Source of the DNA: Brevibacterium antiquum
GTDB taxonomy: Bacteria > Actinomycetota > Actinomycetes > Actinomycetales > Brevibacteriaceae
Direction of reading: 5' to 3'
Length of the DNA: 64,000 bases
NCBI RefSeq assembly: GCF_016107655.1
Contig: NZ_JABASX010000005.1
Coordinates: 186,001-250,000 of the forward strand
Shown here piece after piece: positions 1-64,000 of the stretch. A program made the position numbers and the translations under genes. Below the pieces are notes generated by a model. That model was not told the origin of the DNA and searched no databases. It worked only from the letters and a program-made list of their open reading frames with translations. Each line of letters begins with the position of its first letter. Within the stretch, counting starts at the first letter, position 1.

Positions 1-1
1 C

Positions 2-553
2 GAACTCTTCCGGACGGTCACCTCGGCGACCGATCTTCCCATCGTCGTCTACGACAATCCGGGCACCACGCACTTCACGTTCACCCTTGATCTCTACGCA
101 CGGCTGGCCCAACTTGAAGGCGTGGTCTCGATCAAGATCCCTGGACAGGAGATGTCGCCACCGGACTTCACCGCACATGTCGAGCGGATCCGTGCCGCCA
201 CCGACAATCAGGTGACGATCGGGATCTCCGGCGACGCGTTCGGCGCTGCCGGCCTCAACGCCGGCTGCGATGCCTGGTACACGGCAGTCGGAGGAACCCT
301 GCCGACTCCGATGCTCGCGATCACACGAGCCGCCCAGAACGGCGAGGCAGGCCGGGCGTTGGAGCTCTCCGCCGAACTCCAGCCGCTGTGGGATCTCTTC
401 GCCGAATTCGGCGGCAGCCTCCGAACCACCGCCGCCATCGCCGAACATCTGGGGTTGGTCGCCCCGCACTCCCTGCCGCTGCCGATCCTCGGTCTCACCG
501 ATGCCCAGAAGGGAAAGGTCGCCGAGGTGGTCGAGACCCTCAATCTCGACTGA
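2..553 (+). CDS. DapA-family aldolase/lyase, 5' truncated by window edge
   Basis: Partial gene; the open frame enters from the left edge and stops at 551-553. The visible part is the C-terminal portion of a dihydrodipicolinate synthase/N-acetylneuraminate lyase (class I aldolase, TIM barrel) protein. A YDNPG motif resembles the family's YNxP segment, and the lysine in VSIKIPG (codon 134-136) sits where the Schiff-base lysine is expected. The tail is alpha-helical and alanine-rich. Whether the substrate is aspartate semialdehyde or another oxo acid cannot be decided from this half. The next recognisable sequence is a decayed surface protein, so the context does not help. Confidence 0.8.
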   Translation, partial: ELFRTVTSATDLPIVVYDNPGTTHFTFTLDLYARLAQLEGVVSIKIPGQEMSPPDFTAHVERIRAATDNQVTIGISGDAFGAAGLNAGCDAWYTAVGGTLPTPMLAITRAAQNGEAGRALELSAELQPLWDLFAEFGGSLRTTAAIAEHLGLVAPHSLPLPILGLTDAQKGKVAEVVETLNLD

Positions 554-636
554 CCGGCCCGGCGCGGGCTTCTCCGGAGCAGGACAGTTCATCCGGAATC
601 CACCCAGAGTTCGAGGCAGAGACAGGCGCTGTGCCT

Positions 637-1621
637 ATGGGCTTGAGCGAGAGTGGTGACTGCTATGAGGAGCTCTATGCCTTCGGCACCCGCTCCTTCT
701 CCGTGTGGACGACCGATGGCGCACTCGTCGCCGACTCGGGCGACAGCTTCGAACAGTTGACCGCCGAGGCGATTCCCGACTTCTTCAATTCCAACCATTC
801 GGAGTCGAATCGTGAGGGACGCAGTGATGACAAGGGCCCAGAGCCTGAGGCCCTGACCATCGGTGAGGTGGGGGGAGACCGCCTACGCTTTCGTCGGCTT
901 CGAACGGGTGGGCGGAATCGCCGCCTTCGACCTCAGCGACCCCGCGAACCCGCAATTCGTCACCTACTTCAATAACCGTGACTTCTCGGTCTCCGTTGAA
1001 GACGAGATCGAGGACGCCTCCGATCCCGAAGCTCTGCTCTCCAAGGCCGGCGACCTTGGTCCGGAAGGAATTGCCTTCCTGGGTGCTGATGAGTCTCCGA
1101 CAGGCGAAGCGGCCCTCGTCGTCGGCAACGAAGTCTCAGGCACCACCAGCCTGTACTCTGTCGCCGATCTCAACGACGACGGCGCGGGCGCCGATTCCGA
1201 TGACTTCGCGGATGCAGGTGCTTCGGCCGACTCCGACGCTTCGGTCGACTCCGATGGTGCAGCCGAAGATGCCACCGCGGACCCCGATGGGAAAGAGTCC
1301 GACGCGGCAGCGACCACTGCCGACTCAGACACCGGAGACGAAGCCAACTCAGACGCTGGAGACGCCGCGAACTCGGGGTCGAAGGGCGACGCAGGTTCGT
1401 CCGATGGAACAGACGCGGCTGACGACAACGCGGGCTCGCTCCCGCGCACCGGTGCTGATCTGGGCCAGTACCTCATTCTGGGCGGAATCGCGCTGGCTCT
1501 CATCGGCTTCGGCGTCCTGGCCGTCTTCCTGACACGTCGCCGCGGCCAGCGCCGCCGAGGCGAGCGAACCGGTTCGGCAGGATCGATCGCCGAGGACCTC
1601 GGCTCAGCCAGCTGGGACTGA
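637..1621 (+). pseudogene. Remnant of a choice-of-anchor I type, LPxTG-anchored surface protein
   Basis: Two consecutive frames read as one protein. Codons from 637 give YEELYAFGTRSFSVW, DSFEQLTAE and SDDKGPEPEAL, typical of the middle of long secreted choice-of-anchor I (phytase/phosphatase-like) proteins. The homology then jumps to another frame at a six-G run (870-875) and continues as TAYAFVGFERVGGIAAF. The 3' part runs through an Asp/Ser/Ala-rich stalk to LPRTG, a membrane helix and a basic tail, a sortase sorting signal. The N-terminal half, including any signal peptide, is absent: only about 85 bases separate it from the upstream lyase. I read it as a 5'-deleted, frameshifted relic; a sequencing error could explain the frameshift but not the missing 5' half. 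Confidence 0.7.
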
Positions 1622-1655
1622 CCGCTGACGCGACCTCAGTCGAGTTGACGGTGCG

Positions 1656-2474
1656 TCAATCGATCTTGCCGATGGGTTCGCGTTTCTCGGCCTGGAACTG
1701 GTCCTCGGCACGGCCACGTGCCCAATAGGCTGAGATCGACAAGGACTCCCGCGGAACATCGTGTTCCTTAAGGGCCTTGCGGATCGTCTTGATCGTCTCC
1801 CGCTCACCGTGGGCGAAGACCTGCGGGATGTCCTCCGGCCAGTCGAGACCGCGGACTGCTGCGATGAGCTCATCGTCGTTGTCGACCCAGGTCACGGTGA
1901 TGCCGTCCGGTGTCTCGGGCAGCAGTCGGTCTGCCTCATCCGGGACGGCGGCGATGACGAGGCCTCTCGCCTCGGCGTCCATGGCCTCAAGCGCTGTGCT
2001 CACGGCCGGGATCGCGGTGTGGTCGGCGATGAGCAGATGCCAGGGGGAATCAGGGCTGGGCCGGTATTTGCCTCCGGCACCCACCATGACGAGGGTGTCG
2101 CCTGGCTGTGCCGATGTGGCCCACGGGCCCGCAACGCCCTCATCGCCATGGATGACGAAGTCCAGTGTCAGCCATTTCTCGTCCTCGTTGACCTCCCGCA
2201 CGGTGTAGGTGCGGTTGCGGGGCAGCTGCTCGGGGGTGTTCTCCCGCAGTTCTGTCAGATCATAGGGCGGGACGAGGCCGTGCCGGGGATCGGCGAACAT
2301 GAGCTTGACGTATTTGTCGGTCGCCTCGTTGATGGAGAGGGCGTCGAAGCCCTCGCCGCCGACCCTGATCCGAATCAGGTTCGGGGTGATCGAGGTGACG
2401 TCTTGGACGGTGAGGATGGCTTGCGGGCGGGGCGGGCGAGCTGAGTTGCTCTGCGTATTGGGAGCAGCCGACAT
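1656..2474 (-). CDS. Siderophore-interacting protein (FAD-dependent ferric-siderophore reductase)
   Basis: Cytoplasmic flavoprotein of the ViuB/SIP family that releases iron from imported ferric siderophores. The sequence shows the FAD-binding RNRTYTVREV motif near residue 80, then VIHGDEGVAGPWA and a C-terminal NAD(P)H-binding-like half ending in ISAYWARGRAED, the usual SIP tail. Length (272 residues) is normal. I chose the ATG at 2474 because GGAAGG lies 8 bases upstream; a longer frame to 2540 has no ribosome site. The gene stands alone, and a near-consensus DtxR/IdeR box precedes it, so expression should rise in iron starvation. Confidence 0.9.
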   Translation of the reverse strand: MSAAPNTQSNSARPPRPQAILTVQDVTSITPNLIRIRVGGEGFDALSINEATDKYVKLMFADPRHGLVPPYDLTELRENTPEQLPRNRTYTVREVNEDEKWLTLDFVIHGDEGVAGPWATSAQPGDTLVMVGAGGKYRPSPDSPWHLLIADHTAIPAVSTALEAMDAEARGLVIAAVPDEADRLLPETPDGITVTWVDNDDELIAAVRGLDWPEDIPQVFAHGERETIKTIRKALKEHDVPRESLSISAYWARGRAEDQFQAEKREPIGKID

Positions 2475-2559
2475 GGAGAACCTTCCGGGTATGCGATTGC
2501 GCCGGGCTGTTCTTATGGGCCGCCTCGGCGAGGGCCTCAAACTGCGCCTATCTGATCAG

Positions 2560-2578
2560 GTTAGTTAGCCTAACCTTA
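2560..2578 (-). promoter_or_regulatory. DtxR/IdeR iron box upstream of the siderophore-interacting protein
   Basis: On the minus strand the sequence TAAGGTTAGGCTAACTAAC matches the DtxR/IdeR consensus (TTAGGTTAGGCTAACCTAA) at most positions, including the core GGTTAGGCTAAC. It lies about 85 bases upstream of the chosen start, where bound iron-loaded repressor would cover the promoter. Family knowledge: DtxR/IdeR represses iron-uptake genes when Fe(II) is plentiful. Confidence 0.85.
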
Positions 2579-2628
2579 GCAAACGCCGGTGGTGGGCACT
2601 CACATCGGGCACCCACGTCGCGGCGACG

Positions 2629-3948
2629 TCAGACGGCTCTCTGTGACCAGTCCTCACGCAGTCGACGCAGGCCCTTGAGCGCCTTGGGGGAGTCGACGTA
2701 TTCGACGTCTGGCAACGCGGAACTCGGGCTCTTGCACAGGAGCATGTCTTCGGGGTCCATGAGCGCTATTCGCTTTCCGTCCTCCTCGAGGCGACTCATC
2801 GCCTCGGTGAGCATGCGCCTGGCCACCCCATTGATCTCATTGACCCGGCGCAGGTCGAGGACGAAGGCCTCAACATTGGATTCGGGGGCGTCCATCGTCC
2901 GGATGACGTTCTCAGCACCGCTCCACTGGATGAGGCCCTGCAGGCTGCAGATGCGGACCATGACACCCTGAGAATCCACGAAGCGACGGTCACGGCGGAT
3001 GATCGAGCGAGCAGGCTCGGGCGCGTCCATGATGTGAAGACTCAGCTCACGCGAGAGAGTCCTGAAGATGTTGGCTCCGCGAACGCTCGTCCCGTGCTTA
3101 TCCAGCCGCGGAGAGAAGGTCGCGATCCCGACCTGCCCGGGCAGGACCCCGAAGACTCCGCCGGAGACACCGGACTTGGCGGGTACGCCGACCTCTGTCA
3201 TCCAGTCACCGGCAGCGTCGTACATGCCACACGTCATCATGACGCCGAGAACCTGGCGGTTCACGCGAGGTGAGAGCACCTGCTTGCCGGTGACCGGGTT
3301 GAGTCCGCCCGCTGCCAGAGTGGCGGCCATGATTCCCAGATCCTTGGTGGTGATGAGGATCGAGCACTGGGCGATATACCCCTGGACCACCTCGTCGGGC
3401 TGGTCAGTGTAGACACCATAGGACCGCAGCATATTGGCGATCGCGACATTGCGGTAGGCCTCACCCCATTCGCCTTCAGCCACCGAGTCGTCGACGCGCA
3501 GCTGGCGGCCGGCGAACTCGGACAGGCCGGCTCGCACGATTTCGATCCGCTCGGCCAGCGAGGTTCCCGGTTCTCCCAGGAGCGAATGGATGACCATGGC
3601 ACCGGCATTGATCATCGGGTTGAGCGGTTTGCCGGACATCTTGTCCAAGGAGAGTTCGTTGAAGGCCTCCCCACTGGGTTCGACACCGACCATGTCGAGG
3701 ACTGCGGCCAGCCCTTCCTGCTCGATCGCCATGCCGTAGATGAAGGGCTTCGACATCGACTGGATGGAGAACTCGAACTCCGAATCTCCGGAGGTGTATT
3801 CGATCCCGTCGAGTGTGGAGATGCAGATGCCCAGCTTCTCGGGGTCGGCCGACGCCAGATCCGGAATGTAGTCCGCGTTCGCACCAGACCGGTCTGACCT
3901 GTGACGATCGAGCGTCTCGTCCAAGAAATCAGGGATAGGGGATCGCAT
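2629..3948 (-). CDS. glsA: Glutaminase with C-terminal STAS domain
   Basis: Hydrolyses glutamine to glutamate and ammonia. The first ~300 residues are a serine-dependent beta-lactamase-like glutaminase: the SMSKPF motif near residue 65 carries the catalytic Ser and Lys, followed by KPLNPMINAGA and VPAKSGVSGGVFGVLPG. The last ~110 residues form a STAS-type domain (FVLDLRRVNEINGVARRML), a fusion seen in actinobacterial glutaminases and presumed regulatory. ATG 3948 is chosen because GGAGGT precedes it; the frame extends upstream without coding character. Transcribed alone. Confidence 0.92.
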   Translation of the reverse strand: MRSPIPDFLDETLDRHRSDRSGANADYIPDLASADPEKLGICISTLDGIEYTSGDSEFEFSIQSMSKPFIYGMAIEQEGLAAVLDMVGVEPSGEAFNELSLDKMSGKPLNPMINAGAMVIHSLLGEPGTSLAERIEIVRAGLSEFAGRQLRVDDSVAEGEWGEAYRNVAIANMLRSYGVYTDQPDEVVQGYIAQCSILITTKDLGIMAATLAAGGLNPVTGKQVLSPRVNRQVLGVMMTCGMYDAAGDWMTEVGVPAKSGVSGGVFGVLPGQVGIATFSPRLDKHGTSVRGANIFRTLSRELSLHIMDAPEPARSIIRRDRRFVDSQGVMVRICSLQGLIQWSGAENVIRTMDAPESNVEAFVLDLRRVNEINGVARRMLTEAMSRLEEDGKRIALMDPEDMLLCKSPSSALPDVEYVDSPKALKGLRRLREDWSQRAV

Positions 3949-4179
3949 TGCACCTCCTGCAGTGTGGTGAAGATCGTGGGATGAGAATGGGCTGGCTGCG
4001 TTGCGGACCGCAGTCGCCCGACTGCTATTCTCACACACCCCGTGCTGGTGAGGCGTCCAACACGGGGCAGAGAACTGGGCTGTCACAGTCGTCGCAGAGG
4101 CCCACCACTCGCATCCCCGATATGCCACCGGATCGGGCCAGTTATCCCGAGCAGGCGCTGACCCCCGAAGTGAGAATCC

Positions 4180-4533
4180 TCAGGGGTGAGTTTCGCCCTC
4201 GTCGCTGCGACGATTCACATCGGGTCGCTGTTCGCCGGCTGGGCGCTGCTCGTCAGTGGAGCGCTCACCAGGGCGCTGATCGCCGGCCGGGCGCTGGCCA
4301 TCGGACTGGTTGGTCTCCGAGTTGCCATCGCTGCCGACTGCACGATCGGCGGCGTCTCTGGCCTTCTGGATCTTCTCGGTGTGCTTGCCCTTGGTCAGGG
4401 ACTCGGCGACTCCTGCGGCCTTGTCGAGAATCGAATCAGTGGCCTTCTCTCCCTTTTCGGAGTTGAGCTTTTCGCGAACCTTCGGGTCGTTGGCCAGGTT
4501 CTTGGCCTTGTTGATGAACTTGTCGAATGGCAT
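4180..4533 (-). CDS. Rv0909/MT0933-like antitoxin-family small protein
   Basis: A 117-residue hydrophilic protein. The N-terminal half (MPFDKFINKAKNLANDPKVREK, then DSILDKAAG and TEKIQKARDAADRAVG) has the repeated amphipathic-helix pattern of the Rv0909 (MT0933_antitox) family. The C-terminal half is a disordered run of repeated Q-R-P-A/G-x-E/D units. GAAGGG lies 9 bases before the ATG at 4533. No toxin gene of the Rv0910 type is adjacent, so a toxin-antitoxin role is doubtful; many relatives are orphan proteins of unknown job. It lies 46 bases downstream of the amidohydrolase on the same strand and could be co-transcribed with it. Confidence 0.6.
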   Translation of the reverse strand: MPFDKFINKAKNLANDPKVREKLNSEKGEKATDSILDKAAGVAESLTKGKHTEKIQKARDAADRAVGSDGNSETNQSDGQRPAGDQRPGERSTDEQRPAGEQRPDVNRRSDEGETHP

Positions 4534-4578
4534 GATGTGGCCCTTCTCAGCTGACGGTCGTGTCACCACCGACCTTAG

Positions 4579-5880
4579 TCACTTTGACTGTGCTCCACCT
4601 GACTGCGCAGTCCCACGGGAGGCCGCAGGCCCGCCCGACGGAGCAGCTTGGTCGATGCGCAGCACGGTCTCGAGCAGGACCTCGATTCCGGGCAGGATGT
4701 CATCGAGTTCGGTGAATTCCTCGGGACAGTGGCTGCGGCCATCATGTGAGGGAACGAAGATCATGCCCACCTGCGTCTTGGCGGCGATGATTCCCGCGTC
4801 GTGGCCGGCACCGGAGAACATTGTGGCCCTGGAATGACCAAGGTCATCGGCCACCTCGGCGATGGTCGACGTGATCGGTTCGTGCAGGGGCACGGGCGCA
4901 TCGTCCGTCGTCCACTCCATCTCCACACGCACGCCGCGCTTGTCAGCATTCTCCCCGGCAGCATCGGTGAGCCTGCGCTGTGCCTCATGCAGCCAAGAAC
5001 CGTCGGGGCCGCGGAACTCGCCCTCGAGACTGGCATTGGCCGAGACGACGTTCACGGCTTCCGGAGTGAATTGGATCTGACCACTCGTGCCGCGAGTGTT
5101 CGTCCCTGACTCGGCGATCGATTCGACGGCGAGCACCGTGCCGGCAGCGGCACATCCTGCATCGGCACGGACATCCATCGGGGTCGTGCCTGCATGGTCC
5201 TGACGGCCGGTGAAGAGCGCCTTGAAGTGGTTGATGCCGGTGATCGTCTCAACGACGCCGATCTGTTTGCCGATCCGCTCCAGCTCAGGTCCCTGCTCGA
5301 TGTGGAGTTCGAGGAAGGCGGTGACCTTCGAGAAGTCGTAGCGCGCGTCTAAGAAGGCTTCCGGGTCGATGCCGGAGTCCGGCAGAGCAGCGGCGAGGCT
5401 GCGGCCGGTGGTGTCGGTGGCGGCCAGGGTGGTGCGGTCGACGAGTCCGGTCATCGCCCGGGAGCCGACGCAGAAGAAGCCGAAGTCGTTGGGCTCTTCG
5501 TTGAAGAAGACCACGATCACGAGGTCATGGTCGAGTCGAATGTTGTTCTCCCGCAGCAGCCGTACGACCTCGATGGCACCGAGGACACCGGTGATCCCGT
5601 CGAAACGGCCCCCGCCGTCAACGGTGTCGGTATGGGACCCGAGCATGATCTCCTGCCCGCCGAGGCGACCGGGCAGCACCCCGATGACGTTTCCTGCCCC
5701 GTCGACTCGGGTCGCCAGCCCTGCCTGCTTCATCAGGGTGCGGGCATAGTCGCGTCCGGCGATATCGAACTCGCTCAGAGCCCGCCTCGTCCAGCCCGGA
5801 CGTTCGGAATCGACGAGGGTTGCGAGTTCGGCGAGTTCGGAGCCGAAACGGTCGCCTACGGGCGTGATCGTGCTCATCAT
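4579..5880 (-). CDS. M20 family N-carbamoyl-amino acid / allantoate amidohydrolase
   Basis: Metal-dependent amidohydrolase of the hydantoinase/carbamoylase (HyuC/AllC) group within peptidase family M20. Metal ligands are recognisable in order: GSHTDTVDGGGRFDG (His, Asp), FFNEEPNDFG (Glu pair), ELHIEQGPELE (His) and SHCPEEF near the end. The dimerisation lid contains FTGRQDHAGTTPMD. Length 433 is normal apart from a disordered Gly/Ala/Ser tail of about 20 residues. Substrate (N-carbamoyl amino acid, allantoate or ureidoglycolate) cannot be fixed because no hydantoinase or allantoinase gene is nearby. Tandem ATGs at 5880 and 5877 follow an AAAGG site. Confidence 0.85.
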   Translation of the reverse strand: MMSTITPVGDRFGSELAELATLVDSERPGWTRRALSEFDIAGRDYARTLMKQAGLATRVDGAGNVIGVLPGRLGGQEIMLGSHTDTVDGGGRFDGITGVLGAIEVVRLLRENNIRLDHDLVIVVFFNEEPNDFGFFCVGSRAMTGLVDRTTLAATDTTGRSLAAALPDSGIDPEAFLDARYDFSKVTAFLELHIEQGPELERIGKQIGVVETITGINHFKALFTGRQDHAGTTPMDVRADAGCAAAGTVLAVESIAESGTNTRGTSGQIQFTPEAVNVVSANASLEGEFRGPDGSWLHEAQRRLTDAAGENADKRGVRVEMEWTTDDAPVPLHEPITSTIAEVADDLGHSRATMFSGAGHDAGIIAAKTQVGMIFVPSHDGRSHCPEEFTELDDILPGIEVLLETVLRIDQAAPSGGPAASRGTAQSGGAQSK

Positions 5881-5921
5881 TGAGCCTTTCTGGTGGTGCC
5901 GTCAGTGGTGGTGTGCGGTTC

Positions 5922-7262
5922 TCAGAGGTGGTCCACATCCAGGGTAGCGCCCTCATCCGTGCGGTACCGAGAGTTCCTGCTGCCCAAGACCAGCGTGGCC
6001 AACAGGGCGGCGATGACCGAGGCGCTGAGGATTGCGACCTTCGCATAATCGTGTTCAGAGGCGCCGGGGATGAAGCTGAGTTCGGCGACGAGGAGGGAGA
6101 CCGTGAACCCGATTCCGGCGAGCAGACCGACACCGGCCAGATCCGGCCACTTCAGACTCGGGTCCAAGCCCGCCGAGGTGAATCTGGTGACCAGCCACGT
6201 CGACGCCAGGATCCCCAACGGTTTGCCGACGACCAGGGCCGCGATGATCGCAAAGGTCAACGGCTGGGAGAACGCGGTGGCCAGACCGTCGAGTCCGCCC
6301 ACGGCCACACCTGCGGCGAAGAATGCGAATACGGGCACCGCGAATCCCGCGGACAGGGGCCGCATGCGGTGTTCGAGCACCTCGGCGAGGTTCGGGCGGT
6401 CATCGTCATCCGCCTGACGATCCTGACCTCTGCGCCGGCGGCTGGCCAGGGCGGGGATCGTGAACCCGAGGAGCACACCGGCAATCGTCGCATGGACACC
6501 TGAGGCGTGCATGAGTGCCCAGGCGATGAGCCCGAGGGGCAGCAGAATCACCCACGCGGCCCAGGCTCGTTCGACGAAGAACGTTTGGAAGCGGGCGGCG
6601 ATGAGACCGTAGACGACGACGACCGCGACTGCTGTCAGGAGTGGAACGAGAGAGATGGTCTCGGTGTAGAAGACGGCGATGATGCCGATCGCCAGCAGGT
6701 CATCGACGGCGGCGAGGGTGAGGAGGAAGATGCGCAGAGCCTTGGGCAGGTGGGAGCCGATGATCGCGAGGATCGCGACAGCGAATGCGATGTCCGTGGC
6801 CGTGGGAATCGCCCATCCGCGCAGCGTCTCCGGGTAGGAGGTCAGGAGAGCTGTGTAGATGATGGCGGGGACGATGACGCCGCCGGCTGCGGCGGTGATC
6901 GGGACGATGGCAGTGCGGAATCTGCGCAGATCTCCGTGGGTGAATTCGGTCTTCAGCTCCACCCCGACGAGGAAGAAGAAGATCGCGAGCAGGCCGTCGG
7001 CAGCCCAGGTTCCCAGGCTCAGCTGCAGGTGCCAGGCGGCGGGGCCGAGCTCGACGTCTCTGAGAGCGAAGTATGAGTCCGCGAGGGGAGAGTTCGCCCA
7101 GATGAGGGCCACGACGGCGGCGATGACGAGGAGTCCGCCGCCGACGGTGTCCTGGCGCAGAGACGCGAGCAGGCGAAAGCCAGTGCCAGGTGCTGGAGAT
7201 GGTGAAGTCACGGTGATTCCATTTCGTTGCCGGAAGATGTGCTTCTCCGGCCCGAAATGCAT
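5922..7262 (-). CDS. nhaA: Na+/H+ antiporter NhaA
   Basis: Inner-membrane sodium-proton antiporter for pH and Na+ homeostasis. The protein has the NhaA helix pattern with [27 protein letters not shown] and the ion-binding aspartate pair in [10 protein letters not shown]. About 11-12 hydrophobic segments are visible, with a charged loop ([16 protein letters not shown]) between the halves. Length 446 is slightly long for the family. The start is uncertain: the frame opens at ATG 7262 without a ribosome site, and GTG 7211 (giving [14 protein letters not shown]) is a reasonable alternative. Confidence 0.9.
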
Positions 7263-7326
7263 GCGGGTGCTCTGTCAGAGCGATCAGTGATCGAGCGCCG
7301 AGGCGGTCGTGCTTTTGACGGTCTGC

Positions 7327-7476
7327 TCAGAAGGTGGGCCGGAGTCGTTCTCCAGCCAGAAGTGGAGCTGTCCCCGACAGCATCATGCCCCACGACGTGA
7401 TGTAGCCGTTGGTGCCCGGGTGTCCCAGGACCCACACTTTCGGTGTGAATACGGCGCCAGGTGTGGTGGGAGTCAT
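7327..7476 (-). CDS. Possible leaderless small ORF, 49 residues, unknown
   Basis: I do not recognise this protein. The frame starts at ATG 7476 and reads MTPTTPGAVFTPKVWVLGHP and onward to RLRPTF; it contains two Trp and no clear transmembrane helix. A TAGACT -10 element (7484-7489, minus strand) ends seven bases before the ATG, the spacing used by leaderless actinobacterial messages. It lies between the DUF2993-type gene and nhaA and could be a real small protein or a cis-acting upstream ORF of nhaA. The 281-base gap it occupies otherwise shows nothing. Confidence 0.3.
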   Translation of the reverse strand: MTPTTPGAVFTPKVWVLGHPGTNGYITSWGMMLSGTAPLLAGERLRPTF

Positions 7477-7543
7477 CACAGTCAGTCTACGCGACAGCAG
7501 ATTGCTCGCGCATGTTCAGAGCCTGCCCCCGGTCGCCCCCGGC

Positions 7544-8281
7544 TCAGTTCAGGGAGACGCCGGTGCCGTGGAGGCTGATCTTCAGACCGGCATCGGTGGG
7601 TTCGATGTCGGTGAGCTCGAGGCCGGCGGGCAGGAAATCGAGGTCGATGACGATGTCTGAGATCGACGAGGTCAGGAACGAGGGGAGCGAGTCGATGTCG
7701 ACCTCGGCGGATCCGAGTCTGATCGTCGTGGCGTTGACCACGACCCGCCGTGACTGCGCCTTCGATTCGATGCCGATGAGCAATTCCTGTCCGAGCAGCG
7801 AGCCTTTGAGGTAGAGCCCGCCGTCGATCGTGGTGAATGACATGCCATCGGGCAGCGAGGCGTGTTCGGTGGCCAGCGAGTCGATCGTCGACAGCGGAAT
7901 CACCGCGCTCGCATCAACCGTGCCGATCGGGCGTGAAGTGTCGACGGGAACGTCGAAGAGCTCGGCATCGACGTCGGTGAAGTCGACGTTCTCATACTGC
8001 GCCCGATCAGCCGTGACATGAACGGTGTCGAGAGTTCCCCCGGCCATCTGCGTCAGCACGGGGAAGCCCTCGACGTTCACATCGGCATCGCCGTAGGGCT
8101 CGAGTCCGGCGGCGATCTTCTGTTCGGTGGTGAAGTCGACGACCCGGTCGGCGGCGATGAAGCCGACGAGGAGAGTGGCCACGACGATGACCGCGGTGAC
8201 GATGAGCGTCGTCCGGCGAGATCTCCGTCGAGGCGGTTCGTGCGGGTACTCCAGAGTTCGGGCCGTCGTCATGGACCCCAT
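7544..8281 (-). CDS. LmeA-like phospholipid-binding protein (DUF2993)
   Basis: One N-terminal membrane helix (residues ~24-44, TLIVTAVIVVATLLVGFIAA) precedes an extracytoplasmic domain typical of DUF2993/LmeA proteins, with FPVLTQMAGGTLDTVHV and a terminal DIVIDLDFLPAGLELTDIEP segment. In mycobacteria LmeA binds phospholipid and supports mannan maturation; that role is inferred only by family. ATG 8281 is chosen because GGAAG precedes it; ATG 8272 is possible. The longer frame to 8377 would overlap lutC and is rejected. Confidence 0.72.
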   Translation of the reverse strand: MGSMTTARTLEYPHEPPRRRSRRTTLIVTAVIVVATLLVGFIAADRVVDFTTEQKIAAGLEPYGDADVNVEGFPVLTQMAGGTLDTVHVTADRAQYENVDFTDVDAELFDVPVDTSRPIGTVDASAVIPLSTIDSLATEHASLPDGMSFTTIDGGLYLKGSLLGQELLIGIESKAQSRRVVVNATTIRLGSAEVDIDSLPSFLTSSISDIVIDLDFLPAGLELTDIEPTDAGLKISLHGTGVSLN

Positions 8282-8321
8282 TCTTCCGTACAGCGATTGC
8301 CTGTGTCGTGCTGGGATCGAC

Positions 8322-9074
8322 TCACGTATCGACAATGACCACGTCGAGGGTGCGCGGACCGTGGACGCCTTCGACACGTTTGAGTTCGATGTCGCTCGTC
8401 GCCGAGGGCCCCGAGATGAACGTCAGAGCCGCATCCGGAGTCAGACGTGCGATCCCCTCGGGGACGATGTCGACGATATCGGCGACGCGGACGATGCACA
8501 CGTGATGGTCGGGCACGAGCGTGATCGCCCTCCTGCCGCACTCCGGCGATCCGTCGAGGACGATGGTTCCCGTCTGTGCGATCGCCACCGCCGAGGCTGT
8601 CACCACTGCCGCCTGTGAGTCGAGTTCGAGGATGGACAGTTCCTGACCGGGAGCATCGACCGAGATCTCACCGGTGAATGACTGCAGCCAGGAATCGTCG
8701 AGCCCGCGTGGGACGACGATGTTCGACCCCGCGTCGAGAAGCCCGGCGATGGTCTTCGCCGGGTCGCCGCTGACACGGTGGACATTGGCCTTGTAGTCCT
8801 CGAGGCGGTCGATGAGAAGCTCGATGAGATCCTCACCCGTGTGCGTTCCCGTTCGCAGATATTCAGCGCTCTGGTTGACCGTCCCGCCGCCGGCGGCGGG
8901 AGGCCCCGGGTCCGTGTTCTCCTCGGTGCCCTCGTGCGAGCCGGCGTGTCCGGTGGCTGAGGACGAAGCTGCGGGGACGGTCCCGGAAGCAGACGAGACA
9001 TACTCGCCCCCACCTCGGCGACCGAGGGCCTGATTGATGCGGCCAAGGATCTCTTCACGTGCGGTGTCCGTCAT
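8322..9074 (-). CDS. lutC: Lactate utilisation protein LutC (LUD domain)
   Basis: Third subunit of the LutABC L-lactate dehydrogenase (LldEFG-type) complex that oxidises lactate to pyruvate. After a variable, Gly/Pro-rich stretch (residues ~20-65) the LUD domain is clear: VPRGLDDSWL, AQTGTIVLDGSP, RRAITLVPDHHVCIV and FISGPSATSDIELKRVEGVHGP near the end. It overlaps the end of lutB by an ATGA (9071-9074), so the genes are translationally coupled. Length 250. Confidence 0.93.
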   Translation of the reverse strand: MTDTAREEILGRINQALGRRGGGEYVSSASGTVPAASSSATGHAGSHEGTEENTDPGPPAAGGGTVNQSAEYLRTGTHTGEDLIELLIDRLEDYKANVHRVSGDPAKTIAGLLDAGSNIVVPRGLDDSWLQSFTGEISVDAPGQELSILELDSQAAVVTASAVAIAQTGTIVLDGSPECGRRAITLVPDHHVCIVRVADIVDIVPEGIARLTPDAALTFISGPSATSDIELKRVEGVHGPRTLDVVIVDT

Positions 9075-10600
9075 CTCTCGTCGTCCTCTCCCTCTGCGCG
9101 GGCCTCATTCTCGGCCCACAGCTGTCTGAAGCTCTTCTCCGGCAGGGCGGGGATGTCACGGCTCGAGGTCCATGCCCCGGCGATTCCTGGCAGAGAATTG
9201 ATCTGCTTGTCCCCGGCCACCGCGTGGGCGATCGGCAGACCGGATTCGGCTGCGGCCATCCTCTTGCCATCGCTCATCATCCACGAGGCTCCGGTGAGTG
9301 CGGTGTCGAGTTGGGAGGAGACGGGGGAGTGGTTGGCCTCGACGTCCTCGCCGCGCAGGTGGACGAGGATCTCCGGGATGTTGATCTTGACCGGGCATAC
9401 GTCGTAGCAGGCCCCGCACAGACTCGAGGCATAGGGCAGCGAGCCGTTCTCCTCTGCTTCGACGCCGGTCATCAGCGGCGAGAGGATCGCACCGATCGGG
9501 CCCGGATACGTCGACCCGTAGGCATGCCCGCCGGTGCGCTCATACACGGGGCAGACGTTCATGCAGGCCGAGCAGCGGATGCAGTTCAGCGCGCTGCGCC
9601 CGTGCTCATCGGCCAGGGCACGGGTGCGTCCGTTGTCGAGGAGGACGAGATGGACGTTCTGGGGGCCATCGCCGGGGGTAGTGCCCGTCCAGAACGAGGT
9701 GTAGGGGTTCATCCGCTCCCCGGTCGAGGAGCGTGGCAGCAGCTGCAGGAAGACTTCGAGATCGTCGAAGCCGGGCAGCAGCTTCTCGATGCCCATCACC
9801 GTGATCAGGGTCTCCGGGAGGGTCAGGCACATGCGGCCGTTGCCCTCTGATTCGACGACGCCGAGCGTCCCGGTGTCGGCGATGCCGAAGTTCGCTCCGG
9901 AGATCGCGACCTTCGTGGTCAGGAACTTGTGTCGCAGATGCCTCCGGGCCGCCTCGGCGAGGACCGCGGGCTCATTCGTCAGCTCTCCTGCATCGGGCAT
10001 CTTCTCCATGAAGATGTCGCGGATCTCGTCACGGTTGCGGTGGATGGCGGGCACCAGGATGTGGCTGGGCTTATCGTCGCCGAGCTGGACGATGAGTTCG
10101 GCCAGGTCGGTTTCGAAGGCGTCGATGTCCTGGGTCTCGAGGTGCTCATTGAGTCCGATCTCCTGGGTCGCCATCGACTTCACCTTGATCACCTCGCGAC
10201 GGCCGGACTCGAGCACAGGGGCGTTGGCCTCGACGAGTTCGGTGACGATGGCGTTGGCCTCATCGGCGTCCCGGGCCCAGTGGATGACTCCGCCGGCGGC
10301 GGTGAAGTTCTTCTCGAACTGCGCCAGATACTCGGGCAGGTTCTCCATCACCTGGTTCTTGGCCCGAGAGCCTGCTTCGCGCAGGGCCTCCCAATCGTCG
10401 AGTTCGGCGACGACCTCGGAGCGTTTGTCGCGGATCGTGGCGGTCGCATGTCCGATGTTGTTGCGCAGCTGCTGATTCGACAGGTGCTGGTGCGAGACCT
10501 TCGCGAAGGACTCGTCTTCGACGATGTTGCCCTGTCCGCCCGGGATCTCCTGGTCGTCGTGACGTGTGGACCGCAGCAGCGGCATTCCCAGAAAAGTCAT
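9071..10600 (-). CDS. lutB: Lactate utilisation iron-sulfur protein LutB
   Basis: Iron-sulfur subunit of the LutABC lactate oxidase complex. The N-terminal LUD-like domain (MATQEIGLNEHL, ISGANFGIADTGTLGVVESEGN) is followed by two 4Fe-4S motifs: CIRCSACMNVCPVYE near residue 320 and CGACYDVCPVKINIPE about 50 residues later. The C-terminal end, KSFRQLWAENEARAEG, is usual for the family. Start ATG 10600 overlaps the lutA stop in an ATGA. Length 509. Confidence 0.95.
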   Translation of the reverse strand: MTFLGMPLLRSTRHDDQEIPGGQGNIVEDESFAKVSHQHLSNQQLRNNIGHATATIRDKRSEVVAELDDWEALREAGSRAKNQVMENLPEYLAQFEKNFTAAGGVIHWARDADEANAIVTELVEANAPVLESGRREVIKVKSMATQEIGLNEHLETQDIDAFETDLAELIVQLGDDKPSHILVPAIHRNRDEIRDIFMEKMPDAGELTNEPAVLAEAARRHLRHKFLTTKVAISGANFGIADTGTLGVVESEGNGRMCLTLPETLITVMGIEKLLPGFDDLEVFLQLLPRSSTGERMNPYTSFWTGTTPGDGPQNVHLVLLDNGRTRALADEHGRSALNCIRCSACMNVCPVYERTGGHAYGSTYPGPIGAILSPLMTGVEAEENGSLPYASSLCGACYDVCPVKINIPEILVHLRGEDVEANHSPVSSQLDTALTGASWMMSDGKRMAAAESGLPIAHAVAGDKQINSLPGIAGAWTSSRDIPALPEKSFRQLWAENEARAEGEDDER

Positions 10601-11592
10601 CGCAGACTCCCTCCGCTCACGGTTGCTCCTTCGCTTTGGACACGCAGCGGGTCCTCCTTCGTCGACGCCAGGATCCGGGCCTGGTGGACCGTCGACTGGC
10701 CGACTCGCAGACCCGACTGCTGCAGGCTCGGTTCCTGCGGCCGCGTGCCCTGTTCGCCGGGGACACGGTGGTCGTCGTCATCGGCACCGACGACTGCGGT
10801 GAGGCCATCGGTGGTGTCATCGGCTCCCACTCTGCCGCTCGTCTGCTTCACATGCACCGCAGTGACGTCGGGGGTGCCCTCGAAGTTCCCCGTGCGTTGG
10901 AATCGGGAGATTCCGCCGCCCATGTGGAGCAAACAGGACGCGTCTCCGCCGGTGCACACCTCGGCGCCGGTGGACTGGACGGTCCGAATCTTGTCCGCGA
11001 GCATCGCCGAGGACACTTCGGAGTTCTTCACCGAGAACGTCCCACCGAATCCGCAGCAGGCGTCGGCCAGGGGAAGTTCGACGTAGTCGATTCCCTCCAC
11101 CGAACGCAGCAGATCGCTCTGCCGGTCGCCGAGGCGCAGCAGGCGCATCCCGTGACACGAGGGGTGGTAGGTCACCCGGTGCGGGAAATACGACCCCAGA
11201 TCAGTGGCGGCATCGGTGATTCCTAAGACATCGGTGAGGAACTGGGAGAGTTCGTAGGTGCGTCCGGCGATGTCGGCAGCCTCCGTGGCCAGAGCCTCAT
11301 TGCCCATCCGCCTGGCGACCATGGGCTGCTGATGTCCCAACGAGGCCACGCAGGAGGCCGAGGGGGCGACCGCGGCGTCCCATTCGGTGCTGGAGAAGGC
11401 GCGGGCGTGGGCGGCGATCACGGGTTCGGCCTGCGCGAACTTTCCCGAGTTGATGTGCATCTGGCCGCAGCAGGTCTGACCCTCGGGGAAGATCACCTCA
11501 TGACCCAGCCTGCGCAGAATCGTCACAGTCGCCTGCGCGACCTCCGGATACATGGCATCGACGATGCACGTGGCGAACAGTGCAATCTTCAT
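10597..11592 (-). CDS. lutA: Lactate utilisation protein LutA with an unusual internal insertion
   Basis: CCG-domain Fe-S protein of the LutABC complex. Both cysteine-rich motifs are present: FATCIVDAMYP and TCCGQMHINSGK, then YHPSCHGMRLLR and ADACCGFGGTFSVK. Family members of about 240 residues end soon after GGGISR with an ILAST motif. Here roughly 65 low-complexity residues rich in Asp, Gly, Thr and Gln separate GGGISRFQ from ARILASTKEDP. The reading frame is open throughout, so it is an insertion rather than a frameshift. GGAGGT precedes the ATG at 11592. It heads a three-gene operon divergent from a GntR regulator. Confidence 0.92.
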   Translation of the reverse strand: MKIALFATCIVDAMYPEVAQATVTILRRLGHEVIFPEGQTCCGQMHINSGKFAQAEPVIAAHARAFSSTEWDAAVAPSASCVASLGHQQPMVARRMGNEALATEAADIAGRTYELSQFLTDVLGITDAATDLGSYFPHRVTYHPSCHGMRLLRLGDRQSDLLRSVEGIDYVELPLADACCGFGGTFSVKNSEVSSAMLADKIRTVQSTGAEVCTGGDASCLLHMGGGISRFQRTGNFEGTPDVTAVHVKQTSGRVGADDTTDGLTAVVGADDDDHRVPGEQGTRPQEPSLQQSGLRVGQSTVHQARILASTKEDPLRVQSEGATVSGGSLR

Positions 11593-11697
11593 CTGACCTC
11601 CAAGCCGAGTTGCCTGCAGTGCCAAGAATCGGATCCGGGGCATGATCCCTGAGCGGGAACCGCTCGAATGCGACGGAAGTGGTTCTTGTCACAAATG

Positions 11698-11708
11698 TGG
11701 TCAGACCA
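11698..11708. promoter_or_regulatory. GntR/FadR-type operator in the lutA-regulator intergenic region
   Basis: TGGTCAGACCA is a perfect palindrome around a central base and fits the TGGTnnnACCA pattern bound by FadR-subfamily regulators such as LldR/LutR. It sits in the ~220-base divergent region between lutA and the adjacent GntR gene, so it is the natural site for lactate-responsive control of both transcripts. The assignment rests on pattern and position. Confidence 0.6.
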
Positions 11709-11814
11709 TAACATAGGGGGATGTCCCAGCAGAGAACTCGGCGCTGATGCCGGTGACGACCGCGCAGATACCGGGCGTGCTGCCGAACTCGCGGACGGTG
11801 AAAGGGCAATTAGG

Positions 11815-12561
11815 ATGAATAAGGCTTATGAAATTGTCCTTGCCGGAATCGAGCGTGCATTCCTCGACGGCAGCCTCACCCTCGGAGATCGGCTGCCGGG
11901 GGAGCGGACCCTGGCCGAGCGCTTCGGCGTCTCCCGGTCGAGTGTGCGAGAGGCCATCCGCATCCTCGACGCCGTCGGCCTCATCCGCTCCGCCGTCGGA
12001 TCGGGACCAGGAGCCGGATCGGTCATCGTCTCCGAACCCGCGGTGGGCCTGTCACGGGCACTGAAGCTTCACGTCTCGGCCCGGCACATCGCCCCCGCAG
12101 ACGTGCTGACGACGCGAGTCGTCCTCGAATCCGATGCAGTCGCCAGTGCCGCGAAGGCCGTCGCCCAGGTCGCGACCGGTCCGAACGCATGGACACCTGG
12201 ACCAGGTGATGTCCACCTCAGGCGAGCCGGTGAACTCCTGGCCGAGATGCGCGACCCCGGCATCGCCAAAGAGCGCTTCCATGATCTCGACGCCAGATTC
12301 CATCGTGAACTGTGTGCCGCGGCAGGAAACCCGGTCACCGACATCATCCTCGCCTCGCTGTCGAGCAGCATCGTCGACTATGTCTCCGCGGCTGCTGCCG
12401 CCACCGACGACTGGTCATGGGTGCAGGCCGAACTCACGCGGCAACACGCCGGTCTCCTCGACAGCGTCCTCGCCGGCGATGCCGACCGGGCTCGGCGCGA
12501 ATGCGCGGCCCACATCCACTGGTTCGCCACGACCACAGGCATCGACGCAGCTGACAGCTGA
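11815..12561 (+). CDS. FadR-subfamily GntR regulator, probable lactate regulator of lutABC
   Basis: N-terminal winged helix (LGDRLPGERTLAERFGVSRSSVREAIRIL) followed by an FCD all-alpha effector domain containing the DLDARFHRELCAAAGN motif that supplies metal/ligand contacts in this family. Start ATG 11815 is chosen because AAAGGG lies 8 bases upstream and translation from it begins just before the helix-turn-helix; the upstream frame to 11668 crosses the operator region. Divergent orientation to lutABC and the nearby palindrome make repression of the lactate genes the likely role. Length 248. Confidence 0.85.
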   Translation: MNKAYEIVLAGIERAFLDGSLTLGDRLPGERTLAERFGVSRSSVREAIRILDAVGLIRSAVGSGPGAGSVIVSEPAVGLSRALKLHVSARHIAPADVLTTRVVLESDAVASAAKAVAQVATGPNAWTPGPGDVHLRRAGELLAEMRDPGIAKERFHDLDARFHRELCAAAGNPVTDIILASLSSSIVDYVSAAAAATDDWSWVQAELTRQHAGLLDSVLAGDADRARRECAAHIHWFATTTGIDAADS

Positions 12562-12598
12562 GCGGAGAATGCGACCACCTGACCTTAGGATTGGCACC

Positions 12599-13519
12599 AT
12601 GAACTCGCAGCGCACGCAGAATATCAGGACCGTCTCCTCCCGCCTCAACTCATTCCACTCGGCCATGTACTTCTCCGAGATCGTGGGCCGGAAATATGCC
12701 GAGCACGGACTCGAACCCGGGGTCGAAGGGAATCTGGCGGCACGATCTGCCCCGATGGGGCGTGTGAACGCCGGCGTCGTCAGCGCCGCCTACTACAACT
12801 ACTCACATTCCTACCTCGCAACCCAGTTCCCGAAGCTGTGGGACACGGTCTCTCCCGAGACGATGGTGCAGGTGCGCTTCGATGCAGTGACCGCCTTCAT
12901 GGCCGAGCTCTTCGACGCTCGCGAGGACATCGCACTGCTCACCGAGGCGGCCACGGAGCTGGCCACGGCCATGACCCCGGTGCTGGACAACATGGACTTC
13001 TCGGGCCGGGCACTGGCCCAAGCCACGACGGACGCACTGGCTGCGCACAAACCGAAGACCGCATTCGAGCAGCTGTGGAACGTGGCCACCATCGCCAGAG
13101 AATTCCGCGGAGACGGTCACGTCGCCTCGCTCGTGACTGCGGGTGTTCCAGGCATCGACGCCCTCATGCTCGATGTGGCAACCGGTGCCTCCTTCAAACC
13201 GCGTGCGGCACAGAAGACCCGCGGATACACCGATGAGGAATGGAAGGCTGCGCAGACACGCCTGGCCGAAGCCGGTCTCCTCACCGTCGATGAAGACGAA
13301 CGCGGCTTCGACCTGCCTGCCATCACCGATGCAGGCCGTGACCTGAAGGAACAGGTCGAGCAGCTCACCGACGGCACCGTGGCCGCCGCCTGGTCAGCAC
13401 TGACCGATGAGGAGATCGAGTCACTCGTGTCCCCCAGTCGCAGTCTGATCAAGGTGCTGGCACAGTCAGGAGCCTTCCCGTCCTCGGTCTTCGCCCAGCC
13501 GGCGAAGAAGACCAGCTGA
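12599..13519 (+). CDS. SCO6745-family protein
   Basis: A 306-residue soluble protein matching the actinobacterial SCO6745 family: an N-terminal segment with FHSAMYFSEIV and a conserved YYNYSHS motif near residue 65, a central helical region, and a C-terminal winged-helix-like part (GYTDEEWKAAQTRLAEAGL, GRDLKEQVEQLTDG). The function of the family is not established. The frame is open upstream to 12134, but that part lies inside the GntR gene. It follows that gene by 37 bases and may be co-transcribed with it. Confidence 0.75.
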   Translation: MNSQRTQNIRTVSSRLNSFHSAMYFSEIVGRKYAEHGLEPGVEGNLAARSAPMGRVNAGVVSAAYYNYSHSYLATQFPKLWDTVSPETMVQVRFDAVTAFMAELFDAREDIALLTEAATELATAMTPVLDNMDFSGRALAQATTDALAAHKPKTAFEQLWNVATIAREFRGDGHVASLVTAGVPGIDALMLDVATGASFKPRAAQKTRGYTDEEWKAAQTRLAEAGLLTVDEDERGFDLPAITDAGRDLKEQVEQLTDGTVAAAWSALTDEEIESLVSPSRSLIKVLAQSGAFPSSVFAQPAKKTS

Positions 13520-13525
13520 AGCACG

Positions 13526-13645
13526 GCGAAGGACCCCGACGTGCCGGAACAGGTCGACGTGGGAGTTCTTGACTCCCTTGATGAGCACCGTGATCCCGCG
13601 GCGTTCGAAGGTGTGGACCACCTCGGCGGGGATGCGGGCGGATGA
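13526..13645 (-). pseudogene. Remnant of a SulP-type permease STAS C-terminus
   Basis: Between the SCO6745 gene and orn, one minus-strand frame reads IPAEVVHTFERRGITVLIKG followed by VKNSHVDLFRHVGV. This resembles the end of the STAS domain of SulP anion permeases, where a helix, the ITVLLKG strand and HLxLLRxVGV helix close the domain. No start, no upstream transporter sequence and no ribosome site accompany it, since orn follows directly. It looks like a fossil of a deleted sulfate/bicarbonate permease. Confidence 0.45.
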
Positions 13646-13674
13646 GTGAAGCGGCGAATGGCTCTCAGGCTGAT

Positions 13675-14280
13675 TCAGCGGGAGATGTGTGAGCTCACCT
13701 CGGCGGCGATGGACTTCGCCTCGTCCGATGTGGGTCCTTCGGCGGAGAAGACGGCCCGGCGGTAGTACTGGAGCTCGACGATCGAGTCGAGGATGTCGCC
13801 GAGGGCGCGATGGCCGCCGTGCTTCTCCGGGGACTGGAAGTAGGCGCGGGGGAACCACTGCTTGCTCAGTTCCTTGATCGAGGACACGTCGATGATCCGG
13901 TAGTGGAGGTGATCGACGAGCTCGGGCATCTGCTTTGTGAGGAAGACCTTGTCGGTGCCCACCGAGTTGCCGCCCAGCGGTGCCTTGCCCGACTCCGGGA
14001 CGTGCTTCTTGATGTACTCGAGCACCTGTGTCTGTGCCTCGGCGACCGTCGTGCCCGCATCGAGTTCGGTGATGAGTCCGGAGCTCGTGTGCATCTGGGT
14101 GACGAAGTCGTTCATGTTCTCCAGCGCCGCGGCAGAGGGTCTGATGACGATGTCGATGCCCTCGTCGAGGGGGTTGAGGTCGAAGTCGGTGACGACAGCC
14201 GCCACTTCGATGAGCTCATCCCTGACTTCGTCGAGGCCGGTCATTTCACAGTCGATCCACACAATTTTGTCGTTGCTCAC
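13675..14280 (-). CDS. orn: Oligoribonuclease
   Basis: DEDDh 3'-5' exoribonuclease that degrades 2-5 nt RNA fragments and pGpG. Exo motifs: I at VWIDCEMTGLD (Asp, Glu), II around GGNSVGTDKVFL, III at GHRALGDILDSI (His, Asp). Length 201 is normal. The start is GTG 14280; a TAAGCT -10 element ends six bases upstream, so the message is probably leaderless. Stands alone on the minus strand. Confidence 0.95.
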   Translation of the reverse strand: MSNDKIVWIDCEMTGLDEVRDELIEVAAVVTDFDLNPLDEGIDIVIRPSAAALENMNDFVTQMHTSSGLITELDAGTTVAEAQTQVLEYIKKHVPESGKAPLGGNSVGTDKVFLTKQMPELVDHLHYRIIDVSSIKELSKQWFPRAYFQSPEKHGGHRALGDILDSIVELQYYRRAVFSAEGPTSDEAKSIAAEVSSHISR

Positions 14281-14449
14281 CAGTCCAGCTTAAGGCAGAG
14301 TGGCGGCTCTGAGCATTCCGCCCGGCTGTGCGCACCGACACACGCTGAGTACACGCACAAAACCAATACGCGCGCAGTGACTTAAACTTGGACTGTCCCA
14401 CGAGTGAACGTGGGGCCAGAAGACACTTTGTTGAGGGAAGGGTTCGTAC

Positions 14450-16069
14450 GTGCGCTACACACTTGCTGTGATTCTCATGGTGGTGGGTGTCGTTGTCGGA
14501 GGCCTCGGTGTTCTGCAGAAGACCCTGTGGGCGCCGGACGACCAGATCACCGCGACCACAGAGATCGATGCAGACACACCGGCCGTCGTCATCGACCCCG
14601 GCATGCTCAATCTCTACGAAACCCCCGCAACACTCGAAGTCAAGGGATCGGGGGATCTCACGATCGCCCAGGCGCCGGCCGAGAACGTCGATGCCTGGGT
14701 GGGCGACTCAGCCTCGGCGCATGTGACCGGTCTGGCACCCGAGGGCAAACTGACCGTGAAGGCCCAGGACGGCAAGGCCAAGGTGCCCAACCCGGCCGGG
14801 GCGGACCTCTGGACCTCCGAAGTCACCGGAACCGACTCCGTGACCCTTGATTGGACCGACGACGCGAACCGAACAGGCTTCCTCATCGCCGGTAGCGGTG
14901 AGCCAGGTGACGTCAAGACCGTCACCATCTCCTGGCCCAGCCATGCGGAGACCCCCTGGGCCATTCCGCTGATGATCATCGGCGGTGCGCTGTTCGTCGG
15001 CGGCATCGTCGTCCTCTTCTTCAACCGCAACAGCGCGAAGAAGGAGAAGAACCGGCGCACGGCCCGTCAGGAGCGTCGTCGCAAGCTGGCAGAATACGGA
15101 ACCGCATTCGCGATCGTTCCGGTTCTGGCTCTCAGTGCCTGCGGGCCTGAAGAGCTGCCCAAGCCTGAGCCTTCGGAGGCCCCGAGCTCTGCCGCAGCCG
15201 GAGTCAACGACGACCAAGCCAAACGGATCCTCGACTCCGTGGCCGAAGACATCAAGGCAGCCGACAAGGGCACAGACAGCACCGAGCTGAAGAAGAGCGC
15301 CACAGGGCCCGCCCTGCAGCAGCGCGAGGACGCCTACAAGGTGAAGAAGAAGGTCAAGGATCAGAAGCTGCCGCCGGCAGTGGCCAACGAGAAGGTCGTC
15401 GTCAACTACACCGCGGCCACCGACTCCTGGCCGCGCATGACCAGCCTCATCACCTCGGAGGGCAAAGACACCCAGCTGCTCGTGCTGACTCAGGAAGATC
15501 CGCGCTCCGATTACAAGCTGTGGTCGCAGACCCAGTTGGTCCCGGGCACAGAACTGCCGGAGATCCCCGATGCCAGGCAGGGCTCGCAGCTCCTTGATCC
15601 CAAGACCAAGGACTTCGCGATGACACCGGAGAAGGCAGTGTCCGACTACGCGAAGGCGCTGGGCTCGGGGAAGGACTCGAAGGAAGCGAAGAAGTTCGAG
15701 TCCGATGACTTCTCGAAGTCGATCTGGACGAACCAGCAGGCGCAGAAGCAGAGTGCAGAAGACGGCAAGGCCGAGGTCAAGTACAAGTACACTCCCGGCA
15801 AGGAGATCGTCGCGCAGGGAACTGCAGGCGATGCCGCTGTCGTCACCGGAGTCATCGAGGCCGAGTCCACGATCTCTCCGGAATCCGTTGACGGACGCAC
15901 CGGAACCCTGACTCTCTCAAGCCCACAGAAGGAGCTGACCGGATCCGACAGCACCCAGCAGCCGGTGACGACGAAGACCACTCAGGTCCTGACGTTCCTC
16001 GTGCCCAAGGACGGCAAGGCGCGCCTCATCGGCGGACTGGAGACCCTCAGCGGAGCCGAACTGGAATAG
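14450..16069 (+). CDS. Envelope protein with two membrane helices and an internal lipobox-like helix
   Basis: Not a family I can name. Layout: membrane helix 1 (residues ~4-22), extracytoplasmic beta-rich domain (~25-165), helix 2 (WAIPLMIIGGALFVGGIVVLF, ~166-188), a highly basic linker (KKEKNRRTARQERRRK), then hydrophobic helix 3 ending in LALSACG, a lipobox-like motif far from the N-terminus, and a second extracytoplasmic domain of ~300 residues rich in Lys/Asp/Ser. The protein encoded at 17182-18978 repeats this plan. Start GTG 14450 follows GAGGGAAGG; a TAAACT -10 lies near 14383. A pre- or post-translational role for the internal Cys is unknown. Confidence 0.7.
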   Translation: MRYTLAVILMVVGVVVGGLGVLQKTLWAPDDQITATTEIDADTPAVVIDPGMLNLYETPATLEVKGSGDLTIAQAPAENVDAWVGDSASAHVTGLAPEGKLTVKAQDGKAKVPNPAGADLWTSEVTGTDSVTLDWTDDANRTGFLIAGSGEPGDVKTVTISWPSHAETPWAIPLMIIGGALFVGGIVVLFFNRNSAKKEKNRRTARQERRRKLAEYGTAFAIVPVLALSACGPEELPKPEPSEAPSSAAAGVNDDQAKRILDSVAEDIKAADKGTDSTELKKSATGPALQQREDAYKVKKKVKDQKLPPAVANEKVVVNYTAATDSWPRMTSLITSEGKDTQLLVLTQEDPRSDYKLWSQTQLVPGTELPEIPDARQGSQLLDPKTKDFAMTPEKAVSDYAKALGSGKDSKEAKKFESDDFSKSIWTNQQAQKQSAEDGKAEVKYKYTPGKEIVAQGTAGDAAVVTGVIEAESTISPESVDGRTGTLTLSSPQKELTGSDSTQQPVTTKTTQVLTFLVPKDGKARLIGGLETLSGAELE

Positions 16070-16088
16070 TCCGAACCGGAAGAATAGT
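16056..16088 (+). repeat. Stop-codon-spanning duplication
   Basis: The last codons and TAG stop of the envelope-protein gene (CCGAACTGGAATAGT, 16056-16070) are followed at once by a related copy, CCGAACCGGAAGAATAGT (16071-16088), with one substitution and a three-base insertion. The second TAG is in the same frame, 18 bases downstream. Confidence 0.6.
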
Positions 16089-16234
16089 CGCAGGCCCGGC
16101 GGTGTTGATACGTTCTATGCTGGATGTCATCAGCACCGTCCGAGCTTGAGAGTTCTCGACGAACGTCTGGACCAAAAAGCTCCCGACGGACGCGCACCGT
16201 AGAAATTCGCACTTCCCGCAACAAAGGAGACCAC

Positions 16235-17185
16235 GTGTCAATGGATCCCTCGCAGGACAACACGCAGCCCAACCAAGGACTCGATCTGTCCGCGGTGCGC
16301 AGCAGAAACCTGCCCCATGAGGAGCAGAGCGGTGGACAGGGGCAGGCCGCCGGCGGACCTGCTGACCCGAATGCGGTTGCCGTCCCGGCGCTGACCTTCG
16401 ACGTCGACGAGGCCAGCTTCACCGAGGTCGTCGCAATGTCGGATCGGGTTCCTGTCGTCATCGACCTGTGGGCGGACCGGAGTGAAGCGGCTAAGCAGCT
16501 CTCGCCGATCGTCCAGCGCGTCGTCGAATCTTTCGGCGGCCGACTGGTCCTGGCCCGGGTCGACGTCGATGCCAATCCGCGACTGCAGCAGGCCTTCGGC
16601 GTCGAGTCGATTCCGAATATCATCGCCATCGTCAAAGGTCAGCCTGTCCCGCTGTTCCAGAGTGCACTGCCCGAGCAGCAGGTGAGGGCCTACTTCGATG
16701 AGCTGCTCAAGCTCGCCGGAGAGAACGGCGTCACCGGACACGCCGTCGTCGCCGGAGCCGAGCAGGAACCAGCAGGTCCTGCCCACCCTGAGGCCGAAGA
16801 GGCGCTGAGCCGGGGAGACTTCGACACCGCCGAATCCCTGTTCAAGACAGCGCTGGCCGCGTCACCGGCCGATGAGGAAGCGAAATTCGGTCTGGCCAGA
16901 GCCGGGCTGGGCCGCCGCCTCATCGACGCCGATCCGCAGCAGCTCGTCGCCACCGCAGATGCGAACCCGAAGGACGCCGAGGCGGCCAAGGCGGCTGCCG
17001 ACGCAGAGATCGTCGGAGGCAACCCGAGCAGTGCCTTCAACCGACTGATCTCGCTGATCCGCGTCAGCGCGGGCGACGAGAAGGAAGCGCTGCGACTGCG
17101 GGTGCTCGAACTCTTCGAAGTCCTGGGTGCGGATGCTCCGGCCGTGACCAAGGCACGCACAGCATTGATGAGGGCCTTGTTCTGA
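16235..17185 (+). CDS. Thioredoxin-fold/TPR protein (CnoX/YbbN-like) lacking the redox cysteines
   Basis: A disordered N-terminus (~60 residues) leads into a thioredoxin fold (VPVVIDLWADRSEAAKQLSPIV, LARVDVDANPRLQQAFGVESIPN), then TPR-like helical repeats (ALSRGDFDTAESLFKTALAA) to the end, the YbbN/CnoX plan. The CxxC site is replaced by DRSE and the protein has no cysteine, so it cannot act as an oxidoreductase; a chaperone or holdase role is inferred from CnoX. GTG 16235 follows AAAGGAG by six bases; ATG 16241 is the alternative. It sits between two architecturally matched envelope proteins. Confidence 0.82.
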   Translation: MSMDPSQDNTQPNQGLDLSAVRSRNLPHEEQSGGQGQAAGGPADPNAVAVPALTFDVDEASFTEVVAMSDRVPVVIDLWADRSEAAKQLSPIVQRVVESFGGRLVLARVDVDANPRLQQAFGVESIPNIIAIVKGQPVPLFQSALPEQQVRAYFDELLKLAGENGVTGHAVVAGAEQEPAGPAHPEAEEALSRGDFDTAESLFKTALAASPADEEAKFGLARAGLGRRLIDADPQQLVATADANPKDAEAAKAAADAEIVGGNPSSAFNRLISLIRVSAGDEKEALRLRVLELFEVLGADAPAVTKARTALMRALF

Positions 17186-18978
17186 TCCAGAGAATCCGTC
17201 TCACCACAGCCATACTGTTTACGTTCGCAGCGGTGATCGTGGCAGTACTGGTCATCTCCGCGCTGTCCGTCGTCGGCACCGACGAGGTCACGGAGACCAG
17301 GGACTTCACCGTCAAGGACGGCGCCCACGCTGTCGTCCTCGACGAGGCGATCGTTCCCTATTCGGGCACCAACGTGACCGTTGAGGCCGCGAACGCCGAT
17401 GGCAAGAAACTGTTCGTCGGCACGGCGAACGGCGTCGACACCGACAGCATCCTCGACGGAGTGGCGCAGGAGCAAATCAGCAACGTCGAGTTCCCCAACA
17501 CCGTCGAGCACCGGTTCATCCCCGGCGACGACGCTCCCGAAGCGACGCTCACCGACAGGGACTGGTGGACCAGCAAGGACACGGGGGAGAAGGTGGCGAA
17601 GACCTTCGACCTCGACGCTGACCCGCAGGTCCTGGTCATCGCCGCCGCGGACGAGGGCGAAAATCTTGATGGGACCACAGTCTCGCTGAAGATGCGTGTG
17701 GAGGGAGTCCTGGCTTTGAGTTTGGTCGGAATCGCGTTGGGCATCATCTTGGCCGGATTTGGCGCCTACTTCTTCCTGCGCTGGTTCAACGGCCGCATCC
17801 GGCCCGAGAAGAAGCGGTCGGTCGCCCGAAAGACCGGTCGCGGTCCAGGCCCAGGCCCAGGCCCAGGGCCTGGTGCCGGCCCGGGCCCCGGCGCTGGGAC
17901 TGACCCCAACGGGCCTATGACGAATACCGGCAGGGTGCGGAGTTCTCGCCTCGTGAAGAACCCTGGCGGCGGGACGGCGCAGCCACCTCGGCGGGCGAAC
18001 TCACGGGGCAGACGATCGCTGCGCATCGTCACAGCCGCGTCGCTGACGACCGGGCTGGCATTGAGCGGATGCACCGCGCTGCCGGTGGCGCAGCCGCACA
18101 GCCCAGACATCACGCCCTATGAGCGCGCGGCGATGCGCCCGGGTGAGGCCGGGGAATTCATGACCGGCTACACCGAATCACTCGATGAGATCCTCAACGA
18201 TGGAGGAAAGGACCTCGAAAAGATTCAGGGCGAGCCCCTGATCGATCGGACCCGCGCACAGATGCAGATCGCGAAGAAGGCGAAGCAGAAGCTGCGGGCA
18301 CCGAACTTCAGCGAGGTCGTCGCCGGCAGCCCGAGCTTCACCGAATACCCGATGTGGTTCTACGCATTCGGCACCGCAAAAGGGGACGCGAAGCTCACGC
18401 AGGTCCAGCTGGCCACCCGAGAATCCGCCTCAACCGAGCCGATCGTGCGCACTGCCTCCTATATTCCCAGCGATCAGATGCCGACGCTGATGGCCGACGG
18501 GAAAGGGGCCGTCAAGCCCGGCCCAGAGGGATTCGACAAGGAGATGACGGCGACCGCGGACCAGGTCTCGAAGTTCCTGGCCGACGGCAAGGCCGACGCC
18601 GCGGATGCCGACGGGCTCAAAGAAGGCGGATTCAAGGACTTCAGAGGCTACCTGGGTGACCTGCGGGGCAAGGACTCGGGATTCGACAAGGTCGATATCT
18701 CCTGCAAGCCCTATGAGAAGCTCGACTTCACCTCGATGACCCTGAGCACCGAGCACGGCGCCATCGGAATGGGCGAGGTCCGCTGCACCCTGACGATCGA
18801 GGTCCCCGACGACTATTCGGTCGACCTGGGCGACACCATCGAAGCGGTGAAGACCAACGACAAGGATGGAAACACCGTCAAGGTCGACACCGCCCACCCG
18901 TATGTGCTGATGAAGACCGGTGATGAGCTGAGCGCCGTGGCCACCGATTGGAACGTGCTGTCCTCACGCATCGAGTGA
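17182..18978 (+). CDS. Second envelope protein with internal lipobox; probable CTG start
   Basis: Same plan as the protein at 14450: helix 1, extracytoplasmic domain, helix 2 (LALSLVGIALGIILAGFGAY), a basic linker holding repeated Gly-Pro units (DNA 17840-17900), helix 3 ending in LALSGC and a ~290-residue outer domain. The first standard start, GTG 17233, falls inside helix 1, leaves no positive charges in front and has no ribosome site. CTG 17182 overlaps the previous stop as CTGA, has TGAGGG seven bases upstream, and restores a normal signal (IQRIRLTTAILFTFAAVIVA). I therefore prefer CTG. Function unknown; probably coupled to the CnoX-like gene. Confidence 0.65.
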   Translation: MIQRIRLTTAILFTFAAVIVAVLVISALSVVGTDEVTETRDFTVKDGAHAVVLDEAIVPYSGTNVTVEAANADGKKLFVGTANGVDTDSILDGVAQEQISNVEFPNTVEHRFIPGDDAPEATLTDRDWWTSKDTGEKVAKTFDLDADPQVLVIAAADEGENLDGTTVSLKMRVEGVLALSLVGIALGIILAGFGAYFFLRWFNGRIRPEKKRSVARKTGRGPGPGPGPGPGAGPGPGAGTDPNGPMTNTGRVRSSRLVKNPGGGTAQPPRRANSRGRRSLRIVTAASLTTGLALSGCTALPVAQPHSPDITPYERAAMRPGEAGEFMTGYTESLDEILNDGGKDLEKIQGEPLIDRTRAQMQIAKKAKQKLRAPNFSEVVAGSPSFTEYPMWFYAFGTAKGDAKLTQVQLATRESASTEPIVRTASYIPSDQMPTLMADGKGAVKPGPEGFDKEMTATADQVSKFLADGKADAADADGLKEGGFKDFRGYLGDLRGKDSGFDKVDISCKPYEKLDFTSMTLSTEHGAIGMGEVRCTLTIEVPDDYSVDLGDTIEAVKTNDKDGNTVKVDTAHPYVLMKTGDELSAVATDWNVLSSRIE

Positions 18979-19003
18979 GCGCAGCCGTCTTCACGCAGCG
19001 AGT
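18964..19003 (+). repeat. Stop-codon-spanning duplication
   Basis: TCACGCATCGAGT (18964-18976, running into the stop codon) recurs as TCACGCAGCGAGT at 18991-19003, 12 of 13 identical, just after the end of the envelope-protein gene. It is followed by the CCAGTCAGGCCCC duplication that forms the terminator. Confidence 0.5.
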
Positions 19004-19030
19004 TTCAGGACCAGTCAGGCCCCACGACCA

Positions 19031-19060
19031 GTCAGGCCCCGCCGAGGTGGGGCCTGACTT
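19031..19060. terminator. Bidirectional terminator hairpin
   Basis: GTCAGGCCCC (19031-19040) pairs perfectly with GGGGCCTGAC (19049-19058) around an eight-base loop, between two convergent genes. There is only a short T run, so it may serve both directions weakly. Confidence 0.75.
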
Positions 19061-19061
19061 C

Positions 19062-19556
19062 TCAGTTGGTGCGGATTCTGCGCCCCACGAGGTAGAGCCA
19101 CCACAATCCGACGAGGGGCAGGATGAGCGGGATGTATCCGTATCCGCTGCCGAAGGATGACCACACGGAGGGCTTGGCGAAGTCCTCCGGATGGGTGAAG
19201 CTGAGGATGCCGACGATGATGACGCCGACGAACTCGACGAGGCAGGCGCCGATCGCGATCCGGTGTGAGACGCGGTTGCCGATGACCAGGCAGATCGTGG
19301 CCACGATGTAGATGACGGCGGCGATCACGGACAGCGAGTACGCGACCGGGGCCACGTCGAACTCGCGGATGACCTGGTAGCCGGCGCGTGCGGTCGCCGA
19401 GAGCGCGAAGACCCCGTAGACGGCCGTCAGTGCTCGGCCTGGGCCGGTGTGCATCGCCGAGAACGGTGAGCGGTTGCGCTTCGCGGCCCGTTCCTTCTTC
19501 GCCGAGGCGGCCGCTGCGCGCGCACCGCCATCGTCGTTTCGCTTCTTCACTGCCAA
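19062..19556 (-). CDS. Small integral membrane protein, unknown
   Basis: A 164-residue protein with a basic, Ala/Lys-rich cytoplasmic start (~30 residues) and four hydrophobic helices (for example SLSVIAAVIYIVATICLVIG and CLVEFVGVIIVGILSF). A conserved-looking motif, HPEDFAKPSVWSSFGSGYGY, lies before the last helix, and the C-terminus is RRIRTN. Actinobacterial genomes carry similar hypothetical proteins; no function is known to me. It overlaps the next upstream small membrane gene by 10 bases, suggesting a functional pair. Confidence 0.7.
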   Translation of the reverse strand: MAVKKRNDDGGARAAAASAKKERAAKRNRSPFSAMHTGPGRALTAVYGVFALSATARAGYQVIREFDVAPVAYSLSVIAAVIYIVATICLVIGNRVSHRIAIGACLVEFVGVIIVGILSFTHPEDFAKPSVWSSFGSGYGYIPLILPLVGLWWLYLVGRRIRTN

Positions 19557-19897
19557 ATCTGGTCCAATCTCTCGATCATGACGATCACCGTCAGTCCTGC
19601 CGCCGCGAGCACTCCCGGCCCCCAGCGACTCAGTTCCGCGAACGCCCAGAAGCCGGCCAGGGCGATGACGAGGATCGCGGTGATGACGTAGCCGAAGTAC
19701 AGGAGCGGATCGATGCCGTGGGTTGACCCGAATGTGGCGATCGAGAGAACCAGCTGCACGATGAGCAGCAGCAGAAGCACAGCGGTCGCGCCGAGCAGCA
19801 GTGTGCCGGCGGGGCGGTTGCGGATGGTCTCGATGATCGACCAGATGGCCAGGACGGCGGAGACGGCATAGAGCACGATGGTGAAAACGGTGAACAC
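19547..19897 (-). CDS. Small four-helix membrane protein, unknown
   Basis: 116 residues with four hydrophobic segments (TIVLYAVSAVLAIWSIIE, LLLGATAVLLLLLIVQLVL, FGYVITAILVIALAGFWAF, VLAAAGLTVIVMI) and a conserved-looking W-x-F-A-E-L-S-R-W-G-P-G loop. It overlaps the downstream membrane gene by 10 bases on the minus strand, so the two form an operon. I do not recognise a function. Confidence 0.65.
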   Translation of the reverse strand: MFTVFTIVLYAVSAVLAIWSIIETIRNRPAGTLLLGATAVLLLLLIVQLVLSIATFGSTHGIDPLLYFGYVITAILVIALAGFWAFAELSRWGPGVLAAAGLTVIVMIERLDQIWQ

Positions 19898-20008
19898 CCG
19901 GCCCAGTTTAGTCGGCGTGAACTCGGCCCCGGAACTTCAGGTGCCCGCCGGCGGCCCGGTATCGGGTGAGATGCGGCACTGATCCTGGCCGAAGTGCCCT
20001 TCACGGCC

Positions 20009-20014
20009 TAAAAT
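20009..20014 (+). promoter_or_regulatory. -10 element of a leaderless cysteine desulfurase transcript
   Basis: TAAAAT ends seven bases before the GTG start at 20022, placing the transcription start on or next to the start codon. The AGGGAG beside the GTG is too close to act as a ribosome site. Confidence 0.5.
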
Positions 20015-20021
20015 AGGGAGA

Positions 20022-21233
20022 GTGCCGATTTACCTTGACCACGCAGCCACCTCGCCGATGCCGGCAGAGGTGCTCGACGTCTACACCGCTGAGCTGAGCC
20101 GACGCGCCAATCCCTCGGCCCTGCATGCCGTAGGTCAGGCCGCGCGGATGCGCATCGAGACGGCCCGCGAGGACATCGCCCGTGGTGTCGGGGCCGCAAC
20201 ATCATCCGAGGTCATCTTCACCTCCGGCGGCACTGAGGCCGACAACTTCGCGCTCAAGGGCCTCTACCTCTCGCGTAACAACTCCACCTTCGAAGCGCCG
20301 GTTCGCCCACGCGTGCTCACCACGACGATCGAACATCATGCGATCCTCGACTCCGTGGAATGGCTGGCCAGTCAGGGTGCCGAGATCGTCTACCTCGACG
20401 TTGACGAACAAGGACGCCTCGACCTCGACGCGGCCCTGGCCGAACTGCGCCGCGCCCCAGAGCGCACGGCACTCATCTCCATCATGGCCGCGAACAATGA
20501 GATCGGCACCCTTCAGCCGATCGCCGAAATCGGTGCAGTCGCCAAGGAACTCGGTGTTCCCTTCCACATCGACGCCGTGCAGGCTCTGGGCCAGATTCCG
20601 CTGAACTTCGCCGAGCTCGGTGCCACCGCCATGTCGATCACCGCTCACAAGATCGGCGGACCCGTGGGCATCGGTGCACTGCTGCTCGACCGCGGTGCCG
20701 CCCCCGCGCCGATCCTTCACGGCGGGGGACAGGAACGCGGTGTCCGCTCGGGCACACTTGACGTCGCCGGTGCCGTAGCCTTCGCCAAGGCGGTCGAACT
20801 CGCCACCGCCGACATCGGGACACGAGCCGCCCGCTTCTCATTCCTGCGCGACCGTCTCATCGCCGGCATCGAGGACACGGTCCCCCATGCCACGTTGTCC
20901 GGTCGCCGAGGTGGAGGCAGGCTTCCCGCGAACGCGCACTTCACGTTCTCCGGATGTGAAGGCGACTCCCTGCTCTTCGGCCTCGACGCGAGAGGACTGG
21001 CGACCTCGACGGGTTCGGCCTGCTCGGCCGGGGTCTCACGTCCCTCACATGTGCTGCTGGCCTGCGGCATGGAGGAAGACGTCGCCAGATCAGCCCAACG
21101 ATTCAGCCTCGGCCACGACTCGACCGAAGAAGAGGTCGATCGTCTTCTCGAGGTTCTGCCCGAGGTCGTCGAACAAGCACATCAGGCCGGAATGGTCTCG
21201 GCCACTCCGCGCTGGATGCAAGGAGCATCATGA
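20022..21233 (+). CDS. Cysteine desulfurase (NifS/IscS-like)
   Basis: PLP enzyme that removes sulfur from cysteine as a persulfide. The PLP lysine is in [11 protein letters not shown], the His/Asn/Asp cofactor contacts are in [22 protein letters not shown] and [10 protein letters not shown], and the catalytic cysteine is in [13 protein letters not shown]. Length 403. It overlaps mnmA by an ATGA, so the likely sulfur acceptor is the tRNA 2-thiouridylase next to it. Confidence 0.93.
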
Positions 21234-22423
21234 AAATTCTCGTCGCCATGTCCGGCGGAGTCGACTCGTCAGTCGCCGCGGCACGTGCCGTCGACGCCGG
21301 CCACGAAGTCGTCGGCGTCCACCTCGCCCTGTCCCGCATGCCCGGAACCCTGCGCACAGGTTCACGCGGCTGCTGCACCATCGAAGACTCCAGGGACGCC
21401 CACCGCGTGGCCGGGATGCTCGACATCCCGTTCTACGTGTGGGACTTCTCCGAACGGTTCAAAGAGGACATCGTCGATGACTTCATCGCCGAGTATGCGG
21501 CCGGACGCACACCCAATCCGTGCATGCGCTGCAATGAGCGCATCAAGTTCGCGGCCCTCCTCGACCGTGCCCTGGCACTGGGCTTCGACGCCATCGCCAC
21601 AGGTCATTACGCCGAGGTCCTGCGCGACGAGGACGGGCGACCGGAACTCCACCGCGGCGAGGATCTCGCGAAGGACCAGTCCTACGTCCTCGGTGTGCTC
21701 TCCGGCGATCAGCTCGAGCACTGCTACTTCCCGATCGGCGCGACCGCGTCGAAGGCAGAAGTCCGCGCCGAGGCTGCCGAGCGCGGATTCTCCGTGGCCA
21801 ACAAGCCTGATTCCTACGATATCTGCTTCATCCCCGATGGTGACACGAAGGCGTGGCTGGCGGACAAGATCCCCATGCGCCCCGGCCTCATCAAGGACGC
21901 CGAGGGCGAGACCCTGGGCGAACACGACGGTGCGATGACCTACACCATCGGCCAGCGCAAGGGCCTGGGCATCCAGAAGCCCGCGGCCGATGGTCAGCCG
22001 CGCTTCGTCACCGGCCTCGACCCGGCCTCGAACACCGTCACGGTGGGCTCCCGCAGTGATCTCGGGGTCTCCCACCTGACCGGGATCCGGACCACATGGG
22101 CCGGACCGGCACCGGCAGACATCGGCAGCGAACCGGCGACCGCCATCGACTGTGAGGTCCAGATCCGGGCCCACAGCGACCCGGTTCCGGCTCGGGCCTG
22201 GCTGGGAGACTACATCTCCGAGGCACCCGAGCATGAAGTGAACCCGATCGTCGACGAGGTCGACGTGCCGGCCGCACGACCTGCCGGACAGCTCATGCAC
22301 ATCGACGTCGACGAGGAGCTCTCCGGCGTCGCACCCGGGCAGACTATGGTCATCTACCGCGGAACCCGGGTCCTGGGCCAGGCCACCATCGATGTGACAG
22401 CCAAGGACCGCCTCGGCGTCTGA
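21230..22423 (+). CDS. mnmA: tRNA-specific 2-thiouridylase MnmA
   Basis: Inserts sulfur at U34 of Lys, Glu and Gln tRNAs using ATP. The PP-loop motif [10 protein letters not shown] opens the protein; catalytic cysteines are in [12 protein letters not shown] and [10 protein letters not shown]; the GQRKGLGI motif starts the C-terminal part. An extra [14 protein letters not shown] segment with a Cys pair near residue 50 is typical of actinobacterial forms. Length 397. Translationally coupled to the cysteine desulfurase that should supply its sulfur. Confidence 0.96.
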
Positions 22424-22457
22424 GCTGTGCTCCTCGCCCCTGCGTTAACCTGGGGGT

Positions 22458-24435
22458 ATGAAGGAATTTCCCCAAGATGTCGTCACGGCACCTTTCGGAA
22501 CCTGGTCATCTCCGCTGAGCGCTGCGGAGGTGGCCGCCGGCTCCGCACCGATCTTCGATGCCGCATTCCGCGGTGAGCACATCTACTTCTCCACGAAGGT
22601 TCCAGCGGAGAATTCCCGCACCGGGCTGATCCGGACCTCACTGTCGCATCCGGGGCTGAAGGAGCAGGTGCTGCCCGCGGAGTTCAACATCAGATCCTCG
22701 GTGCACGAATACGGGGGAGCCGCCTGGGCCCTGGACCCCAGCAGCGAGGTCATCTACTTCGTCAATGCCTCCGACCAGCGGATCTGGCAGATCATTCCGG
22801 GCAGAGCCCCGCACGCGCTGACCCCGGACACCTCGGGCCGCATCCGGTACGGGGACCTGACGATGACCAGTTGGGGTCTGCTGTGCGTGCGTGAGGATTG
22901 CCGGTCCACGCACAGGGAACGAGCCATCGTCCTCATCACCAGGCACGGGACGACGAATGTGCTCTCGCGCCATTCTCACTTCATGGCCTGGCCCCGGCTG
23001 TCTCCGGACGGCTCCACATTGGCGTTCATCGGCTGGGAGCACCCCAACATGCCCTGGGACTCGACGAGCCTGTGGCTCATCGACGTTCGCACCCAGGACA
23101 CTCCCGTCGCCGCGGTTATGCACGGACATGACGTTTCGCTTCTGCAACCGGATTTCACCTCGGACTCCTCGCTGATCATCAGCTCCGACCACAACGGTCA
23201 CTGGGCCCTGTACTCATTGGACTTCGAACCGATCGACTGTCTTGTCCGTGACAGACGTGCGGCTGCGAAGGACTCTGGAGAGGAGATCAACGCCGGTGAG
23301 CAACTCGACATCTCCGCGCTGCGGCCGGTCCTCGACACCGGCGGCGAGATCGGCGGCCCTCTCTGGCAGTTGGGCACCAATTGGCATCTGAGTGACGACG
23401 AGGAGATCTGGGCCCACTCCCAGTCCGCGACCGCCTCCCTGATCAGAGCGAGGCACGAAGGTGAGGCCGAGGAGATCAGACCGCAGGGGGAGCGGTTCGG
23501 CAGCCTCGAACTCCACGACCTGAGCCACAGCCATGTTCTCCTGACGGGAAAGTCCGCGGACTCGACCGGAGCCCTGTATGCCGTGGACCGGGCCAGCGGC
23601 ACCTTCATTGAGATCGCGCAGGAACGCCTCGATGCTCATCAGGACTACTATTCGCGCCCCCGCACCCGGGAACTCGGCGGCGTCCCCGTCGTCATCCACC
23701 CACCGCACAATCCGCGATTCACCGCCCTCGGCCGTGAACTTCCGCCCTATGTGATCTCCATCCACGGCGGACCGACAGGTCAGGCGACCCCCGACATGTC
23801 GGCCCGGTCCAGCTACTTCACCTCCCGGGGAATCGGCGTGATGGAGGTCAACTACGGCGGCTCGACCGGGTACGGGCGCAGATGGCGCGACCGCCTGCGC
23901 GGACAGTGGGGGATCGTCGACGTCTCCGACACCCTCGCCGCCCTCGAAGCTCTTGTGGCCGAGGGGCTGGCCGACCCTCACCGCATCGCGATCTCCGGGG
24001 CCTCGTCCGGTGGATGGACCGTGCTGTCGGCGCTGGCCTCATCGGAGGCATTCGCCTGCGGCACCTCCTATTTCGGGGTCACCGACCTGATGCGCTTCGT
24101 CGTCGACACCCACGACTTCGAGAGGCATTACATCGACGGACTGGTCGGCCCATGGCCGGAGGCACAGGACGCCTACATCACTCGGTCCCCGATTCGACGG
24201 ACGAGTCAGATCAACGTTCCGGTGGCCATCATGCAAGGCGATCGGGACCCGATCGTACCGCCCAGTCAGGCCCAAGAATTCGTCGATATGTTGGAACTGA
24301 CCGGAGTGGAGTACATTTACCGTCTGTACAAGGGTGAATCCCACGGATTCGTCCGCGCCGAAACCATCATCGATTCCCTGGAAAGCGAGTTCGGGTTCTA
24401 TGCCGACGTCTTCGGAATCCCACACAGCTGCAACC

Positions 24436-24443
<8 letters not shown>
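22458..24443 (+). CDS. S9 family serine peptidase (prolyl oligopeptidase-like)
   Basis: An N-terminal beta-propeller of about 380 residues (YDLTMTSWGLLC, LSPDGSTLAFIGWEHPNMPWD) and a C-terminal alpha/beta-hydrolase. Catalytic residues are visible: Ser in ISGASSGGWT, Asp in MQGDRDPIVPP and His in KGESHGF. No signal peptide, so cytoplasmic. A TAACCT -10 ends six bases before ATG 22458 and there is no properly spaced ribosome site, so leaderless translation is likely. It overlaps the next gene by eight bases. Specific substrate is unknown (oligopeptidase or acylaminoacyl peptidase). Confidence 0.9.
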
Positions 24444-27737
<3,294 letters not shown>

Positions 27738-27810
27738 TCAGCCATCGAATTTCAGGATCGTCACAGGCATATTCAAGTGGGGAAACAGCTCAGTCTGAAA
27801 GAGTGAAGGC

Positions 27811-28329
27811 ATGAAATCAATCCCCCGGTTGGTCGCTGGTACTGCTGTCGTCCTCGCCGCTGTACTCACCACTGCGCCGGTGACAGCTGGTATCGCCGAC
27901 TTCGTTCTCAACCCGGGACAGCCGCCCATCAAACGCGCAGCCCCTGCACTCTCCGGTTCGACCGCGGAGCTTCTGGCGCCGGTGAGGTCTCGTGGCGAAG
28001 ACCGCGAGGGCGTCGACGACGAAACCTCTCACAGCACAGGGGCCGACGGTGAGCAGCCGAACGATTCGTACCGTCTGCACGGAGGTCCCAGCGAAGCAGC
28101 CGACACGGTATCGCAGGCCAGTGACTTCGTCGTGCGGGCCGGAGATTCGGCGGGCTTGGTCGCACACACCGCTGCCGACGCCCAATCTCGTGTCTCAGAT
28201 CTTGCGAAGGACCTGCAGACCGGTGTTGACGCTGGTGAGTACACCCAGGAAGACGCGGACAGGGTGCTCAGCGAGCTCTCGAGCTACATCAAGGGCGAAC
28301 GCACGTGGCCAGAGCGCACCGAGGCCTGA
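27811..28329 (+). CDS. Small secreted protein, unknown
   Basis: 172 residues with a clear signal peptide (basic KSIPR, then LVAGTAVVLAAVLTTAPVTAG; predicted cleavage near residue 27). The mature part is hydrophilic, Ser/Asp/Glu-rich and probably disordered, with a helical end (SRVSDLAKDLQTGVDAGEYT, EDADRVLSELSSYI). No Cys, no lipobox, no sorting signal. Sits alone between ligA and gatC. I do not recognise it; the signal peptide and codon use make it a credible gene. Confidence 0.6.
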   Translation: MKSIPRLVAGTAVVLAAVLTTAPVTAGIADFVLNPGQPPIKRAAPALSGSTAELLAPVRSRGEDREGVDDETSHSTGADGEQPNDSYRLHGGPSEAADTVSQASDFVVRAGDSAGLVAHTAADAQSRVSDLAKDLQTGVDAGEYTQEDADRVLSELSSYIKGERTWPERTEA

Positions 28330-28374
28330 GCTCAGAACCCTGAGCCCGGAACCCTGCCTGAGCCCGGAACTCTG
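28325..28374 (+). repeat. Stop-codon-spanning duplications
   Basis: CCTGAG containing the TGA stop (28325-28330) is followed by CCTGAGCCCGGAACCCTG (28339-28356) and CCTGAGCCCGGAACTCTG (28357-28374), two tandem 18-base units with one mismatch. The extra TGA triplets lie in a different frame from the gene's stop. Confidence 0.6.
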
Positions 28375-28507
28375 CCTGGCGACACTCGTGCACCTCGGCG
28401 AAGCTGCGCAGTGAAGCTCGGCGAACCTCACATCGATCCGATCTGAAGCGGTCCGGCAAAGAGACTAGACTTGCTGACGAGTAAACAGAGACGATGAAAG
28501 GCAGGGA

Positions 28508-28813
28508 ATGACGGAGTCCTCCGCAATCACCCCCGAGCAAGTCGAGCATTTGGCCTCGCTGTCTCGGATCGCCATGGGCGAAGACGAGCTGAAATCGCTC
28601 GCCGGTGACCTCAGCACCATTTTGAGCAATGTCGCCAGAGTCAACGAAGTGGCCGGCGATGACGTACCGGCGACCAGCCATCCGATCGCACTGTCGAATG
28701 TGCTGCGCCCTGATGTCGTGGGTGAGACCCTGACCAGCGAACAGGCTCTGGCCTCGGCTCCGGCATCCGCCGATGACAAATTCCTCGTCCCACAGATCCT
28801 TGGGGAGGAATGA
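28508..28813 (+). CDS. gatC: Asp-tRNA(Asn)/Glu-tRNA(Gln) amidotransferase subunit C
   Basis: Small subunit that stabilises GatA and GatB in the tRNA-dependent amidotransferase. The sequence shows [19 protein letters not shown] at the start and [19 protein letters not shown] in the middle, both family hallmarks; length 101. First gene of gatCAB; its stop overlaps the gatA start. A TAGACT -10-like element occurs near 28466. Confidence 0.95.
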
Positions 28814-30315
28814 TGAGCGAACTGATCAATAGGAGCGCCCTTGAACTCGCCGCAGGATTGAAAGCCGGCGAGTTCTCCTCCGTCGAGGTGACTCAGGCTC
28901 ACCTGGATCGCATCCACGCCACCGAAGCCGACTTCGGCTCATTCATCACCGTCACCGACGATCTCGCGCTGGAGACGGCCAAAGCAGTCGATGCCGAACG
29001 CAGCGCCGGTGGAGACGTCCACGCCCTGGCCGGAGTGCCCGTGGCGCTCAAGGACCTCGTCGTCACCGAAGGCGTGCGCACGACAGCGGGCTCGAAGATG
29101 CTCGAGAACTGGGTTCCACCCTACGAATCCACCGTGCACAAGAAGGTCAAGGCCGCCGGACTTCCGGTCCTGGGCAAGACTAACCTCGACGAGTTCGCGA
29201 TGGGATCGACGACCGAGCACTCGGCCTTCGGCACCACCCGCAACCCGTGGAACCTCGAGCACGTTCCCGGTGGTTCCTCCGGCGGCGCTGCGGCAGCCCT
29301 CGCCGGCTTCCAGGCTCCGCTGTCGGTCGGCACGGACACCGGCGGATCGGTGCGACAGCCCGCCGCATTCACCGGCACCGTCGGTGTGAAGCCGACCTAC
29401 GGTTCGATCTCACGTTTCGGCATCATCGCCATGGCCTCGAGCCTCGACCAGGTGGGCCCGATGGGCCGCAACGTCGCCGACGCCGCGGCTCTGCACGAAC
29501 TGCTTGCCGGGCACGACCCGCTCGATTCGACCTCTTTGCCGGACCCGGTGGCAGGTTTCGTCTCTGCGGCACAGACGTCGGATCTGGGGGGCAAGAAGCT
29601 CGGCGTCATCAAGCAGCTGCGCGGTGAGGGCTACCAGGACGGCGTCCGCGATGCCTTCTCTGCCGCCCTCGATGTCGCCGCTGCTGCCGGTGCTGAGATC
29701 GTCGAGGTCGACTGCCCGTCGATCTCCTACGCACTCGACGCCTACTACCTCATCATGCCTTCCGAGGTGTCATCGAACCTGGCCCGCTACGACGGCATGC
29801 GCTACGGGCTGCGGGTCGACCCCGAGTCGGGCCCGGTCACCGCTGAGACGGTCATGGCAGCCACCCGCGCAGCCGGTTTCGGCAATGAGGTCAAGCGCCG
29901 CATCATCCTCGGCACCTACGCGCTGTCCGCCGGTTACTACGACGCCTACTACGGGTCGGCACAGAAGATCCGCACCCTGGTGCAGAACGATTTCGCGAAG
30001 GCCTTCGCACGCTGCGATGTCCTCGTCTCACCGACGGCACCGACGACCGCGCTGAAGTTCGGCGCCGAGGCGGCATCCGACCCGATGGCCCTCTACCTCG
30101 GCGACGTCGCGACGATCCCAGCCAACCTCGCCGGAATCCCGGGACTGTCACTGCCCGCAGGACTGGCCGACGGACTGCCCGTCGGATTCCAGATCCTCGC
30201 CCCGGCACGTGAGGATGTGAAGCTGTACGAGGTGGCCGGCCCGCTCGAAGCCGCCTTGGAAGCCTCAGGGACTCGGGTGCTCGATACTCTTGTGGAAGGA
30301 CTGACCACCAAGTGA
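28813..30315 (+). CDS. gatA: Asp-tRNA(Asn)/Glu-tRNA(Gln) amidotransferase subunit A
   Basis: Glutaminase subunit supplying ammonia to GatB. Amidase signature residues are present: Lys in [10 protein letters not shown], the Gly/Ser stretch [15 protein letters not shown], and the nucleophile region [15 protein letters not shown]. Length about 500. Tandem ATGs at 28810 and 28813; I prefer 28813 because GGAGG is only one base from the first ATG. Middle gene of gatCAB, joined to gatB by a GTGA overlap. Confidence 0.96.
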
Positions 30316-31793
30316 AATACGAAGAGGCGATCAAGAAATACGATCCGGTCATCGGCATCGAGGTCCACGTCGAGCTCGGTACCGCGACCAAGATGTTCGA
30401 CGCCGCCCCCAACACCTTCGGCGGGGGACCGAACACCAACATCACCCCCACCTCGCTGGGACTGCCCGGCTCCCTTCCCGTCGTCAACGAGAAGGGTGTG
30501 GAGTACGCCATCAAGATCGGCCTGGCGCTGGGCTGTGAGATCGCTGAGACCTGCCGCTTCGCCCGGAAGAACTACTTCTACCCGGACGTTCCCAAGGACT
30601 TCCAGACCAGCCAGTCCGATGAGCCCATCGCCGCTGAAGGTGAGGTCGAGATCGAGCTCGAAGACGGAACGATGTTCACCATCCCCATCGAGCGCGCCCA
30701 CATGGAAGAGGACGCGGGCAAGAACACCCATATCGGCGGCGCCACCGGCCGCATCCACGGAGCCGACCATTCCCTGGTCGACTACAACCGCGCCGGTGTG
30801 CCCCTGGTCGAGATCGTGACCCACCCGATCACCGGGACAGGGGATCGGGCCGCCGAGGTGGCCTCCACCTACGTGCGCACGCTGCGCGACATCTTCCGCG
30901 CCCTCGACGTCTCCGAAGCACGCATGGAACAGGGCAACGTCCGTGCCGATGTCAACGTGTCCCTGCGCGAGAGCCCCGATGCTCCACTGGGCACCCGCAC
31001 AGAGACGAAGAACGTCAACTCCTTCCGTTCGATCGAACGCGCGGTCCGCTACGAGATCGCCCGCCAGGCGACCCGGCTCGAAGCCGGAGAGAAGATCGTG
31101 CAGGAGACCCGTCACTTCCATGAAGGCACGGGGGAGACCTCGTCGGGGCGCCCGAAGTCCGACGCCGATGACTACCGTTACTTCCCGGAGCCCGATCTGG
31201 TGCCTCTCGTCCCCAGCCGCGATTGGGTCGAGGAGCTGCGGGCGACTCTGCCTGAACTGCCTGCGCAGAAGCGCCGCCGTCTTGCAGGCGTGTGGGGCTT
31301 CTCCGACCTGGAGATGCGTGACATCGTCAACGCCGGTCTGCTCGAAGTCATCGAGGAGACGGTAGACGCCGGCGCGAAGCCTGCAGCGGCACGCAAATGG
31401 TGGACCGGTGAGGTCGCCAGGCTGGCCAACCAGAAGGATCAGCCCACCGCCGAGCTCGTCACACCGAAGCAGGTCGCAGCTCTGATCGGACTGATCAACG
31501 AGGGCAAGCTCAATGACAAGCTCGCGAAGGACGTCCTCACAGCCGTTGCCGACGGAGAAGGCGAACCGGCCGAGGTGATGAGTGCGCGTGGTCTCGAGAT
31601 CGTCGAAGACACCGGTGCGCTTGAGGCCGCCGTTGAGGAAGCCATCGCTGCGAACCCCGACGTGGTCGAGAAGATCAAGGGCGGGAAGATGCAGGCCATC
31701 GGTGCCCTGATGGGACCGATCATGAAGGCCACCCGCGGTCAGGCCGATGCCGGAAAGGCCAAGGACCTGATCCTGGCCAAGATCAACGGCTGA
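30312..31793 (+). CDS. gatB: Asp-tRNA(Asn)/Glu-tRNA(Gln) amidotransferase subunit B
   Basis: Kinase and tRNA-binding subunit that phosphorylates Glu-tRNA(Gln) and transfers ammonia. Motifs: [41 protein letters not shown] and [19 protein letters not shown]; the C-terminal YqeY-like tail ends [21 protein letters not shown]. Length 493. Starts at GTG 30312 overlapping the gatA stop. Confidence 0.97.
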
Positions 31794-31802
31794 TTTCGCC
31801 GG

Positions 31803-31824
31803 CGGTCGCTTCAGCAGGCGACCG
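31803..31824. terminator. Hairpin just after gatB
   Basis: CGGTCGC and GCGACCG form a perfect seven-base stem with an eight-base loop, ten bases after the gatB stop. No T run follows, so it is only a possible terminator or mRNA-stabilising hairpin. Confidence 0.4.
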
Positions 31825-31844
31825 AACAGAACTCAGGATTGATC

Positions 31845-31895
31845 CAGCCACACCCTCTAGACTCGGATACCAAAGAAGTCCGGAGGGTGTGGCTG
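31845..31895. terminator. Long-loop hairpin downstream of gatB
   Basis: CAGCCACACCCTC (31845-31857) and GAGGGTGTGGCTG (31883-31895) are perfect 13-base inverted arms separated by 25 bases. The loop contains a TAGACT-like -10, so the arms may instead be an operator for the following gene. Confidence 0.45.
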
Positions 31896-31987
31896 TTCGC
31901 ATTCTCACGGGCCAGACGCTGACAGCGCCGGACCAGGATTCGGCGGATCAGGCGTGAGGGTGCCATCCGTACGTGGAGGTGAATGCG

Positions 31988-33058
31988 GTGTCCCAGTCGT
32001 GGAAGTCGTTGTGGAAGAGCGAATGCGGGAAGTCGATCCCGATCTATCGCATCCTTGTGCCCGAAAGCGTCAACCAGGGCATTATGAAGGCCTGGAACGC
32101 TCGCGGGTACCGCTACACCGCCGGAGCACCGAGCGCGATCATGCTCACCGGGGGAATGCGTCGGAACTTCTTCCGCTCCAGCATGCTGTTCAAGGGCGGC
32201 ACAGGCACCGGAGCCGCTGTCACTGCGGGCTTCGCCGCGCCGGGCGGTTTGGCGCTGCTGTCCGGATTCGCCGACGCCGCGCTGACATTCGGAGCGCTCG
32301 GAGGAGTGACCGCAGTGGGCACCGGTGTGTTCGCCGCAGTCACCGGACCGAAGTACTTCCGTGATCCCAAACGGCTGAGCCGGAAGAACCGTCAGCAGGT
32401 CGGACAGGCACAGTGGATCACGCCCGCTTCGCTGGGGTTCCAACCTGGCCGCAAGGAAGGCCGCGACACCGATGAGCAGCGACTGTTCCACCTTTCGGTG
32501 ACGATCGCGCGAAAGATCGTCCGGACACGCGCCTGGACCCACCCGATCCTGCGCGACCACGTCTCACGTGTCGACCTCGACCATGCTGTCGCCTCGATCG
32601 GAGTGCGATTGGCCGAACTGGTCAGGCTGCGTGAGGAGATCGAGAGCATCAGGGACGCGGGCACCGCGAAGTCGGTGGAGACGTACCTGTCGAAACTCGC
32701 AGTGGCCTTCACCTCGATGGCCAACCGTGTGCTGTCGATGCACGAGTACTATGAGCATCTCATCGCTCTCGACGAGCAGCTCATGCTGCTTCACAATTCC
32801 GAACGCTCACGTGAACTCGGCGACCGCGTCCTCGACGTTCTGTCCCGGACAGCCGCCGATGACTCTGCGGACTGGCAGTTCAGGGAGCTGCGGATCGATG
32901 CTGAGTCACAGTCCTCGATCATCTCGGGCCTGGTTGCCGAGCTCGACCAGACCGCAGACGACTTCGACGATTTCGACACACGTCTGGCGGCTGCCCAGGA
33001 GTCGATCGACGCGCTCGAACCCACGCCCTCATCGGGGCAGGACCGCCGCCTGGAGTGA
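31988..33058 (+). CDS. Unknown protein with a hydrophobic central hairpin and helical C-terminus
   Basis: I do not recognise this 356-residue protein. Residues ~55-110 contain two Gly/Ala-rich hydrophobic stretches (GAAVTAGFAAPGGLALLSGF, TFGALGGVTAVGTGVFAAVTG) that could form a membrane hairpin. The rest is soluble and mostly helical, with FHLSVTIARKIVRTRAWTHP, repeated acidic/hydrophobic heptads and a DQTADDFDDFDTRL coiled-coil-like end. GTG 31988 is chosen because GGAGGT lies seven bases upstream; the frame opens at 31973. Transcribed alone. Confidence 0.65.
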   Translation: MSQSWKSLWKSECGKSIPIYRILVPESVNQGIMKAWNARGYRYTAGAPSAIMLTGGMRRNFFRSSMLFKGGTGTGAAVTAGFAAPGGLALLSGFADAALTFGALGGVTAVGTGVFAAVTGPKYFRDPKRLSRKNRQQVGQAQWITPASLGFQPGRKEGRDTDEQRLFHLSVTIARKIVRTRAWTHPILRDHVSRVDLDHAVASIGVRLAELVRLREEIESIRDAGTAKSVETYLSKLAVAFTSMANRVLSMHEYYEHLIALDEQLMLLHNSERSRELGDRVLDVLSRTAADDSADWQFRELRIDAESQSSIISGLVAELDQTADDFDDFDTRLAAAQESIDALEPTPSSGQDRRLE

Positions 33059-33093
33059 TCCGAACGCAGACGTCGGGGCCAGTGGCGTCGGGA

Positions 33094-33666
33094 TCAATGA
33101 CCGAAGGGATCGGGATCGACACCTGGCGTCCATGAACGCCCGGGAACGTTGTACCCGTTGGCGGCCTGCTCCTTCTTCCACTTCTTCGACCAGCGCTTGT
33201 CGAGTCGGTCCACATAGAGCGTGCCCTGCAGATGATCGTATTCGTGCTGCATGATGCGGGCGAACCAGCCTTCAGCGGTCAGAGACACCGATTTGCCGGT
33301 CTCATCGACACCGTTGACCGTGACACGATCCGCGCGCTTGAGTGGAAAGTCGAGACTGGGTACCGAGAGGCACCCTTCGGTCTCCTCATCGGGATCCGGC
33401 CGGGTGTCGGGGATCTTCGAGGCGATGAGCAGGGGGTTGATGAAAGTGCCGCGTCTGCGGACTCCCGCGTCATCCTCGGCGTTGAAGACGAAGATGCGCT
33501 TAGCCACGCCGATCTGCGGAGCGGCCAGGCCGACACCGTTGCTGGCATCGAGGGTCTCATGCATATCGGCGATCAGGGTGGCGAGCTCGTCGTCGAAGTC
33601 GGTGATCTTCTCCGCACGGTGGTGCAGCACAGGCTCGCCGTAGATGACGATGGGATGAATAGGCAT
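33094..33666 (-). CDS. def: Peptide deformylase
   Basis: Fe/Zn hydrolase that removes formyl groups from new N-termini. All three motifs are intact: GVGLAAPQIG, EGCLSVPS and QHEYDHLQG. Length 190, with a basic C-terminal extension (KRWSKKWKKEQAANGYN) common in actinobacteria. The ATG at 33666 has no ribosome site, but TACGAT (33675-33680, minus strand) ends eight bases upstream, so a leaderless message is likely. The frame extends to 33747 without support. Confidence 0.95.
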   Translation of the reverse strand: MPIHPIVIYGEPVLHHRAEKITDFDDELATLIADMHETLDASNGVGLAAPQIGVAKRIFVFNAEDDAGVRRRGTFINPLLIASKIPDTRPDPDEETEGCLSVPSLDFPLKRADRVTVNGVDETGKSVSLTAEGWFARIMQHEYDHLQGTLYVDRLDKRWSKKWKKEQAANGYNVPGRSWTPGVDPDPFGH

Positions 33667-34137
33667 GAGGACAATCGTATCGGCTTTCCCCACGGCATTC
33701 CGCCTGCCCTTTCGCCCGGTGCTCTGCACGGTCAGCAGCAGATCCACGATCGTCTCAGCGTCTCAGATTCGCACTCCTTCGCCAGTGTCGAAACAGTGGT
33801 GCGGCGTATCGAAGGTGGAGCGTCAGAGGAGACAAAATCGTCATTCGCCGCCTTGATTGTTCAGCGGTTCTCTCGGATCAAGCCCTTCTTGCCGCGATCA
33901 GAAACGGGTTCTTCATTGACTATGACTCGCGATGACATGATATTTCGCCCGAAGCGAACATAGATTGTTGAGCAACCGTATGGGGAACAACCTCGAATGT
34001 GCCGTGGTTATGATGGTGATGAACCGTCTCGGTCCACGAGACGAGATCAGCAGCTGAAGCCTTCGGCTGATGGTCGCGTGACTGATTCGTCACAGCCCTC
34101 AGCACCGGGCGAACAAAGAAGCTTGAAAGGACATGTC
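33667..34137. other. 471-base intergenic region between def and cysK
   Basis: Divergent promoters for def and cysK must lie here. It is more A+T-rich than its surroundings, especially 33830-34000. Visible: the def -10 (33675-33680); a small palindrome TTCGC/GCGAA near 33944; and CGTCTC/GAGACG arms (seven-base loop) near 34025. An in-frame upward extension of cysK begins at 33997 but has no ribosome site. I see no recognised riboswitch. Confidence 0.5.
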
Positions 34138-35064
34138 TTGACCATCTTCAACAATGTTTCCGAACTGGTCGGCCGCACTCCGCTCATTCGCGTGAACAAG
34201 GCCAGCGAACGTTCCGGCGCAGAGATCGTCGCTAAGCTCGAATCCTACAATCCCGCGAACTCGGTCAAGGACCGCATCGGTGTCGCGATGATCGACGCCG
34301 CTGAGGCCTCGGGTGAGCTCAAGTCGGGCGGAACCATCGTTGAAGCGACCTCCGGCAACACCGGCATCGCCTTGGCCATGGTGGGCACCTCACGTGGATA
34401 CAAAGTTCTGCTGACCATGCCGGAGTCGATGTCGAAGGAACGTCGTGCACTTCTGCGCGCCTTCGGTGCCGAACTCGTACTCACCGAAAAGGCCAAGGGC
34501 ATGAAGGGTGCCGTCGAGAAGGCGGAAGAGCTTGCCGCTGAGGGTGCGGTGCTCGTCCGCCAGTTCGAGAACCAGGCCAATGCCGACATCCACCGCGCTA
34601 CGACCGGTCCGGAGATCCTGGCTGACACCGATGGCAAGGTCGACATCTTCGTCTCGGGCATCGGCACCGGCGGAACCATCACGGGAGCCGGAGCCGCTCT
34701 GCGTGAGGCCAACCCGGACGTCAAGATCGTCGCCGTCGAGCCCGCAGCCTCCCCGCTGCTCTCCGGTGGAGACGCCGGCCCGCACATGATCCAGGGACTC
34801 GGTGCCAACTTCGTCCCCGGCGTGCTCAACACCAAGATCTACGATGAGGTCATCACCATCGAGAACGAGGAATCCTTCACCCGCGCCCGCGAGGTCGCGA
34901 AGGAAGAGGGACTGCTCGTCGGAATCTCGTCAGGTGCCGCACTTATCGCCGCGGAGCAGCTGGGTGCACGCCCTGAGAACGCAGGCAAGCGAATCGTCGT
35001 CATTCTGCCCGACTTCGGCGAACGCTACCTGTCGACTCCGCTGTTCGCCGAGTACATGGACTGA
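34138..35064 (+). CDS. cysK: Cysteine synthase (O-acetylserine sulfhydrylase)
   Basis: PLP enzyme making cysteine from O-acetylserine and sulfide. The PLP lysine is in [11 protein letters not shown], the substrate loop is [12 protein letters not shown], and the phosphate-binding loop is [10 protein letters not shown]. Length 308. TTG 34138 is chosen because GAAAGGA lies seven bases upstream and the protein then begins [15 protein letters not shown] as in the family; the frame continues up to 33997 without support. cysE, its partner, follows after a strong hairpin. Confidence 0.95.
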
Positions 35065-35111
35065 GCAGAGGAACTTCGGCCGAGCACTGCCTGGGGCAGA
35101 TGCAGGTTGAC

Positions 35112-35149
35112 CGGTGAGGGCGTCAAACACATGTTTGGCGCCCTCACCG
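35112..35149. terminator. Strong hairpin between cysK and cysE
   Basis: CGGTGAGGGCG-T-CAAAC (35112-35128) pairs with GTTTG-G-CGCCCTCACCG (35133-35149) in a 17-base stem with one wobble pair and a four-base loop. No T tract follows. It could terminate cysK or act as a processing site that sets the cysK/cysE ratio. Confidence 0.65.
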
Positions 35150-35189
35150 CATTGAGGATTGACGATCACGAGCGTGAAGGACTGTTGAG

Positions 35190-35870
35190 ATGAAGGCACT
35201 GTGGACTCTGGCGGCTGGGGCGATCGGCGCAGCCGCCTACGGACTGAGTCGACCCGGGGTGCGCGCGGCTCTGCGCGAAGACCTCGATACCGTTCGCAGA
35301 CGCGATCCTGCGGCCAGGAACGACTTCGTCTCGCTGGTCTCCTACCCGGGCATGCACGCGATCTGGGCGCACCGCGGGCTGCACCGCCTGTGGCAGAACG
35401 ACACCACCAAGGTGCCTGCCAGGCTGATGTCCCAGGCTGTGCGAACTCTGACTGGCGTCGAGATCCACCCCGGCGCCCAGATCGGGCGACGCTTCTTCAT
35501 CGACCACGCCAACGGAGTCGTCATCGGCGAGACCTCTGAGATCGGTGACGACGTGATGCTCTACCACCAGGTCACCCTGGGCGGAACGTCGATGGAGCAG
35601 ACGAAGCGTCACCCGACCATCGGCAATCACGTCCTCGTGGGCGCCGGTGCGAAGATCCTCGGACCTGTCGTCGTGGGCGACAATTCCTCAGTCGGCGCGA
35701 ATGCGGTCGTCGTCAAGGACGTCGCCGCCGACTCGAGTGCAGTCGGAATCCCGGCAAAGGTCAGGCCCTATAAGAAGCCCATCGGCGCCGAGGCGGCCAC
35801 CTTGGATGCCGCTAGTGCGCGGTCCAAGTACGCCGACTTCGAACTGATCGACCCCGCCATCTGGATCTGA
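35190..35870 (+). CDS. cysE: Serine O-acetyltransferase
   Basis: Makes O-acetylserine for CysK. The left-handed beta-helix hexapeptides are clear ([61 protein letters not shown]). Length 226, with a short N-terminal helical part beginning [18 protein letters not shown]. The C-terminus ends in Ile, as required for binding into the CysK active site in the cysteine synthase complex, so complex formation is plausible. Confidence 0.95.
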
Positions 35871-35887
35871 TCGCCATCTGGATCTGA
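35855..35887 (+). repeat. Stop-codon-spanning tandem duplication at cysE
   Basis: CGCCATCTGGATCTGA (35855-35870, including the cysE stop) is exactly repeated at 35872-35887. A weaker third copy, AGCCAGATCTGA, ends at 35904. The three TGA triplets fall in three different frames. Confidence 0.75.
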
Positions 35888-36090
35888 GTGCCAGCCAGAT
35901 CTGAACGAGAGGCTTGCTCACCTGCCTCACGCAGAAGCGCAGTCTTCGCCGGGCCCACCCCGTCGGCATCCCTGAAGGATCTCGACGCGAAGGGCCCGGC
36001 GATTGCTGTCCCCTGGCGTTTGAGGGCGCCGCGTGATCACTGTGTGACGAAGCTCGGGAATACTTACCCGGCAGTGTCTGTTAAACTTTC

Positions 36091-36113
36091 AACTAGTTAC
36101 TTCAAAACTGAAG
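36091..36113. promoter_or_regulatory. Candidate MarR operator upstream of the monooxygenase operon
   Basis: Two palindromes lie side by side in an unusually A+T-rich stretch: AACTAGTT (36091-36098) and CTTCA-AAAC-TGAAG (36100-36113), about 50 bases before the first gene. The operon ends in a MarR regulator, and such regulators usually bind palindromes in their own promoter. The rest of the 291-base gap shows nothing else. Confidence 0.45.
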
Positions 36114-36161
36114 CTATTCAGTTCAAGGGGAGTTCGCGAGCGGCGAGCAGAAGGAGCAGAC

Positions 36162-37340
36162 ATGGAACTCGGAATCTTCACCATCGGAGACGTCACCAGC
36201 GATCCCTCCAATGGGACGACGGTGTCTGAGAATCAGCGGATCAAGAACACGGTCGAGATCGCCAAAAAGGCCGAAGAGGTCGGCCTCGACGTCTTCGCCA
36301 CCGGTCAGCACCACAACCCGCCGTTCGTCGCACCCGCGAACCCGCCGGTCCTGCTTGCGAACATCGCGGCACAGACGGAGAAGCTGCGTCTGTCGACAGC
36401 CACCACGCTGATCACCACCACCGATCCGGTGCGCATCGCCGAAGACTACTCCTATGCTCAGCACCTCTCCGATGGACGCATCAGCCTGATCATGGGACGC
36501 GGCAACACGGGCCCCGTCTACCCCTGGTTCGGCAAGGACATCCGCTCGGGCATCCCACTGGCGGTGGAGAACTACAACCTGCTCTACCGCCTCTGGCGCG
36601 AGAAGAACATCGACTGGGAAGGCAAGTTCCGCACGCCTCTCAACGGGTTCACCGTGACACCGACACCACTCGACGATGTCCCACCCTTCGTGTGGCACGG
36701 ATCTATCCGGAGCCCCGAAATCGCTGAGCAGGCCGCGTACTACGGCGACGGATTCTTCCACAACAACATCTTCTGGCCGATGTCGCACACCGCCCGCATG
36801 GTCCAGCTCTACCGTCAGCGCTACGAGTACTACGGACACGGAGCCGCGCACCAGGCGATCGTCGGACTCGGCGGTCAGGTGTTCATGCGCAAGAACTCGC
36901 AGGACGCCGTCAACGAGTTCCGTCCGTACTTCGACAATGCGCCGGTCTACGGCCACGGCCCCAGCCTCGAGGACTTCTCGACGCAGACCCCGTTGACCGT
37001 CGGATCGCCCCAGCAGGTCATCGAACGCACCCTGAGCTTCCGCGACTGGGCCGGTGACTACCAGCGCCAGCTCTTCCTCATCGACCACGCGGGCCTGCCG
37101 CAGAAGACGGTGCTGGAACAGCTCGACCTCCTCGGCGAGGAAGTCGTCCCGGTCCTGCGGAAGGAATTCGCGAAGGACCGTCCGGCCGACGTCCCCGATG
37201 CACCGATACACGAGTCACTCGTCATCCGTCACAGCGAAGGCCGGGACCCCATCCCCGGCGGCGGTCCCGGATCGCGTGCCTATGCCGACCGTCAGGCCAA
37301 GGCCGCAGAGCAGAGTGAGACCCAAGGAGCTGATCGATGA
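36162..37340 (+). CDS. LLM-class FMN-dependent monooxygenase (CE1758-like)
   Basis: Bacterial-luciferase-fold oxidoreductase of 392 residues. Recognisable parts: MELGIFTIGDVTSDP, FATGQHHNPPFVAPANP, LITTTDPVRIAEDYSYAQHLSDG and MGRGNTGPVYPWFGKD, characteristic of the CE1758 subgroup. It should use reduced FMN to oxygenate or reduce an unknown small molecule. AAGGAG precedes the ATG. It overlaps the following flavin reductase by ATGA, which explains its flavin supply. Confidence 0.87.
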   Translation: MELGIFTIGDVTSDPSNGTTVSENQRIKNTVEIAKKAEEVGLDVFATGQHHNPPFVAPANPPVLLANIAAQTEKLRLSTATTLITTTDPVRIAEDYSYAQHLSDGRISLIMGRGNTGPVYPWFGKDIRSGIPLAVENYNLLYRLWREKNIDWEGKFRTPLNGFTVTPTPLDDVPPFVWHGSIRSPEIAEQAAYYGDGFFHNNIFWPMSHTARMVQLYRQRYEYYGHGAAHQAIVGLGGQVFMRKNSQDAVNEFRPYFDNAPVYGHGPSLEDFSTQTPLTVGSPQQVIERTLSFRDWAGDYQRQLFLIDHAGLPQKTVLEQLDLLGEEVVPVLRKEFAKDRPADVPDAPIHESLVIRHSEGRDPIPGGGPGSRAYADRQAKAAEQSETQGADR

Positions 37341-38050
37341 TGCGCATCCTCAGCATCACGACCTCGCTGAGCGAGGACTCGACCACACTGAAACTGTCGA
37401 ACAAGATCATCGCGGCGGCCGCCTCGGCGGCAGAAGCTGCAGGTCTGAGCGCGGAGACCGACCACATCAACGTGCGGAACCTGAGCTCAGACCTCACCGA
37501 TATGGCCCTGACCGGGTTCCGTTCGGAGAACCTCGAAGCAGCATTCGCACAGGTCGCCGAGGCGGAGGTGATCGTCACCGTCGCACCCGTGTACAAGGTC
37601 GCACCAGTGGGCCTGCACACCTTGTTCTGGCAGCTCATCGACGAAAAGGCACTGGCGAGCAAGCCCGTGCTCATCGGCTCGACCGGCGGCACACCGCGGC
37701 ACTCACTGGCCGGGGAGAACGTGCTGCGTCCGATGCTGTCCTACCTCAAGGGCATCGTCGTGCCGACGACGGTCTTCGCCGCGACCGATGATTGGGGCAG
37801 CATCGAAGGCGGCCGCAGCCTCAACGCCCGGATCGCACAGGCCAGCGAGGAGCTGATCGGATTGGCAGCGAGTCTGAACGGTGCCGGCGCCGATTCGAGC
37901 GCAGGCCCTGCTGACGAGGGCGACGACACCGACACTGCGTCCACGACGACCGGCGAATTCGGCCGGCGTGGCGCGCGGCGAAACCCAAGCATCGATGATG
38001 AGTTCGATCCCGAACTCATCACCCCCTTCGCGCAGCTGCTTGAGGGATGA
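37337..38050 (+). CDS. NADPH-dependent FMN reductase (CE1759-like)
   Basis: Flavodoxin-fold reductase, 237 residues. The N-terminal ISITTSLSEDSTT phosphate loop, the central VAPVYKVAPVGLHTLFWQL, and GSTGGTPRHSLAGENVLRPML are typical of the CE1759 family paired with CE1758 monooxygenases. The last ~60 residues are Asp/Ala/Thr-rich and end in FDPELITPFAQLL. AAGGAG lies seven bases from the start; it overlaps the MarR gene. Confidence 0.87.
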   Translation: MMRILSITTSLSEDSTTLKLSNKIIAAAASAAEAAGLSAETDHINVRNLSSDLTDMALTGFRSENLEAAFAQVAEAEVIVTVAPVYKVAPVGLHTLFWQLIDEKALASKPVLIGSTGGTPRHSLAGENVLRPMLSYLKGIVVPTTVFAATDDWGSIEGGRSLNARIAQASEELIGLAASLNGAGADSSAGPADEGDDTDTASTTTGEFGRRGARRNPSIDDEFDPELITPFAQLLEG

Positions 38051-38517
38051 CGATGGTCGAGATCAAGCTCGGCCGGGATCGTGACGCGCTTGCGCAGAGA
38101 TCGTGGCGGCTGTACTTCGAGACCTCGCAGCGTCTCCGGCAGAACCTCGAGGGCAATCTCAAGGACAGGGCCGGTCTGACCGTCAGCGACTACAACACGC
38201 TGCTGCTGCTGTGGGAGGAGCCGACTCACCTGCTGACGATGAGTGTGCTGGCCAAGAAGTTGGTGTTCTCACCCTCACGGCTCAACTACCGGATCAAAGT
38301 GTTGGAAGACGCCGGTCTGGTGACGAAGACGGAATGTACGGAGGACAAGCGGGCACACAACGTCGGCCTCACCGAGGCTGGAGCGCAGGCCTTCCTCAGC
38401 GCGGGGCGTCAGCACCGGGAGAACATCGACGAGGTGTTCCTCTCCCACGTCGACGATGAGGAGCTCGAGGTCATCGAGCGAGTATTCGCAAGGATCGGCA
38501 AGGCGCTGCCCGAATAG
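38047..38517 (+). CDS. MarR-family transcriptional regulator
   Basis: 156 residues with a winged helix: SDYNTLLLLWEEP, LTMSVLAKKLVFSPSRLNYRIKVLEDAGLV and the wing KTECTEDKRAHNVGLTEAG. Third gene of the monooxygenase-reductase operon, probably an autorepressor responding to the operon's substrate. ATG 38053 has better spacing from GAGGG than ATG 38047, which overlaps the previous stop. Confidence 0.88.
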   Translation: MTMVEIKLGRDRDALAQRSWRLYFETSQRLRQNLEGNLKDRAGLTVSDYNTLLLLWEEPTHLLTMSVLAKKLVFSPSRLNYRIKVLEDAGLVTKTECTEDKRAHNVGLTEAGAQAFLSAGRQHRENIDEVFLSHVDDEELEVIERVFARIGKALPE

Positions 38518-38549
38518 GATCTCCCTGATCAGACCCTGCCCGAGTGAGG
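38506..38549 (+). repeat. Stop-codon-spanning duplication at the MarR gene
   Basis: CTGCCCGAATAGG (38506-38518, with the TAG stop) is echoed by CTGCCCGAGTGAGG (38536-38549), in which the stop has become TGA. The later TGA is in the same frame as the gene's stop. Confidence 0.5.
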
Positions 38550-38571
38550 CTGTTCGTGGGACAATGTGTCT

Positions 38572-39519
38572 ATGTCGATCAAGACCATTGCCTTCCCAGA
38601 TTCGGAACTCCGCAACCGCGTCATCGCTCGGATTCCGGCGCACCAGCGTGCCAACGTCGACCTGGTCGTCTACTCTGACGCCGAGAAGTCGGCGAAGCTG
38701 AGCCGAGACGATGTCGATGTCGTCGTGCTTCCGTACCTCGATTCGGGTGCGACCATCGAACTGCTCGACGAGCTGCCGAACCTGAGCCTGGTCGTCACCC
38801 AGACCACCGGCTACGACCCGGTCGCGCACCTTCCCGAGCGCGGCATCCAGGTGGCGACCGCCTCGGGCGTGCACACCGGCGGAACGGCCGAGCTCGCCCT
38901 GACTCTGACCTTGGCCAGCCTGCGCGGCATCGATGACGCCGTGCGCGCGCAGAGTGCAAGGATCTGGAATCACAAGCGCAACCGTTCCCTGCAGGACCGT
39001 CGCGTCATGATCATCGGCGCCGGTGAGATCGGGTCGGCGATCGCCGATCGATTCGCACCCTTCGAAGTCGACCTCACACGGGTCGCGACGAGGGCACGCG
39101 AAGACGATCGCGGGACAATCCACAGCGTCGAGGAGCTGCCGACGCTGCTTCCCCACACCGAGGTGGTCGTCCTCATCACGCCTCTGACCGAGTCGACGAA
39201 CAAGCTTGTCGACAAGGACTTCCTGGCCCAGCTGCCCGACAATGCTCTCATCGTCAACGTCGCTCGAGGCAAGGTCGTCGACACCGACGCGCTCGTGGCC
39301 GAATTGAGCGCCGGTCGTCTCCATGCCGCACTCGACGTGATGGATCCCGAACCTCTGCCGGAGAACCATCCGCTGTGGGGGACGCCGAACACTCTCATCA
39401 CACCTCATGAGGGAGGAGACACCTCGGCGTTCGAGCCTCGGGTGGTGCAGATCCTGGCCGAGCAGGTCCGTCGTCTCAACGACGGCGAGCAGCCGCTCAA
39501 TCTCGTCTCCACGGAGTGA
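38572..39519 (+). CDS. D-isomer-specific 2-hydroxyacid dehydrogenase
   Basis: NAD(P)-dependent oxidoreductase with the split substrate/nucleotide-binding plan: VVTQTTGYDPVAHLPERG, Rossmann motif MIIGAGEIGSAIADRF, catalytic Arg region IVNVARGKVVDTDALVAEL and catalytic Glu/His (DPEPLPENHPLW, TPHEGGDTSAF). Length 315-317. Start ATG 38572 or GTG 38566; no clear ribosome site, with a weak GACAAT -10 six bases upstream. Substrate unknown (glyoxylate/hydroxypyruvate-like). Confidence 0.85.
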   Translation: MSIKTIAFPDSELRNRVIARIPAHQRANVDLVVYSDAEKSAKLSRDDVDVVVLPYLDSGATIELLDELPNLSLVVTQTTGYDPVAHLPERGIQVATASGVHTGGTAELALTLTLASLRGIDDAVRAQSARIWNHKRNRSLQDRRVMIIGAGEIGSAIADRFAPFEVDLTRVATRAREDDRGTIHSVEELPTLLPHTEVVVLITPLTESTNKLVDKDFLAQLPDNALIVNVARGKVVDTDALVAELSAGRLHAALDVMDPEPLPENHPLWGTPNTLITPHEGGDTSAFEPRVVQILAEQVRRLNDGEQPLNLVSTE

Positions 39520-39568
39520 TCCGAACTCACCTCACGGAGTGATCCGGACTCGCCCTGCGGAGTGATCG
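39511..39568 (+). repeat. Triple stop-codon-spanning repeat
   Basis: ACGGAGTGATCCGAACTC (from 39511, including the TGA stop) recurs as ACGGAGTGATCCGGACTC (from 39534) and CGGAGTGATCG (from 39558). The three TGA triplets (39517, 39540, 39563) occupy three different reading frames. Confidence 0.75.
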
Positions 39569-39617
39569 CAGCAGCTGACGAAGAACCGCCGGCAAGTTCT
39601 CGATGAACTGCTCAAAA

Positions 39618-39671
39618 CAAGTTCCAACATGCGAGAACTTGGCATATGCATGCCGGACTCCGGCGTAGAGT
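39618..39671 (+). promoter_or_regulatory. ilvD promoter with palindromes; leaderless start
   Basis: CAAGTTC (39618-39624) and GAACTTG (39635-39641) are inverted arms ten bases apart; GGCAT-ATGC-ATGCC (39641-39654) overlaps the second arm. TAGAGT (39666-39671) is a -10 ending six bases before the ilvD ATG at 39678, which has no ribosome site. The palindromes sit at the -35 region and look like an operator for an unidentified regulator. Confidence 0.5.
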
Positions 39672-39677
39672 GCCTGC

Positions 39678-41390
39678 ATGAGCATTGATACGAACTCCAC
39701 CACCCCGGACATCAAACCCCGATCCCGCGACGTCACCGACGGACTCGAAGCCACTGCCGCACGCGGCATGCTGAGGGCCGTCGGAATGGGCGATGACGAC
39801 TGGGTGAAGCCGCAGATCGCCATCGCGACCTCATGGAACGAGATCACCCCGTGCAACATGTCTCTGCAGCGTCTCGGCGCGGCTGCCAAGGAAGGCGTCC
39901 ACGAATCGGGTGGATTCCCCTTGGAATTCGGCACGATCTCCGTCTCCGACGGCATCTCCATGGGCCACGAGGGCATGCACTACTCGCTGGTCTCCCGCGA
40001 GGTCATCACCGACTCCGTTGAGACCGTGATGAGCGCCGAGCGTCTCGACGGATCCGTCCTCATGGCCGGCTGTGACAAGTCGATCCCGGGCATGCTCATG
40101 GCATCGGCCCGCCTCGGTCTCTCCAGCGTCTTCCTCTACAACGGTTCGATCATGCCGGGCACCGCGAAGATGGAGGACGGCACCGAGAAGGAAGTCACCC
40201 TCATCGACGCCTTCGAAGCAGTCGGCGCCTGCCGTGCCGGGACCATCAGCCAAAAAGACGTCGACTCCATCGAGCGTGCCGTCTGCCCAGGTGAAGGTGC
40301 CTGTGGTGGCATGTACACGGCGAACACGATGGCCTCGGCCGCTGAGGCGATGGGCATGTCCCTGCCGGGATCGGCTGCACCACCGGCCATCCACCGCGAT
40401 CGCACCATGTTCGCCCGCAAATCCGGCGACGCCGTCGTCAACCTGCTGCGTCAGGGAATCACGACCAAGGACATCATCACCCGCGAATCGCTGCACAACG
40501 CGATCGCCGTGGTCATGGCCTTCGGCGGCTCGACCAACGCGGTCCTCCACCTTCTGGCCATCGCCCACGAGGCCGGTGTCGAGCTCAAACTCGATGATTT
40601 CAACGAGATCGGCGACAAGGTCCCGCACCTGGGCAACGTCAAGCCCTTCGGCCAGTACGTGATGAACGATGTCTTCAAGATCGGCGGCGTGCCGGTGATC
40701 ATGAAGGCTCTCCTCGACAACGGCATGCTCAACGGTGACTGCATGACGGTGACCGGCAAGACTGTGGCCGAGAACCTCGAGAGCATCAATCCGCCGGACC
40801 CCGACGGCAAGATCCTGCGCGCAATGAACAACCCGATCCACGCCACCGGCGGCCTCACGGTTCTCAAGGGCTCGATGGCTCCCGAGGGTGCGGTCGTGAA
40901 GTCCGCTGGCTTCGATGCCGATGTCTTCGAGGGCACCGCTCGTGTGTTCAACCAGGAGAAGCCGGCCATGGATGCCGTGCTGAATGGCGAGCTGAAGAAG
41001 GGCGACGTCGTCGTCATCCGCTACGAGGGACCCAAGGGCGGACCGGGGATGCGCGAGATGCTCGCCATCACCGGTGCGATCAAGGGTGCAGGCATCGGCA
41101 AGGACGTTCTGCTCATCACCGACGGCAGGTTCTCCGGGGGCTCGACCGGCCTGTGCATCGGCCACGTCGCGCCCGAGGCCGTCGATGGCGGACCGATCGC
41201 GCTCGTCGAGGACGGCGACAAGATCACCGTCGACATCGCGGCCCGCTCGATCGAACTCCATGTCGAAGAATCGGTCCTCGCCGAGCGTCGCAAGACCTGG
41301 ACGATCCCCGAGAACCACCGCCTCACCGGTGTGCTCGGCAAGTACGCCAAGCTCGTGCAGTCGGCCTCCACCGGAGCCGTCTGCTTCTGA
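39678..41390 (+). CDS. ilvD: Dihydroxy-acid dehydratase
   Basis: Fe-S dehydratase of isoleucine/valine and pantothenate synthesis. Cluster ligands: [14 protein letters not shown] and [18 protein letters not shown]-terminal [22 protein letters not shown]. Length 570, full. Transcribed separately from ilvBN-ilvC further downstream in the window; the start appears leaderless. A strong terminator follows. Confidence 0.96.
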
Positions 41391-41456
41391 GCAGGGAACA
41401 CCCGATGATCTGATCATCGATCAGTCTCCCAACTGAAGTGTGGGGGAGCCATCCAT

Positions 41457-41496
41457 CGCCGAGGCGGTGCGGACCGATGTCCGCACCGCCTCGGCG
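41457..41496. terminator. Terminator hairpin after ilvD
   Basis: CGCCGAGGCGGTGCGGA (41457-41473) pairs perfectly with TCCGCACCGCCTCGGCG (41480-41496), a 17-base stem with a six-base loop. There is no T tract, the common actinobacterial form. Confidence 0.8.
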
Positions 41497-41531
41497 AGCA
41501 TCAGCGGCCGACCAAGACGAGAGGGACAGGC

Positions 41532-42473
41532 ATGCACATCGTCGTGCTCGACGACTACCAGAACGTGGCGGCAGGTTACGCGAATTGGGAGGCGCTGGGG
41601 GCTGAGATCGACTTCGTCTCCCGCCCGATCCGGGACACCGAGGACCTCGTGCAGACGGTGGCCGGAGCCGAGGTTGTCGTTGCCATGCGTGAGCGCACCC
41701 TCTTCTCCGCCGACCGATTGTCACGCCTGCGTGATCTGAAGCTGCTGGTGACCACCGGCCGAGTCAACGCCTCCATCGATCTGGACGCCGCCCGCGCGCA
41801 GGGGATCACGGTCTGCGGAACAGAATCGACCACCTCGGCGACTCCGGAGCTGACCTGGGGGCTCATCCTCTCCGTGCTGCGCAGCATCCCCACCGAAGAT
41901 GCCGCCATGGACTCCGGAGGCTGGCAGTCCACCGTGGGCGGTGACCTCTTCGGGCACAGGCTCGGGGTCATCGGATTGGGCAGACTGGGCACCCAGGTCG
42001 CCCGTGTCGGTGCCGCGTTCGGGATGGACGTCGTGGCCTGGAGCCAGAACCTCGATGAAGAGCGTGCCGCCGATGTCGGGGCACATGCGGTGAGCAAGGA
42101 GGAGCTCTTCGCCACCTCCGACGTGCTGACCCTGCACTACAAGCTCAGCGAGCGCAGCCGCGGACTTGTCTCGGCCGCGGAGCTGTCGCTGATGAAGCCG
42201 AGCAGCATCTTCATCAATACTTCGCGAGCGGGCCTCGTCGACATGGAAGCACTGAAGGACGCATTGGCAGAAGGTCGCATTCGCGGCGCGGGGATCGACG
42301 TTTATGACACCGAACCGCTGCCAGTCGACCACCCTCTGCGCAGCACTCCGAGGACCGTGCTGACTCCGCACCTGGGCTATGTCACCGACGACACTTATCG
42401 AATCTTCTTCACTCAAGCCGTCGAGGACATTGCCGCGTGGATGGCGGGGGAGCCGGTTCGTCAGCTCACCTGA
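41532..42473 (+). CDS. D-2-hydroxyacid dehydrogenase family protein
   Basis: 313 residues. MHIVVLDDYQNVA at the start and VTTGRVNASIDLDAARAQGI mark the DyDH subgroup. Rossmann motif GVIGLGRLGTQVARV; catalytic Arg in INTSRAGLVDMEAL; Glu/His in DTEPLPVDHPLRS and LTPHLGYVTDD. GAGAGGGA precedes the ATG. Paralogous in type to the dehydrogenase at 38572 but clearly a different subfamily. Substrate unknown. Confidence 0.87.
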   Translation: MHIVVLDDYQNVAAGYANWEALGAEIDFVSRPIRDTEDLVQTVAGAEVVVAMRERTLFSADRLSRLRDLKLLVTTGRVNASIDLDAARAQGITVCGTESTTSATPELTWGLILSVLRSIPTEDAAMDSGGWQSTVGGDLFGHRLGVIGLGRLGTQVARVGAAFGMDVVAWSQNLDEERAADVGAHAVSKEELFATSDVLTLHYKLSERSRGLVSAAELSLMKPSSIFINTSRAGLVDMEALKDALAEGRIRGAGIDVYDTEPLPVDHPLRSTPRTVLTPHLGYVTDDTYRIFFTQAVEDIAAWMAGEPVRQLT

Positions 42474-42520
42474 GCCAGCGAAGTCCGGAACGGAGAAGAG
42501 CCCACCCAGACGCAGCGAGA

Positions 42521-42557
42521 AGGCCCGCCGGGAGCAAAGATGCTCCGCGGCGGGCCT
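42521..42557. terminator. Bidirectional terminator between convergent genes
   Basis: AGGCCCGCCG (42521-42530) pairs with CGGCGGGCCT (42548-42557), continued by GGAGCA/TGCTCC with one bulged G and an AAGA loop. It separates the convergent dehydrogenase and aldo-keto reductase genes. Confidence 0.8.
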
Positions 42558-42565
42558 GAACGCTC

Positions 42566-44977
<2,412 letters not shown>

Positions 44978-45150
44978 CGGATTCCTCCTAGTGGTGATGC
45001 GCCCGGTGGGGGAGCTCCTCCACCGGCGGTGGCCCGCCGGCGAAGTGTGCGTTTCCAGCACTGTCCGTGGGTCGCCGTAGACTTGTGACGAACATCGCAG
45101 AAGACAACCCCGGCACCGGTACGTGAGTGCGGGAGACGAAGGCAGTTGGT

Positions 45151-45384
45151 ATGAGCAAAGCAGAGCAGATCGTGGCCGGCCTCGGCGGCGCGGACAATAT
45201 CAATGAGGTCGAAGCGTGCATCACGCGGTTGCGCGTGGATGTCGGCGACGAGGATCTCGTCGACGAGCGTGCCCTCAAGGGTGCGGGAGCCTTTGGGGTC
45301 GTCGTCCAGGGCAGTGCCGTGCAGGTCGTCGTCGGGCCCGAGGCCGACAGTCTGGTCGACGATATCGAGGATCTGTTCGACTGA
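45151..45384 (+). CDS. PTS EIIB, glucose/N-acetylglucosamine type
   Basis: A 77-residue stand-alone IIB domain. The phosphorylated cysteine is in NEVEACITRLRVDV, followed by KGAGAFGVVVQGSAVQVVVGPEAD, the classic fold. ATG 45151 follows GAAGG; the frame opens at 45127. Divergent from EIIC, so the two partners are transcribed from one shared intergenic region (44978-45150). Confidence 0.93.
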   Translation: MSKAEQIVAGLGGADNINEVEACITRLRVDVGDEDLVDERALKGAGAFGVVVQGSAVQVVVGPEADSLVDDIEDLFD

Positions 45385-45405
45385 ATCGAGGATCTGCTCG
45401 TTGGG
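45364..45405 (+). repeat. Stop-codon-spanning 21-base tandem duplication at EIIB
   Basis: ATCGAGGATCTGTTCGACTGA (45364-45384) encodes the last codons and stop; the next 21 bases begin ATCGAGGATCTGCTCG, 15 of 16 identical, then diverge. The second copy no longer has a stop. Confidence 0.75.
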
Positions 45406-45448
45406 TTCGGGCCGACGAGGGCCAGCGCCGAGGTTGTTCCACCGCATC

Positions 45449-47503
45449 TCATGCCTCCCCGGTGGCGGCCGCTGCCACAGCCGCGACCGCAGCGGCGGCG
45501 TCCGGGCCGGACGCGCTGACCTCGACATCGTGTCCTGGGTCGATGCCGAGTCCCATGATGTCCATGACGCTGGTCGCCGAGGCGGTCGCATCGTCGCCGG
45601 TCCGACGCAGGTTGACCTCGGCGTCGAGTGCCTTCACTGCCCGGGCGAGCAGAGCCGCCGGCCGAGCATGGAGTCCTGTCGGTGCCGTGACATGGATGGT
45701 GCGCTGAATCGTATCGGCGTGAGTGTCCGAGCCGACTTCGACGGTGGTGTCCGAATCGGTGACGGACGCTTTCGCCCTTGCATCTGGTTCGGCCTTCGCG
45801 GACTGCTCGTTTCCCGCAGCATCAGCATCGTCGCTGCTCCACGGGGTCCCGTCCAGTGCCTGTCGGGCTCGATCGCGAGCCTGCTCAAGGCTCACCTCGG
45901 CGAGGCGAGCGGCGACGCGCTGCAGAGCGGGCGCCGACATCGACAGCGTCGAGACCCCCAGGCCAACGAGGATGACGGCGAGCTCGGGATCGGCAGCGGC
46001 TTCCCCGCAGACCCCCACGGGAAGCGGGGCCGCATCGGCGGGCGTGCGGGAAGCCGAACGCGGATCTTCACCGGCACGGGCAGCACCTTGAGCGGTGGCT
46101 TCGATGAGTCGGAGTACAGCGGGGTGCCCGGCCGACTGCAGATCCTCGTAGTCGCCGAGCTCGCGGTCGAAGGCCAGTGTGTACTGTGTGAGATCGTTCG
46201 TGCCGATGCTTGCGAAGTCGACCGGGCGCAGGACGGAGCCGGCGCACAGTGCCGCGGCCGGGGTTTCGACCATCACACCGGCGGAGTCCAGTCCGGCGTC
46301 GCGGACGAGCGAGGCGAACCGGGCGGCCTCCGATGCGGTGGTGATCATCGGCGCCATCACCTTCACCTCGGCGGTGGTCGGCTTCGCCGCGCGGGCGATC
46401 GCCTCGATCTGGCGTGCCAACACCTCGGGTGCGAAGGAATGCGTGCGGAAGCCGCGCATGCCCAGAGCCGGATTGGGTTCGCCACGGTTGCCCCGAAGGA
46501 ACGGCACAGGTTTGTCCGAACCGGCGTCAAGGGTGCGGATGACGACGGGACGGTCAGGGAAATGGGAGAAGATCTCCGCGTACACGTCTGCCTGTTCGGC
46601 CACGCTGGGCTCTTCGTCGCGATCGAGGAAGAGGAATTCCGTGCGCAGCAGCCCGATTCCTTCAGCACCGGCCGCAGCGGCGGCGCTCGCCTCTGCAGCA
46701 GAGCCGACATTGGCCAGCAGCGGGATTCGTCTCCCGCAGGCGAGCTCGCCGTGGCCCGTGAACGCCGGTGCGGTCCACCGTGTTTCGGCGAACTGTGCGG
46801 CCCGGTTCTTCTCGGCCTCGGTGGGATCGTCGCTGAGGACTCCGGTGGAACCGTCGACGAAGACCTCGGTGCCTGTGCGGATGTCGATGACCTCGTCGCC
46901 GGCTCCGACGATGGCAGGAATGCCCAGTGCCCGGGCGAGAATCGCCGAATGGGACTGTGCTCCGCCCGTGGCCGTGACGATCGCCAGCACGGCAGCGGGA
47001 TCGAGACCCGAGGTGTCGGTGGGGGACAGTGCCTCCGCGACGAGGACCGACGGTGTCGTGGGCAGGGTGATCGTGAGAGAGCCACCGCGCAGAGCGGTGA
47101 TGATCCGGTCCCGGATGTCATCGACGTCCGCGGCCCGCTCTCCCAAATACCCGCCGACTGCCTCCAGACGTGCCCGCAGCTCGCCGGTGGCCTCCCAGGT
47201 TGCCCGCTCGGCCGTGAGCTGTCTGTCCTGGATGTGATGGTTCGCGAGGGCAGTGAGTGCGGGATCGGCGGCCATCTCCGCCGTCGCCTCGAGCACATCA
47301 CGTGCTGTTGACTGCGCGGCGCACGCCGCTGCCGACTGAGATTCTGCAACGGCCGAGGCCGCCGCGTGGAAGCGCTCGAGTTCGAGCTCTGTCTCGGAAC
47401 CGGCCGGACGTGGTGTGTCGGAGGGTTCGACGACCGTGCGCATCACCCGGTGGACCGGTCCCAGGATGCAGCCTTGGCTCGCACCGATTCCCTGCACCCT
47501 CAC
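45449..47503 (-). CDS. ptsI: PTS enzyme I with C-terminal HPr domain (EI-HPr fusion)
   Basis: Fusion of the two general PTS phosphocarriers. Enzyme I (~1-550): phospho-histidine in GGAQSHSAILARALGIPAIVG, GIGLLRTEFLFLDR, and catalytic Cys in GVCGEAAADPELA. A ~45-residue acidic/Ala linker follows, then HPr (~600-684) with the phospho-His in GLHARPAALLARA (near residue 612) and the regulatory-serine segment TSVMDIMGLG. The order EI then HPr is the reverse of the usual HPr-EI fusions. GTG/ATG start at 47503 is divergent from the RpiR regulator. Confidence 0.93.
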   Translation of the reverse strand: MRVQGIGASQGCILGPVHRVMRTVVEPSDTPRPAGSETELELERFHAAASAVAESQSAAACAAQSTARDVLEATAEMAADPALTALANHHIQDRQLTAERATWEATGELRARLEAVGGYLGERAADVDDIRDRIITALRGGSLTITLPTTPSVLVAEALSPTDTSGLDPAAVLAIVTATGGAQSHSAILARALGIPAIVGAGDEVIDIRTGTEVFVDGSTGVLSDDPTEAEKNRAAQFAETRWTAPAFTGHGELACGRRIPLLANVGSAAEASAAAAAGAEGIGLLRTEFLFLDRDEEPSVAEQADVYAEIFSHFPDRPVVIRTLDAGSDKPVPFLRGNRGEPNPALGMRGFRTHSFAPEVLARQIEAIARAAKPTTAEVKVMAPMITTASEAARFASLVRDAGLDSAGVMVETPAAALCAGSVLRPVDFASIGTNDLTQYTLAFDRELGDYEDLQSAGHPAVLRLIEATAQGAARAGEDPRSASRTPADAAPLPVGVCGEAAADPELAVILVGLGVSTLSMSAPALQRVAARLAEVSLEQARDRARQALDGTPWSSDDADAAGNEQSAKAEPDARAKASVTDSDTTVEVGSDTHADTIQRTIHVTAPTGLHARPAALLARAVKALDAEVNLRRTGDDATASATSVMDIMGLGIDPGHDVEVSASGPDAAAAVAAVAAAATGEA

Positions 47504-47586
47504 GACTTCTCCTCGCCCCGACCTCGGCGTCGGAGCCTGATAGTGATCTTTGACACATCGTCAGTCTAGGTGCAAAACTCCAATTT

Positions 47587-48543
47587 ATGGGAAGTGGTGC
47601 GGAGAAGAACTCCATCGGAGGTGTTGTGGTCACCGCCACCGACAGCGCGAGCGCAGTCAACTCTGTGACCCCTGCTTCCCTGCTGGTTCGCCTGCGCTCA
47701 CTCGTGCCCACGCTCAGCCGCGGTCCGGCTGCGGTGGGACGCACTGTGCTCGAGGATCCCCGTGCGGCTGTGCCCATGACCGTCCAGCAGCTCGCCTCGC
47801 ATTCGCTGGCCTCTGAAGCCTCCGTGATCAGGCTCGCCCAGGCCGCTGGTTGCCGCGGCTTCCGGGAATTTCGCACCCTGCTCGCGGCAGCCACCGCGCA
47901 GGAAGAAGTGAGCCGCCCCAGCGGGCTGCCCGCCGACATCAGCGCCGATGACGATGCCGTCACAGTCGTGGCCAAACTCGCGGCCGAGGAGCAGCAGGCG
48001 CTCGCCGATACCGCGGCCTCCCTCGACATTCTCGCGCTGGAGGCTGCGGCCGACGCCATCATCTCGGCACGACGAACGGTGATTGCCGGCATCGGAGCAT
48101 CGGGGCTCGTCGCTGTGGACCTGTCGACGAAGCTGGAGCGCATCGGGCTCACCTCGCGCGCCGTCACCGAAGGTCACATGGCGATGACGCTTGCCGTGCT
48201 CATGGAACCCGAGGAGCTGCTCATCGTCATCTCCTCTTCAGGAGAGACCTCCGACATCGTCGAACCCCTCGCCGCCGCACTGGAGTCCGGGGTGCCCACG
48301 GTGGCCCTGACTGTTCGTCCCCGCAGCACCCTGACCTCGGCCGACCATGTCCTCATCGGCGTCGCAGCCCGGGAGTCGGGCATGCGATCGGCTGCAATGA
48401 GTTCGCGAACGGGCCAGCTCTTCATCGTCGACGTTCTCTTCACCCTTGTATTCCAACGCCGCGGGGCTCGTGCGCGAGACGCCGTCGGCACGTCCCACCG
48501 CCGCCTGGCACCCCGTCGCAGAAGGGCAGGAAACCAACCATGA
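47587..48543 (+). CDS. MurR/RpiR-family regulator with SIS domain
   Basis: 318 residues. N-terminal HTH (MTVQQLASHSLASEASVIRLAQAAGCRGFREFR) and C-terminal SIS phosphosugar-binding domain (VIAGIGASGLVAVDLSTKLERIG, LLIVISSSGETSDIVEP). Such proteins sense sugar phosphates such as N-acetylmuramate- or glucosamine-6-phosphate. It overlaps the EIIA gene by ATGA and is divergent from the EI-HPr gene, so it probably controls this whole PTS locus. Basic C-terminal tail (HRRLAPRRRRAGNQP). Start uncertain: GTG 47629 could also serve. Confidence 0.88.
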   Translation: MGSGAEKNSIGGVVVTATDSASAVNSVTPASLLVRLRSLVPTLSRGPAAVGRTVLEDPRAAVPMTVQQLASHSLASEASVIRLAQAAGCRGFREFRTLLAAATAQEEVSRPSGLPADISADDDAVTVVAKLAAEEQQALADTAASLDILALEAAADAIISARRTVIAGIGASGLVAVDLSTKLERIGLTSRAVTEGHMAMTLAVLMEPEELLIVISSSGETSDIVEPLAAALESGVPTVALTVRPRSTLTSADHVLIGVAARESGMRSAAMSSRTGQLFIVDVLFTLVFQRRGARARDAVGTSHRRLAPRRRRAGNQP

Positions 48544-48992
48544 CACTGACGATCTCCTCACCGGTGAACGGCACCGTGATTCCACTCGCAGATGTACCCG
48601 ACCCCGTGTTCGCCGAGGCGCTTGTGGGCCCCGGAACGGCTATCGATCCCGGAGGCTCAGCCTCCGTCACGGCCCTGGCGCCGGTGTCCGGCACTCTCAC
48701 CTCTCTCAAGCCCCACGCATTCGTCATCGTCACCGAAGCCGGTCCGGGGGTGCTCGTCCATCTGGGCATCGACACCGTCGAACTGGCGGGAGACGGATTC
48801 ACCATGCACGCCGAGGCGGGGCAGACGGTGCACACAGGTGATCGGCTCATCACCTGGGACACCGCACCCGCCCGAACCGCTGGCAGATCCCTGGTTGTGC
48901 CGGTCATCGTGCTCGAGGGGGAGGCGGAATCGCTGACGGTGACGGAAGAGGGTTCCGTGAGCGCCGGGGATCGGCTCCTCGAGCAGGCTTGA
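48540..48992 (+). CDS. crr: PTS EIIA, glucose type (Crr-like)
   Basis: Stand-alone IIA(Glc) domain of 150 residues. Phospho-histidine in GVLVHLGIDTVEL; the second active-site histidine corresponds to the LKPHAFVIV segment; ends with EGSVSAGDRLLEQA. Completes the phosphorelay EI-HPr to IIA to IIB to IIC encoded within 5.4 kb. Coupled to the RpiR regulator by an ATGA overlap. Confidence 0.92.
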   Translation: MTLTISSPVNGTVIPLADVPDPVFAEALVGPGTAIDPGGSASVTALAPVSGTLTSLKPHAFVIVTEAGPGVLVHLGIDTVELAGDGFTMHAEAGQTVHTGDRLITWDTAPARTAGRSLVVPVIVLEGEAESLTVTEEGSVSAGDRLLEQA

Positions 48993-49063
48993 GTTCGCGG
49001 CAGGGATGTGTGGACTCGTACCCTGTCCGGCCGGGACTCGTCCCGAGCAGGTCGCTGTCGACC

Positions 49064-49582
49064 TCAGTCGGTGAAGAGTGTGTGCACATCGCCGGTGAGC
49101 TTGCGCCCGCCGAGCGCTTCGAGCTCGAGGACGACCGCCGAGCCGATGACCGCCGCGCCGAGGTCCTTCACGAGCGCCTGAGCGGCAGTGAGCGTCCCAC
49201 CTGTGGCGAGGATGTCATCGACGAGCAGAACGCGTTCGCCGGACTTGAGCACATCGGGGCCCTCGATCGTGGCGGTTCCGTACTCGAGCGAATACGACAC
49301 TGCTGCTGCCGGTCTGGGAAGCTTGCCGGCCTTGCGGATGGGCAGGATGCCGACACCTGTCATCGCCGCGATGGTTCCGGCGAACAGGAAACCGCGAGCT
49401 TCGAGGCCGCCGACGATGTCGAATTGTCCCTCGAACGGTGCGATGAGCGCCTCGGTGACGGCACGCATGGCGGCACCATCTGCAAGCAGGGGAGAGATGT
49501 CACGGAAGTTCACCCCCGGCTCCGGATAGTCGGGAATCGAAGTGATCAGGGTCTTCGCGCGTTGGAGATCTGTATTCGTCAC
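49064..49582 (-). CDS. apt: Adenine phosphoribosyltransferase
   Basis: Salvages adenine to AMP with PRPP. PRPP-binding motif RVLLVDDILATGGTLTAAQ; N-terminal YPEPGVNFRDISPLLAD; GLEARGFLFAGTIA. Length 172, normal. Starts at GTG 49582; TATCGT (minus strand) ends six bases upstream, so it is probably leaderless and driven from the palindromic divergent promoter. Confidence 0.95.
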   Translation of the reverse strand: MTNTDLQRAKTLITSIPDYPEPGVNFRDISPLLADGAAMRAVTEALIAPFEGQFDIVGGLEARGFLFAGTIAAMTGVGILPIRKAGKLPRPAAAVSYSLEYGTATIEGPDVLKSGERVLLVDDILATGGTLTAAQALVKDLGAAVIGSAVVLELEALGGRKLTGDVHTLFTD

Positions 49583-49588
49583 GGGTCA

Positions 49589-49612
49589 ACGATACTCGGT
49601 GGGGAGTATCGT
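49589..49612. promoter_or_regulatory. Symmetric divergent promoter/operator between apt and the methyltransferase
   Basis: ACGATACTC (49589-49597) and GAGTATCGT (49604-49612) are perfect nine-base inverted arms with a six-base spacer. Each arm contains TATCGT reading outward, a credible -10 for apt on one side (six bases before its GTG) and for the methyltransferase on the other. A dimeric regulator bound here would shut both. Confidence 0.6.
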
Positions 49613-49625
49613 AGTGGACACCGGA

Positions 49626-50243
49626 ATGGGGGTCGCCATGGAGTCCAAGCATCCACAGGTCTCGGTCCCAGAGGCCTTTTCCCAGGTGCCTCGTGAGCTG
49701 TTCCTACCCGAGGAAGAACGACACTTCGCCTCCAGCAATGTGCCGCTGTCAATCGGCGAGAGGCAGACGAACTCCCAACCAAGCACCGTTGCGGACATGC
49801 TCGAGCTACTCGAACCGCGGCCCGGGCATCGGGTGCTCGACGTGGGCTCAGGCTCGGGGTGGACAGCGGCTCTCCTCGGCGTCCTCGTCGGTCCGCGTGG
49901 ACAGGTGACTGGCGTGGAACGCCACCATCGGCTCATCGAACGCGCACGGGCGTCGCTGCGGCGGCTCGATCCTGACACTGTCGATCTGAGCAACGTCGAG
50001 ATCATCACTGCGGACCCGGGAACCCTCGGCCGGCCGGATGCTGGCCCATTCGACCGGGTCCTCGTCTCGGCTGAAGCACAGACTCTGCCAACCGAACTCA
50101 TCGAGCAGTTGAGGGTCGGCGGCGTCATGGTCATCCCCGTGGCAGGGGAGATGTTGAAGGTCGTGGTCACCGGAACCGGTGACCACGACGTCTCCATCAC
50201 GCGGCACGGACAGTACCGCTTTGTCCCGCTCATCCGCGACTGA
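49626..50243 (+). CDS. Protein-L-isoaspartate O-methyltransferase-like protein
   Basis: SAM-dependent methyltransferase of the Pcm family, about 205 residues. VPEAFSQVPRELFLPEEERHFA, ERQTNSQPSTVADMLELLEPRPG and the SAM-binding RVLDVGSGSGWTAALLG follow the family pattern; ends with RYRFVPL-like QYRFVPLIRD. It could repair isoaspartyl residues. Start ATG 49626 or 49638; the first lies 13 bases after the -10. Divergent from apt. Confidence 0.83.
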   Translation: MGVAMESKHPQVSVPEAFSQVPRELFLPEEERHFASSNVPLSIGERQTNSQPSTVADMLELLEPRPGHRVLDVGSGSGWTAALLGVLVGPRGQVTGVERHHRLIERARASLRRLDPDTVDLSNVEIITADPGTLGRPDAGPFDRVLVSAEAQTLPTELIEQLRVGGVMVIPVAGEMLKVVVTGTGDHDVSITRHGQYRFVPLIRD

Positions 50244-50299
50244 TCGCGTGACTTCTTCCGGGAGAGAAGCTTCCTCCGCAGGCAAGTCGTAAACTACGG

Positions 50300-50369
50300 C
50301 AGCCATCAGCTACGTGTACCCACAAAAGCACAGTGCAGGCGGTGTGCTTTTGCAGGCTGAGGTAGCTGA
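50300..50369. repeat. 70-bp palindromic repeat, copy 1
   Basis: First of two direct copies flanking the AbiEi/DUF559 gene; 69 of 70 bases match copy 2. Internal structure: outer arms TCAGCTAC (50306-50313) and GTAGCTGA (50362-50369); inner arms CAAAAGCACA (50323-50332) and TGTGCTTTTG (50343-50352) around a ten-base loop. The inner stem with its T run could terminate transcription in both directions. The only mismatch, T at 50317, corresponds to the stop-codon third base in copy 2. Confidence 0.95.
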
Positions 50370-50399
50370 AGTGAGGTATTTTATTATTGTTTATTGTCA

Positions 50400-50405
50400 T
50401 ATGAT
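50400..50405 (+). promoter_or_regulatory. -10 element of the repeat-bounded gene
   Basis: TATGAT, one base from the TATAAT consensus, lies in a markedly A+T-rich stretch (50374-50430) unlike the rest of the window and about 23 bases before the ATG at 50429. No ribosome site is seen between. Confidence 0.4.
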
Positions 50406-50428
50406 GGCATTAGATGCAATATTGATGC

Positions 50429-51439
50429 ATGTACCAGGTATTCGACACTGCTCGATTGCTCAGGCTCGGACTGTCTGAGCGTGATATTCGCAAGGCGGCC
50501 GCATGCTGCTTGGAACGCGTCGCCCGCGGTCGATTCGCTGTCCGACGAAGATGTGACAATGAACGGCATCGGCGAGTTTGGGAATCTGTCGACCAAGAAG
50601 ATGCAGAGCTTCTAGTGAATACGAACGATTTTCGCGATGTCCTCGAGCGACTGAAAGTTCTCATCAGGGCTCGCGCGGATACAGCGAGCGATCGCCAGCA
50701 GAGCGCGGGTGGCCGAGTGCGAAATGAAGTCTTCTCCCCTATTTCGGCCGCTCTCCTGTGGACGCTTGAGGTCGCTCGACCGATCGAGGGGCGCGTTGAA
50801 GTGATTCGGCCGGGTATCAGCCGGCGCCACGCAAATCTGATCGTCAGAAGACGAACGCTCCCGCCGGAGCATGTTGCTAGAATCGGAGATGTCGCCGTCA
50901 CCACTCTTGCCCGGACTCTCGTCGATGTCGCCCGAGACTACGGCTTGGACGTGAGTGTTCCTATGCTCGACAATGCATTGCGACGAAACAAGGTGTCGAA
51001 GGCTCAGCTCTTCGACGTGGTACAGGCTGCCCATGAGGTGAGGAACGAGAATCGGGTCACTGAGGCAATCAGCTTGACGGATCCCCTCAGAGAGTCACCT
51101 GCCGAATCGATTGTCGCAGTTCGGTTCTTCGAAAACGGAATCCTCGATTTCGAGTCTCAGGTCGAAGTCCGCGATGCGCAGGGTCGCTTCATAGCCCGTG
51201 TCGATTTCCTGCATCGAGGGGCGATGATCATCGTGGAGTTCGACGGACGAGGCAAGTACTTCCTCGACGACCGTGATCACAGAGTGGCCTTTGACAGAGA
51301 ACGTGAGCGTGAGCGGCAGCTGAGAGCGCTTGGCTATCATGTCGTGAGGATCTTTTGGAAAGATCTATTTCGTCAGCAGAAGTTCACTGAGTTGGCTCGA
51401 TTGGTAAGGGCACGTATGGCTCAGCCATCAGCTACGTGA
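50429..51439 (+). CDS. AbiEi-like / DUF559 (Vsr-like nuclease fold) protein, orphan
   Basis: 336 residues in two parts. Residues ~1-40 (ARLLRLGLSERDIRKAAA then RVARGRFAV) resemble the AbiEi antitoxin winged-helix domain; residues ~235-330 resemble DUF559, a Vsr-like PD-(D/E)xK fold, with D259 in RVDFL, E270/D272 and K276 in VEFDGRGKY, and the closing RERERERQLRALGYHVVRIFW. No AbiEii toxin gene is adjacent. The upstream region is A+T-rich, codon use is looser than its neighbours, and the last codons plus stop lie inside repeat copy 2. Likely acquired; a defence or DNA-processing role is inference only. Confidence 0.75.
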   Translation: MYQVFDTARLLRLGLSERDIRKAAACCLERVARGRFAVRRRCDNERHRRVWESVDQEDAELLVNTNDFRDVLERLKVLIRARADTASDRQQSAGGRVRNEVFSPISAALLWTLEVARPIEGRVEVIRPGISRRHANLIVRRRTLPPEHVARIGDVAVTTLARTLVDVARDYGLDVSVPMLDNALRRNKVSKAQLFDVVQAAHEVRNENRVTEAISLTDPLRESPAESIVAVRFFENGILDFESQVEVRDAQGRFIARVDFLHRGAMIIVEFDGRGKYFLDDRDHRVAFDRERERERQLRALGYHVVRIFWKDLFRQQKFTELARLVRARMAQPSAT

Positions 51440-51491
51440 ACCCACAAAAGCACAGTGCAGGCGGTGTGCTTTTGCAGGCTGAGGTAGCTGA
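51422..51491. repeat. 70-bp palindromic repeat, copy 2
   Basis: Direct copy of the element at 50300-50369 with one difference, A at 51439 instead of T. It begins within the last codons of the AbiEi/DUF559 gene, supplies its QPSAT end and TGA stop (51437-51439), and then provides the hairpin that may terminate both this gene and the convergent ABC transporter operon. Confidence 0.95.
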
Positions 51492-51508
51492 GAGCAAGCA
51501 ACTGCCAT

Positions 51509-53362
51509 TCACACCAGCGAGTCCCGCCACGCCTTGTGGAGTTGGGCGAACTTGCCTGCACCGGAGATCAGCTCATCCGGCGTGCCGTCCTCGATGATGC
51601 GCCCGGAGTCCATGACGAGGACACGGTCGGCGATCTCCACGGTCGACAGCCGGTGGGCAATGATGATCGCGGTTCGGCCTTCGAGGACTGTCGCCAGCGC
51701 CTTCTGCACCAGCCGTTCGGAGGGGATGTCGAGGTGGGCGGTCGCCTCGTCGAGGACGACGATGTCCGGGTTCGCCAAGAACACGCGGGCGAAGGACACA
51801 AGCTGGCGCTGTCCCGAACTCAGCCGGCCGCCGCGCTTCTTCACATCCGTCGCGTAGCCCTCGGGCAGATTGCGGATATAGGGGTCGAGGCCGACGGCCA
51901 CAGCAGCGGCGAGGACCTCGTCATCACCGGCATCGGGATTGCCGATGCGAATATTGTCGGCGATCGTGCCCGCGAACAGGAACGACTCCTGGGTGACCAT
52001 GACCACGCTCTGACGCAGCTGAGCATCGTCGAGATCACGCAGATCCACCTCGTCGATGGTGATCCGACCTTCACTGGGATCGTAGAACCGCGTGACCAAC
52101 TTGACCAAGGTCGACTTGCCCGCGCCTGTGGCGCCCACGAGGGCCACGATCTCTCCCGCTGGGATGCGCAGGTCGAACCGGGGGAGGACATCGGGACCGT
52201 CGCCGTAGGAGAAGCGGACATGGTTGAGATCGATCGAGCGCCCGCTGGGCTTCGAAGCCAGCTCCTCCGCCGCCGAGGTGGTGCCTGAGGTCTGGTGGGA
52301 TCTGTGCGCTGGCAGGGCCTTCGGACTCGTCGGTGCCACCACCTCGGGATCGGTGTCGAGGACGGCGGCCATCTTCTCCAGCGCCGCCGAGGCGGACTGA
52401 TAGAGGTTGAATGACTGAACCAGTTCATCAAGTGGACCGTAGAACCGGCGCAGGTAGAGGATGAACGCCGCGAGCACGCCGATCTGGGTCCAATCCTCGA
52501 TGACGAGCCACGCGCCGACGATGATGATGACCGTCTGCGTGACATTGCCGACCAGCCGCGTCCAGCCCGCGAACCAGGCCACGCCGCGCAGAGCATCGGT
52601 GTTGGCGTCGCGGTACTGGGTGTCCTCGTCTTTGAGGGTGCCGCGGCGATCGGGCTGCCGGCGGTAGGCCTGAACAGCACGGATCCCGCCCATGGTCTCG
52701 ACGAAGTGGACGATGACCTTGGCGATCGAGGTCCGAGTCCGGCGGTAGGCGTTGCGCTGTGATGTATGGGCGGACTTGGTGATGAAGAACAGCGGGATGA
52801 ACCCGAGGAAGACCACGATGGCCAGGGGCACGTCGAGGACGATGAGGGTGACGGCGATGAACGTCATCTCGAACAGAGCCAGCGCCGTGTCGAAGAGCGA
52901 GTAGGTGAGGAACTGCTGCACCGACTCCATGTCAGAGGTCTGCCGCGACACCAGCCGACCCGAGGTCGATCGCTCGTGATACCCCAGGTCGAGGCGTTGG
53001 ATGTGATTGAACAGCCGGGAGCGGAGAGTGTAGACGACCTTCTGAGCGGTGATGCCGACCAGCCTCGTCGAGGTGAAAGCGAGGACCGCCGAGGCGATGG
53101 CAGAGATGACGAAGGCGGAGACTGCCCGAATCAGCGGCTCTGGATCGCCCTCGACAGCTCTCGGAACACCCTTGTCGAGCGCATCGGCGATGAAGATCGG
53201 ACCGATGACGAGGAATAGAGCGGTGAGCACGACGATGACGAATAGGAAGATCGCCATCGGCAGATGCGGTCGAACGAGTGAGAGGAGCAGCGCACGGGCC
53301 TTCTTCGCGATGTCCGGCGGAAGCTGCTCGACCTCGTCCTCATTGAGGCGTGGAATGCTCAT
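51509..53362 (-). CDS. ABC exporter half-transporter, catalytically intact subunit
   Basis: 617 residues: six-helix type IV exporter membrane domain, then an ATPase domain. Walker A GATGAGKST, Q-loop VTQESF, signature RLSSGQRQ, Walker B IVVLDEATAHLD with the catalytic Glu, and H-loop IIAHRLSTV. Second gene of a two-gene operon, overlapping its partner by ATGA (53359-53362), so the two form a heterodimer. Drug or lipid export is typical; substrate unknown. Confidence 0.92.
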   Translation of the reverse strand: MSIPRLNEDEVEQLPPDIAKKARALLLSLVRPHLPMAIFLFVIVVLTALFLVIGPIFIADALDKGVPRAVEGDPEPLIRAVSAFVISAIASAVLAFTSTRLVGITAQKVVYTLRSRLFNHIQRLDLGYHERSTSGRLVSRQTSDMESVQQFLTYSLFDTALALFEMTFIAVTLIVLDVPLAIVVFLGFIPLFFITKSAHTSQRNAYRRTRTSIAKVIVHFVETMGGIRAVQAYRRQPDRRGTLKDEDTQYRDANTDALRGVAWFAGWTRLVGNVTQTVIIIVGAWLVIEDWTQIGVLAAFILYLRRFYGPLDELVQSFNLYQSASAALEKMAAVLDTDPEVVAPTSPKALPAHRSHQTSGTTSAAEELASKPSGRSIDLNHVRFSYGDGPDVLPRFDLRIPAGEIVALVGATGAGKSTLVKLVTRFYDPSEGRITIDEVDLRDLDDAQLRQSVVMVTQESFLFAGTIADNIRIGNPDAGDDEVLAAAVAVGLDPYIRNLPEGYATDVKKRGGRLSSGQRQLVSFARVFLANPDIVVLDEATAHLDIPSERLVQKALATVLEGRTAIIIAHRLSTVEIADRVLVMDSGRIIEDGTPDELISGAGKFAQLHKAWRDSLV

Positions 53363-55170
53363 CGAGTGCCCCCTTCCGACGAGTGCTCCGCCGCCGAATG
53401 CTCAGACGCCGCGGAGGCGCTCTGTGTGCGCGCGGCCGTGGCAGCCGCCGCACCCATGAGCTCACGGTAGAGCGGGGAAGAGCCCAGCAGCTCATCGTGG
53501 GTGCCCAACGCGACGATGCGACCCTCGTCGAGGACGGCAACGGCATCGGCCAGCGCCGAGGTGGACGGACGGTGGGCGATGACCAGCGTCGTCGAATCGG
53601 GCAGGATCTCCCGCAGCGCCCGCTGCACCCGATCCTCGGTATCGACGTCGACCGCGGACAGCGGATCGTCGAGGACGAGGATGCGGGGCGCACCGATCAC
53701 AGCACGCGCCAAGGCCAGGCGCTGTCGCTGCCCACCGGACAGAGACAGGCCCTGCTCGCCGACCTGCGTATCGAGCCCCTCCGGCAGCCGCTCGACGAAA
53801 TCCTTTGCAGCCGTGATCTCCAAGGCCTGCCAGATCGCGTCGTCGTCGACCCCGGGCGCACCCATGCTCACGTTCTCAGCCACCGAGGTGGAGAACAGGA
53901 TCGGGTCCTCGAAGGACACGGACACCAGGTTGCGCACCTCGTTGACGGGCAGATCGCGAATATCGGTGCCGTCCACGCGCACGGAACCGCCGGTGACGTC
54001 CTGCAGGCGTGGGACGAGGGAGGCCAAAGTCGTCTTCCCCGACCCGGTCGCACCGACGATGGCAAGGGTCTGGCCCGGCTCGATATGCAGATTGAGGTTC
54101 TTCAGGGTCTCGCGGTCGGTGTCGGCGAAGTGGAAGTCGACATCCTCGAAATCCAGCTCACCCTTGTAGCGACCTACATCGGGGGCATCGGCGATCCGAC
54201 CGTCGGCGTCGGTGATGTCGTGTCGGATGTCGATGACCTCCCAGTACCTTGCCGCGGCGGTCAGGGCCATGAGGGCATCGGCGAGGAGGAAGCCGAGCAT
54301 CTCGATCGGCATCCGCATCACCATCGAGATGGTCACGCCGGCGACGACGGTGCCGATCGTCGTCCACCCCTGCACGACGCCCCAGGTGCCGACCGCCACG
54401 ATGGCGGCCTGGGCGAGTGTGGGCAGAAGGATCAGCACACTCCAGAACCAGGAGTCGAGCTTCGCCTTGCGCACTTCGATGCTCTGGAACTTCCGTGACA
54501 GCAGGGAGAACCGCTGTGCCGCCCAGGGGGAGCGGCCGAAGGACTTGAGGATCCGGATCCCCTGAATCGACTCCTCGACTTCGGTGGTGATCTCACCGAC
54601 GGTGTCCTGGGAGAGCCGGGAGGCCTCTCGGTACCGCTTCTCGAAGACCGTGACCGTCGCAATCGTCGGTATGGCCATGATCAGCATGATCAGACCGAAG
54701 ACCGGCTGCAGGAAGGTGAGGATGATGGTGCCGATGATGATGATCAGCGGGGTCGTCACGAGGAAGGGGATCCCGAAGGCGAAGAACCGTCGCAGCTGGG
54801 AGAGATCATTGATCGCGCGCGAGAGCAGTTGTCCTGATTCCCACGAATCGTGGATGGCCACCGAGGTGTACTGGAGTCGGTCGAAGAGACGTGATCGCCA
54901 GGTGATCTCCCACTGGGCGACGACCGGAGCGACGAGGAGTCTGCGACCCCACAGTGCCACCGCCTCGGCGATGCCGATGACGAGGACCCCGAGCACGGGC
55001 AGCCACAGACCCGAGAGATCACGGTGGGCGATGGGGCCGTCGATGATGTGACCGGTGATCAGGGGGATGATCAGTTGGATGCCGTTGGCCAGGAGTGTGA
55101 GGGCGAGTACAGCGATGTACACGCCGATGCGAGAACGCAGATCGGGCCAGAAACGTAAGAGGGGACGCAC
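53359..55170 (-). CDS. ABC exporter half-transporter, degenerate ATPase subunit
   Basis: 603 residues: exporter membrane domain and an ATPase domain with Walker A GATGSGKTT, signature LSLSGGQRQ, and H-loop VIAHRPST. The Q-loop reads SFEDP, with Glu for Gln, and Walker B ends ILVLDDP, with Asp in place of the catalytic Glu, marking the degenerate half of a heterodimer like TM287/288 or BmrCD. GTG 55170 start; TAGGCT about seven bases upstream suggests leaderless translation. First gene of the pair. Confidence 0.92.
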   Translation of the reverse strand: MRPLLRFWPDLRSRIGVYIAVLALTLLANGIQLIIPLITGHIIDGPIAHRDLSGLWLPVLGVLVIGIAEAVALWGRRLLVAPVVAQWEITWRSRLFDRLQYTSVAIHDSWESGQLLSRAINDLSQLRRFFAFGIPFLVTTPLIIIIGTIILTFLQPVFGLIMLIMAIPTIATVTVFEKRYREASRLSQDTVGEITTEVEESIQGIRILKSFGRSPWAAQRFSLLSRKFQSIEVRKAKLDSWFWSVLILLPTLAQAAIVAVGTWGVVQGWTTIGTVVAGVTISMVMRMPIEMLGFLLADALMALTAAARYWEVIDIRHDITDADGRIADAPDVGRYKGELDFEDVDFHFADTDRETLKNLNLHIEPGQTLAIVGATGSGKTTLASLVPRLQDVTGGSVRVDGTDIRDLPVNEVRNLVSVSFEDPILFSTSVAENVSMGAPGVDDDAIWQALEITAAKDFVERLPEGLDTQVGEQGLSLSGGQRQRLALARAVIGAPRILVLDDPLSAVDVDTEDRVQRALREILPDSTTLVIAHRPSTSALADAVAVLDEGRIVALGTHDELLGSSPLYRELMGAAAATAARTQSASAASEHSAAEHSSEGGTR

Positions 55171-55369
55171 CTTTGAGAGCCTAGTCTGGGCGCGTGTCGT
55201 AGTCCATGGTTCTCACAATCGAACCTTCCCTTGCTCCGTGGGCGGCTTGATAGCCGCGATTGCGGACCCCGGCCTTCGGTCTCACCCTTCAGTCGACGTC
55301 AGTCCCAAATTTCGAGACGATCCATTGCGACGTTTGACACGCTTATTGCCAGCGGTGAACTATTGAGCC

Positions 55370-55420
55370 ATGACTCACCTTCTTGTCGTCGTTATTACTC
55401 AGCGCGCGGATCTTCCGTAG
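55370..55420 (+). CDS. ilvB leader (attenuation) peptide
   Basis: A 16-codon ORF reading MTHLLVVVITQRADLP then TAG. Six consecutive residues (Leu-Leu-Val-Val-Val-Ile) are the branched-chain amino acids made by the downstream enzymes, the mark of a ribosome-mediated attenuation leader. The ATG is 30 bases after a TTGACA box, so it may be leaderless. Stalling at the Leu/Val/Ile codons when charged tRNA is scarce would allow read-through into ilvB. Confidence 0.8.
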   Translation: MTHLLVVVITQRADLP

Positions 55421-55445
55421 CCTGTCAACACGACACGTTCCGCGC

Positions 55446-55475
55446 GCCCCTACCGAAACCGGAGGGGCTTTTTTC
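55446..55475 (+). terminator. Attenuator terminator before ilvB
   Basis: GCCCCT (55446-55451) pairs with AGGGGC (55463-55468), followed directly by six Ts (55469-55474). It is one of the few classical U-tailed terminators in the window and lies 41 bases before the ilvB start, downstream of the leader peptide. Confidence 0.85.
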
Positions 55476-55515
55476 ATGCGGAGACAAGATGGATCACTAG
55501 GAAGGATACGAAACG

Positions 55516-57453
55516 ATGGCAGCCACGCCCTCGGCCCAGTCAGCGGGAACTGGCACTGCGCCCAGCCCAGCCCCGGTGACCGCGACCCCGTCAAGCATTC
55601 GACGCAACTCGACCCCTGAGGTCCTCACCGGAGCACAGGCGATCGTCCGCAGCCTCGAGCTCCTCGAAGTCGAGACGGTCTTCGGCCTTCCCGGCGGCAC
55701 CATCCTTCCGACCTACGACCCGCTGTTCGAGACCGATAAGATCCGCCACATCCTCGTTCGCCACGAGCAGGGAGCCGGGCACGCGGCCGAAGGCTATGCC
55801 GCAGCATCGGGCAAGCTGGGCGTGTGCATCGCAACCTCGGGTCCGGGTGCGACGAACCTCATCACAGCGCTCGCCGACGCCCATATGGATTCCGTCCCGA
55901 TCATGGCCATCACCGGTCAGCAGAGCTCGAAGCTGCTGGGCACCGACGCCTTCCAGGAGGCCGACATCGTGGGAATGACGATGCCGGTGACCAAGCACAG
56001 CTTCCTCGTGACCAAGCCCGAGGACATTCCCTCGGCGATACTGAACGCCCATCACATCGCGACCACAGGCCGGCCCGGCCCGGTCCTCGTCGACGTCACC
56101 AAGGACGCACAGACGGGCACCGCTCCCTTCGTCTGGCCCGAGGAGCCGCAGCTGCCCGGGTACCGTCCCATCCTCAAGCCGCATGCGAAGCAGATCCGCG
56201 AAGCCGTCCGGCTCATCTCGGATGCCCAGCGCCCCGTGTTCTACATCGGCGGCGGTGTCATCCGCTCCCAGGCGGAGAAGGAGCTGCTCAAGCTCGCCGA
56301 GGCGACCAACATTCCCGTCGCCACGACCCTGATGGCTCGCGGTGCGTTCCCCGACTCGCACCAGTTGCATCTCGGGATGCCCGGTATGCACGGCAGCGTG
56401 CCCGCTGTGACCGCCCTCCAGAAGTCCGACCTCCTCATCACCATCGGCGCCAGGTTCGATGACCGAGTCACCGGCAACCTCGATTCCTTCGCCCCGAACG
56501 CGCAGGTCATCCACGCCGATATCGACCCGGCGGAGATTGGGAAGAATCGTGACGTCGACGTCGCCATCGTCGGTGATGCCCGCGAGGTGCTTGCGGAGAT
56601 GCTCACCGAGATGCGCGGCAAGTTCCCCAAGGCTCTCGAGCGTCAGCGCGAGCCCTGGTGGCGCTTCCTCAATCGCCTCAAGACGACCTACCCGCTGGGC
56701 TATGACACACAGGATGAACTCTGCGATCCGCAGTATGTGATCTCGCGGATCTCGGCCCTGACCGGACCCGAGGCGGTCTACGCGGCCGGTGTCGGCCAGC
56801 ACCAGATGTGGGCCGCTCAGTTCGTCGAGTTCGAGCGCCCCAAGTCATGGCTGAACTCCGGTGGCCTCGGCACCATGGGCTACTCGGTGCCTGCAGCGAT
56901 GGGGGCGAAGGTCGCCGAACCGGACCGGGTGGTCTGGGCCATCGACGGCGACGGATGCTTCCAGATGACCAACCAGGAACTCGCGACCTGCGCGCTCAAC
57001 GACATCCCGATCAAGGTCGCGATCATCAACAACTCGTCACTGGGCATGGTTCGTCAGTGGCAGACCCTGTTCTATGACGGCCGGTACTCCAACACCGATC
57101 TCAACACCGGCCATGAGACGATCCGGATCCCCGACTTCGTCAAACTCGCCGAGGCCTACGGCTGCCTGGCCCTGCGCGTGGACAGCAACGACGATGTCGA
57201 TGCTGCGATCAAGACGGCGCTGGAGACCAACGACCGTCCCGTGGTCCTCGACTTCACGGTCCCACCGGATGCCATGGTGTGGCCGATGGTCGCCGCCGGA
57301 GTCTCCAACGACGAGATCGAATACGCACGCGGCATTCGCCCCGAGTTCGACGGCGAAGGCGACGAGCAGGCCGAGAACAAGATCGCGGACGCAGGCACGG
57401 AAGAAGACGGCACGGTTCGCTCCGTGGCACAGATCGAAGGAGGCCTGGAATGA
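55516..57453 (+). CDS. ilvB: Acetolactate synthase large subunit
   Basis: ThDP/FAD enzyme making acetolactate and acetohydroxybutyrate. Catalytic Glu in [18 protein letters not shown] region [11 protein letters not shown], ThDP motif [14 protein letters not shown] to [14 protein letters not shown]. Length 645 with an Ala/Pro-rich N-terminus (~35 residues) and an acidic tail. It overlaps ilvN by ATGA. Expression is probably set by the upstream leader peptide and terminator. Confidence 0.97.
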
Positions 57454-57962
57454 ACAACCGGCACACACTCTCAGTCCTGGTCGAGAACAAGCCCGGCGTG
57501 CTCACTCGCTTCACCGGCCTCATCGCCCGTCGCGGCTTCAACATCCACAGCCTCGCCGTGGGCGTGACCGAACACGATGAGCTCTCGCGCATCACGGTCG
57601 TCGTCGACGTCAAGGACGTGCCGCTGGAGCAGGTGACCAAGCAGCTCAACAAGCTGGTCAACGTGATCAAGATCGTCGAGCTCGAACCGGCCACCTCGGT
57701 GCGACGAGCCCACATCATCTACAAGGTCAAGGCCAACGCCACCACCCGTCCGCAGGTCGCTGCGGCAGTGGAGATGTTCCGTGCCAAGATCGTCGACGTG
57801 GGTCCCGACTCCGTCAGCGTCGAAGCCACCGGCGAGCTGGGCAAGGTCGAGGCCCTGCGCGAAGTCCTCGAGCCGTTCGGGATCAAGGAGATCGTCCAAT
57901 CGGGCACCGTGGCCATCGGTCGCGGATCGAAGTCGATCACCGACCGCGCCCTACGCAATTGA
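57450..57962 (+). CDS. ilvN: Acetolactate synthase regulatory small subunit
   Basis: 170 residues: N-terminal ACT domain ([34 protein letters not shown]) that binds valine and gives feedback control, and the C-terminal activation domain ([35 protein letters not shown]). ATG 57450 follows GAAGGAGG. Coupled to ilvB. Confidence 0.97.
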
Positions 57963-58001
57963 ACCTGTGACACTGCGCAGCTGAACCCTACGCAGCTGAC
58001 G
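57951..58001 (+). repeat. Triple stop-codon-spanning repeat at ilvN
   Basis: CTACGCAATTGAACC (57951-57965, with the stop) is followed by CTGCGCAGCTGAACC (57973-57987) and CTACGCAGCTGACG (57988-58001). The extra TGA triplets lie in one other frame. Confidence 0.7.
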
Positions 58002-58095
58002 TCCTCACGTTCCACTTCGTGGAACATCAACCATCTCAACAAGTGAACAGCAGTACCGAACTGTGAAACAATGGGGGAGTACCCCAAACCTCTGA

Positions 58096-59142
<1,047 letters not shown>

Positions 59143-59153
59143 TCGTCACACCA

Positions 59154-59190
59154 CGAAGCCCCGGAAGGCCGCTTGGCCTCCGGGGCTTCG
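59154..59190. terminator. Terminator after ilvC
   Basis: CGAAGCCCCGGA and CCGGGGCTTCG, extended by AGGCC/GGCCT, form a ~16-base stem with one bulge and a GCTT loop, 12 bases after the ilvC stop. Confidence 0.85.
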
Positions 59191-59271
59191 TCGTACCCGC
59201 TCCGGTGGGAGGCGACTATTTCCACTCATTGCGGACCCGCAATCCTGGTGATGTGAATTACTGTTGGAATC

Positions 59272-60564
59272 GTGACGAATTACAGGTTCGAGAACTTCAA
59301 GCCCGCCTTCGACGAGTCCACCGGCGCCCCCGATGAACGCACGCAGGGATACTTCGCCTCGACGAGTGTGGGATTCCACGACGCTCGGTCCACCGATGAT
59401 GCGCTGAAGAACCGTGTCGAGCGAGCCATCGCCGACGGCCGGAATCTCACCGCCGTCTACGCGAAGCAGGAATACGAACACGCCCTCGACGCCAGCGTTC
59501 CCGTGGCGACCTTCGCGTGGTTCGAGAAGCTGGTCAACGTGGGCGGCGGGCGTCTGGTGCCCGGTCACCTGATCACATGGGTGACAGTGCGCCCGACGCA
59601 CCGCCGGCGCGGACTGCTGCGGTCACTGATGACGAGCGACCTCGCCGAGGCGAAGGCCGACGGATACCCGTTCGCCGCACTGACAGCGACCGAAGGTGGG
59701 ATCTACTCCCGCTTCGGCTTCGGCGTCGCCACCTGGGCCCACTCCATCGAGGTCGACACCTCACCCGGTTTCAAGATGGTCCACGAACCCGACCGCCGAG
59801 TCGAGATGTGTCTGCCCAGCGAACTGCGCGAACTGGCCCCGAGGATCTACGGGGAGTTCATGCGCACCTCTCCGGGTGCGATGGAACGCCAGCAGACCTA
59901 CATTGAGCGCGCCACCGGTGCTTTGAACACCGACACAGGCGAAGCCGACCGCGGTGTGCGTGCCGCCCTGCACTTCAACGAGCAGGGAGAGCCCGACGGC
60001 TACGTGTCCTATAAGTTCGCCGGCTGGTCGAAGAATCCGCCGACGATCGATCTCATCGACTTCGTCGCGGTCACCGATGCCGCCTATGCCTCACTCTGGT
60101 CGTTCCTGGCCGCCATCGATCTGTCGACGAGAGTGACATTCGGAGAATCCGCCGAGGACTCGCCGCTGCCCTGGCTGCTCACCGACTCCCGCCGTGTTCG
60201 GACCGTGTCCACGGAGGACAACATCTGGATCCGGATCCTCGACGTCAAGGCAGCGCTCGAAGCCAGGCCCTGGTACGTGCCCGGCACATTGGTACTGGAG
60301 ATCGACGACTCCCTCGATCTGGCTGGTGGTCGCTACACGATCACCTCCGACGGTGAGAACGCCGTCGTCGAAACCGCCCCCGATTCGGCTCCGGCCGATC
60401 TGAGCATGGGCATCGCGGAACTCGGCTCCCTCTACTTCGGCGGCGCCGACCCCGTCATCCTCGCCCGCGCAGGACGCATCGACGAGAACGTGCCAGGGGC
60501 TGCCGTACGCGCCAGCTCGATGTTCAACCTGGGACGCATGCCGTACTCACCCAACGGGTTCTGA
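59272..60564 (+). CDS. Eis-like GNAT N-acetyltransferase
   Basis: 430 residues with the Eis layout: N-terminal GNAT domain with acetyl-CoA motif VTVRPTHRRRGLLRSLM and ALTATEGGIYSRFGFGVAT, a second GNAT-like fold (MRTSPGAMERQQTYIERA), and a C-terminal SCP2-like domain with GGRYTITSDGENAVVE. The family acetylates aminoglycosides or protein/peptide lysines at several positions; the native substrate here is unknown. GTG 59272 lies seven bases after TACTGT, suggesting a leaderless message. Confidence 0.88.
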   Translation: MTNYRFENFKPAFDESTGAPDERTQGYFASTSVGFHDARSTDDALKNRVERAIADGRNLTAVYAKQEYEHALDASVPVATFAWFEKLVNVGGGRLVPGHLITWVTVRPTHRRRGLLRSLMTSDLAEAKADGYPFAALTATEGGIYSRFGFGVATWAHSIEVDTSPGFKMVHEPDRRVEMCLPSELRELAPRIYGEFMRTSPGAMERQQTYIERATGALNTDTGEADRGVRAALHFNEQGEPDGYVSYKFAGWSKNPPTIDLIDFVAVTDAAYASLWSFLAAIDLSTRVTFGESAEDSPLPWLLTDSRRVRTVSTEDNIWIRILDVKAALEARPWYVPGTLVLEIDDSLDLAGGRYTITSDGENAVVETAPDSAPADLSMGIAELGSLYFGGADPVILARAGRIDENVPGAAVRASSMFNLGRMPYSPNGF

Positions 60565-60605
60565 GACCCACACCTGAGTGAGCGGAGACTCCCTTCCCAG
60601 AGTTT

Positions 60606-60642
60606 GAGACTTTGTGAAAGCATTCACAAAGTCTCATAAGAT
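60606..60642 (+). promoter_or_regulatory. CRP/GlxR-type palindrome and -10 of serA
   Basis: GAGACTTTGTGAA (60606-60618) and TTCACAAAGTCTC (60623-60635) are perfect 13-base arms with a four-base centre. The core TGTGAAAGCATTCACA (60613-60628) matches the CRP/GlxR consensus TGTGAnnnnnnTCACA exactly. TAAGAT (60637-60642) is a plausible -10 immediately after it, so the site covers the -35 and would repress. Confidence 0.7.
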
Positions 60643-60674
60643 GGACGCGTCCCGGACGCAACAGGAGGAACTCA

Positions 60675-62267
60675 GTGCCCAAGCCCATCGTGCTCATCGC
60701 CGAAAATCTGTCACCGGCCACCATCGATGCCCTCGGAGGCGACTTCGAGATCCGTTACACCGAAGGCGCTGACCGCTCTCAGCTCCTCAACGACATCGTC
60801 GATGCCGATGCGATCCTCGTCCGCTCCGCCACTCAGGTCGATGCCGAGGCGATCGGCGCGGCGAAGGGTCTCAAGGTCATCGCCCGCGCCGGCGTCGGAC
60901 TCGACAATGTCGACGTCCCGGCGGCCACCTCGGCGGGTGTCATGGTCGTCAACGCTCCGACCTCGAACATCATCTCCGCGGCGGAGCTGACCATGGCCCA
61001 TATCCTCGGGTCCGCACGCTACTTCGGCGCCGGCAACACCTCGCTCAAGGCGGGGGAGTGGAAGCGTTCGAAGTACACGGGCGTGGAGCTCTACGAGAAG
61101 ACTCTGGGCATCGTCGGACTCGGTCGCATCGGCGGTCTCGTGGCCGAGCGCGCGAAGGCCTTCGGCATGCGTCTGGTCGGCTACGACCCCTACATCACAC
61201 AGGCTCGCGCCGCACAGATGGGCGTCGAGGTCGTCGACCTGCCCGGGCTCTTGGCCGTGTCCGACTTCGTCACCGTCCACATGCCCAAGACCCCGGAGAC
61301 GATCGGCATGATCAGCACCGAGGAATTCAAGATCGCGAGGTCGGGCGCACGGTTCATCAATGTGGCCCGCGGCGGCATCATCGACGAGGACGCCCTCGCC
61401 GAGGCGATCGCCGCAGGTGAGGTCGGCGGTGCCGGCATCGACGTGTGGAACACCGAACCTCCGGAGCACTCGGCGCTGATGGAACTCGACGCCGTCAACG
61501 TCACGCCCCACCTCGGCGCATCGACCGCTGAAGCACAGGAGAAGGCCGGCGTCGCCGTGGCCAAGTCCGTGCGCAAGGCCCTGGCCGGAGAACTCGTTCC
61601 CGACGCGGTCAACGTTGCCGGCGGAGCCATCCACGAGGACGTGCGCCCGGGCATTCCCCTGGCCGAACGACTCGGCCGAGTCGTCAACTCGCTGGCGAAC
61701 TCCTCTGTCACTCACTTCAAGGTCGAGGTCAACGGCGAGATCGCGGACAAGGACGTGTCCGTCCTCAAGCTCTCAGCGCTCAAGGGCCTGTTCAAGGACG
61801 TCGTGTCCGATCAGGTCTCCTACGTCAACGCACCGCTGCTGGCCGAGGAGCGCGGCATCGGCGTCGAACTCGTCACCGATCCGTACTGCGAATCCTTTCG
61901 CAACGTCACACGGCTGACCGCGACGACGAGCGAAGGGCAGCGGATCTCGGTCTCGGGCACCGTGACCGGTCCGAAGCTCGTGCAGAAGCTCACCGAGGTC
62001 AACGACTTCGACCTGGAGATCGAGCTCACCGACAACCTGCTCATCTTCCGTTATGAGGACCGTCCCGGCATCATCGGTCAGCTGGGCCAGGCTCTCGGCG
62101 CCAACGACATCAACATCGCCGGCATGCAGGTCTCGCCTTCGGCGACCGACAACGATGCACTCTCCGTGCTGGCAGTCGACTCGGCGGTATCCGAGGAAGT
62201 CGTCAAGGCAGTGGCCGGAGCCGTCAACGCCTCAGCGTTCAGCGGAGTCTCACTGAGCGAGGACTGA
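60675..62267 (+). CDS. serA: D-3-phosphoglycerate dehydrogenase
   Basis: First enzyme of serine synthesis. Substrate/NAD domains: VIARAGVGLDNVDVPAAT, GIVGLGRIGGLVAERAKAFGM, catalytic Arg in INVARGGIIDEDAL, Glu and His in NTEPPEHSALME and VTPHLGASTAEAQ. The ~200-residue C-terminal half has the intervening ASB domain and a terminal ACT domain (RPGIIGQLGQALGANDINIAGMQV) for serine feedback, as in actinobacterial type I SerA. Length 530. AGGAGGAA precedes GTG 60675. Confidence 0.97.
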   Translation: MPKPIVLIAENLSPATIDALGGDFEIRYTEGADRSQLLNDIVDADAILVRSATQVDAEAIGAAKGLKVIARAGVGLDNVDVPAATSAGVMVVNAPTSNIISAAELTMAHILGSARYFGAGNTSLKAGEWKRSKYTGVELYEKTLGIVGLGRIGGLVAERAKAFGMRLVGYDPYITQARAAQMGVEVVDLPGLLAVSDFVTVHMPKTPETIGMISTEEFKIARSGARFINVARGGIIDEDALAEAIAAGEVGGAGIDVWNTEPPEHSALMELDAVNVTPHLGASTAEAQEKAGVAVAKSVRKALAGELVPDAVNVAGGAIHEDVRPGIPLAERLGRVVNSLANSSVTHFKVEVNGEIADKDVSVLKLSALKGLFKDVVSDQVSYVNAPLLAEERGIGVELVTDPYCESFRNVTRLTATTSEGQRISVSGTVTGPKLVQKLTEVNDFDLEIELTDNLLIFRYEDRPGIIGQLGQALGANDINIAGMQVSPSATDNDALSVLAVDSAVSEEVVKAVAGAVNASAFSGVSLSED

Positions 62268-62293
62268 ACTCCACAGGAAACAGCAGATCGAAG

Positions 62294-62334
62294 AAGGACC
62301 CGTTCAACTCTGATGATGAGGTGAACGGGTCCTT
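62294..62334. terminator. Bidirectional terminator overlapping the PAP2 gene end
   Basis: AAGGACCCGTTCA (62294-62306) and TGAACGGGTCCTT (62322-62334) are perfect 13-base arms. The right arm and loop lie in the coding end of the convergent PAP2 gene, and the left arm includes its stop codon. Confidence 0.75.
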
Positions 62335-63098
62335 GTCGTCGCCCAGGTCCAGAGCTCGTCGGCGAGCACTGCAGCCGAGATGCCGATGAGGGCTCCGGCG
62401 ATCGTGTCGGAGAGCCAGTGCACCTGCAGCGCTGTGCGCGACCACATCATCAGCAGGATCCACGCGAAGGCCAGGACCATCGACCAGTGGAACCGCAGGC
62501 GCACCGGTTCGAGCGGGGCAGTGATCTCGGTCGGAACGGCTGCGGTTTCGGTGGGGACAGTCTCGGTGTCAGTAGGGACAGTCTCGGTCTTGTTCTCCGG
62601 TGGGATCGCCAACGGGGGAACTGCGCCCACCGCGGCCAGTCGGAGCATATGCGCACGGGAGGCAATGAATGCCAGCCCCAAGGCCAGTGCGGCCGCGCCC
62701 ATGGAATGGCCCGAAGGATAGGAATAGCCCAGGGAGTCATAGAGCTGCTCACTGGGGCGGACCCGAGTGACCACGGCCTTGAGCAGCTCGGACAGCCCGA
62801 TTCCCATGAGCATGGTGGTCACGAGGACGCCCGCGGAGCGGAATCGTCGCAGGAGGACGAAGATCGCGGCCAGCAGGCCGGTGCAGATCACGGCCCCCGT
62901 GCCCCCGCCCACCTCGGCGAGGATGACCGCCAGCCAGTACCCGGAGGTGTCGGGCTCAAGTCCGACGAAATTCAGCCAGTCCTGATCAACCGTCGTGGGC
63001 CCGGAGACATCGACCCTCAGCCACAGGCCGAAGGCAACGACGAGGAGGACCGCCGGCAGGGTAGACCACAGAATCCACGAGGGTTGACGGACCGACAC
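62304..63098 (-). CDS. PAP2-family membrane phosphatase
   Basis: 264 residues with about six membrane helices. Phosphatase motifs: KAVVTRVRPSEQLYD, SYPSGHSMGAAALAL and SRTALQVHWLSDTIAG (catalytic His and Asp). A loop before the last helices contains a short repeat, PTDTETVPTETAAVPTEIT. Likely removes phosphate from isoprenyl or phosphatidyl lipids at the outer face of the membrane. Convergent with serA. Confidence 0.9.
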   Translation of the reverse strand: MSVRQPSWILWSTLPAVLLVVAFGLWLRVDVSGPTTVDQDWLNFVGLEPDTSGYWLAVILAEVGGGTGAVICTGLLAAIFVLLRRFRSAGVLVTTMLMGIGLSELLKAVVTRVRPSEQLYDSLGYSYPSGHSMGAAALALGLAFIASRAHMLRLAAVGAVPPLAIPPENKTETVPTDTETVPTETAAVPTEITAPLEPVRLRFHWSMVLAFAWILLMMWSRTALQVHWLSDTIAGALIGISAAVLADELWTWATTRTRSPHHQS

Positions 63099-63132
63099 TA
63101 TTGAGGGCTCGGACTCAGACTCAAGATCAGGC

Positions 63133-63984
63133 TCAGGCGTTCCAGAGCCCGTAGGTCGACGCCAGGGAGGCGATCTTCTTTGCGCGTGCCAGACGTGGCA
63201 GGTACGAGCCGTCCGTGATCTCGGAGCCGCCCTCGGCAGCCTCGAGAAGCTGGCGGGCCCAGTCGCGCTCGTCTTCGCTCGGGCTCATCGATTCGTTGAG
63301 CGTCACGACCTGATCGACGTTGAGCACGAGCTTTCCGGTCATGCCCATCATGTGGGTGACCTCGGCATCCGTGCGGACCTGCTCATCGCTGGCAGTGGCT
63401 GCTGAAGGACCGTCGATCGCACCGGGCAGTCCACCCATGCGCGAGGCGATTGTCAGTCGTGAGCGGGCATAGGCCAGTGCCATCGGATCGCCGGAGAAGC
63501 CGGTGTCCTTGCGGAAGTCGTTCGTTCCGAAGGCAAGACGGAATGTGCCCGGCGCCTCGGCGATCCTGGTCGCGTTCTCCACACCCATCGCAGATTCGAG
63601 CAGAGCGATGACCGGGAGTCCTGCCTTCGCGCGCATCGCGGTGTAGGAGACCTGCTCGGGACGTTCTGTCTCGGGCAGCATCACTCCGCGCAGGCCGGGG
63701 AGCATGGCGATGGAGGCAAGGTCGTCGTCCCAGAACTCGGAGTCCATCTTGTTGATCCGGACCCATGCGGACATGCCGCCTTCAAGGGCACGTACGACAT
63801 TGTCGCGGGCGGCGAGCTTCTTGTCGTCGGAGACCGAGGCCTCGAGGTCGAAGATGACGGAATCCGATTCGGAGATCTGCGCCTCGGTGAAGATCTCCTC
63901 CTTGGCCGCGTTGACCAACAGCCAGGAGCGGGAGAGCTTGGCGGGAAGTGCGGCGGCACGGGCGTTGCGGATCGTGTCTGTCAA
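63133..63984 (-). CDS. CitE-like HpcH/HpaI aldolase family lyase
   Basis: 283 residues. RSWLLVNAAKEEIFTEA, DSVIFDLEASVSDDKK (Mg2+/CoA region), WVRINKMDSEFWDDDLA, LPVIALLESAMGVENATRIA (catalytic Glu) and AFGTNDFRKDTGFSG are typical of the citrate lyase beta-subunit-like group (for example citramalyl-CoA or malyl-CoA lyase/thioesterase). No citrate lyase alpha or gamma genes are visible nearby. The start appears to be TTG 63984 with a weak AGAAAG site; an upstream start outside the window cannot be excluded. Confidence 0.85.
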   Translation of the reverse strand: MTDTIRNARAAALPAKLSRSWLLVNAAKEEIFTEAQISESDSVIFDLEASVSDDKKLAARDNVVRALEGGMSAWVRINKMDSEFWDDDLASIAMLPGLRGVMLPETERPEQVSYTAMRAKAGLPVIALLESAMGVENATRIAEAPGTFRLAFGTNDFRKDTGFSGDPMALAYARSRLTIASRMGGLPGAIDGPSAATASDEQVRTDAEVTHMMGMTGKLVLNVDQVVTLNESMSPSEDERDWARQLLEAAEGGSEITDGSYLPRLARAKKIASLASTYGLWNA

Positions 63985-64000
63985 TGATCGACTTTCTCTG

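Follow-up and report, generated by a model that had tools for sequence, protein, structure and literature searches.

A family of palindrome-flanked genes for putative AbiEi-like/Vsr-type nucleases in Brevibacterium: a candidate REP-like system

Within a 64,000-nucleotide stretch of a Brevibacterium antiquum genome (hereafter the window; contig NZ_JABASX010000005.1, positions 186,001 to 250,000, in an assembly of 4.25 Mb and 24 contigs), a gene of 336 codons lies between two nearly identical palindromes, which raises the question of what the palindromes and the gene have to do with each other. An earlier note on this DNA had offered several answers, including a terminator-like palindromic element that was duplicated, a possible mobile or defence cassette whose repeats could allow precise excision, and repeats that serve as structural DNA targets. 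These possibilities were examined at the window locus, in its counterparts in other Brevibacterium genomes, and among related genes and palindromes elsewhere.

The window locus and its protein

The features of the locus are collected in Table 1. Coordinates and identity (69/70) of the two direct 70-nt repeats were reproduced as first described, as was the A+T-rich stretch of 59 nt on the promoter side. The sole mismatch, T50317 versus A51439, falls on the final base of the gene's TGA stop codon (51437-51439), and the downstream copy holds the last codons of the gene. This mismatch looks like an ordinary substitution of no general meaning, because at L083, a close relative of the window locus, both copies have A at that position. 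Folded as DNA, the repeats form long hairpins of -17.8 kcal/mol upstream and -18.0 kcal/mol downstream (z -3.45 and -3.58), and none of 200 shuffles folded as well. Inspection of the sequence found no T tract at either copy.

Table 1. Coordinates of the palindrome-gene-palindrome unit and its neighbours in the window
Feature	Position	Strand	Remark
PCMT (protein-L-isoaspartate) methyltransferase gene	49542..50243	+	upstream; Pfam E 5e-46; marker for empty sites
Upstream palindrome copy (70-nt hairpin repeat)	50300..50369	.	direct repeat of 51422-51491
A+T-rich stretch (59 nt) from the palindrome to the start codon	50370..50428	+	probable promoter/operator, from sequence
336-codon gene	50429..51439	+	predicted AbiEi-like N-terminal part (~1-218) and Vsr/EDxHD-type nuclease domain (~222-331)
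Downstream palindrome copy	51422..51491	.	direct repeat; overlaps last codons and stop of the gene
ABC transporter gene	51509..53362	-	downstream, convergent; Pfam; marker for empty sites

A Pfam scan of the neighbourhood identified PCMT, two ABC transporters, a phosphoribosyltransferase, and a PTS component, and at the window locus it found no AbiEii toxin or transposase among the direct neighbours of the gene, as the earlier note had stated. A defence island was considered as the setting and rejected, given these neighbours and a motif-based scan of viral contigs that was negative.

The nearest named relatives of the protein are in Brevibacterium, the best being from B. antiquum CNRZ 918 (95%). 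Profile searches gave weak matches to AbiEi in PADLOC (best E 5.4e-8), matches to MTES_1575, RAP, and DUF559 in Pfam that all fall under the curated cut-offs, and no match in NCBIfam; across 38 family members, Pfam returned five families at E<=0.01, none of them transposases. An AlphaFold model from 38 family sequences, with 8 of 45 proteins excluded for a stop codon within the matched range, reached a pLDDT of 89 and a pTM of 0.86. In this model, residues 222-331 resemble the catalytic domain of I-Bth0305I (3r3p; Z 12.3, rmsd 2.2, 94 residues), which we take to be a member of the EDxHD family, and also 3hrl (Z 12.1) and Vsr (1cw0; Z 10.6, rmsd 2.7, 103 residues), with 15-18% identity to I-Bth0305I and Vsr. 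EDxHD is a family of homing endonucleases according to PMC6083498. Residues 1-218 of the model resemble AbiEi (6y8q; Foldseek E 1.9e-4; Z 8.1, rmsd 6.3, 169 residues). The protein is accordingly modelled as an AbiEi-like part joined to a nuclease domain of the Vsr/homing-endonuclease type. The proposal of a defence cassette did not fare well, drawing on just the weak profile and fold resemblance to AbiEi.

Residues E222, E226, D259, G273, and K276 are invariant both in an alignment of ten paralogues from the window genome and in the 38 family sequences. E270 is invariant in the latter set, where conservation at 268-277 is biased because loci were found with a motif over those residues, whereas two of the ten paralogues (L012 and L015) have Y or F at its position. 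E222, E226, and D259 are candidates for conserved acidic active-site residues of the Vsr-type domain. Values of dN/dS against three relatives (0.02/0.13, 0.16/1.30, and 0.15/1.38) are well below 1, and the gene is therefore under purifying selection.

A genus-wide family flanked by its own palindromes

The window genome contains 11 related genes (14 match rows), whose proteins are 26-46% identical and whose palindromes vary from gene to gene. For six of these 11 genes (L004, L005, L007, L008, L012, and L014), the upstream and downstream flanks were more similar to each other than all 110 mismatched pairs; for two more (L006 and L010) the similarity was equalled or exceeded by one of the 110, and for L009, L011, and L015 it was at background level. 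A search with an alignment of ten paralogues found family members in 54 of 57 Brevibacterium genomes. Eighty family loci, a sample from the upper part of a longer match list and mostly on long contigs, were scored for an upstream/downstream repeat against 241 further ORFs from the same loci, each 250 codons or longer, with a threshold of 34 fixed before the results. Because 69 of 80 family loci reached it versus 1 of 241 controls, the repeat-flanked arrangement exceeds chance; a repeat above threshold was absent at the remaining 11. The 80 loci are not independent of one another and form 15 clusters at 60% protein identity, 13 of which have at least one repeat-flanked gene. Among the 69 repeat-flanked loci, both copies are significantly palindromic at 44, at least one is at 58, and neither is at 11. 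The repeat-gene-repeat unit of the window is not an isolated cassette; it is one locus of a genus-wide family.

Averaged over the 80 family genes, the 70 nt ahead of the gene have a GC content of 45%. One of four words chosen by eye (TGATGC, GCATCA, TTGCAT, and ATGCAA) occurs there at 33 of 80 genes, compared with 4 of 80 after a single shuffle of each locus. Words of the TGATGC/TTGCAT type are common to paralogues with differing palindromes and are possibly an operator that these genes have in common.

The palindromes differ between subfamilies, and the two copies at one locus evolve together. Palindrome similarity between loci stays at background (medians 0.12-0.13) below 50% protein identity and climbs above 60%, and the median similarity of upstream and downstream copies within a locus is 0.62. 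In 1311 of 1413 ordered pairs of related loci, which overlap and are not independent, the upstream copy resembled the downstream copy of its own locus more closely than the upstream copy of the relative. At L005, the two copies differ by a change between A-T and G-C made on both arms. These comparisons of sequences point to co-evolution of protein and palindrome in the Brevibacterium family.

Outside Brevibacterium, 12 loci were examined with no control set, of which three are clearly repeat-flanked, two are borderline, and seven have no repeat. The clear cases, in Kribbella kalugense (L228), Compostimonas suwonensis (L232), and Ca. Janibacter merdipullorum (L223), involve distant relatives of the gene, and their repeats are similar to each other and partly palindromic; at the borderline loci (L225 and L226) the palindromes are unconvincing. 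From the Kribbella, Compostimonas, and Janibacter loci, the system may be wider in Actinomycetota.

Alleles at fixed sites and dispersed copies

Methyltransferase orthologues occur in 45 of 57 genomes, and in the window genome and 14 of the 44 relatives that have this gene a family gene adjoins the methyltransferase gene or lies within 1.5 kb of it by coordinates. The order methyltransferase, family gene, ABC gene was found by translated search at all 11 loci checked among these 15, with a partial methyltransferase match at L083. The earlier note had held that conservation of gene and repeats at one place in all relatives would speak against a cassette, and such conservation extends to this part of the relatives. 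Gene-less sites were taken from 20 of the 30 genomes that have the methyltransferase with no adjacent family gene, and none of the 20 has a family gene between the methyltransferase and ABC genes. At 11 of them just 7-46 nt separate the aligned ends of the two neighbours and hold neither palindrome nor repeat, and by eye no sequence at these empty junctions could be related to the palindromes; the other nine carry different inserts, seven of 550-684 nt and two of 1.5-1.7 kb, the latter two inspected for palindromes only. A single repeat joining the methyltransferase and ABC genes, which the earlier note had suggested seeking as the scar of excision, was found at none of the 20 sites. The palindromes of this locus therefore appear and disappear together with the gene. 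The shorter inserts (L138, L139, L140, L142, L150, L151, and L152) indicate that the junction may accept alternative small genes.

A second locus, that of the L005 paralogue, was compared between the close relatives G015 and G016. The palindrome-gene-palindrome block is 0.43-0.63 identical between them, flanked by 1.2 kb on the left at 0.86-0.93 and 2.7 kb on the right at 0.91-0.99, the latter preceded by a comparison interval of 0.77 at the right border. Identity dips a second time, to 0.63-0.84, at 1.2-1.65 kb farther left, and is 0.42 in the first interval, at the edge. We read this pattern as a probable exchange of the whole unit at a fixed site, the alternative being very fast divergence. 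Across the loci compared, the unit thus varies as one block, being there in full, missing, or replaced by a different version, which agrees in part with the idea of a mobile cassette; its position at the window locus, however, is not new. The gene itself seems to move rarely, two of its loci being old.

The palindromes of one subfamily are dispersed far beyond the gene. Matches to the palindrome of the L005 paralogue occur in 30 of 57 genomes, and its exact half-site, expected twice per intact palindrome and missing diverged copies, occurs up to 99 times per genome, compared with 0-1 for a reversed-pattern control. Defined by at least 63% identity (the next best match being 51%), the L005-type gene is in 19 genomes, and all 19 have at least five half-sites versus 3 of 38 genomes with no such gene (Fisher p 2.4e-12, phylogeny ignored). 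Those three are G013 with 51 half-sites, G016 with 12, and G049 with 5; of the remaining genomes lacking the gene, five have 1-4 half-sites and 30 have none. The correlation of gene and palindrome is partly clade structure. Draft contigs stop in or beside dispersed palindromes (the end of G000:C23 at 248541, G000:C1:23, and several contig starts of G008), and copies are therefore probably under-counted in draft genomes.

Further copies of the window repeat, which the earlier note had proposed looking for, do exist: the window genome has the flanking pair and one solo copy, and 27 places were found in 10 of 57 genomes. The exact half-site of another subfamily has few copies, in 13 of 57 genomes, and the exact core of the L007 type occurs at 16 places in 11 genomes, 14 of which adjoin the gene by coordinates. 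High dispersal is established for the L005 type only, and dispersal as a property of all subfamilies was ruled out by these three sparse palindromes.

The surroundings of L005-type palindromes were tabulated for 33 clusters from 20 stretches chosen for the half-site, of which 17 came from G002 and three from the window genome; two palindromes that are each split by an insertion sequence account for four of the 33 clusters, one per half. Thirty clusters are intergenic and three lie inside an automatically called ORF. The intergenic clusters comprise 9 between tandem forward genes, 10 between tandem reverse genes, 11 between convergent genes, and none between divergent genes, and the palindromes mostly sit shortly after stop codons. 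The two split palindromes (L233:2095-3551 and 9247-10932) are interrupted in one case by an element of the IS110 family and in the other by a transposase that has an rve integrase core, as though palindromes served insertion sequences as target sites.

Copies are present or absent at syntenic sites, with gain and loss indistinguishable here. In the region from rplA to rplJ, covering 22 genomes with 21 informative per site and with gene names taken from reading the sequence, 14 genomes have an intact palindrome after rplA, 2 have an interrupted one, and 5 have none; it is placed just past an apparently intact native terminator. Between two dehydrogenase-like genes, 16 genomes have the palindrome and 5 lack it. 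After the second of these genes, 19 genomes have it intact, 1 has it interrupted, and 1 has a different palindrome. One further intergenic site, compared in four genomes (L277:4921-5110, L273:3160-3360, L274, and L280), keeps the outer arms CTACCCGA/TCGGGTAG and variants of them together with a shared T-rich tail, and has a different palindrome as its inner core in each genome; by sequence, the hairpin core looks replaced rather than point-mutated. Among 28 dispersed copies, covariation exceeds that of shuffled sets by a modest margin (13 pairs vs 9.9 +/- 1.4; 11 of 500 shuffles).

A REP-like reading and its rivals

The closest parallel is the REP/RAYT system (TnpA-REP, REPtrons). According to PMC2817692, RAYT genes invariably have REPs at their flanks, co-evolve with these REPs, and correlate with REP abundance; there is no sign that RAYTs mobilise the genes that encode them, and insertion sequences target REPs. 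Each of these listed traits appears, at least in part, in the Brevibacterium family: the gene is flanked by two copies of its own palindrome, protein and palindrome co-evolve, the gene seems to stay put, and insertion sequences seem to target palindromes, while dispersal between genes and correlation of gene presence with palindrome abundance (phylogeny ignored) apply to the L005 type. The protein, however, is modelled as an AbiEi-like/Vsr-like fusion and not a Y1 HUH enzyme, the flanking copies are direct at the window locus whereas RAYT genes have inverted ones (orientation is hardly defined in the family's most symmetrical palindromes), the palindromes are about 50-80 nt long, and the hosts are Brevibacterium. 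By this analogy, the system would work like REP/RAYT without being a member of it, because the enzyme is unrelated and the flanking copies are direct.

Other comparisons place the parts of the protein but not the whole. The predicted fold of residues 222-331 is shared with EDxHD/Vsr-type nucleases, from which the window protein differs in being fused to an AbiEi-like part and in that, at the loci read, its gene was not seen inside an intron or intein. Residues 1-218 are like the AbiEi antitoxin of type IV toxin-antitoxin/abortive infection systems in modelled fold and PADLOC profile, but the window gene adjoins PCMT and ABC genes with no AbiEii toxin and appears to carry a nuclease domain. In IS200/IS605 elements a nuclease gene lies between two hairpin ends. 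The family resembles them in its two flanking hairpins and differs in its long palindromes, in the lack of an HUH domain in Pfam searches of 38 members and in the modelled fold, and in having paralogues that, at 26-46% identity within one genome, are not recent copies.

Taken together, these observations make it fairly probable that the family is a REP-like palindrome system with a dedicated protein, in which an AbiEi-like DNA-binding part and a nuclease of the Vsr/homing-endonuclease type recognise the palindrome and have helped it spread. Here the earlier suggestion that the repeats are structural DNA targets comes closest to the finding, and the recognition that it implies, like the cutting of the palindrome that would cause its spread, is something we infer. 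The protein would bind its own palindrome, whether in duplex, cruciform, or single-stranded hairpin form, and would nick or cut in or beside it; repair or transfer of the cut DNA would then copy the palindrome into intergenic 3' ends, and the same process would maintain the likeness of the flanking pair. This pair may in addition serve the protein as sites for its own regulation or insulation. The stronger proposal, that an AbiEi-like fusion to a homing-endonuclease/Vsr-type domain represents a new class of palindrome mobiliser and an independent, non-HUH invention of the REP/RAYT life style, is tentative, with the chances standing close to even.

A homing-type element, whose nuclease would cut alleles that have no unit so that recombination copies the block into fixed loci, with dispersed palindromes as by-products or off-target repair, draws on much of the same evidence: the best aligned fold of the model is the catalytic domain of a homing endonuclease, one locus has filled, empty, and alternative alleles, and the block that differs between G015 and G016 has fairly sharp borders. 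Such allele states are compatible with cleavage-driven spread, yet tens of dispersed palindromes would need a separate explanation, and the empty junctions hold nothing recognisably related to the palindrome, so that this account is unlikely.

Somewhat less likely still is that another enzyme, such as an IS200/IS605-type RAYT, mobilises the palindromes and that the AbiEi/Vsr-like gene is a passenger or a regulator that uses them. REP systems with a known mobiliser rely on Y1 HUH enzymes, judging from PMC2817692, PMC3733652, and PMC6006769, and some REP families have no known mobiliser (PMC3733652); CTAC/GTAG near the ends of the palindromes of two subfamilies is also reminiscent of the GTAG tag of REPs. 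Against this stand the palindromes themselves, which flank the AbiEi/Vsr-like family, co-vary with it, and in one subfamily track it, and a rough pattern search of 2.03 Mb, a partial sample of any genome, which found no HUH...NP(L/V)(R/K)xG signature.

Improbable to a slightly greater degree is a role as paired terminators or insulators against read-through, spread passively by recombination while the nuclease acts elsewhere, for example in phage defence. The usual position close after stop codons, with none seen between divergent genes, the hairpins followed by a T run at one syntenic site, and the weak AbiEi profile matches would all suit it, but the copy number of the L005 type tracks the cognate gene, the window copies have no T tract, and the palindrome after rplA lies beyond an apparently intact native terminator; as to defence, the nearest neighbours of the window gene are not defence genes and one motif-based scan of viral contigs returned no relative. 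The duplication of a host terminator by insertion, with direct and nearly identical repeats permitting precise excision that leaves one copy, is very improbable, because empty sites at the window locus lack a repeat (11 of 20 gene-less sites being 7-46 nt across with none and the other nine holding different inserts) and the same architecture recurs with other palindromes across the family.

No published account of an association between a nuclease gene of this kind and palindromes was found in the open-access literature searched, at the level of titles and the starts of abstracts, and word searches within a paper on the Brevibacterium mobilome (PMC6579920) gave no AbiE, DUF559, or IS110, and gave 'palindrom' only in the name of CRISPR. 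If the REP-like reading is true, a second class of enzyme would be tied to dispersed palindromes, and this life style would have arisen more than once. Genes that now carry the annotation of a solitary AbiEi or DUF559 protein would gain a suggested function, and the finding would provide a nuclease family with many matched pairs of protein and hairpin for studying hairpin recognition.
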